Source: Nautiliaceae bacterium
GTDB taxonomy: Bacteria; Campylobacterota; Campylobacteria; Campylobacterales; Nautiliaceae
Length of the DNA: 40,715 nt
NCBI GenBank assembly: GCA_027036005.1
Contig: JALVTJ010000019.1
Span: 1 to 40,715 of the forward strand
Reading direction: 5' to 3'
A program made the position numbers and the translations under genes. The notes beneath the pieces were generated by a model. That model was not told the origin of the DNA and did not search any database. It was given only the letters and a program-made list of their open reading frames with translations. Of this stretch, positions 1 to 40,715 are shown piece after piece. Within the stretch, counting starts at the first letter, position 1. Every line of letters begins with the position of its first letter.

Positions 1-211
1 AAAAATAAGCGCTTATTGCTTGTAACCAATAAATTAAAATCGGTTTATCAAATCTCAAATGGCCGTTTAAATAAGTGGTTATAAAATTATGATTAATAAG
101 CATTTCTCTTGTGGCTTCGGCAAATACACCTTCATCAAGATTAAACAAAGGAGTAATAGATAAAGTTAAATAAAAATTTATTAAAATAGCTCCCAAAAAA
201 AATATTTTCAT
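1..211 (-). CDS. Partial ArnT/PMT-like (GT39 family) glycosyltransferase, N-terminus only, runs off the left edge
   Basis: Manual reverse translation from ATG at 211: MKIFFLGAILINFYLTLSITPLFNLDEGVFAEATREMLINHNFITTYLNGHLRFDKPILIYWLQAISAYF; the 'DEG.FAEATREML...ITTYLNG.LRFDKPILIYWLQA' pattern is typical of bacterial PMT/ArnT-like enzymes. Confidence 0.8.
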   Translation of the reverse strand, partial: MKIFFLGAILINFYLTLSITPLFNLDEGVFAEATREMLINHNFITTYLNGHLRFDKPILIYWLQAISAYF

Positions 212-222
212 TGATTTTATAT

Positions 223-660
223 TCAATATTGTCCCCTGTCTCTTACATAATTAAATGGATTCGTGTGAGATGTGTTATTCGGAACAATTACCGCATAATT
301 TCCTTTTTTATAGATAATTTTGAAATTATGCAACTTTTTAAGCTCCGTTACTTTTACTATTTTTGAGTTTTTATGTTTTGTAGCAAAATTTTTTGCATAC
401 ATAGGAGCTAATACAAAATATCCCAAAACAAGATAAATAAAATAAATACTTATAAACAATATTTGAGCGAATTGCACCCATTTGATTTTTAGTCCCGCAA
501 AGAAAAACACAATAACAATACCAAAATAAACAAGATTGAATTTAGGCAAAAAATAGATTGCAAAAATTTTAAGATTGTCATTTGGGATTTGTAAAAAAGC
601 GAATAAAATAAACGGAGTAAAAAAACCGATTGCCGAAACAATAAAAAATAGTTTTTTCAT
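223..660 (-). CDS. Small integral membrane protein, unknown function
   Basis: ORF 145 aa with several hydrophobic segments; 11 bp upstream of the ArnT-like gene. Confidence 0.6.
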   Translation of the reverse strand: MKKLFFIVSAIGFFTPFILFAFLQIPNDNLKIFAIYFLPKFNLVYFGIVIVFFFAGLKIKWVQFAQILFISIYFIYLVLGYFVLAPMYAKNFATKHKNSKIVKVTELKKLHNFKIIYKKGNYAVIVPNNTSHTNPFNYVRDRGQY

Positions 661-923
661 AGCGGCATTACCCTGATTTTATCCGTATCAAGTTTTTTTC
701 TGAGTGTCTCTTCTATTGCAAAAAGTGTAGCTCCTCCGGCGGAAGAACAAGCCGCACAAGCTCCTCCGTATCTTATAAACACATGTGTTTCCCCGTTACT
801 CTCCCTAACATCCACAATTTCGGCATATCCTCCGTCAAACGCAAGCATAGGCATAATGTCTTTTTTAAGAACCTCTTCAATAGCCTCTATTTTTTCTTTA
901 ATATTCATTTCTTCAAATTTCAT
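657..923 (-). CDS. NifU C-terminal-like (NFU) Fe-S scaffold protein
   Basis: 88 aa; 'MPMLAFDGGYAEIVDV...YGGACAACSSAGGATLFAIEETLRKKL' with CxxC typical of the NifU C-terminal domain. Confidence 0.88.
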   Translation of the reverse strand: MKFEEMNIKEKIEAIEEVLKKDIMPMLAFDGGYAEIVDVRESNGETHVFIRYGGACAACSSAGGATLFAIEETLRKKLDTDKIRVMPL

Positions 924-977
924 ATAAATCCTTTTTTATAAATATAACTGAAATTGCATTTAAAATCAAATTGTAGA

Positions 978-983
978 TATAAT
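978..983 (+). promoter_or_regulatory. Putative -10 box (TATAAT) upstream of the phosphorylase-like gene
   Basis: 'gtagaTATAATtttatc' about 20 bp before the start codon; no clear -35. Confidence 0.4.
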
Positions 984-1002
984 TTTATCAAAAAGAGATT
1001 TG

Positions 1003-1734
1003 ATGATAGGAATAATTTGTGCCTATTTAAAAGAAGCCAAGCCTTTAATTAAATATTTTGATTTAAAAAAGATTAATGAAAAATTTAGTATTTATGAAAA
1101 CGAAAAAATATCTTTGATAATATCGGGACAAGGGAAGCTAAATTCGGCAATTGCAACAACTTATCTTTTATCTACAAAAAAAATTTCAAATATTATAAAT
1201 TTTGGAATTGCGGGTAGCCCTGAATTTAAAATCGGTGAAATTTTTCTGATAAATAAAATTAATAATAAATTTTTCCCCGATATTTTAATTTCCCATACTT
1301 TTAGAGAAAGTGAAATAATATGTGCCGACGAGGTTAAAATAGGTGGAGAATTTAAGTTGGTGGATATGGAAAGCGAAGGTTTTTTTAAAGCGGCAATCAA
1401 GTTTTTAAAAGCTCATCATATTTATTTGATTAAGATTGTAAGCGATAATCTTGAATGTTTTAAACCTGATGATAAATTTATGGATGAACTTATAAATCCT
1501 CATTTGGAAAATATTGAAAAATTTTTTTATTCTTTAAAAAAAGAGAAAAAAACTAATTTAAGTTTGGCGGAGGAGATTAGTAAAAAATACAATCTCTCTT
1601 TTTCTCAAAAAATGCAGCTTAAAGATAGGGTAATGTTTTATTTGCTAAATAACCGAAAACTGCCGAAAATAGATTTTGAAAAAACAAACAGAAAAAACGA
1701 TTTTAGGAGAATAATGGATGAATTTAAGATTTAG
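1003..1734 (+). CDS. Nucleoside phosphorylase-like protein (MTA/SAH nucleosidase-type fold) with C-terminal extension
   Basis: ORF 1000-1734 (ATG at 1003 follows a TTG); 'NFGIAGSPEFKIGEIFLINKI' and 'VDMESEGFFKAAIKF' motifs of the PNP/MTAN family. Confidence 0.75.
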   Translation: MIGIICAYLKEAKPLIKYFDLKKINEKFSIYENEKISLIISGQGKLNSAIATTYLLSTKKISNIINFGIAGSPEFKIGEIFLINKINNKFFPDILISHTFRESEIICADEVKIGGEFKLVDMESEGFFKAAIKFLKAHHIYLIKIVSDNLECFKPDDKFMDELINPHLENIEKFFYSLKKEKKTNLSLAEEISKKYNLSFSQKMQLKDRVMFYLLNNRKLPKIDFEKTNRKNDFRRIMDEFKI

Positions 1735-2671
1735 ACATATTTATGTTGAAAAAAGAATTTTAAACAACGAATATGTTAAAAATATTTTGGCAAAATTTCC
1801 AAAAGCGGAGATTATAGAAATAAACCACTACAAAGACAGGTTTAATCCTTATTATCAGTCTTTTCGTGCACAAAAAGACGCTCAAAGCTTAATTCTGGCT
1901 AAAAAAGATCCTCCTTTTATATATGAAGCAAGCGAGCTTATTCAAAAGCTCGGAGTTAATTTTTTTTACACAACACCCATGCTAAATTGTATATATGATT
2001 GTCATTACTGCTTTTTGCAAGGGATGTATCCAAGTTCTAATTTGGTTTTATTTGTTAATTTCAATGATTTTTTCAAAGAAGTTGAGAGGGTTTATGAAAA
2101 TTTAGGAAATTTGTTTTTATCAATTTCATATGATACCGATATTTTAGCAGTTGAAAATCTTTTTGGCGTAGCTAAAAAGTGGGCTGATTTTGTAAAAGAT
2201 AAAAATATAAAACTTGAACTTCGAACAAAATCGGTAAATATAGATTTTGAATATCAGGAAAATTTAGTTTTCGCTTTTTCGCTCTCGCCCGAAACGGTAA
2301 TTGAAAGATATGAAAAATACACTCCCAAACTCAAAGCAAGAATAAAAGCTATTAAAAAAGTTATAAACAAGGGTTTTAAACCTGTAATTGTATTTGACCC
2401 AATTATAAAATTGCCAAATTTTAAAGAAGTTTATAAAGATTTTTTACAAAAAGTTTTTAGCGAAATTAATTATAAGAATATTGAATCAATTGTATATGGG
2501 ACTTTTAGAATGAATTCAACACAGTTTAAGATTATTAAAAAGCAGCTTCTCAGCGATATTTATTATTATCCTTACAGTGTAAAAAACGGGATTGTGGAAT
2601 ATGAGGATAAAGAGGAAGTAATAAAATTTATAGAAAATTTACTTCCCGATGTTAAAAAAATATTTGTTTAA
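1718..2671 (+). CDS. Radical SAM protein of the spore photoproduct lyase-like family
   Basis: 'TTPMLNCIYDCHYCFLQGMYPSSN' (CX3CX2C) and an overall SPL-like layout; overlaps the preceding CDS by 17 bp. Confidence 0.8.
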   Translation: MNLRFRHIYVEKRILNNEYVKNILAKFPKAEIIEINHYKDRFNPYYQSFRAQKDAQSLILAKKDPPFIYEASELIQKLGVNFFYTTPMLNCIYDCHYCFLQGMYPSSNLVLFVNFNDFFKEVERVYENLGNLFLSISYDTDILAVENLFGVAKKWADFVKDKNIKLELRTKSVNIDFEYQENLVFAFSLSPETVIERYEKYTPKLKARIKAIKKVINKGFKPVIVFDPIIKLPNFKEVYKDFLQKVFSEINYKNIESIVYGTFRMNSTQFKIIKKQLLSDIYYYPYSVKNGIVEYEDKEEVIKFIENLLPDVKKIFV

Positions 2672-3117
2672 AACCAGCATTTTTTATGGGCTACATATGT
2701 GTTGTAAAAATCTTCATCGGATTTGAAGAAATAAATTAAAGCTTCAATAAATGCAATAATCCCTATAATTATACTCGGTATTCCAAACAAAAACAGACCG
2801 AAAAACCATATCAAAAGCATAATTATTCCTTCTTTATTGCATCCTAAATAAAATTTGTGAATTCCAAGTGCTCCCAAAAAAAGTGCCAAAAGACCTGCGA
2901 CTATTTTGCTTTTTTCATTTGTGTGGGTTGTATGTATGTCGGAATAAATGTTTTTTGCTTTGTTTTCTTCCGCTTCAAAATCGACTTTTAAACCTTTTTT
3001 TGGTTGAATATCTTTATCGTTCCAGTCGGAATTGGTAAAAACATATCTATTTCCGTCTTCTCCTGATATTGCTCCTTCACCTTTTTGCAAATCGAAGTCT
3101 AAAATTTGCCCTTTCAT
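2668..3117 (-). CDS. N-terminal cold-shock/OB-like domain fused to a TM2 domain
   Basis: 'MKGQILDFDLQKGEGAISGEDGNRYVFTNSDW' (CSD-like) followed by 'KSKIVAGLLALFLGALGIHKFYLGCNKEGIIMLL' (TM2 signature). Confidence 0.8.
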   Translation of the reverse strand: MKGQILDFDLQKGEGAISGEDGNRYVFTNSDWNDKDIQPKKGLKVDFEAEENKAKNIYSDIHTTHTNEKSKIVAGLLALFLGALGIHKFYLGCNKEGIIMLLIWFFGLFLFGIPSIIIGIIAFIEALIYFFKSDEDFYNTYVAHKKCWF

Positions 3118-3224
3118 ACTTTCTTTCTCCTTTTTGTTTTTAATACAAAATTAATTTTATATTAAAAATTTCTTTTCGTCAAGATATTAAGATGATTTTA
3201 TATAAATTTTAAGAGGAGAAAAAA

Positions 3225-6200
3225 TTAATCCATTTCGTTAGGATCGAGAGGAGGTTTGTTGTCTTTTGGTGTAATAAGCCAGAAGTGTCTCACTTCGCTT
3301 CTGAAATTGTCCAAAATATATTTTGTTTTTTTGCTGCTAGTTGCATTATAATATTCTATTAGTCTTTTTTTAAGATAAATTTTAGGCTTTTCGTTTTCAT
3401 CGATATCAATTCTTCTAATTTCAATAAGATCAGGATTAATTTTATCTACAAGCGAATGTTCTTTATCATATACGAAAGCTACTCCTCCCGTCATACCGGC
3501 ACCAAAATTTATACCGGTTTTTCCGAGTATTATAACTTCACCTCCCGTCATATATTCGCACGGATGATCACCCGTGCCTTCGACTATCGCAACGGCTCCC
3601 GAGTTTCTAACGGCAAATCTCTCTCCTACTTCTCCGGCAATGAATAATTTTCCTCCTGTCGCTCCGTAAAGGCATGTATTTCCGGCCGCCGCACCGTTTT
3701 TATTCGGTATTATAATAATTTTACCGCCTGCCATACCTTTTCCTACATAATCGTTTGCAACTCCTTTTAATTCAATTGTCATACCTTTGCTTAAAAACAC
3801 TCCGAAACTCTGCCCCGCAACCCCTTTTAATTTATAAACAATGCTCTCATCTGGCAATCCTTCATCACCATAATATTTTGCAATAATTCCGCTGGTATAT
3901 GCGCCGAAACTTCTGTTTAAATTGCAAATTTCCGCTTTTACGACCGATTTGTGATTTGGGTTTTTGATTGTCTCCATAACTTTTTCAAGCAACTCTTTTT
4001 CAAAATTGTTTTTGTCAAAAGGAATGTTTTCTTTTGTTTTTACATCAATACCTTCAACTCTTTTTAAGATTTCGGAGAAATCGAATTTTTTTGCTATGTC
4101 AATATCTTTTATTTTAATCAAATCGTTTCTTCCGATAATCTCTTTTAAAGATTTGTATCCCATTTTGGCAAGCCATTCTCTTATATCTTCGGCAAGAAAA
4201 TTTATATAATTTATTATTTTATCTACGCTGCCTTTGAATTTTGCTCTGTATTCTTTATCCTGAGTTGTAATGCCTTTTGGGCATTTGTTTGTTTGGCAGC
4301 TTCTGCAAAAAATACACTCAACCGCCATCATAAGAGCCGTTCCAAACGCATATTCCTCAGCTCCTAAAAGTGAAGCGAAAATAACGTCTCTTCCTATTTT
4401 AAGCCCTCCGTCCGTTTCAAGCGTTACAAATTCCCTTAAATGATTTTCTTTTAGGGCGTTATGTGCTTCTATAAGCCCGAGTTCCCACGGATTACCAGCA
4501 TGGCGTATGGATGTTATTGGAGCTGCTCCCGTTCCTCCTTCCGCACCTGAAATGGTAATTTTATCTGCATATGCTTTGGCAACTCCCGCGGCAATTGTTC
4601 CAACTCCCGAAGTTGAAACGAGTTTTACGCTGATTTTGGCTTTCGGGTTTATCTGTTTCAAATCGAATATAAGCTGTGCTAAATCCTCTATTGAATAAAT
4701 GTCATGATGAGGAGGAGGCGAAATAAGCGTTTTGCCTGGGGTTGTATGTCTTAGTTTTGCAATATAAGTCGTTACTTTAAATCCCGGAAGCTGTCCTCCC
4801 TCACCAGGTTTTGCACCTTGGGCCACTTTAATCTGAATTTCTTCGGCATTAACAAGATATTCAGGAGTTACGCCAAATCTACCGCTTGCAACCTGGCGGA
4901 TTTTGCTTCTTTTGATTGTGCCGTTTCTAACCTTATCCTCTCCGCCTTCACCGGAATTGGATTTTGCTCCAAGTCTGTTCATCGCCTCGGCTATTGCTTC
5001 GTGAGCTTCGGGACCAAGAGCCCCGATACTCATAGCAGCGCCTATAAACCTTTTTATGATTTTTTCTTTACTTTCCACCTCATCGATTGAAATAGGGTTT
5101 TTATCGGATTTGATTTCAAGTAAATCCCTTATGTATGTAGGGCGTCTGTTTTCGACGAGGTTTTTAAATTCTTCATAATCTTTTTTCTCCCCGCTTTCCA
5201 CCATTTTGGTAAATTGTTTAACGAGAGGCGGTGTTACTTCATGATATTCTTCACCTTTTCTGAATCTGAACACTCCTCCGTTTGGAATTTTTTCTTCTTC
5301 AAATGCCGCTTTATGTTTTTTGTTTAGCCTTTTTTCTATATCTTCGTATGTTAATCCCGGAAGTAGTGTTTTGCTTCCTATAAAGCATTCATCTGTTATT
5401 TCTTGCGAAAGTCCTATGATATCCATCAAAGCGGAATTTCTGTAACTTGCAATGGTTGAGATACCCATTTTAGACATTATTTTTAAAATACCTTTATTAA
5501 GAGCTGAATGTATGTTAAAAAGGGCATCGTCTTTTGATAAGCCTTCTTCATCGCATATTACGCAAACAGTTTTAAATAAAAGATATGGATATATCGCACT
5601 TGCTCCGTAAGCTATCATTACCGCCGCATCGTGAGGAGTGATAACTTCGCTTGTAATCGCTACAATACTTGTTAAATGTCTTAATTTATGTTCAAGCAGT
5701 TTTTTATGCACTCTTCCTATTACCATAGCCATAGGTATTAGTTTGTGTTCTTTATCAAGTAGTTTGTCGCTTAAAAATATTATTCTAACTCCGTTTTTAA
5801 CGTCTTTAATTATTTTATCGGTTAATTTTTCAAGAGATTCTTTTAAATTTTCTTTAAAATGTGTATGATACGTTTTGTTTTTATAATCTTTTTCAAATCT
5901 TGGACTGTTTTCGTCTCCGAAACTTTCTAAAACGTTTATTTTTGTTTGGGTAAGAATTGGAGAAGTAGTTTTTAATCTTTTTGCATGTTCAGGTTCTTCG
6001 TCTAATATATTGTGAACTTCGCCAAATCCTGTATTAAGGCTCATTACAATTTTTTCTCTTAACGAATCGATAGGCGGGTTTGTAACCTGAGCGAATTTTT
6101 GTCTGAAAAAGTCGTTAAAACTTCTGTAAGGATATTCGCTAAAACACGCAAGAGGCGTATCGTCTCCCATACTTCCGGTAGGCTCTTTTGCATCTTTGAT

Positions 6201-7604
6201 CATTGGTTTTATCATTAAATTTATGACTTCTTTTGTAATTCCCGCATATCTTTGTTTCGGAATTAAATTTTTTATTTCAATCTTTTCATTTATAGCATAC
6301 GGATTTTCTATATATTCTTGAAGATAAATCATATTTTCATTAAGCCATTTTGTATAAGGATTGCTTGATTTTAGGTATTCGTCTATGTCTTTGTTTTTAA
6401 GAACAATTCCGAATTTCGTATCAACCCCTATCATTTGACCTGATTGAAGTTTTCCTCTTTCAGCTATTTCATCTTCATCAATATCGATAACTCCGTATTC
6501 GCTGGCTATTAAAATTCTTTCATCTTTTGTAATTACATATTTTGCAGGTCTAAGGCCGTTTCTATCAAGCACCACGGCAATGTATCTGCCATCACTCACA
6601 CTTACAGCCGCAGGACCGTCCCATGCCTCGAATCTGGTTGAGAAATATTCGTAAAACGCTTTAAGTTCGCTATCAAGATAAGGAGCGTTTTGCCAAGGCA
6701 TAGGAATTAGGGCTCTAACGGCTTTAAAAAAGTCCATTCCGTTTATTATTAAAAATTCCATCATTCTATCAAGAGAGCTTGAATCGCTTTCATCAAATCT
6801 TATTATAGGAAGTAATCTTTGAAGTTCATCTTGCGAAAAAACCTCGCTTTTAATGGATTCGGATTTTATTAGAGAATTTATTCTGTTTGCCTGAATGGAA
6901 TTAATTTCTCCGTTGTGTGCTATAAATCTGAAAGGCTGGGCAAGTCTCCATTCAGGCAGGGTGTTTGTTGAAAATCTTTGGTGAAAAAGCGCAAAATATA
7001 CTTTAAAATCCTTATCGGTAAGATCTGGATAAAAGATTTTTATGTAATTAGGCATTAACATGCCTTTGTAGGCTATTTTTTTGGAACTGAACGTAGGGAT
7101 ATAAAAATCCCTATCTTCTATGAAATTTTCAATCTCTTTTCTCGTAAGATATAAAAGTTCTTCAAATCTTTTAACCGCTACTATGGAATTTGGAACAATA
7201 AAAAGATGATAAATTTTAGGAAGTGTTTTTAATGCAAGTTCGCCCAAAGCTTCAGTATTTATAGGAACTTCCCGCCAAAAAAGAGGTTTTAAATCGTTTT
7301 TTATACAAAATTCTTCGATAATTGATTTTTGGTTTTCGTTTTTTAGGAATATTACTCCTATGCCGAATTGTTCGGGAAGATCAAATCCGTGTTCTTTTGC
7401 TATTTTTTTAAAAAATTTTTTGGGCATTGAAAATAAAAGTCCGCTTCCATCCCCACTTTTGCCATCAGCTGCAATGGCGCCTCTGTGCATCATTCTTTCA
7501 AGTGCTGTTAAAGCGTCGTTTACCATTTTGTGTGAAGGTTTTCCTTTAATGTTTGCAATTACTCCAAAACCGCAGTTGTCTTTAAATTCAAGTGTTTTTG
7601 ACAT
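3225..7604 (-). CDS. gltB: Glutamate synthase large subunit
   Basis: 1459 aa; class II glutaminase start '...DN-CGFGVIA', 'HQRFSTNTLPEWRLAQPFRFIAHNGEINS', FMN/FeS domain 'CIFCRSCQTNKCPKGI', C-terminal GXGXG repeats. Confidence 0.97.
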   Translation of the reverse strand: MSKTLEFKDNCGFGVIANIKGKPSHKMVNDALTALERMMHRGAIAADGKSGDGSGLLFSMPKKFFKKIAKEHGFDLPEQFGIGVIFLKNENQKSIIEEFCIKNDLKPLFWREVPINTEALGELALKTLPKIYHLFIVPNSIVAVKRFEELLYLTRKEIENFIEDRDFYIPTFSSKKIAYKGMLMPNYIKIFYPDLTDKDFKVYFALFHQRFSTNTLPEWRLAQPFRFIAHNGEINSIQANRINSLIKSESIKSEVFSQDELQRLLPIIRFDESDSSSLDRMMEFLIINGMDFFKAVRALIPMPWQNAPYLDSELKAFYEYFSTRFEAWDGPAAVSVSDGRYIAVVLDRNGLRPAKYVITKDERILIASEYGVIDIDEDEIAERGKLQSGQMIGVDTKFGIVLKNKDIDEYLKSSNPYTKWLNENMIYLQEYIENPYAINEKIEIKNLIPKQRYAGITKEVINLMIKPMIKDAKEPTGSMGDDTPLACFSEYPYRSFNDFFRQKFAQVTNPPIDSLREKIVMSLNTGFGEVHNILDEEPEHAKRLKTTSPILTQTKINVLESFGDENSPRFEKDYKNKTYHTHFKENLKESLEKLTDKIIKDVKNGVRIIFLSDKLLDKEHKLIPMAMVIGRVHKKLLEHKLRHLTSIVAITSEVITPHDAAVMIAYGASAIYPYLLFKTVCVICDEEGLSKDDALFNIHSALNKGILKIMSKMGISTIASYRNSALMDIIGLSQEITDECFIGSKTLLPGLTYEDIEKRLNKKHKAAFEEEKIPNGGVFRFRKGEEYHEVTPPLVKQFTKMVESGEKKDYEEFKNLVENRRPTYIRDLLEIKSDKNPISIDEVESKEKIIKRFIGAAMSIGALGPEAHEAIAEAMNRLGAKSNSGEGGEDKVRNGTIKRSKIRQVASGRFGVTPEYLVNAEEIQIKVAQGAKPGEGGQLPGFKVTTYIAKLRHTTPGKTLISPPPHHDIYSIEDLAQLIFDLKQINPKAKISVKLVSTSGVGTIAAGVAKAYADKITISGAEGGTGAAPITSIRHAGNPWELGLIEAHNALKENHLREFVTLETDGGLKIGRDVIFASLLGAEEYAFGTALMMAVECIFCRSCQTNKCPKGITTQDKEYRAKFKGSVDKIINYINFLAEDIREWLAKMGYKSLKEIIGRNDLIKIKDIDIAKKFDFSEILKRVEGIDVKTKENIPFDKNNFEKELLEKVMETIKNPNHKSVVKAEICNLNRSFGAYTSGIIAKYYGDEGLPDESIVYKLKGVAGQSFGVFLSKGMTIELKGVANDYVGKGMAGGKIIIIPNKNGAAAGNTCLYGATGGKLFIAGEVGERFAVRNSGAVAIVEGTGDHPCEYMTGGEVIILGKTGINFGAGMTGGVAFVYDKEHSLVDKINPDLIEIRRIDIDENEKPKIYLKKRLIEYYNATSSKKTKYILDNFRSEVRHFWLITPKDNKPPLDPNEMD

Positions 7605-7709
7605 ATTTTTCCTTTAAGAGCTTATTAATCCTATTTTATAATTATCAAATTATAGCAAAAAAGTTGCCATTTTAGGCACTTCTTGATTTTTAAATTAATA
7701 ATAAAATGA

Positions 7710-7715
7710 TATAAT
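7710..7715 (+). promoter_or_regulatory. Putative -10 box of the cfa promoter
   Basis: 'aaaatgaTATAATtg' about 20 bp upstream of the ATG; same aaaatgatataatt core as upstream of tRNA-Ser at 40610. Confidence 0.45.
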
Positions 7716-7735
7716 TGAAAAAAAAGGAGTAATTA

Positions 7736-8851
7736 ATGCTTTCTTATGAAAAAAAAGCAAAAGAAATTTTAAAAGGAAGCGGGATTGAATTAAACGGAAA
7801 CAATCCCTGGGATATTAAAGTTTTGGATAATAGGGCATATGAGAGGGTTTTTAAATACGCAACGCTTGGATTCGGAGAAGCGTATATGGACAAATGGATA
7901 GAAATTGAAGCGTTAGATGAATTTTTTTATAGAATTTTTACAAATAAAATTGAAGAAAAAATAAAATCTCCCGTAATGCTGCTGTATAAATTAAAATCAA
8001 TGTTTTCTAATGATCCATATGAAGTAGGAAGAGTTCATTATGATATAGGAAATGAGTTGTATGAAAAAATGCTTGATAAAAGAATGATATATAGTTGTGG
8101 ATATTGGAAAAAATGCGAGGATTTGCCAGAAGCGAAAAATTTAGACGAAGCACAAGAGCATAAGCTTGAAATGATTTGTAGAAAACTAAAATTAAAAGAA
8201 GGTGAGAGAGTATTGGATATAGGATGCGGTTGGGGAGGACTTTTAAAATATATGGCCGAAAAATATAATATAAAAGGAGTGGGTGTTTCCGTTTCCAAAA
8301 AACAGATAGAATATGCAAATGCAAATAAAGGCGATTTGGATTTGGAATTCAGACTTTGCGATTATAGAGACGTAAAAGAAAAATTTGACAAAATCGTATC
8401 AGTAGGTATGTTTGAACATGTGGGATATAAGCATTATAATGAATTTATGAAAGTTGCGAATAGATGTTTAAAAGACGATGGACTATTTTTGCTTCATACA
8501 ATAGGAAGTTTGGAGAGTGTCAAATCGTGTGATCCGTGGATAAACAAATATATTTTTCCTAATTCCATGTTGCCATCTCTTAAACAAATATCCGAGGCCG
8601 CAGAGGGTAAATTCGTTATTGAAGACGTTCATAATTTCGGATACGAATATTATCCTACGTTAATGAGTTGGTATAATAATTTTGTTAATGCCTGGGATGA
8701 ACTTAAAGATAAATATGACGAAAGATTTTTTAGAATGTGGAAATTTTATCTGCTTTCTTCCGCTGCGCTTTTTAAAGCCCGAATCAACCAGGTGTGGCAG
8801 ATTGTTTTATCTAAAAACGGTGTAAAAGAAGGATATGTGAGATTTTGTTAA
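7736..8851 (+). CDS. cfa: Cyclopropane-fatty-acyl-phospholipid synthase
   Basis: 'HYDIGNELYEKMLDKRMIYSCGYW', SAM motif 'VLDIGCGWGGLLKYMAEKY', 'FEHVGYKHYNEFM'. Confidence 0.95.
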   Translation: MLSYEKKAKEILKGSGIELNGNNPWDIKVLDNRAYERVFKYATLGFGEAYMDKWIEIEALDEFFYRIFTNKIEEKIKSPVMLLYKLKSMFSNDPYEVGRVHYDIGNELYEKMLDKRMIYSCGYWKKCEDLPEAKNLDEAQEHKLEMICRKLKLKEGERVLDIGCGWGGLLKYMAEKYNIKGVGVSVSKKQIEYANANKGDLDLEFRLCDYRDVKEKFDKIVSVGMFEHVGYKHYNEFMKVANRCLKDDGLFLLHTIGSLESVKSCDPWINKYIFPNSMLPSLKQISEAAEGKFVIEDVHNFGYEYYPTLMSWYNNFVNAWDELKDKYDERFFRMWKFYLLSSAALFKARINQVWQIVLSKNGVKEGYVRFC

Positions 8852-8900
8852 CCATTCATTAACCCAGAACATTTAAAATTCCAAAAAAAAGGAGTTTTAA

Positions 8901-9134
8901 ATGTTTGAAGAAATGATAATAGATGAAAACAATGTGGGATTTATTCCTTCTCTTGGAATATCTTTTCAGATGAACGATACGGCTAAAAAAATTATTGAGC
9001 TTATCAAAGAAGGAAAAAACAAAGAGGATATTGTTAAAATTCTTTCGGACGAATTTGACGTGAGCTGGCAAGACGTATATATTGATGTGGAAGATTTTTT
9101 TCAAAAACTTAAAGTATACGGACTTATAAAATGA
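8901..9134 (+). CDS. PqqD-like small protein (possible RiPP-recognition-element fold)
   Basis: 77 aa; pattern 'FIPSLGISFQMNDTAKKIIELIKEGKNKEDIVKILSDEFDV....VYIDVEDFFQKLKVYGLI' resembles the PqqD family. Confidence 0.7.
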   Translation: MFEEMIIDENNVGFIPSLGISFQMNDTAKKIIELIKEGKNKEDIVKILSDEFDVSWQDVYIDVEDFFQKLKVYGLIK

Positions 9135-10138
9135 AAATAGCACTAAGCGGACTAAACAATACGGATAATCCGGCTCCCGGAATTGGAGTTGCTAAAAGTT
9201 TGAAAGCTCACGATTTAATAGGGCTTAGTTATGATGCAAATGAGCCCGGAATTTATCAGGGACTATTTGAGAAAATTTATCTGATGCCTTATCCGAGTTT
9301 GGGATATGAAGAGTTTAAGCAAAGAATTACATATATAAAAGAAAAATCCGATATTGAAGTTATTATTCCCAATTTGGATGCGGAACTTCCTTTGTATATA
9401 AAATATCAAAAAGAAATTGAAGATTTGGGGATTAAGACTTATTTGCCAAGCCTTGAATGTTTTGAAATGCGCGATAAAAGCAAACTTTCGGAATTTAGCG
9501 AAAAGCTGGGTGTAAAACATCCTAAAACAATAAAAATAACTTCTCTTGACGATTTGATTATCGCAAGCAGATCCCTCGGGTTTCCTTTAATGGTAAAAGG
9601 AAATTATTATAAAGCATATAAAGCCTATAATTTGGATGAGGCGATAGAATATTATTATAAAATCTCAAACGAATGGGGATTTCCTCTTTTAGCTCAACAG
9701 GTAATAAACGGAGTTGAAATTAATTATGTAGGGCTTGGAGATGGAAAAGAGCTAATCGGAGGAGTTGGTATTAAAAAACTCTCAACAACGGAAATTGGAA
9801 AAGTTTGGAGTGCTGTAAGCATTGATAATAAAAATCTTTTTGAAGTTAGCAAAAAATTTGTAGAAACAATAGGTTGGAAGGGTGCATTTGAATTTGAGGC
9901 TATGAGCGATGGAAAGGATATTTATCTGATAGAAATAAATCCGAGATTTCCGGCTTGGGTGCATTTTGCAACAATGCTTGGAATTAATTTGCCTGAGATG
10001 ATGATAAAACTTATTAAAGGCGAAAAAGTAGAAAAAAAATATGATTATGCATTTGAAAAAATGTATATAAGATATGTTGAAGAAGCAATGGCTGATTTTA
10101 GAGATTTTACGACATTAATAAGCAAAAAAGAACTTTAA
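9131..10138 (+). CDS. ATP-grasp ligase, CarB/PylC-like
   Basis: 4-bp ATGA overlap with the PqqD-like gene; 'FPLMVKGNYYKAYKAYN', 'GAFEFEAMSDGKDIYLIEINPRFPAWVHFA' ATP-grasp motifs. Confidence 0.85.
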   Translation: MKIALSGLNNTDNPAPGIGVAKSLKAHDLIGLSYDANEPGIYQGLFEKIYLMPYPSLGYEEFKQRITYIKEKSDIEVIIPNLDAELPLYIKYQKEIEDLGIKTYLPSLECFEMRDKSKLSEFSEKLGVKHPKTIKITSLDDLIIASRSLGFPLMVKGNYYKAYKAYNLDEAIEYYYKISNEWGFPLLAQQVINGVEINYVGLGDGKELIGGVGIKKLSTTEIGKVWSAVSIDNKNLFEVSKKFVETIGWKGAFEFEAMSDGKDIYLIEINPRFPAWVHFATMLGINLPEMMIKLIKGEKVEKKYDYAFEKMYIRYVEEAMADFRDFTTLISKKEL

Positions 10139-10147
10139 GGAGAAAAA

Positions 10148-11488
10148 ATGAGTAAAAAATATGAAAAACCGGTAATAATAAAAGTTGATTTTACAATGGC
10201 GAGCAAATACGGAAGTCCACTTAAAACCCAAAAGGTTCGAAGTGAAATAGACGATGTAAACGTAAGGGATTTGGTGGAAAAATTCGGCTCGCCATTATTT
10301 GTGTATTCCCAAAGGGCAATTGAAAACAAATACAATGAATTTAAAGAGGCATTTACTTCAAGATATCCGGATACACAGTTTTGGTGGAGCTATAAAACGA
10401 ATTATCTTGATGCAATATGCAAAGTGTTTCATAAACTCGGAAGTAAAGCCGAGGTTGTAAGCGAATTTGAATATGAAAAAGCAAGAACTCTTGGAATTGA
10501 AGGGAAAGATATTATATTTAACGGGCCTTATAAACCAAAAGATGCACTTAAAAAAGCCGTTGAAGAAGGAGCGAAAATACATATCGATCATTGGTATGAG
10601 ATAAATGACCTTGAAGAGATTGCCAAAGAGCTTGGAAAAGAGATCCCGGTGGCTATAAGATGTAATATGAATACGGGAGTTTATCCGCAATGGAGCAGAT
10701 TCGGATTTAATATTGATAACGGCGAGGCGATGGATGCGATAAAAAGAATATTTGAAGGCAAAAAACTTATTTTAACAGGGCTTCATTCTCATATCGGAAC
10801 GTTTATGTTAAGTGCGGCGGCTTACGGAGCGGAAGTTAGAAAACTTATTGAACTTAAAAACATGATCGAAGAAAATTTCGGATACGAGATTGAATATATT
10901 GATATAGGCGGGGGATTTGCAAGCAAAAACAGACTAAAAGGTGTTTATCAATCGCCAGAAGTTATAGTTCCGAGTGCTGATGAATATGCAGAGGCTATTA
11001 CCAATGCTATTTTTGAATTTAACAAAGGAAAACTTCCTAAGCTTTATCTTGAAACTGGTAGGGCATTAATTGACGAAGCAGGGTATCTGCTTACAAGTGT
11101 GTGGGCAGGCAAAAGAATGCCTGATGGCAAAAAAAGTTATATTGTAGATGCGGGAGTAAATCTGCTTTATACTGCGTTTTGGTATAATTTCGATATAGCC
11201 CTTGATAAAAGATATGAAGGACTTAATGAACCTTCAATGATAAATGGACCGCTTTGTATGAATATTGATGTTATTTCCGAAAATATTATGCTACCGCCTC
11301 TAAATAGAGGGAGTGTTTTAAGTATTTGGCCGGTTGGAGCTTATAATGTTACTCAATCAATGCAGTTTATCAGATATAGACCGAGAATAGTCTTAATAGA
11401 TAAAGATTCAAACCCTCATTTGATAAAGGAGGCTGACGATTTGGATTATGTCAGAGAAAAAGAGATATTGCCTGAATATTTAAAGTGA
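10148..11488 (+). CDS. Fold-type III PLP-dependent decarboxylase (diaminopimelate decarboxylase-like) with about 40-residue N-terminal extension
   Basis: 'FGSPLFVYSQRAIENKYNEF', PLP lysine context 'WWSYKTNYLDAI', 'LHSHIGT', 'IDIGGGFA', 'LETGRALIDEAG', 'GPLCMNIDVI'. Confidence 0.88.
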   Translation: MSKKYEKPVIIKVDFTMASKYGSPLKTQKVRSEIDDVNVRDLVEKFGSPLFVYSQRAIENKYNEFKEAFTSRYPDTQFWWSYKTNYLDAICKVFHKLGSKAEVVSEFEYEKARTLGIEGKDIIFNGPYKPKDALKKAVEEGAKIHIDHWYEINDLEEIAKELGKEIPVAIRCNMNTGVYPQWSRFGFNIDNGEAMDAIKRIFEGKKLILTGLHSHIGTFMLSAAAYGAEVRKLIELKNMIEENFGYEIEYIDIGGGFASKNRLKGVYQSPEVIVPSADEYAEAITNAIFEFNKGKLPKLYLETGRALIDEAGYLLTSVWAGKRMPDGKKSYIVDAGVNLLYTAFWYNFDIALDKRYEGLNEPSMINGPLCMNIDVISENIMLPPLNRGSVLSIWPVGAYNVTQSMQFIRYRPRIVLIDKDSNPHLIKEADDLDYVREKEILPEYLK

Positions 11489-11492
11489 GCTA

Positions 11493-13496
11493 ATGGATAA
11501 AATAAAGCTTTTTTTCAAACCCTATGTTTCAATTCTTTTTTTAAGGGATTTTAAGGCTGGGTTTGTTTTGTTTTTGCTCTCTTTTTTACTTCCGAGTGTG
11601 GGTTTGCTTGGAATTGTAGCAATTATTTCAACTATTGCTTTTGCGGAAATTGCAGGTGTAAGAGAGCATTATTTAAAATACGGATTTTATTTATATAACT
11701 CTTTACTTGTCGGAATGGGTGTGGGGTATTTTTTTGATGTTAGTTTATTAAGTGTTATTTTAACGTCCATATTAGCGGTTTTGACATTTTTAATCTCTTT
11801 CGGATTAAATAGAATGTTTATCAATTTTGCCCTGCCTATACTCTCTTTTCCTTTCGCAATTGTAAGTATGCTTTTTTATTTGGCAAGTTTAAAATATAAT
11901 TCCTTAGTTACAAATATTTTACACAGAGTTCCTTTATTTGATATGAATTTGCCGTTTAGTGCGTTTTTCAAATCGATGGGAACGATTTTTTTCCTGCCTT
12001 ATAATATAGCCGGTTTAATTATTTCGTTGATTATTCTTTTTTATTCGAGAATTTTGTTTTTTTTAGCCGTAATAGGATTTATTGCGGGAGTTTGGGTTCA
12101 TTCTTTTTTTATACCTTTTAATGCGTCTTTAAATTCTTTTTATAATTTTAATTTTATTTTAATTTCGATGGCTTTGGGCGGAATATTTTTAATTCCTAAT
12201 ATCAGAAGTTATGTTATAGCTATAATTGCCGTTATTTTATCCGTAATTTTAATTGATGCTTTTGTTGTGTTTTTTAATCTTTATTTACTTCCTGTTTATA
12301 CGCTTCCTTTTAATATGATAACTACTCTTTTTATTTTGCTTGCAAGTATCGGGTATAAATATTTCAATTATTTCATTAAGGGAACTCCTGAAAAATCGCT
12401 TGAATATTATCTTTCAAACATTTTCAGATTCGGCGGAAAAGATATTAAAATAAATCTACCTTTTTCAGGTAAATGGAGTGTATATCAGGCGTTTGACGAT
12501 GAATGGACGCATAAGGGGGAGTATAAATATGCTTATGATTTTGTTATTAAAATAAACAATAAAACACATCAAAACGAAGGGACATTGTTGGAGGATTATT
12601 ATGCCTTTGGCGAGCCGGTTCTCGCTCCTATTAGCGGATATGTGGTTGCAATGAGAGATGATTTGGAAGATAATTTTATAGGGAATGTGGATAGAATAAA
12701 TAATTGGGGTAATTACATCATTATAAAAAGTTTAGACGGAACTTTTTATGTTGAAATTTCACACTTAATGAAAAATTCAATTACCGTTAAGGTAGGTGAT
12801 TATGTTCAAATGGGTCAAATTATTGGAAAATGCGGTAACAGCGGTTATTCTCCCGAACCTCACATACATATACAAGTTCAATTCTCACCTGTTCTAGGAA
12901 GTAAAACCGTGCCTTTTAAATTTATGGATTATATAAAAGGAAATAAGCTTTATTATTATTCTCTGCCGAAAAAAGACGAAGAGATAGAAGCGACAATCGT
13001 AGATAAAACAATTAGAATAAGGTTTAATTTTATTCTTGATGATAGTTTTATTTATGAAATATATGAAAATAATGAAAAAATAGATGAAATAAAATTCAGC
13101 GTTAAAATGAACGAAAAAGGAGAATTTTATTTTACGGATGGAGAAAACAGATTATATTTTTATTTAAGCGAAAAGATGTTTTATTTTTATGAATACGACG
13201 GAGGGAAAAGTTATTTAAAAGAAATTTTTAAACTCTCTCCCAGAATTCCTTTAATAAACAAAAATATAGTATATAAAGATATTTTGCCTGTAAATATTAT
13301 TAAAGGATTTGAAAAATATTTGATTGAATTTTTACTCTCATTTAATTATAATTTATTCAATAAACCAATAGAATATGAAAAAAAGCCTTTGGAGATAGTT
13401 TCAAAATTTGGTAAAGTTACTTTTTCTTTTTATGAAAAAGGATTTAAAACGATTGAATTTAAAAATAAAAAACTTATTTTAAGGAATGAAAAATGA
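11493..13496 (+). CDS. Urea-transporter-like membrane domain fused to a C-terminal M23/LytM-like domain
   Basis: N-terminal polytopic region with 'YNSLLVGMGVGYFF' and 'LPILSFPFAIVSMLFY' (UT family-like); C-terminal 'GEPVLAPISGYVVAMRDD...NWGNYIIIKS...YVEISHLMKNSITVKVGDYVQMGQIIGKCGNSGYSPEPHIHIQ' (M23). Confidence 0.8.
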   Translation: MDKIKLFFKPYVSILFLRDFKAGFVLFLLSFLLPSVGLLGIVAIISTIAFAEIAGVREHYLKYGFYLYNSLLVGMGVGYFFDVSLLSVILTSILAVLTFLISFGLNRMFINFALPILSFPFAIVSMLFYLASLKYNSLVTNILHRVPLFDMNLPFSAFFKSMGTIFFLPYNIAGLIISLIILFYSRILFFLAVIGFIAGVWVHSFFIPFNASLNSFYNFNFILISMALGGIFLIPNIRSYVIAIIAVILSVILIDAFVVFFNLYLLPVYTLPFNMITTLFILLASIGYKYFNYFIKGTPEKSLEYYLSNIFRFGGKDIKINLPFSGKWSVYQAFDDEWTHKGEYKYAYDFVIKINNKTHQNEGTLLEDYYAFGEPVLAPISGYVVAMRDDLEDNFIGNVDRINNWGNYIIIKSLDGTFYVEISHLMKNSITVKVGDYVQMGQIIGKCGNSGYSPEPHIHIQVQFSPVLGSKTVPFKFMDYIKGNKLYYYSLPKKDEEIEATIVDKTIRIRFNFILDDSFIYEIYENNEKIDEIKFSVKMNEKGEFYFTDGENRLYFYLSEKMFYFYEYDGGKSYLKEIFKLSPRIPLINKNIVYKDILPVNIIKGFEKYLIEFLLSFNYNLFNKPIEYEKKPLEIVSKFGKVTFSFYEKGFKTIEFKNKKLILRNEK

Positions 13497-14089
13497 AAAA
13501 GTTAATTGTTTTTTTGGCTGTTTTTTTATTTGCATTTTCCAATAAAGATATTCAACAAATCTATTATAAATCCTATAATTATGAAAAAATGGGGGATTAT
13601 AAAGACGCTATTAAAATATTAATTCCTCTTTATAATAAATATCCAAAAGGCTATACGATTAATTTAAGACTCGGATGGCTTTTTTATTTGAATAAAGATT
13701 ATATAAATTCAATAAAACATTATCAAAAAGCTTCTTTGGTTATGCCTTATTCTGTTGAACCTAAACTAGGTCTTATGAGGGATTATATTGCTATGCAGAA
13801 TTATAAAAACGCTTTAAAAGTAGGTAATTTGATTTTAAGAGAGGATTATTACAATTATTATGGCAATTATTATGAAATATTGGCTTTAAAAGGGATAAAA
13901 GATTATAAAAACGCTTTAAAAATAACAAATAGAATGTTGACTCTTTATCCGACATCGGTTTTATATTTAAATTCTCTGGGTGAAATTTATTATGTAAGCT
14001 CTAAAAAAGATTTGGCAAAAAAAATATTTGAAGATGTATTGATACTTGATCCTAATAATGTTTTTGCAAAGAGTTATATTCAAAAATGA
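13493..14089 (+). CDS. Secreted/periplasmic TPR-repeat protein
   Basis: N-terminal signal-like 'MKKLIVFLAVFLFAFS'; TPR-like helices 'YKDAIKILIPLYNKYPKGYTINLRLGWLFYLNKDYINSIKHYQKASLVMP'; 4-bp overlaps with both neighbours. Confidence 0.78.
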   Translation: MKKLIVFLAVFLFAFSNKDIQQIYYKSYNYEKMGDYKDAIKILIPLYNKYPKGYTINLRLGWLFYLNKDYINSIKHYQKASLVMPYSVEPKLGLMRDYIAMQNYKNALKVGNLILREDYYNYYGNYYEILALKGIKDYKNALKITNRMLTLYPTSVLYLNSLGEIYYVSSKKDLAKKIFEDVLILDPNNVFAKSYIQK

Positions 14090-14679
14090 GGATTTTAATA
14101 TTTGGAGTTGAATTTGAGTGCAGTGATTTCGAATGCAAATATGTTTTTGATGAAGAAAAATTTTTTAATGAAATTTTATTTAAACATTATGAAGTTTTGA
14201 TTATAAATTTTGATTTTTTATCATCTTTTTTGGAAGTTAACAAATTTTTTAAAGGAATGGTTATTTTTATTTATACTTTTGCCGATAGACTTATATATAA
14301 AAGAGCTTTGGAGGTTGGAGATTATTTTTATACATTTGAAGAAACATGGGAAATACCTTACAGACTTAGATATATTTCAAAAAAAATATTAAATCGAAAA
14401 AGCGATATTTTTGTTTTTAACGATTTGGTTTTTAACCTTAAAACAAAAGAGTTATACAAAAACAGAGTCAATATTAAACTCTCTCCTGCTGAAAGAGATG
14501 TTTTGAAATTGCTTATAGAAAATAAAAACAGATTTCTCTCAAAGGAATTTATTGTGGAAAATAGTGAAAATATTGATAATATTTCAAGTATAAAAGTTAT
14601 AATTTCAAATCTTAGAAAAACAGGGTTTGAGATTGATAATCAAAAAAATTTAGGATATAAAATTAAAATAAAGGAGTAA
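14086..14679 (+). CDS. Winged-helix (OmpR/PhoB-type) regulator with degenerate receiver-like N-terminus
   Basis: C-terminal 'KLSPAERDVLKLLIENKNRFLSKEFIVEN....ISSIKVIISNLRKTGFEIDNQKNLGYKI' is a trans_reg_C-like wHTH; N-terminus lacks canonical acidic cluster/phospho-Asp. Confidence 0.75.
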   Translation: MRILIFGVEFECSDFECKYVFDEEKFFNEILFKHYEVLIINFDFLSSFLEVNKFFKGMVIFIYTFADRLIYKRALEVGDYFYTFEETWEIPYRLRYISKKILNRKSDIFVFNDLVFNLKTKELYKNRVNIKLSPAERDVLKLLIENKNRFLSKEFIVENSENIDNISSIKVIISNLRKTGFEIDNQKNLGYKIKIKE

Positions 14680-14681
14680 AA

Positions 14682-15515
14682 ATGAAAAAATTACTTTCAA
14701 TCGCTTTACTTGCGAGTTTGGGTTTTAGTGCAGAATTTACTTTGATGCCTTATGGTAGTTATATCAATTATTCGGGTTCTAGTAAAGATAATGCAAAACT
14801 TGGCGGAATTTATTTAAGCTGCTTTAATTCTCCTTTTAAATTAGAAACCGACGGAGAATTTTTAAAAATAAATTACAAAGACGGAATTGCTAATTATTAT
14901 CAAAGAGATTTGACATTTATAGGGCATTATTATATCGGGGACAATTATGAAGTGCATGCAGGTATTCATAATATTTTTATTACGCAAGCAGATAATCCCA
15001 ATCATTATCAAAAAGTTTTATTTGGAGGTGTTTTATATTATAAATATTTGAAATACAATACTGGAATTGATTATTATTATTCCGATTATAGTGGATTTGA
15101 TGTTAAGCAGATAACTCCTAAATTGGGATTTAATTTCGGTAATTATTATTCATATACAGGCTCTTTTTATGCAGAGGCAAAAGTTAATTATATTAATATT
15201 TCAGATAAAACAAAAGCCGGAACTCCGGATGATAATTATTGGAATACCGATTTAAAACTTTCTAATTTCCAAGGTCCATGGACTACAACTTTAAAAGCTT
15301 CTCTTGGTAAATATGCTTATAAAGTGGCAAACGGGGGATTTGTGGTTTATAATTTGGGTGATGAATACAAATACTCTTACGGCATAGATATAAATTATGC
15401 CCTTTCAAAACAAAACAGTATTAAAGCCGGATTTACAAGAAGTAAATTTGATGAATCTGATAATAACGATTGTTACTCAAATACATTTTTGGTTTCGTTT
15501 GTTACTTCTTTTTAA
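14682..15515 (+). CDS. Predicted outer-membrane beta-barrel protein
   Basis: Signal peptide 'MKKLLSIALLASLGFSAEF', alternating aromatic/polar strands, C-terminal Phe ('FVTSF'). Confidence 0.65.
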   Translation: MKKLLSIALLASLGFSAEFTLMPYGSYINYSGSSKDNAKLGGIYLSCFNSPFKLETDGEFLKINYKDGIANYYQRDLTFIGHYYIGDNYEVHAGIHNIFITQADNPNHYQKVLFGGVLYYKYLKYNTGIDYYYSDYSGFDVKQITPKLGFNFGNYYSYTGSFYAEAKVNYINISDKTKAGTPDDNYWNTDLKLSNFQGPWTTTLKASLGKYAYKVANGGFVVYNLGDEYKYSYGIDINYALSKQNSIKAGFTRSKFDESDNNDCYSNTFLVSFVTSF

Positions 15516-16132
15516 TGAGAGGTTTTATTTTAAATACGGTTAGAGTAAGAGACGAGGATTTAATTGTCAGGATTTTAACAAAAAAAGAAATTTTAACGCT
15601 TTACAGATTTTACGGAAGTCGGCATTCTTATATAAATGTCGGATATCTAATAGATTTTACGGTTGAAGAGAGCCCGAAAGCCACTATCAAAAGACTTAGA
15701 AACGTAACTCAAATTCCTTTTTCTTTTCTTTTTGATTTGGAAAAAATGTTAAATTATAAAATTTTTTTAAATCTTTTTAATAAACATTTAAGCGATATAA
15801 CAAAAATAGATGATTTTTATTACAATCTGCTCATTGATATCGTAAATGATCTGGAAAAAAGGGATTCGAAAAGATTTTTATTGGAGAGCTATGTAAAACT
15901 GCTCGAAAAGGAGGGAAGACTTCATAAGGATTTTATCTGTTTTTTGTGTGAAAAGGAGATAAAGGGAAATATTGCACTTGCAAGAGCCTTTTTGCCTGCA
16001 CATGAAAAATGTATATACGAAAAAGGTTTTGATAAAGAAAAAATCAAAGAACTTTTTGAAAATAAAAAAAGTCTGCTTTTTAATGATGAGGAAATAGAGA
16101 AACTTTGGAAAATAATGAATTTAGGATTTTAA
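15515..16132 (+). CDS. recO: Recombination/repair protein RecO, Campylobacterota type
   Basis: Start taken at the TAATG overlap (15515) rather than ORF start 15470; 'MRGFILNTVRVRDEDLIVRILTKKEILTLYRFYGSRHSYINVGYLIDFTVE' and C-terminal Cys/His cluster 'FICFLCEKEIKGNIALARAFLPAHEKC'. Confidence 0.82.
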   Translation: MRGFILNTVRVRDEDLIVRILTKKEILTLYRFYGSRHSYINVGYLIDFTVEESPKATIKRLRNVTQIPFSFLFDLEKMLNYKIFLNLFNKHLSDITKIDDFYYNLLIDIVNDLEKRDSKRFLLESYVKLLEKEGRLHKDFICFLCEKEIKGNIALARAFLPAHEKCIYEKGFDKEKIKELFENKKSLLFNDEEIEKLWKIMNLGF

Positions 16133-16194
16133 GTATGGTAGATGGGCAAATGAGGGATGAGGGAAAAGAGGATAAATGTTAAAAAGGAAATAGT

Positions 16195-17334
16195 ATGAAA
16201 GTTTTAGTTGTGGGTGCTGGGATTATCGGGATGAGTTTAGCATACGAATGGCAAAAAAGAAATCCCAATGACGAAATTATAATTATTGATAAAGAAGCAC
16301 ACGAAGCTTTTCACGCAAGCGGTAAAAACAGCGGAATTCTACATGCCGGGTTTTATTATAACGCCGATTCTCTAAAAGCTAAGCTTACTGCTCTTGGTAA
16401 TAGAAGAATGAAAGAATTTTGCAAAAGCAAAAATATAAAAATCAATGAAACCGGGAAATTGGTTGTAGCTAAGAATGAAAATGAGCTTAAAATTTTAAAC
16501 GAGCTTGCAAAAAGGAGTGTATTAAACTCAGCCGGAGCGTATTTGATAACGGAAAAAGAGGCAAAAAAAATCGATCCTAATGCAAAAACATATAAATTCG
16601 CTCTTTATTCACCTAATACGGCAAGCGTTAACCCAAGAGAAGTATGCCGAGTGTTGCGTAAGGATTTGCAAAGCAGGGGAGTTAAATTTATTTTTAATAT
16701 GCCTTTTGAAAAATATAAAGCAAGCTTTGATTTTTTAATAAACGCCGCAGGACTTTATGCCGATAAAATTGCTCATAAGTTTAACATGGGGCTTAATTAT
16801 ACGGTTATTCCTTTTAAGGGTTTGTATCTTAAATATTTTGGGAATGATAAAATCAAAACCCAAATTTATCCCGTGCCTAATATCAAAAATCCGTTTTTGG
16901 GAATTCATTTTACTTTGATGGCAGATGAAACGATAAAAATTGGACCTACTGCAATTCCTGCTTTTTGGAGAGAAAATTATGCAAGATTAGATAGATTTAA
17001 TTTTAAAGAAATGATTGAAATTTTGGGGATTGAAACCAAAATGTTTTTAAAACACAAATGGTTCAGGGATTTGGCTTTTTATGAAATAAGATATTATTTG
17101 CCTGAAAATTTAATAAATGAAGCAAAAAAGCTTGTTTATAAATTAAGAGGAAATTTTAAATCTTATCCTCCGGGAATAAGAGCCCAGCTTGTAGATATTA
17201 GAGATTATAGTTTGGTTATGGATTTTTTAATCGAAAGAAAAGAAAATCAAATTCATATACTAAATGCTGTCTCTCCTGCATTTACGGCAAGTTTTGCATT
17301 TGGGGAATATGTTTTGGAAAAATTGAAAATGTAA
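16195..17334 (+). CDS. lhgO: L-2-hydroxyglutarate oxidase-like FAD-dependent oxidoreductase
   Basis: 'MKVLVVGAGIIGMSLAYEWQKRNP', 'HASGKNSGILHAGFYYNADSLKAKL', 'INAAGLYADKIAHKF', 'PFKGLYL'. Confidence 0.85.
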   Translation: MKVLVVGAGIIGMSLAYEWQKRNPNDEIIIIDKEAHEAFHASGKNSGILHAGFYYNADSLKAKLTALGNRRMKEFCKSKNIKINETGKLVVAKNENELKILNELAKRSVLNSAGAYLITEKEAKKIDPNAKTYKFALYSPNTASVNPREVCRVLRKDLQSRGVKFIFNMPFEKYKASFDFLINAAGLYADKIAHKFNMGLNYTVIPFKGLYLKYFGNDKIKTQIYPVPNIKNPFLGIHFTLMADETIKIGPTAIPAFWRENYARLDRFNFKEMIEILGIETKMFLKHKWFRDLAFYEIRYYLPENLINEAKKLVYKLRGNFKSYPPGIRAQLVDIRDYSLVMDFLIERKENQIHILNAVSPAFTASFAFGEYVLEKLKM

Positions 17335-17369
17335 AAAGGAAAATGTAAAATTATGTTAAAATTGAAAAA
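17322..17369. repeat. Dispersed-repeat copy at the lhgO-like/small ORF junction
   Basis: 'aattgaaaatgtaaaaaggaaaatgtaaaattatgttaaaattg' spanning the lhgO stop. Confidence 0.5.
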
Positions 17370-17378
17370 AGGATTTAT

Positions 17379-17570
17379 ATGGAAAAATTAAACAAAGCTA
17401 TTGAAAAAATAAACAAAGATAAAAATCTAACGGATGTTGAAAAAGCCACTGTGATTGAACATCTTAAAGAGTGGTATAATGAAAAAAAATCCATTGCTTT
17501 TTTGGAGGAAAAAATAGAGGAATGGTGGGATAAAATTTTGCCTTATTTGGATCAAGCCGGACTTATTTGA
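17379..17570 (+). CDS. Small helical protein, unknown function
   Basis: 63 aa ORF with RBS-like 'aaaaaagg' upstream; charged helical composition. Confidence 0.5.
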   Translation: MEKLNKAIEKINKDKNLTDVEKATVIEHLKEWYNEKKSIAFLEEKIEEWWDKILPYLDQAGLI

Positions 17571-18897
17571 CAAATTGTCCTTTTTCAAGTCCTATATATA
17601 AACTGTATCCGAAACTTGTGGTATAACTTGTAATAACTGCCGCTGTCATTGGAATTACGACATCTGCGTGTGTCATTTCCGTAATCATTACTATTGCCGC
17701 AAGAGGGGTTTTTGCTCCGGCGGCAAGAGCAGCCCCCATTCCGGCAAGTGAAAACATAACTATTTCGTTTGGGAAATAATGACCGAATATATTTCCTACG
17801 GCAGCTCCTATTAATAGATTAGGCAAAACCAAACCTCCCGGAATTCCGAATCCGAGTGTAAAACTTGTAATTAATATAGTGAAAATAATTATTGCGATAT
17901 CTGCATAAATTTGAAACTGATTTTGGGCAATATCGGAAATTATCATCATATGTGCCGGAGCTGAGAGAATATTTTTGTTTTGAGTTATATAAAAAAGAGC
18001 GAATAAAAAAGGAACAGCTATAATAGTGCCTATAATAGGTCTTATTTTAGGTTTTATATATTTGGAAAATTTTGTTGAAGCCTGAAAAATTATTGTATAA
18101 AAGTATGTTATTAATGAAATAATAAGTCCCATAATTATAATATAGGGTATATCTTTTAAATTCCAATAAGGATTAGAATTTAATATTATAAAAGGATGAT
18201 TGCCTCTGAAAAACGAAAAGGTAAGGTAGCTGACAACCGACGCGATGATCATCGGAACAAACGGTCTGTAATCAAGATCGTGTTCGTTTTCGATTTCCAT
18301 TGCAAAAATACTGCTTCCAAGAGGAGCTTTAAGTAAAGAGCCTGTAAATGCTCCGCCACCTATAAGACCTAAAATGTTTTTGTTTTTTTTACCGAGCCCG
18401 TATGCTTTTCCAAGCCATTCTCCAAGTCCTGTTCCAAGGAAAAATGAAGGACCTTCTCTCCCTGCTATAAATCCTCCTGCCAGAGTAAATGTTGATGCAA
18501 TAAATTTAAAAACAAGCGAAGGAAATTTTATATATTTGTTTGTTTTAATATGAAGTATTGAATATCCGATTCCAGGCCCTCCTGTATTTGGGTATTTTTC
18601 TATAATATAACCTGTTAATAAGGAAATCAAAAGAGGATAAAATAACATTAAAATTAAATTTTTATTTAAAATAAAATTTATTTTTATAATCAAAAGGTCC
18701 ATTATTGCTGCAAGTGTTCCGGTTACTATTCCTATGGCAATAGCATATGGAATCCATCTGCCAAAAAAGTAAGCCATCATAACAATATCTATTTTAGTTT
18801 TAAACTGATGTTTTAAAACATTTAAATATTTTTTATAATAAAAAATAAAACCTTTTTTTTGAGGAGTTTCATCTTCTTGAGTATTCATTTTTCCCAT
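17563..18897 (-). CDS. ClC-family anion channel/antiporter (first of two)
   Basis: 'GREGPSFFLGTGLGEWLGK', 'GGAFTGSLLKAPLGSSIFAMEIE', 'GAALAAGAKTPLAAIVMITEMTH'. Confidence 0.93.
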   Translation of the reverse strand: MGKMNTQEDETPQKKGFIFYYKKYLNVLKHQFKTKIDIVMMAYFFGRWIPYAIAIGIVTGTLAAIMDLLIIKINFILNKNLILMLFYPLLISLLTGYIIEKYPNTGGPGIGYSILHIKTNKYIKFPSLVFKFIASTFTLAGGFIAGREGPSFFLGTGLGEWLGKAYGLGKKNKNILGLIGGGAFTGSLLKAPLGSSIFAMEIENEHDLDYRPFVPMIIASVVSYLTFSFFRGNHPFIILNSNPYWNLKDIPYIIIMGLIISLITYFYTIIFQASTKFSKYIKPKIRPIIGTIIAVPFLFALFYITQNKNILSAPAHMMIISDIAQNQFQIYADIAIIIFTILITSFTLGFGIPGGLVLPNLLIGAAVGNIFGHYFPNEIVMFSLAGMGAALAAGAKTPLAAIVMITEMTHADVVIPMTAAVITSYTTSFGYSLYIGLEKGQFVK

Positions 18898-18908
18898 AAT
18901 TAAGTCCT

Positions 18909-20327
18909 TTATCGGATGATAACGGTTTTAATTTCTGTCATTTCTTCTATTGCATATTTTGCACCTTCTCTTCCAAGGCCACTTAGTTTCATTCCTCCGT
19001 AAGGTTGAATGTCGAATCTGAGTGTCGGAATGTCGTTTATGATTACTCCTCCTGCTTCAAAATCGTCAATCGCTTTTTTTATCAAATCCATTCTGTTGCT
19101 AAACATAGAATATTGAAGTCCATACGGGGAATTATTCATTTTTTTTAGAGCTTCTTCATATCCTTTGACTTTCACCAAACTGACAATAGGAGCGAAAACT
19201 TCTTCGCATACTATTTTCATATCATCCGTTACATCTGCCAAAATGGTAGGAGCCAAAATGTTTCTCTCTCTTTTCCCTCCGGAGATTATTCTCGCTCCTT
19301 CTTTTAAAGCGCTTTTGATCCAGTTTTCAGCTCTTATTGCGGCGTCTTCATTAATTAACGGTCCCATAAACGTTTCTTCATTAAAAGGATCACCGATTTT
19401 TAATCTGGAAGCTTCTTCGCCAAGTTTATTGGCAAATTCTTCGTAAATTTTTTCATCCACATAAATTCTTTGCAAAGAGATACAAACTTGCCCGCTGTTT
19501 GCAAAAGCGCCTATTGCACATCTAGCGGCAGCCCAGTTCAAATCGGCTGAATGTTCCACAAACGTGGCAGCATTTCCTCCAAGTTCAAGCGTAACCTTTT
19601 TAATGCCGGCATTTTGAATAATTGTTTTTCCCACAGGCACACTTCCGGTAAAGCTGATTACTCTTGGAATAGGGCTTTTAACAAGAGTGCTTCCAACATC
19701 TGCATCTCCGTAAATTACGCTTAAAGCATCCTCAATTGCATATTTACTCTCAATAAAAAGTTTTGCAAAAGCATATGCCGTGTAAGGAGCTTCCGGGGTT
19801 GGTTTTAAAACGACGCTGTTTCCGGCAATTAAAGCAGGAGCGATTTTATGAGCTACCAAATTCAAAGGGAAATTAAAAGGAGTTATGGCAACAACCACAC
19901 CGGAGGGCACTCTTTTGTAAAAACTTAATGTTTTCGCCCCACTTTTAGTGGCATCCGTTGGAATGGTTTCTCCTAAGATACGATATCCTTCCGCTGCGCA
20001 TATTTTAAGGTTTTCAATGCATCTTTGAACTTCCGTTTTTGCCTGGGAGATAGGTTTTGCTACTTCAAGTGTTATAAACTTGGCAAATTCTTCTTTTCTT
20101 TTTTCAAGCTTTTTGGCGACGTCTTCTATCCATGCAATTCTTTGATAAAGAGGCGAATTTTTGGTTTTTTCAAAAGCTTTTTTTGCTGTTTGTAAAGCGT
20201 TTTTAGCGTCTTCAATAGAGCATTTGACATATTTTGACGTTACTTTTTTTGTATAGGGATTTATAATTTCTCCAATCTCTCCTTCAAATTCTTTCGAGCC
20301 TATAAGTTTTTTTGCCAATAATTCCAT
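18909..20327 (-). CDS. NAD(P)-dependent aldehyde dehydrogenase
   Basis: 'ITPFNFPLNLVAHKIAPALIAGNSVVLKP', 'SFTGSVPVGKTI', 'KVTLELGGNAATFV', 'ANSGQVCISLQR' (catalytic Cys). Confidence 0.95.
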   Translation of the reverse strand: MELLAKKLIGSKEFEGEIGEIINPYTKKVTSKYVKCSIEDAKNALQTAKKAFEKTKNSPLYQRIAWIEDVAKKLEKRKEEFAKFITLEVAKPISQAKTEVQRCIENLKICAAEGYRILGETIPTDATKSGAKTLSFYKRVPSGVVVAITPFNFPLNLVAHKIAPALIAGNSVVLKPTPEAPYTAYAFAKLFIESKYAIEDALSVIYGDADVGSTLVKSPIPRVISFTGSVPVGKTIIQNAGIKKVTLELGGNAATFVEHSADLNWAAARCAIGAFANSGQVCISLQRIYVDEKIYEEFANKLGEEASRLKIGDPFNEETFMGPLINEDAAIRAENWIKSALKEGARIISGGKRERNILAPTILADVTDDMKIVCEEVFAPIVSLVKVKGYEEALKKMNNSPYGLQYSMFSNRMDLIKKAIDDFEAGGVIINDIPTLRFDIQPYGGMKLSGLGREGAKYAIEEMTEIKTVIIR

Positions 20328-20427
20328 TTTTTCTCCTTTTCTCCCGTCTTTTGCGTCCTTTTTCTTTTTATTATAGTAATAATAGCAAAATTTTGATAGA
20401 ATTTCGTAAAAACCTTAAAGGAAAATA

Positions 20428-21342
20428 ATGAATGAAGCTAAATATATATGGATGGATGGGAATTTTGTTCCTTGGAATGAGGCTAAGGTTCATATATTAA
20501 CACATACACTTCATTACGGAAACGGTGCGTTTGAAGGAACAAGAGCTTATCAAACGGAAGACGGCTTGGCGATTTTTAGACTTCAAGACCATACGAAAAG
20601 ATTGCTTAATTCCGCAAAAATTCTTAAAATAAACGTGCCTTTTACACAAGAAGATTTGGAGGAAGCGCAAATTGAACTTTTAAGAAAAAACGATTTCAAA
20701 GGAAATGTTTATATAAGACCTCTTATATATCTCGGATACGGTAAAATGGGACTTTATCATATAGGAGCGCCCGTGCATGCGGCGATTGCGGCATGGGAAT
20801 GGGGTGCGTATCTCGGAGAAGAAGGGCTTGAAAAAGGAATCAGGGTTAAAATTTCTTCAATTATCAGAAATTCCGTTAAATCAACTTTCGGAAAAGCAAA
20901 AGCGGTTGCGAATTATCTCAATTCTCAAATGGCAAAATACGAGGCTCTTGATGCCGGGTATGAAGAGGCATTAATGCTTGATGACGAAGGATTTGTTGCA
21001 GAAGGAAGCGGTGAGTGCTTTTTTATAGTAAGGGATGGGGTTTTAATTACGCCTCCTAATGACAATTCACTTGAGAGTATTACACAAGCGACTGTTTTGG
21101 AACTTGCAATGGAGAGAGATATTCCAATTCAAAGAAGAAGAATAACAAGAGACGAAGTATATATTGCAGACGAAGCGTTTTTTACCGGAACGGCAGCTGA
21201 AATTACGCCTGTTAGAGAAGTTGATGGAAGAATAATCGGTGAAGGAAAAAGAGGAGATATTACAAAAGAGCTTCAAGATGCATATTTTGATGTGGTTTAT
21301 GGGAGAGATAAAACATATAAACACTATTTAACACATATTTAA
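20428..21342 (+). CDS. ilvE: Branched-chain amino acid aminotransferase
   Basis: 'HTLHYGNGAFEGTRAY', 'KSTFGKAKAVANYLNSQMAKYEALDAGYEEALMLDDEGFVAEGSGECFFIV', 'FFTGTAAEITPV'. Confidence 0.95.
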   Translation: MNEAKYIWMDGNFVPWNEAKVHILTHTLHYGNGAFEGTRAYQTEDGLAIFRLQDHTKRLLNSAKILKINVPFTQEDLEEAQIELLRKNDFKGNVYIRPLIYLGYGKMGLYHIGAPVHAAIAAWEWGAYLGEEGLEKGIRVKISSIIRNSVKSTFGKAKAVANYLNSQMAKYEALDAGYEEALMLDDEGFVAEGSGECFFIVRDGVLITPPNDNSLESITQATVLELAMERDIPIQRRRITRDEVYIADEAFFTGTAAEITPVREVDGRIIGEGKRGDITKELQDAYFDVVYGRDKTYKHYLTHI

Positions 21343-21351
21343 AGGGAATAA

Positions 21352-22410
21352 ATGCCGGCTGATTTAAACGATTGGAATAATAAAAACAACAATATAAAAT
21401 TCGAACCTCCGAAATTCGAACCTCCTAAATTTTTAAAAAGCGGAGGAGGTGTAATAATTATAGCATTAGCTCTTATTGTTTTAGTTATAATATTTAAACC
21501 TTGGGTTATTATAAATGAAGGTGAAGTTGGAATTCTTGCTACAACAGGAAAATTCAGCAAAAATGTTTTAAACCCGGGAATGCATTTTTATATGCCTCTT
21601 ATTCAAAAGGTTATTATTGTCGATACCAAAGTTCATATGATAAGTTATAAAAGAAGGGCGGAAATGGGTTCGATGCCAGATAGATACGGCACGATAAAGG
21701 TATATCCTGCCATTAATGTTCTTGATTCGAGAGGACTTCCGATTACCGTCGAGCTTTCTATGAGTTACAGATTAAATCCAAACGAAGCAGCTTATACTAT
21801 CAAAACATACGGGCTTAATTGGGAAGATAAAATAGTAAACCCAATTGTTAGAGATGTTGTAAGAAATGTTATAGGAAAGTTTCCTGCGGAGGAGTTACCG
21901 TCAAAAAGAAATAAAATCGCCACATTAATAGAAAACCAAATAAGAAACCAGCTTGATGCAATAGATCATAAGCCGGTAATATTCGAGAGTTTCCAGCTAA
22001 GGGATATTATTTTACCTGAAAATATAAAAGAGCAAATAGAAAGAGTTCAGATTGCAAAACAAGAAGCCGAAAAGGCAAAATATGAAGTTTTACAAGCTAA
22101 ACAAGAAGCACAAAGAGAAGCTGCAATAGCTCAGGGAAAAGCAAATGCCGCAAAAATAGAAGCCCAGGGAAAAGCCGATGCCAAACTTATAGAAGCAAAG
22201 GCACAGGCAAAAGCAAATGAATTGATTTCCAAATCTCTAACAAGAGAACTTTTAAAATTAAAACAAATTGAAATTCAGGGTAAATTTAATGAAGCTCTTA
22301 AAAGCAATCCAAATATAAAAATATTTTTGATGCCAGGCGGAGTTGTGCCTAATATCTGGATGAATGTCAATAAAGATACACAAAAGGTAATAAGCAGTGG
22401 AAAAAATTGA
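21352..22410 (+). CDS. SPFH/prohibitin-family membrane protein
   Basis: single N-terminal TM, '[42 protein letters not shown]', '[20 protein letters not shown]', Ala/Lys/Gln-rich coiled coil. Confidence 0.92.
21397..21426 (+). repeat. 15-bp tandem duplication in the SPFH gene encoding [10 protein letters not shown]
   Basis: 'aaattcgaacctccg' + 'aaattcgaacctcct'. Confidence 0.85.
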
Positions 22411-23062
22411 TTTTAAAAAAAACGGCGGATTAGTGCCTGTAATTGTGCAGGATATTGAAACGAATGAAGTTTTAATGCTCGCATATATGAATGAAGAAGC
22501 ATTAAAAAAAACGATTGAGAGTGGATATGCACATTATTTTTCGCGTTCGCGCAACAAACTTTGGAAAAAGGGTGAGAGCAGCGGAAATACGCAGGAAGTA
22601 GAGGATATTTTAATAGACTGCGATAATGATACCATTTTACTTAAAGTAAAACAAAACGGGCCTGCTTGCCATACGGGAAGAAAATCATGCTTTTTTACAA
22701 ATTTAAAAACAAACAAAATTATACTGGACAAAGAAAAAGAAATAGAGTATAATTTCGTAGATAAGCTCTATCATACGTTGCTTGATAGGAAAAATGCAAA
22801 TCCTGAAACTTCTTATGTTTCTTCTTTATATCATAAAGGTGAAAATTCATTTCTTAAAAAGATAGCCGAAGAAGCTGCGGAGTTTTGTTTTGCGGTTAAA
22901 GATAACGACAAAAAAGAGATAATTTACGAAGCTGCTGATTTGGCTTTTCATACTTTAATTGCCTTAGCTTATAAAAACATTCATCCAGAAGCTATATTAC
23001 AAGAGCTTAAAAGAAGAGAAGGCATAAGCGGTATTGAAGAAAAAAGGAATAGGAAAAAATAA
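22397..23062 (+). CDS. hisIE: Bifunctional phosphoribosyl-AMP cyclohydrolase / phosphoribosyl-ATP pyrophosphatase
   Basis: HisI: '[44 protein letters not shown]...[12 protein letters not shown]'; HisE: '[16 protein letters not shown]....[13 protein letters not shown]'. Confidence 0.96.
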
Positions 23063-23616
23063 TGCATTTACCTTATTTTACCATTCTTCACTGGTTGGAT
23101 CTTGCTTTTTTTATTCTTTTGTTTATATTTTTGACGATTTTGTCCGTAAAAGCGGCAGGTAATAGCACGAAATTACTTGTGAGTATGATATTTGCTTCTT
23201 TTTTGGTAACTGCTTTTGGATCTGTTTTAGGTTTGGTAATTTTGGAAAAATATACCAAAAAAGCAGTGTTGGAACATGTAGAAAAAAGAAGAGTGCTTAT
23301 TAATGAAACAATGGTTATTAAAGGTCAAGTAAAAAATATAGGTAAATTTAAAATAAATTATTGCAAATTAAATATCAAGCTTGTAAATAATGGATGGGGA
23401 GCTAAAATTCCAAAAGGCACTTTTTTTAAATCAGGAGGTTTAAATATTTTTGGTAGTAAAAGTAAACAAATGCAAAAACCAAATACTGTAAAAGTTACAA
23501 GATTTATAATTACGAATGGTTTATTGCCAGGAGAAATTAAAAATTTCAGCGTAATAGTGCCATATCCTCCTTATTTTAAAAATACTTATGTTAATTATAA
23601 ACTTTATTGCCATTAA
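23062..23616 (+). CDS. DUF2393-like membrane protein
   Basis: N-terminal TM segments and a beta-rich domain 'VIKGQVKNIGKFKINYCKLNIKLVN'; DUF assignment from recognition only. Confidence 0.55.
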   Translation: MHLPYFTILHWLDLAFFILLFIFLTILSVKAAGNSTKLLVSMIFASFLVTAFGSVLGLVILEKYTKKAVLEHVEKRRVLINETMVIKGQVKNIGKFKINYCKLNIKLVNNGWGAKIPKGTFFKSGGLNIFGSKSKQMQKPNTVKVTRFIITNGLLPGEIKNFSVIVPYPPYFKNTYVNYKLYCH

Positions 23617-23636
23617 AAAATAAAAAAAGGAAATTA

Positions 23637-25031
23637 ATGAAATTTAGCGATTTTAATTTAAAAAAAGAGTTATTAAAGAGATTGGAAGAGATTGGATTTG
23701 AAAAACCTTCTCCAATTCAAGAAAAAGCCATACCATTTGTATTGGAAGGCAGAGATGTAGTAGCACAAGCTCAAACAGGCACAGGTAAAACGGCGGCTTT
23801 TGGACTTCCTATTTTAAGCAAGATGACAAAAGATCAAAAAGCGTTGGTTATTACTCCTACGCGTGAACTTGCAATTCAAGTAAGCGAAGAAATTTTCAGA
23901 TTCGGCAAGTATCTTGGGATTCATACGGCAACTGTTTATGGCGGAAGCAGTTACAATAGACAAATAAGTCATATTAAAAATTCCGAATTTATAGTTGCAA
24001 CTCCCGGTAGGCTTTTGGATTTACTAAAATCTGGCAGAATAGATATTTCACCCGAGTATGTGATTTTGGATGAAGCCGATGAAATGCTTGATATGGGATT
24101 TTTGGACGATATAAAAGAAATTTTTAAATTTGTTCCGAATAACAGACAGACTTTGCTTTTTAGCGCAACAATGCCAAATCCAATAAAAGAGCTTGCAAAA
24201 ACAATTCTTAAAAACCCGGAATTTATAACAATTACCAAAAAGCAGGTTACAAACGAAAATATAAAAGAGTATTTTTATGTAATTGATGAAAACGAAAGAA
24301 AAGACGCGCTTATCAGGCTTTTTGATTATAAAAATCCGACTAAGGCAATTGTATTTTGCAGAATGAAAAGAGATGTTGACGATATAGCCGATTATTTAAG
24401 CGGAGCTGGAATAAATGCAAAAGGTTTGCACGGCGATATGGACCAAAGAAGAAGAGAAGAAGTTATAAGAGGTTTTAAAAACGATAAAATAGACGTTTTG
24501 GTTGCGACGGATGTTGCCGCAAGAGGACTTGATGTTAATAATGTGTCTCATGTTTTTAATTATCATCTGCCGCTTGATCCTGAAAGTTACGTTCATAGAA
24601 TCGGAAGAACAGGAAGAGCGGGAAAAGAGGGTATGGCCGTATCATTGGTTACTCCTTACGAATTTAAAGCTCTAAGCAAAATTCAGAAAATTTCAAAAAT
24701 AATTTTAAAAGAAATACCGACATTGGATGATATAAAAAACAGTGAAATTAAAAAAATAATTGAAAAATTATCTCAAATCGAACCAAATGTAAAAGCTGTT
24801 GAAATTGTAGAAGAACTTCAAAACGAATATGATTTGCTAAGTATTGCTACAAAAATGGCTCAAATTTTTTTTGCAAAAGAAGCCGATGGGAAAGAGAGAA
24901 TTGGTAAATCTATTGATGAAGCAAAAAGACTTATGAAAAAAAGTCAAACTCAAAACAATTCAAGAAAAAGAAATTATTCAAGAAATTCAAGTAGAAATTT
25001 TAGAGGCGGCAGAAACAGAAAAAGAGGTTAA
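23637..25031 (+). CDS. DEAD-box ATP-dependent RNA helicase
   Basis: 'AQAQTGTGKTAAFGLPI', 'PTRELAIQV', 'DEADEML', 'SATMP', 'HRIGRTGRAGKEG'; Arg/Ser/Gly-rich basic tail; start taken at the RBS-preceded ATG 23637. Confidence 0.96.
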   Translation: MKFSDFNLKKELLKRLEEIGFEKPSPIQEKAIPFVLEGRDVVAQAQTGTGKTAAFGLPILSKMTKDQKALVITPTRELAIQVSEEIFRFGKYLGIHTATVYGGSSYNRQISHIKNSEFIVATPGRLLDLLKSGRIDISPEYVILDEADEMLDMGFLDDIKEIFKFVPNNRQTLLFSATMPNPIKELAKTILKNPEFITITKKQVTNENIKEYFYVIDENERKDALIRLFDYKNPTKAIVFCRMKRDVDDIADYLSGAGINAKGLHGDMDQRRREEVIRGFKNDKIDVLVATDVAARGLDVNNVSHVFNYHLPLDPESYVHRIGRTGRAGKEGMAVSLVTPYEFKALSKIQKISKIILKEIPTLDDIKNSEIKKIIEKLSQIEPNVKAVEIVEELQNEYDLLSIATKMAQIFFAKEADGKERIGKSIDEAKRLMKKSQTQNNSRKRNYSRNSSRNFRGGRNRKRG

Positions 25032-25435
25032 GATTTTTTCTGTTTAACTTTTTCAAATACATGCATATCAAGCACTACACAGCTGAAAATGCCTTCGAAA
25101 ATTTTGATATCTTTTAATGTTCCAGTTACTTTAACTTCGACTTTTCTTTTTTCTTTCATAAGAATTTCGCCCTGAAATTCAACTATATCTCCTGCTTTCA
25201 CAGGAGCCATAAACTCGCAATCCGTAGCTTTAACAAGCACAACATAAGGTTCGTTAACACTTGCCATGGCACAAAAATCGGCAGCTCCGAACGTAAATCC
25301 TCCGTGGATCAGACCCTCTTCATCCACCGCCATATCATTTGTCGTTTCCAGAATTACCTTAGCACCTTTGTCGGTAATTTCTATTAATCTGCCGTATTTG
25401 GGATTAAATTTAAGATGAGTTTTCAGCTCTTTCAT
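25028..25435 (-). CDS. Hotdog-fold thioesterase-like protein
   Basis: 'DEEGLIHGGFTFGAADFCAMASVNEPYVVLVKATDCEFMAPVKAGDIVEFQGEI'. Confidence 0.82.
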   Translation of the reverse strand: MKELKTHLKFNPKYGRLIEITDKGAKVILETTNDMAVDEEGLIHGGFTFGAADFCAMASVNEPYVVLVKATDCEFMAPVKAGDIVEFQGEILMKEKRKVEVKVTGTLKDIKIFEGIFSCVVLDMHVFEKVKQKKS

Positions 25436-26110
25436 TTATTCTCCTAAAAGTTTTTTGATAATTTTATCCAAATCTTTTTGAATAAATAAAGGGTTAAATT
25501 GTTTCATAAAAGGATGAGAAATTTTAAAATAATTTTCATCAAACAGATTAATAGCCCAATCAAAATTTATATTTTTATTTTCCAAAAAATATTTATTAAG
25601 CAAAAAATCGTTTATCATTCCGAGTTTCGAAGAAATTACTAAAAAAAGTTTGGCATCTAAAAGTTTAGAAAGTTCCCACATTTCTATCCATTTTTCATTA
25701 AATTCATTTTCCCTTCTCCCTTCCCTCTTCTTCATTCTTATAGGCACTCTAATTCCTCCCGCTCCTTCGATAAGTAAAATATCGCAAAGTGGCTTTATTT
25801 TCTTATATGCCTTTTTGATTTTTTCCAAATCGACAATTCCTGCCACAAAAGGAGAAGCAGGAAGCTTGAATCGAATTGGAACTATATCGTTCAAAGTCAA
25901 ATTTTTAAGCAATGGATTATATTTTTTTGCTTTTTCTAAAAGAATTTTCCCATCAAGAGGATATTCTTCAACACCTGTTTCTATTGGTTTTAAAACTGCT
26001 ACTTTATAGCCAATTTCAGAGAATTTTTTAATAAGTTTAAGGGTTGTATATGTTTTTCCGCAATTCGTATTGTTTGCCGAAATAAAGATATTTAATTTTT
26101 TCTTTTTCAT
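25436..26110 (-). CDS. bioD: Dethiobiotin synthetase
   Basis: 'IFISANNTNCGKTYTTLKLIKKF', 'KPIETGVEE', 'LLIEGAGGIRVPI'. Confidence 0.88.
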   Translation of the reverse strand: MKKKKLNIFISANNTNCGKTYTTLKLIKKFSEIGYKVAVLKPIETGVEEYPLDGKILLEKAKKYNPLLKNLTLNDIVPIRFKLPASPFVAGIVDLEKIKKAYKKIKPLCDILLIEGAGGIRVPIRMKKREGRRENEFNEKWIEMWELSKLLDAKLFLVISSKLGMINDFLLNKYFLENKNINFDWAINLFDENYFKISHPFMKQFNPLFIQKDLDKIIKKLLGE

Positions 26111-26111
26111 T

Positions 26112-27308
26112 TTACATTCTCCATTTAATTATATAGCTTTTGTATCCGTTAATGGAGTGAAAGACTATTTTTTTATATTTATAAGCATATAATTTAATCA
26201 GCATTTTTTGTAAAACGGGTTCGATTGAAGGTTTGAACCATGCATCGTTAGTTAATGCAATAATGTATTTAGGTTTTAGTTTATATAAATTTTCTACGGT
26301 AGCTTCATAACATATTGCATTTATAAATTTATAATTTTTTATTTTGAAAATTCCGAATTTTTTGGAGGTTTTATAATCGCTTGCCCCGTTAAAAAAAATT
26401 TTATTAATTTCTTTTTGAAAAAAAGGAAAAGGTATATATTCGCCAAAAGGAACTAATATGTGCTTATCTAAAATAGTTACTTTTTCATTTTCGAATATAT
26501 ATGTGGAATTGAAAAATTTTTTATTTTTATAATGAAGCGCTCCGGTTATTATGGTTATTTTTTTTGAGAGATTTATTAATTTTTCCATTAAACCCGGATA
26601 TAAATTAAGAAAAAGAGGGAAAGCACTTTCGGGTAAGATGATTACGTCTTTTTTTTCTTTTATAGCTTTTTGTATTAGTTTGAAATTATTTTTTATTTCA
26701 ATCGGTATGAAATTTTTTTGCCATTTTTTCTCTTCCGGAATATTTGTTGAAGCTATATAAATATTTAAATTTGGCATTTTAATATTTGGCGTTTGATAAA
26801 ATTTCAAAAAGACGGAAATTATAAGAAATATTAAGGATAAAATTTTTTTGTTTTTTAGCAATAAGATACTTATTAAAAAAGATAAAAAGGCTATTTTCGT
26901 AATTCCGAAAAAAGTATTTACCAAAATTACTTCCGGTTTTAGCCAATCGAATGTAAAGGGGCGTATATAATCAAATCCGAAAGTTAAAAATAAAAGCCAC
27001 AAATAAATGGAAAATGGAAAATTTAAAATGGAAAATTTAAAGATATTAAATATTTTATTTAATCCCCCAAAAATTATTCCATATCCAATGCCGATAAATA
27101 AAATAATAAAAGGTATCATCCATGTGAGGTTGTAATACCTGAAACTAAGCCCAATCCACCAAAACCAAAAGATTCCTATCCAAAATCCGCTTTGAAAAAA
27201 AGAGTGTTTGATATGAAAAAAAAAGTAAAATGCAAAAAAAGTAAAAAAAGAAGAAAGAATTTCCAATATTAAACAATCAGAAAAAAAAGAGTATAAATAT
27301 ATAGGCAT
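26112..27308 (-). CDS. lnt: Apolipoprotein N-acyltransferase
   Basis: Polytopic N-terminus plus nitrilase domain: 'VIILPESAFP', 'KHILVPFGEYIPF', 'INAICYEATVENLY'; the ORF extends to 27428 but overlaps yajC, so the start is placed near 27308. Confidence 0.88.
   Translation of the reverse strand: MPIYLYSFFSDCLILEILSSFFTFFAFYFFFHIKHSFFQSGFWIGIFWFWWIGLSFRYYNLTWMIPFIILFIGIGYGIIFGGLNKIFNIFKFSILNFPFSIYLWLLFLTFGFDYIRPFTFDWLKPEVILVNTFFGITKIAFLSFLISILLLKNKKILSLIFLIISVFLKFYQTPNIKMPNLNIYIASTNIPEEKKWQKNFIPIEIKNNFKLIQKAIKEKKDVIILPESAFPLFLNLYPGLMEKLINLSKKITIITGALHYKNKKFFNSTYIFENEKVTILDKHILVPFGEYIPFPFFQKEINKIFFNGASDYKTSKKFGIFKIKNYKFINAICYEATVENLYKLKPKYIIALTNDAWFKPSIEPVLQKMLIKLYAYKYKKIVFHSINGYKSYIIKWRM
27004..27042. 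repeat. AATGGAAAATTTAAA-type repeat inside lnt, including a 14-bp tandem duplication
   Basis: 'atggaaaatttaaa' x2 at 27014-27041, preceded by 'aaatggaaa'. Confidence 0.75.
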
Positions 27309-27370
27309 TGAAAAAAAAATTGCCACAATTAATGAATTTGTGTTAAAATATCGCTTAAAAAAGGATAAAT

Positions 27371-27679
27371 ATGAATTTTTTATACGCAGCCGGGACAAAT
27401 GGAGCTCATGGAGGGCTTTTGGCATCATTGCTACCTTTGATTATTTTGTTTGTGATTTTTTATTTGCTTGTAATTTTACCACAACAAAGGCAAGCAAAGA
27501 AGCATAAAGCAATGATTGAGGGGTTGCAAAAAGGTGATAAAATAGTTACAACAGGTGGAATTTATGCAGAAGTTATAAGAAGTGAACCGGATGCAATAGT
27601 TGCAAGAATATCTAAAAATACAGAAGTCAGGATAGATAAAGCCGCAGTGGCAAGAAAGTTAAATGATGAAGAAGCTTAA
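27371..27679 (+). CDS. yajC: Preprotein translocase subunit YajC
   Basis: 'LLPLIILFVIFYLLVILPQQRQAKKHKAMIEGLQKGDKIVTTGGIYAEV'. Confidence 0.96.
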   Translation: MNFLYAAGTNGAHGGLLASLLPLIILFVIFYLLVILPQQRQAKKHKAMIEGLQKGDKIVTTGGIYAEVIRSEPDAIVARISKNTEVRIDKAAVARKLNDEEA

Positions 27680-29222
27680 TTACAGACTTGTTATATTTAT
27701 AATTGCTACGATATTCGGAATACTCTTTACTATTCCTTCTTTTCTGGGTAAAAAACCGAAAGTGAATTTGGGACTTGATTTGCAAGGCGGAATGTATTTG
27801 GTTTTGGGGGTAAAAACCCAAGATGCAATAAAAAATAAAATAAAAACGATTGCTTCTACCGTTAAATACATTTCCAATAAGAACGATCTTTTTATAGATA
27901 AATTAAAATATTTAAAAAACGGGCTTTCTTTTGAACTGATAGATAAAGACGATGCACCTAAAATGGATAAACAATTAAAAAAAATATCAGGAATTCAAAT
28001 CAAAAAAACATTTAAAAACGGAAGTATTATTTATACAATTATTTTAAGTAAAGAAGAAATTCAAAAAACAAAAAGTGATGCTGTAAAACAAGCGATTCAG
28101 ACAATCAGAAGTAGGCTTAACGCGTATGGACTAACAGAGCCGAGTGTAACAAGGCAGGGAAAAGATAAAATTGTGGTTGAGCTTCCTGGTATTAAAACCG
28201 AAAAAGAAAAAAGAAATATCAAAAAACTTATCTCATCGGCGGCACATTTGGAACTTTATCTGGTTGATGACGAACATAAAATAACAAATCCGAAAGAAGC
28301 TGCTAAATACGGAGATATTATGCTCCCTGATAAAAATAACCCTAAAAGAATGTGGCTTCTTAAAACACCTCCGGTGCTTGATGGGAGTATGATTACCGAT
28401 GCAACCGTAGGATTTACGCAAAGAACAAATCAGCCTGCGATTTTCTTTACTCTTAATTCCCAAGGTGCTGAAATATTTGCAGATGTTACGGGTAAAAATG
28501 TTGGTAAAAGACTTGCCATTGTAGTTGATAACAGAGTGTATTCCGCACCTGTAATTCAGGAAAGAATCGGAGGAGGAAGCGGACAAATAACCGTAGGAAG
28601 CACTGATGAAGCGCATATTCTTGCAATTGCATTAAGAAGCGGTTCGCTTCCTGCCCCCGTTGTTTTGCTTGAACAAAGAAGTGTAGGTGCGTCTCTTGGA
28701 GCTGATAGTATTAGAGAATCCATGATTGCTTTAATTAGCGGTTTTGTAGTTGTAGTAATATTTATGGCTTGGTATTACGGACTTTCAGGAATAATAGCTG
28801 ATATTGCACTTGTTACAAACTTGTTTTTGATTGTAGCCGTTATGGCTATTTTTGAAGCCACACTTACGCTTCCTGGAATGGCGGGTATTGTTTTGACGGT
28901 TGGTATGAGCGTAGATGCTAATGTAATTATTAATGAACGTGTGAGAGAGCTTATAAGAGAAGGAAAAAATATCAAGCATGCGATTGAAGGTGGATACAAA
29001 AACGCAATGAGTGCGATTTTGGATGCGAATATTACAACTCTTATTGCGGCAATAGCGCTTTTTGCATACGGAACTGGAACAATAAAAGGTTTTGCGATAA
29101 CTATGGCAATAGGAATTTTAGCTAGTATGTTAACTGCAATTCTCGGAACTCACGGTATTTGGGAATATATTTTGGCAACAGGTAAAAAAATAACACCAAA
29201 ACATTTTGGAATGAAGGTATAA
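27663..29222 (+). CDS. secD: Protein translocase subunit SecD
   Basis: 'VNLGLDLQGGMYLVLGV', 'TVGMSVDANVIINERVREL'. Confidence 0.97.
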   Translation: MMKKLNYRLVIFIIATIFGILFTIPSFLGKKPKVNLGLDLQGGMYLVLGVKTQDAIKNKIKTIASTVKYISNKNDLFIDKLKYLKNGLSFELIDKDDAPKMDKQLKKISGIQIKKTFKNGSIIYTIILSKEEIQKTKSDAVKQAIQTIRSRLNAYGLTEPSVTRQGKDKIVVELPGIKTEKEKRNIKKLISSAAHLELYLVDDEHKITNPKEAAKYGDIMLPDKNNPKRMWLLKTPPVLDGSMITDATVGFTQRTNQPAIFFTLNSQGAEIFADVTGKNVGKRLAIVVDNRVYSAPVIQERIGGGSGQITVGSTDEAHILAIALRSGSLPAPVVLLEQRSVGASLGADSIRESMIALISGFVVVVIFMAWYYGLSGIIADIALVTNLFLIVAVMAIFEATLTLPGMAGIVLTVGMSVDANVIINERVRELIREGKNIKHAIEGGYKNAMSAILDANITTLIAAIALFAYGTGTIKGFAITMAIGILASMLTAILGTHGIWEYILATGKKITPKHFGMKV

Positions 29223-29224
29223 AA

Positions 29225-30196
29225 ATGGAACTTTTCTCTCAAAATAAAATATATGATTTTATGAGTAAAAAAAATTTCTTTGTATCTGTTTCTGTCATTT
29301 TAATAATATTAAGTCTTGTTTCAATTTTTACAAAAGGTTTTAATTGGGGAATAGATTTTAAAGGCGGAATAGAAGTTGAGGTTAGAATGCCAAAGCCAAC
29401 CCCGATTTCTGATGTAAGAAAATATGTATCAAAGAAATTTCCCGATGCAAGTATTACTACGTTTGGTTCAAAAAGAGAAATTTTAATAAGATTAAGTGTT
29501 AAAAAAGTAAGTGGAAACGTTCAAAAAGATTTGGGAAATGAAATAAAATCTCTTTTAAAACCTCTCGGTAATGTTGATATAAGAAGAGTTGACATTGTAG
29601 GTGCAAAAGTTGGAAATGAATTAAGAGACAGAGGAATAGAGGCTTTTATTTTTGCAATTGTAGGTATTTTGATATATGTTGCGATAAGATTTGAATGGCG
29701 CTTTGCACTTGCGAGTGTTTTGGCCCTTTTTCACGATACAATAATTTCTTTGGGAGCTGTCAGCTTTTTTCATATAGAAACCAATCTTGATGTTTTGGCT
29801 GCGATTTTAACCCTTATGGGATATTCTCTTAATGATACCATTGTTGTATTCGATAGGATTAGAGAACAGGTAATAGGTTCTAAAATAAAAGATCTTTCCG
29901 AACTTATCAATGATGCAGTATCAAGAACGCTAAGCAGAACAGTTTTAACCTCTCTTACTACATTTTTAGTTGTGTTGACCTTGTTTTTATTTGGAGGAGA
30001 AATAATAAAACCGTTTAGTTTTACATTGCTTGTGGGTATAATTGTGGGAACATATTCTTCTATTTTCATAGCTTCGCCTCTTTTGATTTGGCTCGGATTC
30101 AGCATAGACGATTACAGAAAAAGATTAATGGAAAAAGAAAAAAAGAAAAGAGAAAAAGAAAAAATGCGTAAAATGTATCAGGGGGGAGTAGTTTAA
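29225..30196 (+). CDS. secF: Protein translocase subunit SecF
   Basis: 'GFNWGIDFKGGIEVEV', 'LMGYSLNDTIVVFDRIREQ', 'SRTLSRTVLTSLTTFLVV'. Confidence 0.97.
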   Translation: MELFSQNKIYDFMSKKNFFVSVSVILIILSLVSIFTKGFNWGIDFKGGIEVEVRMPKPTPISDVRKYVSKKFPDASITTFGSKREILIRLSVKKVSGNVQKDLGNEIKSLLKPLGNVDIRRVDIVGAKVGNELRDRGIEAFIFAIVGILIYVAIRFEWRFALASVLALFHDTIISLGAVSFFHIETNLDVLAAILTLMGYSLNDTIVVFDRIREQVIGSKIKDLSELINDAVSRTLSRTVLTSLTTFLVVLTLFLFGGEIIKPFSFTLLVGIIVGTYSSIFIASPLLIWLGFSIDDYRKRLMEKEKKKREKEKMRKMYQGGVV

Positions 30197-30238
30197 AAGT
30201 GAAAAGTGTAAAATTAAAAATGAAAAACTTTTCACTTT
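30196..30238. repeat. Inverted repeat with 12-bp perfect arms (aaagtgaaaagt ... acttttcacttt), member of the dispersed GTGAAAAGTGTAAAATT family
   Basis: Arms at 30196-30207 and 30227-30238, 19-nt loop 'gtaaaattaaaaatgaaaa'; immediately follows the secF stop. Confidence 0.85.
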
Positions 30239-30308
30239 ACACCCGTACACATACTTTTTCAAAGTGTATGTCGGATAAGCTTTTTATTTTTTAACTTAAA
30301 GGATTGTT

Positions 30309-30653
30309 ATGGATTGGGGGAAAGTTATTTATGTATTTTTCCAATTGATGAGTTTAACCAGTGTTGCAGGTTATTTATATGATCATAACGCAATTGGACT
30401 TTTTATAGCCGTAAGTTTAAATTTAATTTCGACGTTTTTAAAAATAGGAGTTAGAAATATTGTGGCGGCCGAGCTTTTTGCTGCAAGTTTGGTTGCCGAT
30501 TTACATTTGATACCAGCTTTTTTTTATGAAGTTATAAAACATGATAACGAGGCTGCTATTGCAATGGCTATTGGTGCTTTGATAGCAAATATAGTAACAA
30601 TAATTTTAAGTTTTATTGAAATTTCAAAAGCAAAAGATATTGATTGGGAATAA
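30309..30653 (+). CDS. Small integral membrane protein, DUF6394-like
   Basis: 114 aa with multiple TMs, between secF and leuS; DUF assignment from recognition only. Confidence 0.6.
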   Translation: MDWGKVIYVFFQLMSLTSVAGYLYDHNAIGLFIAVSLNLISTFLKIGVRNIVAAELFAASLVADLHLIPAFFYEVIKHDNEAAIAMAIGALIANIVTIILSFIEISKAKDIDWE

Positions 30654-30661
30654 AATAAAAA

Positions 30662-33133
30662 ATGGAGAATAAAATGATGAGAGAATATAAACCAGCTGAA
30701 ATTGAGATAAAATGGCAAAAATATTGGGATAAAAATAATTCTTTTGAACCAAAAGAAGATAAAAATCTGCCTAAAAAATATATTCTTTCGATGTTTCCGT
30801 ATCCAAGTGGTAGGATTCATATGGGGCATGTTAGAAATTATACAATTGGTGATGCGCTTGCCAGATATTACAGAAAAAAAGGATTTAACGTTTTGCATCC
30901 AATAGGATGGGACAGTTTTGGAATGCCCGCTGAAAATGCAGCTATTAAACACCATATCCATCCTAAAAAATGGACTTATGAAAATATCGATTATATGAGA
31001 GGTGAACTTAAAAGATTGGGACTTTCATTTAGTAAGACAAGAGAGTTTGCGACAAGCGATCCCGAATATACAAGATGGGAGCAAGAATTTATTATTAAAA
31101 TGTATGAAAACGGATTACTTGAAAGACGCACACAAAAAGTTAACTGGTGCGAGCATTGTCATACCGTTTTGGCAAATGAGCAGGTAATAGAGGGGAAATG
31201 TTGGAGATGTGATAATGAAATAGAAATAAAAGAACTTCCAGGCTGGTATATAAAAATTACAAAATATGCCGAAGAGCTTTTAGCGGATATGGAAAAAATA
31301 AAAAAAGGATGGCCAGAGAGAGTTCTTACCATGCAAAAAAACTGGATAGGAAAATCGGTAGGGCTTAAATTCAAGTTTTCTTTGAGCAAAGATTCAAAAC
31401 AAAAATTAAAAAACAGATTTGACGGATATGAAGTATTTACAACAAGACCTGATACGATTTACGGAATAACGTATTCCGCTTTGGCACCGGAACATCCTAT
31501 TGTTGATTTTATGCTTGAAAACGGATTGTTTGAGGAAGAGACGGAAAAGAAAATCAGATATATCCGCTCTATCTTACCAAAAGACAGACAAGCAATGGAA
31601 AAAGAAGGAGTATATCTTGGGATAGATGTCCTTCATCCTTTAACGGGTGAGAAAATTCCGGTATGGCTTGCCAATTTTGTTTTGGTCGAGTATGGGAGCG
31701 GTGCAGTTATGGCTGTTCCGGCTCATGACGAAAGGGATTTTGAATTTGCCAAAAAATATAATCTTCCGGTAAAATGGGTAATTAAGCCGTTAAACGGCGA
31801 ATTTAATAAAAATGAAGCTTATACGGGTGAAGGTGTTTTAATTAATTCGGATGAGTTTAGTGGAATGAAAAACAATGAGGCAAAAGAAGCAATAATAAAA
31901 AAAATAGAAACTCTTGGAATTGGTAAAAAAGAGGTGAATTATCGTCTGAGAGATTGGGGAATTAGCCGTCAGAGGTATTGGGGAGCTCCTTTGCCTTTTA
32001 TTAAATGTCCTAAATGCGGGATAGTGCCCGAAAAAATAGAAAATCTTCCTATAACCTTGCCGGATGATGTCGAAATTACCGGTAGCGGAAACCCTCTTGA
32101 ATCGCACCCTACATGGAAACAAACCAAATGTCCCGTTTGCGGAAGCGATGCCGTGCGGGAAACCGATACAATGGATACGTTTGTTGAAAGCAGTTGGTAT
32201 CAATTCAGATATACAAGCGATTTTCATAAATATAAGGATGTTCCATTTAGAAGTGAAGACGAAAAATATTGGATGCCGGTAGATCAGTATATTGGCGGGA
32301 TAGAACATGCGATTTTGCATTTGCTTTATGCAAGATTTTTTACAAAAGCTCTGAGGGATTTGGGATATGTGAGCGTAGACGAGCCTTTTGCAAGGCTACT
32401 TACTCAGGGAATGGTGCTTAAAGACGGAGCTAAAATGAGCAAAAGTAAAGGAAATGTGGTTGATCCGGACGATATAATCAAAAAATACGGAGCCGATACA
32501 GCAAGACTTTTTATTCTTTTTGCCGCACCGCCCGAGCAAGAACTTGAATGGAGCGATAGCGGGGTTGAAGGTGCGTATAGATTTTTGAACAGAGTTTTTT
32601 TAAATGCTGAAAAATGTTATAAAACCGATAAAAAACCTGAAATAAATATTTCGAAATTGAATAAAAATGAAAAAGAAGCAAGAAGAAAAGTATATGAAGC
32701 GTTAAAAAGAAGCAAAGAAACATATGAAAAAACATTTGCTTTTAATACGCTTATAGCCGGTTGTATGGAAGCGTTTAACGCTCTTAACAAAATAGATAAT
32801 GCCGATGTTTATACGGAAGGATACTGGATTTTGATGAACGTGCTTGAACCTATCATTCCGCATATTACAAACGAGATAAGCGATAAGCTTTTTAATTTGA
32901 AAAATTTCGGAAATATTGAAATAGACGAAAGCGCTTTAAAACAAGATGAAATAAATTATCCTATAAGCATAAACGGTAAAAAAAGAGCTGAAATAACGGT
33001 TAGTGTGGATGCGAGCAAAGATGAAATATTAAAAAATGCAAAAAAAGCAGTTGAGAAATATATTAAAGAAAAAGAGATTGTTAAAGAAATATTTGTTCCC
33101 GGGAGAATTGTAAATATAGTGGTTAAAGGATAA
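30662..33133 (+). CDS. leuS: Leucyl-tRNA synthetase
   Basis: '[20 protein letters not shown]', editing domain '[20 protein letters not shown]', '[13 protein letters not shown]'; start could also be ATG 30674. Confidence 0.98.
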
Positions 33134-33136
33134 TTT

Positions 33137-33189
33137 AAGTGAAAAGTAAAAAATTTTTTATTTTTTTCATTTTTTATTTTACACTTTTT
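33137..33189. repeat. Copy of the dispersed repeat, opposite orientation, overlapping the start codon and signal peptide of lptE
   Basis: Reverse complement 'aaaaagtgtaaaataaaaaatgaaaaaaataaaaaattttttacttttcactt' closely matches the 30199-30238 sequence. Confidence 0.7.
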
Positions 33190-33654
33190 GTTTTTATAGG
33201 ATGCGGATATAAGCCGAGCAGTGTTTATCAGGAAAGAATTCTGGGTAATAATATAAAAGTTATTGTTAATATCGATGTTAAAAATCCAAGGGAAACCATA
33301 TTTTTAAAAGATGCAGTTTTGGATTCTGTATATACGCTTTTAGGCAAAAATATATGTAATTATAATTGTGATAGTACTATGATTATAAATCCTCAAAGTT
33401 CTTCTTTGGAAATTTTGGATTACGATCGCAACGGTTATCCAGTGCTTTATAGAAGTGTTGTGAATTTATCGGTTGATATTATCGATAAAAGCGGCAAAAA
33501 AAGACATTTCAATGTAAATGGCACATATGATTTTAGAATTAGATCACAAAGTATAATAGATGATGAGACAAAATTAAATGCATTTAAAAATGCAAGTATT
33601 AACGCGTTAAATAAACTTTTTGCAACTTTGGCAAAATACGGAGTTACATTATGA
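33139..33654 (+). CDS. lptE: LPS assembly lipoprotein LptE-like
   Basis: Lipobox 'FVFIGCGYKPSS', position directly after leuS, 'NSINALNKLFATLAKYG'-like C-terminus; GTG start. Confidence 0.75.
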   Translation: MKSKKFFIFFIFYFTLFVFIGCGYKPSSVYQERILGNNIKVIVNIDVKNPRETIFLKDAVLDSVYTLLGKNICNYNCDSTMIINPQSSSLEILDYDRNGYPVLYRSVVNLSVDIIDKSGKKRHFNVNGTYDFRIRSQSIIDDETKLNAFKNASINALNKLFATLAKYGVTL

Positions 33655-35213
33655 ATATAAAAGATATTGCCAAAGAGGCTCTTCTTCATTTTAAAAATAA
33701 AAATTATATTTTTACGCCCGATGAATATGAAAAAGTTTTTTGTGAAGTAGCGAAAAAACATAATGTTTTAATGGAAGATTGCAATAAAATTTCCAAATTT
33801 CTTTCAAAACTTAATAAAAAATATCAGGTAATTGCAAAAAATTATAATATTAAAAATTTGGATGAGCTGATAATTTTTTTGATTAATTATTTAAACAGGG
33901 AAGACACTCAAAAAGAAAAGGAAAATTTAAACAATCTTTTTTTATATGCAAAAAGAACTCTTGATGTGATAGCAATATTGCCAATAGCAGCTTCTAAGAA
34001 AAAAGCAATAAAACATCTTGATTTTTTGAAACCTTATATGGAAAATAAAGAATGGGAAAAATTAAGGGAAGAGTGGATTGATTTTTTGGATAAATTTGAT
34101 GATTCGATTATTAGGAAAGGCTCTTTAATTGCGGGTATCAATTCGCAAGATGCTTTGGAGATTATAGAAGCATTGATTAAAAAAGTAGAAAACAATGAAG
34201 TTGATCTTTCAAATCTTTCCGATGCAATAATTTATGCGCTTACACCAAGTTATGCTCCTTTTATGTCAAATGAAATTGCCCAAATTAAAAGAGAATTAAA
34301 AGAAAATTCCAATATTATGATAACAAGAGCTTTTGCTAAGGATTTGATTTTTTTAACTAATAAGAGAATAAAGCTTGATAAGGAAGAACTTAAAAGAAAA
34401 TTAAAAGATCTTGACCAAATAGCAGAGAGACTTTCGATAAAAATTCTTAAAATTTTACAAAAAAGCGATTCATCATCAAAAGAAATAAAAAACATAAAAA
34501 TAGAACTCAAAAATTGGAGAAAAGAAGACGAAGAGAATTTTGAAACTATAAAAGAAAAATTACTGGTAATAGCAAGTTCGCTTGATAAAGAAATGAATGA
34601 TTTTGTTTGTGATATGAAAAAAGAAGATGAAGAAATAGAATATTTAAAAGCTAAAATACGTTCACTTGAAAAAAAAGTAAAAAAACTCTCAAAAGAAGTT
34701 AAAACAGACTTTTTAACGAATATCGCAAATAAAAAAGCACTTGAAGACGAACTTAAAAAACAAGAAAGCGCATATAAAAGATATAAAACAAATTATTCGG
34801 TTGTTTTTTTTGATATTGATCATTTTAAAAATATTAACGATACATACGGGCACGATGCGGGAGATGTTATCCTTAAATCTCTCGGACTTTTATTCAGACG
34901 TTATGCAAGAGATATTGATATGATAGGTAGATTCGGCGGAGAGGAGTTTGTGGCTATTTTACCGAATACGGACAAAAAAGGAGTATTAAGATTTGCAGAA
35001 AAATTAAGAGAAATTATTGCTAAAACAAAATTTATGTATAAAAAAACAAGAATTAAGGTAACAGTTTCAGCCGGAGTTGCAAGTAGAGATGAAGTAAATT
35101 CAAAAGAAGAATTATTAAAAAAAGCGGATGAGAGACTTTATCTTGCGAAACAAAACGGAAGAAATAGGGTTTGCGCGGATGATAAATGCAAAGAAATGAA
35201 AAGCGAAAAGTGA
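33651..35213 (+). CDS. GGDEF-domain diguanylate cyclase
   Basis: 'DFLTNIANKKALEDEL', 'FFDIDHFKNINDTYGHDAGD', 'RDIDMIGRFGGEEF' (active-site GGEEF with upstream RxxD I-site). Confidence 0.93.
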   Translation: MNIKDIAKEALLHFKNKNYIFTPDEYEKVFCEVAKKHNVLMEDCNKISKFLSKLNKKYQVIAKNYNIKNLDELIIFLINYLNREDTQKEKENLNNLFLYAKRTLDVIAILPIAASKKKAIKHLDFLKPYMENKEWEKLREEWIDFLDKFDDSIIRKGSLIAGINSQDALEIIEALIKKVENNEVDLSNLSDAIIYALTPSYAPFMSNEIAQIKRELKENSNIMITRAFAKDLIFLTNKRIKLDKEELKRKLKDLDQIAERLSIKILKILQKSDSSSKEIKNIKIELKNWRKEDEENFETIKEKLLVIASSLDKEMNDFVCDMKKEDEEIEYLKAKIRSLEKKVKKLSKEVKTDFLTNIANKKALEDELKKQESAYKRYKTNYSVVFFDIDHFKNINDTYGHDAGDVILKSLGLLFRRYARDIDMIGRFGGEEFVAILPNTDKKGVLRFAEKLREIIAKTKFMYKKTRIKVTVSAGVASRDEVNSKEELLKKADERLYLAKQNGRNRVCADDKCKEMKSEK

Positions 35214-35229
35214 AAAATGTAAAATTAAA
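35196..35229. repeat. Copy of the dispersed repeat at the diguanylate cyclase/folC junction
   Basis: 'atgaaaagcgaaaagtgaaaaatgtaaaatta'; encodes the last residues and stop of the cyclase (KEMKSEK*). Confidence 0.6.
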
Positions 35230-35236
35230 GGTTTGA

Positions 35237-36379
35237 TTGTTGAGAGTTGATGAATTTTTAGACCAAAAACCTCTTTTTTATAAAAAAATAGATTTACAAA
35301 GAATGCCTAAAACCTACAAATTGATAAAAAATAAACTTTTTTTAAAACCTATAATACATATCGTAGGAACTAACGGCAAAGGCTCAACAGGGAGATTTTT
35401 GGCACACACTCTTTTAAAAAAAGGATATAGTGTCGGGCATTATACGTCTCCTCATATTTTGAAATTTAATGAAAGAATCTGGATAAACGGCAAAGATATT
35501 GATGATGAAACATTGGAAAAAGTCCATTTGAAACTTCAAAGATTATTGCCTGAGAATGTAATAAAAATACTTAGTTATTTCGAATACACAACTCTTCTTG
35601 CAGCTTTTGCATTTGAGAATTTGGACTTTGTTATTATGGAAGCGGGGCTTGGAGGGGAGTTTGACGCTACAAATGTTTTCGATAAAAAAATTTCGCTAAT
35701 TACGACAATTGATTATGATCATCAGAATTTTTTAGGCAACAGTATTGAAGAAATTGCAACAACTAAGCTTAATTCAATTGAAAAAGAGGCAATAATCGGC
35801 AGACAAATTCATGATGAAGTGAAAAGTGTAAAATGTAAAATGAAAAGTAAAGGCAAAAATTTTTATGATTATAAAGAGTTTTTTGAAAAGATGGAAGTAG
35901 AAAAATTAAAAAAAGAGTTTAAATTTGCGCCGTTTCTATTTGATAATTATTTACTTGCTATGAGTTTTTTAAAAAAAGAGGGAATAAATTTTAATATTAA
36001 AGACATAGAAGATTTAAGACTTCCCGGAAGATTTGAAGAAATTGAAAAAGATTTATTCATTGATGTGGGGCATAATCCGTTGGCGGCAAATGCCATTGTC
36101 AATGCTCTTGAAAAAAAAGTTAATTTAGTTTATAACACATATAAAGATAAAAATTATGAAAAGATTTTAAAAATATTAAAACCGAAGATAAACAAACTTT
36201 ATTTGATTGATATTAAAAACGAAAGGATTGAAGAAAAAGAAAAAATAAAAAATACGGCTGTAAATCTTGGAATAGAAGTTGAGGATTTTAAAGAAATAAA
36301 AAAACCAATGCTAATTTTCGGAAGTTTCAGTGTGGTTGAAAAATTTTTGAAAGGATATAATGCAAGCAAGGGCTTATGA
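35237..36379 (+). CDS. folC: Bifunctional folylpolyglutamate/dihydrofolate synthase
   Basis: 'IHIVGTNGKGSTGRFLAHTLLKKGYSVGHYTSPHILKFNERI', 'EAGLGGEFDATNVF', 'LPGRFEEI...IDVGHNPLAA'. Confidence 0.92.
   Translation: MLRVDEFLDQKPLFYKKIDLQRMPKTYKLIKNKLFLKPIIHIVGTNGKGSTGRFLAHTLLKKGYSVGHYTSPHILKFNERIWINGKDIDDETLEKVHLKLQRLLPENVIKILSYFEYTTLLAAFAFENLDFVIMEAGLGGEFDATNVFDKKISLITTIDYDHQNFLGNSIEEIATTKLNSIEKEAIIGRQIHDEVKSVKCKMKSKGKNFYDYKEFFEKMEVEKLKKEFKFAPFLFDNYLLAMSFLKKEGINFNIKDIEDLRLPGRFEEIEKDLFIDVGHNPLAANAIVNALEKKVNLVYNTYKDKNYEKILKILKPKINKLYLIDIKNERIEEKEKIKNTAVNLGIEVEDFKEIKKPMLIFGSFSVVEKFLKGYNASKGL
35819..35854. repeat. Copy of the dispersed repeat inside folC, in frame
   Basis: 'gtgaaaagtgtaaaatgtaaaatgaaaagtaaagg' encoding VKSVKCKMKSKG. 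Confidence 0.75.
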
Positions 36380-39290
36380 ATTTTTAAATACTAAAAAAGC
36401 TTCGTTGGTAACTTCAAATTTAAAAGAGGCCTTAGAAATAAGTGAAGTATATAAATACTTAAATATTCCTTTTTCACTTTTTCCGGATTTCAGAGCCACT
36501 TTGGGCGATGATCTGAGAAGTTTCAGAAATGAAATATTTGAACTTAACAATGCCTTATATAAATTTTATAAAAAAAATTCTTTTTTTATATCTCCTTATT
36601 CTACAATTCTTAAAAAACTTCCTATAAAAAAATATTATCAAGATTTTAAAATCACCATAGGTGAGAGTTTGAATCTTGAAGAGATTAAAAGGAAGCTTTT
36701 TTTCTGGGGATATGAAAATGTGGATATTGTAAGCGAAAAAGGTGAAATGAGTTTAAGGGGCGATATTATCGATATATGGCCTATAAATTATGAAAAACCG
36801 TTTCGGGTTTCGCTTTTTGACGTTGAGGTTGAGAGTATTAGAATTTTTGATGAAACTAATCAAAAAAGTTTGGAAGAGACGGACGAATTTATGATAATTC
36901 CCGCAATTGCCGCTTTGGATGAAAAAGAATACAATGAAATTCAGGAAAAAATACGAAAAAGCGAATTTACATCCTTTTACAAAGATTTTTATTCACTTGG
37001 ATTTTGGTATTTGGAGCGTGATTTTATTAAAGATTTTTATCTAATAAACGATTTAACCGGGGAAATTGAAGAGTATAAAGAATTTCATAAAGAGATAAAT
37101 CCTTATATTTATAAAGCCGAAATTATACCTGAGAGTAAAACTTGCAAAGATTTGAAAGTTGATAATATCAAAAAATTTCTTGAATTTCACAAAAATACAA
37201 ATGTTGAAATTCTGGCTAAACACGAAGTATTGCTTAAACAAGCCGATATTTTTGATTTTGTTAAATTAAATAAACCTTTTACAAAATGGATAAAAAGCAC
37301 TGCAAGGGTGAATATCATATGTCCGAACAAAATTATTATCTCTTTAAATCCGCCTGAATTTGAAAAGAAAAAAAGAAGCGATCTGATTTTGGATGAGCTT
37401 AAAAAGGGTGATTTTGTAGTTCATGAAACTCATGGTATAGGTAAGTTTAAAGGGCTTAAAAAAATGGAAGTGCTGGGTAAGATCGGAGAATTTGCCGAAA
37501 TTTTATACGCGAATGAAGATAAACTTCTTTTGCCTGTTGAAAACCTTGATAAAATAGAAAGATATATTGCCCCAGGAGGCGCAATCCCAACTCTTGATAA
37601 ACTTGGCAAAGGAACTTTTGCCAAAAAACTTGTTAAGGTAAAAGAAAAAGTATTTGCAATTGCTGCCGATATTATAAAACTTGCGGCAAGAAGGGAGATG
37701 ATAGAGCCTTTGAAGCTTCAATTCGAAGGAGTTGAAGAATTTATAAAAGATGCTCCATTTATCCATACACCCGATCAGAAAAAGGCTATCAGAGAAATTA
37801 TAAACGATTTTAAAACAAAGGTAATGGATAGATTATTAAGTGGAGATGTGGGATTTGGTAAAACGGAAGTTGCTATGGTTGCAAGTTTTGTTGTGGCAAA
37901 CAGCGGATATCAGGTGGCGGTAATCGCACCTACTACGATTTTGGTAAACCAGCATTTTGAGAGTTTTAAGGAACGATTTTCTAATACAAATATCAAAATA
38001 GCAAAACTGGATAGATTTACTTCAAGTAAAGAAAAAAAAGAGATTTTGGAAAAAGTAAAAAAAGGCGAAATTGATATTTTAATCTCAACCCATACGGGAC
38101 TTAATATCGAATATAAAAATTTGGGACTTTTAATAATAGACGAAGAGCACAAATTCGGAGTTAAGCAAAAAGAAAAATTAAAAAAACTTACCGAAAACAT
38201 TCATACTCTTTATATGTCGGCAACTCCAATTCCAAGAACTCTTAATATGGCGCTTAGCCAGATTAAATCGATTTCGGTTTTGGAAACGGCTCCTAAGGGT
38301 AAAAAAGAGACCAAAACGTTTGTTAAGGAATGGAATGCCAATTTAATAAAAGAAGCCGTTTTGAGAGAAATACGAAGAGGAGGACAGGTATTTTATATTT
38401 ACAATAACATAGCTTATATCGAACAAAAGAAAAAAGAGATTCAAAATATTTTGCCAAGTATAAGGATTTTGGTGCTGCATTCCAAACTTACACCAGATCA
38501 AATTGAAAAAGGGCTTGTTGATTTTATAAGCAAAAAATATGATTTGGCACTTACCACTACCATAGTTGAAAGCGGAATACATATTCCTAATGTGAATACT
38601 ATAATAGTGGAAAATGCCGATAAATTTGGAATTGCAGATTTGCATCAGATAAGGGGAAGAGTAGGCAGAGGCAAATATGAAGGATATGCTTACTTTTTGG
38701 TAAAAGATAAAGAGAATTTAAGTGAAGATGCCAAAAAAAGACTTATTGCACTTGAAGAAAATTCATTCCTTGGAAGCGGTCAAGTGTTGGCAATGAAAGA
38801 TTTGGAAATCAGAGGAGGAGGCAATATCGTAGGTGCCGAACAATCAGGTCAGATTAAGGGAGTGGGGTATAATCTTTATATCAAAATGCTTGAAGATACT
38901 TTAAAAGAGATGCTTGGTAAAAAAGAAAATAAAAACGATACAGAAATTAAGCTTAATATTAATGCTTATATTTCAAATGATATTGTTCGTGAAGATAGAT
39001 TGAGGCTTGATTTATATAAAAGACTTTCACGCACAAAAACGCTTGATGAGGTATATGAAATAGAAAAAGAGATAATCGACAGATTCGGAAAACTCGATAA
39101 AGCAACTCAAAATTTTATAGATAAAATAAAGATTAAAATATTAGCCGAAAAAAAAGGTATTAAATCTATTTCTAATTTTGCTCAAAATGTTACAATTATA
39201 TATCAAAATTCAAAGAAAGAATTGATAAAAGCGCCTTCAAAAGATGACGAAATTATACTCGAAACTATTTTTAAAAAGCTAAAAGAATGA
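36360..39290 (+). CDS. mfd: Transcription-repair coupling factor
   Basis: CarD-like 'GDFVVHETHGIGKFKGL', helicase 'LLSGDVGFGKTEVAM', 'IIDEEHKFGVKQKEKLK', 'YMSATPIPRTLNMAL', 'QIRGRVGRGKYEGYAYFL'. Confidence 0.97.
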   Translation: MQARAYEFLNTKKASLVTSNLKEALEISEVYKYLNIPFSLFPDFRATLGDDLRSFRNEIFELNNALYKFYKKNSFFISPYSTILKKLPIKKYYQDFKITIGESLNLEEIKRKLFFWGYENVDIVSEKGEMSLRGDIIDIWPINYEKPFRVSLFDVEVESIRIFDETNQKSLEETDEFMIIPAIAALDEKEYNEIQEKIRKSEFTSFYKDFYSLGFWYLERDFIKDFYLINDLTGEIEEYKEFHKEINPYIYKAEIIPESKTCKDLKVDNIKKFLEFHKNTNVEILAKHEVLLKQADIFDFVKLNKPFTKWIKSTARVNIICPNKIIISLNPPEFEKKKRSDLILDELKKGDFVVHETHGIGKFKGLKKMEVLGKIGEFAEILYANEDKLLLPVENLDKIERYIAPGGAIPTLDKLGKGTFAKKLVKVKEKVFAIAADIIKLAARREMIEPLKLQFEGVEEFIKDAPFIHTPDQKKAIREIINDFKTKVMDRLLSGDVGFGKTEVAMVASFVVANSGYQVAVIAPTTILVNQHFESFKERFSNTNIKIAKLDRFTSSKEKKEILEKVKKGEIDILISTHTGLNIEYKNLGLLIIDEEHKFGVKQKEKLKKLTENIHTLYMSATPIPRTLNMALSQIKSISVLETAPKGKKETKTFVKEWNANLIKEAVLREIRRGGQVFYIYNNIAYIEQKKKEIQNILPSIRILVLHSKLTPDQIEKGLVDFISKKYDLALTTTIVESGIHIPNVNTIIVENADKFGIADLHQIRGRVGRGKYEGYAYFLVKDKENLSEDAKKRLIALEENSFLGSGQVLAMKDLEIRGGGNIVGAEQSGQIKGVGYNLYIKMLEDTLKEMLGKKENKNDTEIKLNINAYISNDIVREDRLRLDLYKRLSRTKTLDEVYEIEKEIIDRFGKLDKATQNFIDKIKIKILAEKKGIKSISNFAQNVTIIYQNSKKELIKAPSKDDEIILETIFKKLKE

Positions 39291-40609
39291 AAATACTGGA
39301 ATATTTAAATAAAAAAGCATTTATTTTTAAAGATTTTTTAATTGTTTCTTTTTTAACGGGATTGTTAACAGGTGGACTTGTAACATTATTTTTGTATTTA
39401 TGTGAAATTTTTACAAACTTTATTTTTAAAGGTAATCCTTGGGAGACAATAGAGAATTTGCCTAAAATTTATGTGATCTTAATACCTATTATTGCTATTT
39501 TATTTGTTAATTTAATAATCTATTTTGATAAAAGCGTTAAAGTTTACGGGGTTGTTCAAATTGCCGATATTGTGCAAAAAAATGAAGATTTTATTACATT
39601 GAAAAGTTTGATTTTAAAACTTTTAGCCTCTGTAATATCCATTTCCAGCGGTTTTGCCGTAGGAACCGAAGGACCTTCCGCTGAAATAGGTGCGATGGTG
39701 GCGGTTCAGTTAGAAAAGTTTTTTTCAATTCCGGAAAAATTTTTAAAAGTAATTATAAGTGTCGGTGCAAGCAGCGGTATAGCCGCTGTTTTTGTCTCTC
39801 CTATTACCGGCATTGTTTTTGCCATTGAAAGCATTGCTTATGAATTTTTTCAAAATTATATTATTTTTATTATGGTTGGAGCGTTTAGCGCTTTTTCAAT
39901 ATCGGTAATGTTTTTTCCGGCAATCGGGTTTTTGTCTCCAAGCGGTAGGTTTTTGAATTATGATTATATTTGGCTTATGGCTTTTTTTATTCCGTTTATG
40001 ACATTTCTTATCTATTTTTATTTAACTTTACAGGATAAAATTTTACTTATTTTTAAATTTAAAATTTTTGAAAAATTCGGCAGATTCAGCCAGCTTATAT
40101 TTGCTTTGACGGGAGGATTGTTTATAGGAATAATTTTATTAATTGATCCAAGAGCCGCTTTTACAGGTCATAATATTGTTGAGATTTTATTTAACGAATT
40201 TCAAAATATCCCTTTTAAAATAATTATCTTAATTCTTTTTTTAAGAATATTCGCAACAACAATATCAAATTATTCCAATGCTATTGGCGGTATGTTTTTG
40301 CCTTTGATGAGTATAGGAGCTCTGGGAGGTTACGGTTTTGGAGAAGCTGTGCAAGCTCTTCATCTGGTTCAAATTCAACCTTATTATTTTGCTGCCATAG
40401 GGGCTGCTGTTTTTATGGGGGTGCTTATGAAACTCCCTTTTACAGCTGTTGTTTTGGCATTAGAAATAACAAATGATTACAATGTTGTTCTTGCTACCGG
40501 ATTTGGAGTGGGAGTGATTATGTATATTACGAAATTGAAATTCAATCTTAAAAAATTAAATACACTGAATATAGATTTTTCCGAAATTATACATTTTAAG
40601 AAAAAATGA
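39287..40609 (+). CDS. ClC-family anion channel/antiporter (second of two)
   Basis: 'SSGFAVGTEGPSAEIGAMVAVQLEKFF', 'SSGIAAVFVSPITGIVFAIESI', 'FMGVLMKLPFTAVVLALEIT'. Confidence 0.9.
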   Translation: MKILEYLNKKAFIFKDFLIVSFLTGLLTGGLVTLFLYLCEIFTNFIFKGNPWETIENLPKIYVILIPIIAILFVNLIIYFDKSVKVYGVVQIADIVQKNEDFITLKSLILKLLASVISISSGFAVGTEGPSAEIGAMVAVQLEKFFSIPEKFLKVIISVGASSGIAAVFVSPITGIVFAIESIAYEFFQNYIIFIMVGAFSAFSISVMFFPAIGFLSPSGRFLNYDYIWLMAFFIPFMTFLIYFYLTLQDKILLIFKFKIFEKFGRFSQLIFALTGGLFIGIILLIDPRAAFTGHNIVEILFNEFQNIPFKIIILILFLRIFATTISNYSNAIGGMFLPLMSIGALGGYGFGEAVQALHLVQIQPYYFAAIGAAVFMGVLMKLPFTAVVLALEITNDYNVVLATGFGVGVIMYITKLKFNLKKLNTLNIDFSEIIHFKKK

Positions 40610-40615
40610 TATAAT
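40610..40615 (+). promoter_or_regulatory. Putative -10 box of the tRNA-Ser promoter
   Basis: 'aaaaaatgaTATAATttcattcccc' directly after the ClC stop codon and only 10 bp before the mature tRNA 5' end. Confidence 0.5.
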
Positions 40616-40625
40616 TTCATTCCCC

Positions 40626-40715
40626 GGAGAGTTGGCCGAGTGGTTGAAGGCGCACGCCTGGAACGCGTGTGTGGGTTAACGCCCACCGTGGGTTCGAATC
40701 CCACACTCTCCGCCA
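40626..40715 (+). tRNA. tRNA-Ser (anticodon GGA), CCA encoded
   Basis: Acceptor GGAGAGT/ACTCTCC + G + CCA, anticodon stem-loop CACGC-CTGGAAC-GCGTG, long variable arm, T arm GTGGGTTCGAATCCCAC. Confidence 0.96.

Follow-up and report, generated by a model that had tools for sequence, protein, structure and literature searches.

What do seven closely packed genes, which set a PqqD-like protein, an ATP-grasp enzyme and a decarboxylase beside a urea-channel-like membrane protein and outer-envelope components, do for a hydrothermal-vent-type bacterium? The genes lie in a window of 40,715 nucleotides (the whole stretch of DNA analysed, from a Nautiliaceae bacterium), and the initial annotation had described them as a packed operon at positions 8901–15515. 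All seven open reading frames were found at the positions it gave, on the + strand:

8901..9134, + strand: PqqD-like protein, 77 aa, core (Pfam PF05402, 45.9 bits; cut-off 23.4)
9131..10138, + strand: putative ATP-grasp ligase, 335 aa, core (Pfam ATPgrasp_Ter, 39.4 bits, cut-off 29.1; alignment; AlphaFold)
10148..11488, + strand: fold-III PLP decarboxylase, 446 aa, with an FslC-like pocket, core (Orn_Arg_deC_N 110.3, Orn_DAP_Arg_deC 43)
11493..13496, + strand: urea-channel-like domain with M23 zinc peptidase and C-terminal beta-rich domain (UT/M23), core (UT 195.9, Peptidase_M23 49.1)
13493..14089, + strand: TPR protein, 198 aa, with a signal-peptide-like N-terminus, core (Pfam TPR; 43/50 loci)
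14086..14679, + strand: winged-helix (wHTH) OmpR-type regulator, 197 aa, accessory (Trans_reg_C PF00486, 30.8 bits)
14682..15515, + strand: predicted outer-membrane (OM) beta-barrel, 277 aa, core (signal-peptide-like start, C-terminal Phe)

Adjacent genes are separated by gaps of no more than 9 bp or overlap by 1–4 bp. Overlaps of 4 bp join pqqD to the ATP-grasp gene (9131–9134), UT/M23 to the TPR gene (13493–13496) and the latter to the wHTH gene (14086–14089), and gaps of 9, 4 and 2 bp separate ATP-grasp from decarboxylase, decarboxylase from UT/M23 and wHTH from the OM protein, respectively. The last gene overlaps recO in a TAATG at 15515, and this run-on had been counted with the arrangement; recO nevertheless lies outside the system. 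Both recO and cfa, the other flanking gene, are neighbours specific to the source genus. The genome is small and its genes are tightly spaced.

The seven genes had been proposed to be one system rather than scattered homologues, and conserved co-occurrence was indeed found. The ATP-grasp, UT/M23 and OM proteins occur in an identical set of 16 out of 249 Campylobacterota genomes. Within the Nautiliaceae the order of the block is kept while the flanking genes change, and nearly complete but variable forms of it are present in Campylobacterota, Thiomargarita, Aquificota, Thermodesulfobacterium, Verrucomicrobia and others. Linkage to the ATP-grasp gene was counted in 80 loci from many phyla, the denominator for each gene being the cases that could be assessed. 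PqqD adjoins ATP-grasp in 76 of 76 loci, the decarboxylase lies beside it in 72 of 73, and UT/M23, the OM protein and the TPR gene are linked to it in 59/61, 46/50 and 43/50, respectively. The wHTH gene is linked in only 11 of 36 and is absent from genomes G005, G007 and G019. Protein divergence is correlated among ATP-grasp, decarboxylase and UT/M23 (r 0.94–0.96). Given the identical genome sets and the linkage across loci, the co-occurrence is not due to chance; together the genes make up a single conserved unit, whose three enzyme or enzyme-like domains retain their catalytic residues. Hence the proposed system holds for a core of six genes (PqqD, ATP-grasp, PLP decarboxylase, UT/M23, OM protein and TPR), to which the wHTH gene is an optional accessory. 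Growth does not depend on the system, since a member of the same genus (G002, 96% complete) lacks the block genes.

None of the six core proteins passed a specific curated NCBIfam cut-off, and PADLOC anti-phage models gave no match except a weak one of CARF to PqqD (18.5 bits). Further neighbours (ABC transporter, HtrA-like protease, D-Ala ligase-like, S74, IS605) recur too rarely to be informative. Except for the Streptomyces fusion described below, the homologues on plasmids are only remotely related ATP-grasps and decarboxylases.

The decarboxylase had been labelled DapDC-like, with the reservation that it might be the sole lysA of the genome. A full lysA is present elsewhere (531.6 bits with TIGR01048), whereas the block protein, with 229.4 bits, remains below the cut-off of that model (297.9). 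With the FslC/FigC model (NF041039) it reaches 225 bits versus 106 for the LysA of the genome, under the cut-off of 500. The catalytic residues K83, H215, E302, R305 and C370 are kept (K63, H198, E287, R290 and C354 in FigC), as are T342, Y346 and M371 on the amide side, and among 16 sequences compared the pocket and catalytic residues are invariant except Y346 (15/16). The Arg and Glu (of Cys-Glu) with which LysA binds the far end of DAP are replaced by T342 and M371 in 16/16 block-family sequences, and from these scores and replacements FslC-like is the better label. I373 and Q403, both invariant, take the place of the FigC citrate contacts H357 and R387. In FigC, which acts downstream of a ligase step, docking assigned the amide-side positions to the amide and the aliphatic portion of N-citrylputrescine (PMC7857480). 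Judged by these residues, whose roles in FigC are docking-based, the block decarboxylase retains the amide-side pocket of FigC/FslC without the citrate contacts. BtrK (2j66) is a PDB match of the enzyme. In the formation of the butirosin side chain, ligation by the ATP-grasp BtrJ is followed by decarboxylation by BtrK, a fold-III PLP enzyme. The same pairing is seen in the block, which differs in having neither an acyl carrier protein (a PqqD-like protein stands in its place) nor aminoglycoside genes.

In the ATP-grasp protein, K116, K156, E254, E256, E268, N270 and R272 are invariant in a 44-sequence alignment. The best PDB matches of its AlphaFold model (pLDDT 93) are 2pn1, CPSase, biotin carboxylase and PylC. 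PylC is a lysine side-chain ligase, which joins an amino acid to the side chain of lysine (4ffl, 4ffm), and it shares the ATP-grasp fold; however, identity is ~17% and the block has no PylB/PylD partners. An amide ligase is not a certain assignment, as the fold fits biotin carboxylases and CPSase equally well. A distant Streptomyces protein is an ATP-grasp fused to a PLP decarboxylase.

The UT/M23 protein comprises a UT domain (residues 5–284, PF03253), an M23 domain of LytM-type fold (about 318–480) and a beta-rich domain (about 485–667). Its UT fold is complete, with two repeats and 10 helices, and resembles dvUT (3me1/3k3f) at a TMt of about 0.8; dvUT differs in lacking the fused C-terminal domains. 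The M23 zinc and catalytic residues H340, D349, H424, H457 and H459 are invariant in 45 sequences. Net charge of the UT loops averages about +0.9 inside and about −0.3 outside, one of the six inside loops (53–64) not being positive. From UT homology and this charge pattern the M23 domain is predicted to face the cytoplasm instead of the periplasm, where the initial annotation had one of the compartments spanned by the last four genes. M23 enzymes are almost always extracytoplasmic, and UTs are channels through which small neutral solutes pass passively. The OM protein could not be placed in a named barrel family, neither a single sequence nor a profile giving a match in Pfam, NCBIfam or the PDB; of the wHTH protein, the DNA-binding domain alone was recognised.

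We conclude that the six-gene system probably makes a small nitrogen compound and transports it through the cell envelope; a product derived from an amino acid is plausible. As to the mechanism, we tentatively favour ligation followed by decarboxylation and export through the pore, to which we would give somewhat less than an even chance. Partnered by the PqqD-like protein, the ATP-grasp would spend ATP on linking a carboxylate with the amine in the side chain of a diamino acid, and the PLP enzyme would then strip the alpha-carboxylate from the amide, leaving an N-acyl (or N-aminoacyl) amine. This product might pass the inner membrane through the urea-channel-like pore, where the cytoplasmic M23 tail could trim or release it, or hydrolyse it on re-entry; the TPR protein and the barrel would take it over the outer envelope. 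Export is only weakly favoured as the direction. The order of the two reactions is suggested by the Streptomyces fusion, by the FigC-like amide-side pocket and by the action of FigC after its ligase (PMC7857480). We counted in favour of this mechanism the identical genome sets, linkage and correlated divergence, the FslC score, the resemblance to PylC, the complete UT fold, the invariant M23 residues and the positive-inside loops. Against it count the charge that an N-acyl diamine would carry, when UT solutes are neutral, an unexplained role for PqqD without a peptide substrate, the ambiguous ATP-grasp fold, the docking-based FigC roles, and an M23 location that is unusual and predicted, with one loop deviating. 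A possible, though doubtful, elaboration is that ligase, decarboxylase and PqqD sit at the cytoplasmic mouth of the pore, with the zinc-hydrolase tail finishing or releasing the product as it leaves.

It is unlikely that the system instead works on a peptide scaffold (RiPP or pearlin-like), with PqqD binding a leader or scaffold peptide whose gene lies elsewhere, the ATP-grasp adding an amino acid to it, the decarboxylase modifying that residue and a cytoplasmic M23 enzyme cutting the product free. PqqD is the founding RiPP recognition element, its constant place beside the ATP-grasp gene would fit, and so would an intact zinc site on the predicted cytoplasmic side. The block protein shares the Pfam fold family of PqqD and the lasso-peptide PqqD-like chaperones, but scores far under the curated PQQ and lasso cut-offs, and the block lacks radical SAM and other RiPP enzymes as well as a lasso cyclase. 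Among 122 candidate small ORFs (15–75 aa, RBS-like site, within 2.5 kb of the block) none is conserved between loci, and the RiPP reading of PqqD in the initial annotation thus finds no local support. The C-terminus of the PqqD-like protein is not conserved, which rules out a carrier by C-terminal attachment in the manner of LysW.

Less probable is a cell-wall function, in which a periplasmic M23 enzyme would cut peptidoglycan and the synthesised amine would be joined to the wall or removed from it. The LytM-type fold, the action of known M23 enzymes on peptidoglycan and the envelope-located appearance of the TPR and OM partners agree with it, but a cytoplasmic tail is predicted from the complete UT domain of 10 helices and from the positive-inside charges, and the genes are dispensable.

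A metallophore is quite improbable. Here ligase and decarboxylase would make a small chelator for export through the pore, as in the Francisella rhizoferrin pathway (FslA/FigA with FslC/FigC), where a ligase is likewise paired with an alanine-racemase-fold PLP decarboxylase that shares the catalytic residues and the T, Y and M of the amide-side pocket. However, that ligase is a NIS synthetase instead of an ATP-grasp, the citrate contacts are lost in the block, and UT/M23, PqqD, TPR and OM proteins stand where rhizoferrin has an MFS exporter and a siderophore receptor. Neither an IucA/IucC-type NIS synthetase nor a TonB-type receptor was found among the conserved genes, the OM protein being a predicted barrel of 277 aa instead of a receptor.

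A role in taking up and degrading urea or some other simple amide, in which the synthetic-looking enzymes would serve salvage, would suit the UT fold and a hydrolase at the inner mouth; we regard it as very improbable. No urease alpha is present in the source genome, the mouth Glu of dvUT is variable in the block family (T/A/G/E), and the score with the yut urea-transporter model TIGR03441 (76.1) is far under the cut-off (274.6). Nautilia profundicola does not grow with urea as nitrogen source (PMC2628731). Ordinary packing of unrelated housekeeping genes with the decarboxylase as lysA, conceivable in a small, tightly spaced genome with recO and cfa adjoining, is refuted by the separate lysA, the block conserved amid changing flanks and the identical phyletic sets.

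Of the biosynthesis-plus-envelope system first proposed, the conserved unit and its independence from lysA therefore stand, while the wHTH gene, the decarboxylase label, the side of the M23 domain and the RiPP reading had to be revised. The composition had been called undescribed, and a search of openly accessible literature indeed yielded no account of the six-gene combination or of its product, nor a paper joining three of PqqD, urea transporter, diaminopimelate decarboxylase, ATP-grasp and M23.

The unit has been kept together in a wide range of Gram-negative phyla, chemosynthetic vent bacteria being the most conspicuous case, and must therefore make or move something useful. A new metabolite is suggested, together with a novel role for the urea-channel fold and perhaps a task for an M23 enzyme away from the wall. 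A direct search for the product is feasible, since its enzymes are soluble and prediction gives a well-folded ATP-grasp. Were the enzymes assembled at the pore mouth, the system would represent a new class of small-molecule synthesis-and-export machine and include an M23 enzyme working in the cytoplasm on something other than peptidoglycan.

All seven plus-strand ORFs of the block (8901–15515) were found at the positions of the initial annotation, in the order PqqD, ATP-grasp, PLP decarboxylase, urea transporter (UT)/M23 fusion, TPR protein, wHTH regulator and outer membrane (OM) protein. They are joined by 4-bp overlaps (at 9131, 13493 and 14086) and gaps of 9, 4 and 2 bp, and the last gene meets recO by a TAATG overlap at 15515. 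Pfam backs PqqD, ATP-grasp, a fold-III PLP decarboxylase, UT plus M23, TPR and an OmpR-type DNA-binding domain, while the seventh product returned no Pfam family. Because packing says little by itself in a genome of 1.4 Mb (97% complete), conservation was tested.

ATP-grasp orthologs were present in 17 of the 20 other family genomes searched (five genera) and, outside the family, in one genome, G032. The gene order is kept around them, broken only at contig ends, at some loci that lack wHTH, and in genome G013, where frameshifts (locus L045, G013:C1:197000-216000) disrupt the decarboxylase, UT/M23, TPR, wHTH and OM genes, leaving pqqD and ATP-grasp intact; these reflect either decay or assembly indel errors. 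ATP-grasp and UT/M23 were not found in G002 (same genus, 96% complete), hence the system is dispensable. Since the cfa and recO flanks are confined to the window's genus, the unit was delimited as 8901–15515.

Among 249 Campylobacterota genomes of at least 90% completeness, ATP-grasp, UT/M23 and OM protein each occur in 16, the identical set. The system is present in G059, G061 and G066 but not G037 within genus g22, and in G084 but not G025 within g10, a patchiness compatible with gain and loss as one unit. Pairwise divergences of ATP-grasp, decarboxylase and UT/M23 are correlated (r 0.94–0.96, 30 loci), to which shared species history contributes.

The ATP-grasp alignment was scanned against 85,462 species genomes, yielding 527 relatives, the best 80 of which were examined. 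Their hosts are Campylobacterota, Thiotrichaceae, a Francisella isolate, Aquificota, Desulfurobacteriaceae, Desulfofervidaceae, Thermodesulfobacterium hydrogeniphilum, Verrucomicrobia, Gemmatimonadetes, WOR-3 and Melioribacter, although many of the loci come from MAGs, whose taxon labels can be wrong. Blocks closely resembling those of Verrucomicrobia MAGs also lie on contigs labelled Klebsiella pneumoniae and Akkermansia muciniphila (L111, L123; also L113, L118, L125), and these MAG labels are probably incorrect. At loci long enough to judge among these best 80, PqqD, the most constant partner, accompanies ATP-grasp in 76/76, the decarboxylase in 72/73, UT/M23 in 59/61, OM protein in 46/50, TPR in 43/50 and wHTH in 11/36; fractions may be lower among other relatives. 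The next commonest neighbour family, histidine kinase, occurs at only 11 loci. Scattered homologues, which the initial annotation said would undo its system reading, are not what is seen: the partners recur together across many phyla, and the unit is real and widespread.

The decarboxylase is not the genome's sole lysA: a separate lysA (531.6 bits, cut-off 297.9) and a speA are present. It scores 229.4 bits against the lysA model and 225.0 against that of FslC, the N-citrylornithine decarboxylase; the real LysA scores 106 against the latter. FigC decarboxylates N-citrylornithine after the ligase FigA makes it, and docking put R290/Y331 beside the amide and M355 beside the aliphatic part (PMC7857480). 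When FigC positions were mapped onto 16 members of the decarboxylase family, catalytic K63, R151, H198, G237, E287, R290 and C354 were all kept. T327, Y331 and M355 are likewise retained, as T342, Y346 (Phe in one member) and M371; LysA carries Arg, Tyr and Glu at these positions. In contrast, all 16 members have I373 and Q403 in place of H357 and R387, the residues assigned to citrate contact by FigC docking. We infer that the family decarboxylates a diamino acid held in amide linkage to an acyl group other than citryl.

The ATP-grasp model is confident (pLDDT 93.2), and K116, K156, E254, E256, E268, N270 and R272 are common to 44 aligned sequences. Its PDB matches (uncharacterised 2pn1, CPSase, biotin carboxylases, and PylC bound to either lysine or lysine-Ne-D-ornithine) are compatible with side-chain amide ligation but do not single it out. 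Coupling to the decarboxylase is independently supported by a 758-aa protein, annotated hypothetical, on Streptomyces zaomyceticus plasmid NZ_CP108525.1 (L133:7995-10271), in which an ATP-grasp 27% identical to the window's is fused to a fold-III PLP decarboxylase with the C-M motif. It is followed by genes for a 195-aa protein that belongs to no known family and for a fatty acid desaturase, and may be part of a separate undescribed pathway. For the two enzymes we lean slightly towards ligation followed by decarboxylation.

The N-terminal 284 residues of UT/M23 make up a complete urea-channel fold, with a TMt of about 0.8 in comparison with D. vulgaris UT. Both pore motifs (LPxLSxPF, PxxTxPF) are there, but the glutamate at the mouth of the D. 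vulgaris protein gives way to a variable residue. Urease alpha was not found in this genome, and the relative Nautilia profundicola did not grow with urea as nitrogen source (PMC2628731). M23 residues H340, D349, H424, H457 and H459 are conserved in 45/45 sequences. The initial annotation read the last four products as spanning inner membrane, periplasm, transcription and outer membrane. Both ends of known UTs are cytoplasmic; across 45 homologues, mean charges are +1.33, −0.33, +1.27, +1.07, +0.93 and +1.38 for predicted inside loops and 0.00, −0.33, −0.76 and −0.02 for outside loops. In an uncultured proteobacterium (L130:12412-14502) the membrane domain has diverged beyond Pfam UT recognition, with M23 intact and both ends of the membrane part positive. 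Topology, charges and these ends together predict that M23 probably faces the cytoplasm, on the same predicted side as the three soluble proteins, which alters that initial picture. In a WOR-3 MAG (L120:10107-12517), the genes directly after UT/M23 encode an HtrA-like protease and another ATP-grasp, this one of the D-Ala-D-Ala ligase type.

No conserved small ORF was found near the block across loci, and the PqqD C-terminus is not conserved; PqqD may be a ligase partner or recognise a peptide encoded elsewhere. The OM protein, as single sequence or profile, gave no match save a weak one to a designed transmembrane barrel; at Verrucomicrobia-type loci it carries a fused N-terminal TPR domain. 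At L058:15014-16890 and L060:14957-16902, the region immediately downstream of the block carries two divergent OM protein gene copies in the reverse orientation. The wHTH regulator is optional, some loci having instead a histidine kinase and wHTH protein upstream. At L104, L109 and L117 a histidine kinase and OmpR-type regulator precede pqqD, suggesting two-component control there, as against an orphan regulator alone in the window.

The genes almost certainly form one functional system, for which we somewhat favour export over uptake. No account of it was found in the open literature (a 2009 amidoligase survey lay outside this scope), in keeping with the initial impression that no described pathway has this composition; on that basis the unit is new as a system, with the rhizoferrin and butirosin pathways as precedents for its enzyme logic.

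Follow-up and report, generated by a model that had tools for sequence, protein, structure and literature searches.

The N-terminal tail of a decarboxylase (DEC) from a deep-sea bacterium is probably a RiPP-leader-type recognition peptide for the PqqD-like protein encoded beside it, and most likely serves as a docking tag that holds DEC together with an ATP-grasp ligase. This reading rests on about 90 related gene sets, drawn from at least seven phyla, that were compared with one another. Comparative evidence supports the existence of the tail, its conservation, and its occurrence together with an RRE, as well as a residue covariation consistent with contact between the two proteins. Inferred are the participation of the ATP-grasp ligase in this complex, the sequence of the reactions, and a membrane step; no substrate has been identified, and nothing shows directly that the ATP-grasp belongs to the complex.

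The window is the whole 40,715-nucleotide stretch of Nautiliaceae DNA analyzed, and the operon lies on its forward strand. The first gene encodes the 77-residue PqqD-like protein, a discrete RRE (8901–9134; PF05402, E = 7e-12), which confirms the PqqD-like gene of the preliminary description. It is followed by a 335-residue ATP-grasp ligase (9131–10138; PF15632 and carbamoyl-phosphate-synthase-like matches), the 446-residue fold-type III PLP decarboxylase DEC (10148–11488), a fourth conserved gene that joins a urea-transporter-like membrane domain to an M23 metallopeptidase domain (11493–13496; PF03253, E = 1e-57; PF01551, E = 7e-13), and a TPR protein (13493–14089) that is a frequent, not universal, neighbor (28 of 36 loci). 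The gaps between cfa and PqqD, PqqD and ATP-grasp, and ATP-grasp and DEC are 49, −4, and 9 bases, the ATP-grasp start overlapping the PqqD stop (ATGA). These gaps leave no space for a separate precursor ORF among the four genes, and the earlier statement that none lies between cfa and the PqqD-like gene was correct. The operon therefore lacks the precursor peptide gene expected of a RiPP cluster, and the tail profile is unique in the window's genome; an unrelated, unlinked precursor elsewhere is not excluded. The Asn-synthetase-like cyclase and B2 protease that define a lasso cluster were not found nearby either, the recurrent neighbors being the ATP-grasp, the decarboxylase, the transporter–M23 fusion, and the TPR protein. 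The cfa gene was rejected as a member of the system since it adjoins the operon only in the closest relatives, and no viral copies of the system were found. Further downstream, a 277-residue protein (14682–15512) has no Pfam match, a signal-peptide-like start, and a barrel-like C-terminal Phe; it is conserved in Campylobacterota loci only (12 loci).

Translation of DEC from its ATG begins MSKKYEKPVIIKVDFTMASKYGSPL, and the start has a good ribosome-binding site, the Shine-Dalgarno sequence AAGGAG at 10137–10142. The N terminus reads MSKKYEKPVIIKVDFTMASKYG, exactly as first quoted, and contains the lasso-type YxxPx(I/L/V) motif as YEKPVI, residues Y5 to I10 (10160–10177). A second motif, SKYG, spans residues 19–22 (10202–10213) and corresponds to NKFG in the family consensus. 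In the AlphaFold2 monomer model computed on the family alignment, residues 1–25 are predicted to be disordered (pLDDT about 40), the fold starts near residue 30, and the remainder is a confident decarboxylase fold. Residues 1–30 (10148–10237) were assigned to the disordered tail from the pLDDT and from conservation in family members. The NCBIfam lysA match begins at residue 27, the Pfam decarboxylase domain at residue 57. The match starts and the model together give a free tail of about 28 residues, shorter than the roughly 40 proposed initially. A misread start codon was considered as the origin of the tail and rejected on the ribosome-binding site and the conservation.

The YxxP tail characterizes the family as a whole. 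When 84,980 species genomes were scanned, 32 loci were found in named phyla (Campylobacterota, Bdellovibrionota, Myxococcota, Bacteroidota, Spirochaetota, Verrucomicrobiota, and Kiritimatiellota), and every DEC with an intact start had an aromatic-or-Leu-xxP motif. Six phylum samples totaling 1,382 genomes were searched with the DEC family profile, and the family was found in 16/249 Campylobacterota, 6/288 of the Verrucomicrobiota group, 30/345 Bacteroidota, 15/188 Myxococcota, 5/120 Spirochaetota, and 8/192 Bdellovibrionota. Broken or truncated genes aside, family members match from profile position 1–4 with about 480–740 bits; the next matches seen are LysA-like, score about 200 bits, and start at position 18 or later. 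Among 89 tails, with one genome entering twice, the first motif residue is Tyr in 80, Phe in 8, and Leu in 1, Pro is invariant (89/89), and the last residue is Ile in 72, Leu in 13, and Val in 4. The Lys of the second motif is aligned in 81 and the Gly in 74. A profile of the tail alone, run against the 249 Campylobacterota genomes, returned DEC genes only, plus one weak 19-residue match. The conservation of these positions across several phyla and the specificity of the tail profile place the motif beyond chance. The tail is absent from LysA-like paralogues of four genomes, the window's among them, and the flanking DNA examined contained no PqqD. Many of the loci come from MAGs.

The KYGSPL/KFGSPL echo noted in the preliminary description is present in the tail, but it is not a trait of the family. 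It is confined to Campylobacterota tails and absent from other phyla; the tails of most homologues have NKFG, NKMG, or NPxG, and KFGSPLF is a motif of the domain. A duplicated internal element was rejected on these grounds. Two irregularities concern gene copies. Equal-scoring decarboxylase copies near both ends of one contig of genome G667 (C1:2580–3917 and C1:3733996–3735333) probably represent the overlap of a circular chromosome. In two Campylobacterota genomes (G224, locus L036; G053, locus L048) the decarboxylase is split by frame changes, through error or recent loss, and PqqD and ATP-grasp are intact.

The window's genome encodes exactly one PqqD, the sole PF05402 match, so a second RRE of that family is not available as an explanation. 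The best PDB matches to the PqqD profile were TfuB1 (2.7e-11) and TbiB1 (1.7e-10), followed by 9x90 and 9x8z, which are deposited PqqD-family proteins. The predicted model (AlphaFold2 pLDDT 88.7) most closely matched the leader-bound structures of TbiB1 and TfuB1 (TM 0.79–0.84). The winged-helix fold and the PF05402 match satisfy the definition of an RRE fold, and the residues of the leader pocket are conserved: D62 in 75/86, F66 in 81/86, and N25 in 77/85. The LppB structure has a hydrogen bond from Asp70 to the leader Tyr (Tyr-16), with Phe74 packed against the Pro and the kink held in place by Asn33 (PMC13381572). Alignments identify D62, F66, and N25 as the equivalents of LppB Asp70, Phe74, and Asn33; the transfer of LppB numbering to 9x8z is our own reading of the alignment. 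The assignment of Asp62 (9084–9086) draws on the alignments, the published text on the LppB structure, and the covariation described below. Judged by its profile matches and predicted fold, the PqqD-like protein is a lasso B1-type RRE.

A PqqD gene accompanied every DEC locus for which upstream DNA or a genome could be searched. It lies upstream of DEC at all loci of the Campylobacterota set, and in the first set at every locus with upstream DNA except one. At that locus (L023, genome G253) the cluster is split, with the decarboxylase and transporter on one contig and PqqD and ATP-grasp on another (L061). PqqD is about 1.9 kb upstream and not adjacent in G798, a contig break separates it from DEC in G1221, and its frame was recognized only in part at L112. 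The preliminary description had suggested checking whether the extension exists only where a PqqD gene is adjacent. Adjacency is broken in G253, G798, and G1221, but each of these three genomes contains PqqD. The refuting case that had been defined, a tail without PqqD, was not found wherever upstream DNA or genome was searchable. No natural PqqD-decarboxylase fusion was seen.

Across the family, DEC is accompanied by PqqD, ATP-grasp, and a urea-transporter-like protein that in most cases carries the M23 peptidase domain. Two divergent Bdellovibrionota clusters (L156:8395–12741 and L157:602–4879) keep the YxxP motif and PqqD; they contain a tandem pair of ATP-grasps, with a Sir2-like gene immediately downstream. 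Their urea-transporter-like protein is shorter and aligns with the transporter portion of the profile but not with the M23 portion. These sequences suggest a core set of PqqD, ATP-grasp, DEC, and the transporter-like protein. The transporter–M23 fusion is kept with the DEC cluster across phyla, and its M23 metal ligands (H, D, HxH) are invariant in 33 homologues; the peptidase domain is thus probably active where present, as far as its ligands indicate. No description of the gene set, including a urea transporter with an M23 peptidase, was found in the literature searched, which did not cover most subscription journals or preprints.

The nearest solved relative of DEC is FigC, an N-citrylornithine decarboxylase (7kh2, 1e-95; LysA, 5e-68), which is also closest by fold. 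DEC keeps the catalytic residues and has the GPxCM loop of FigC (GPLCMNID in DEC), not the CESxD loop of LysA. It scores 229.4 bits against the LysA equivalog cut-off of 297.9, and a DapDC (LysA) function was rejected on the specificity loop and the score. The NCBIfam FslC cut-off is not reached either (225 versus 500 bits). A more LysA-like paralogue in the window's genome is 29% identical to DEC and has no tail. The ATP-grasp is of the carbamoyl-phosphate-synthase-like type with an invariant ExNPR motif (E268, N270, R272). FigC has been grouped with SbnH, AcsE, MccE, and BtrK, enzymes that decarboxylate amino acids already joined to a larger moiety, which in the case of BtrK is a carrier (PMC7857480).

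By analogy to this group, conjugation followed by decarboxylation in a PqqD-organized complex is the simplest model. PqqD would grip the YxxPx(I/L/V) strand of the tail and so keep the decarboxylase and the ATP-grasp ligase together in one complex. The ligase would couple an amino acid to a partner bearing a carboxylate or an amine, after which the tethered enzyme would decarboxylate the conjugated amino acid in the manner of FigC, SbnH, MccE, and BtrK. Subsequent handling of the product at the inner membrane would fall to the urea-transporter-like protein, together with its M23 peptidase domain in most members.

The conservation of the second motif, N/S-K-x-G, exceeds what a pure docking tag would strictly need, and it fits a substrate or carrier as well. 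It is possible, though unlikely, that the tail is itself modified: PqqD would present it to the ATP-grasp, an amino acid would be loaded, perhaps on the NKxG Lys, and the loaded residue would be decarboxylated in cis. This would amount to a ribosomal counterpart of the carrier pathway formed by BtrI/BtrJ/BtrK, or to a fusion of precursor and enzyme that modifies itself. The second motif follows the leader motif by about 10 residues, roughly where a lasso leader ends, the operon has no other precursor and includes an ATP-grasp and an M23 peptidase, and BtrK sets the example of acting on a carrier-bound residue (PMC7857480). However, the Lys is not invariant and is replaced by Pro in five PVC and two Bdellovibrionota loci, the segment after the motif varies in length and sequence in some Campylobacterota, and evidence for modification is lacking.

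The Tyr of the tail covaries with Asp62 in the RRE pocket. In 84 PqqD-DEC pairs, a tail Tyr is accompanied by PqqD Asp in 73, Glu in 1, and Asn in 1, and the Phe/Leu tails by Tyr, His, Gly, Ser, or Ala (9/9 non-acidic). Six further Bdellovibrionota pairs agree (five Tyr-Asp, one Tyr-Glu), which gives 81/81 Tyr tails with Asp/Glu/Asn and 9/9 Phe/Leu tails with a non-acidic residue. An unguided scan of all PqqD × DEC columns (82 sequences, effective number 64) ranked Asp62-Tyr first of 34,124 inter-protein column pairs, at 0.54 versus 0.32 for the next pair, with a normalized MI-APC z of 19.6. This pair is the contact described for LppB Asp70 and leader Tyr-16 (PMC13381572). The Fisher test of Asp62 against tail Tyr over the 84 pairs, uncorrected for phylogeny, gives p = 2.7e-11. 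This value overstates the evidence because the switch amounts to about two independent events, one in a PVC clade and one in a Bacteroidota clade, on a tree of DEC and ATP-grasp with the tail left out; a test on independent pairs had only 3 pairs, too few for significance.

So few switches leave some room for the covariation to be lineage history and the tail a dimer-stabilizing or regulatory arm of the decarboxylase unrelated to PqqD. We regard this as improbable, since the covarying pair was predicted beforehand from RRE-leader structures and outranks the others by a wide margin, and the tail is predicted to be disordered rather than packed on the enzyme in the monomer model. Least credible is a conventional RiPP pathway whose precursor is encoded elsewhere in the genome, with the tail imitating a leader and thereby inhibiting or autoregulating the RRE. 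Precursors are what RREs normally serve (PMC12710340), but they are usually encoded nearby; no second protein of the window's genome matches the tail profile, and the Asp-Tyr covariation links PqqD with the decarboxylase itself. According to the preliminary description, the PqqD-like protein might serve either to dock the enzyme or to have it modified. Docking is supported by the presence of PqqD wherever it could be searched for and by the covariation of an RRE residue with the tail Tyr/Phe/Leu; modification via PqqD is neither shown nor excluded. We conclude that the tail is very likely bound by the adjacent PqqD, an inference made without binding data or a model of the complex.

RREs serve as beacons for finding peptide natural products. 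The evident pairing of a widespread RRE with an enzyme indicates that a leader motif can assemble a metabolic complex, or make an enzyme a carrier, and explains an RRE cluster without a precursor gene. A leader-type label borne by an enzyme and read by an adjacent helper protein would be a new use of such labels, in an apparently undescribed four-gene pathway found in all the phyla named above. If the tail is instead a carrier, a new biosynthetic logic would be spread over at least seven phyla.

DEC resembles LysA in fold and PLP chemistry, and shares its catalytic residues and GPxCM loop with the group of FigC/FslC, SbnH, AcsE, MccE, and BtrK. FigC differs in that its alignment leaves out the first 17 positions of the profile, the YxxP region, and in its partner, a NIS synthetase rather than an ATP-grasp. 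The butirosin enzymes BtrI, BtrJ, and BtrK likewise combine a ligase, a FigC-type decarboxylase, and a small partner protein, and BtrJ is an ATP-grasp ligase. The small protein BtrI is an acyl carrier protein, whereas that of the DEC cluster is an RRE. Borosin precursors such as omphalotin OphMA carry precursor and enzyme on one chain and are a precedent for a tail that is substrate; their enzyme is an unrelated methyltransferase, and the core is at the C terminus. The lasso RREs TbiB1, TfuB1/FusB1, and PbaB1, along with LppB, share with the PqqD-like protein the RRE fold, the Asp-x3-Phe pocket, the Asn before helix 1, and a YxxPx(L/I/V) partner peptide (Y/WxxP leaders in those systems). The DEC cluster has no lasso cyclase or B2 protease, and the partner peptide of its PqqD is not a small precursor but the N terminus of a 446-residue enzyme.
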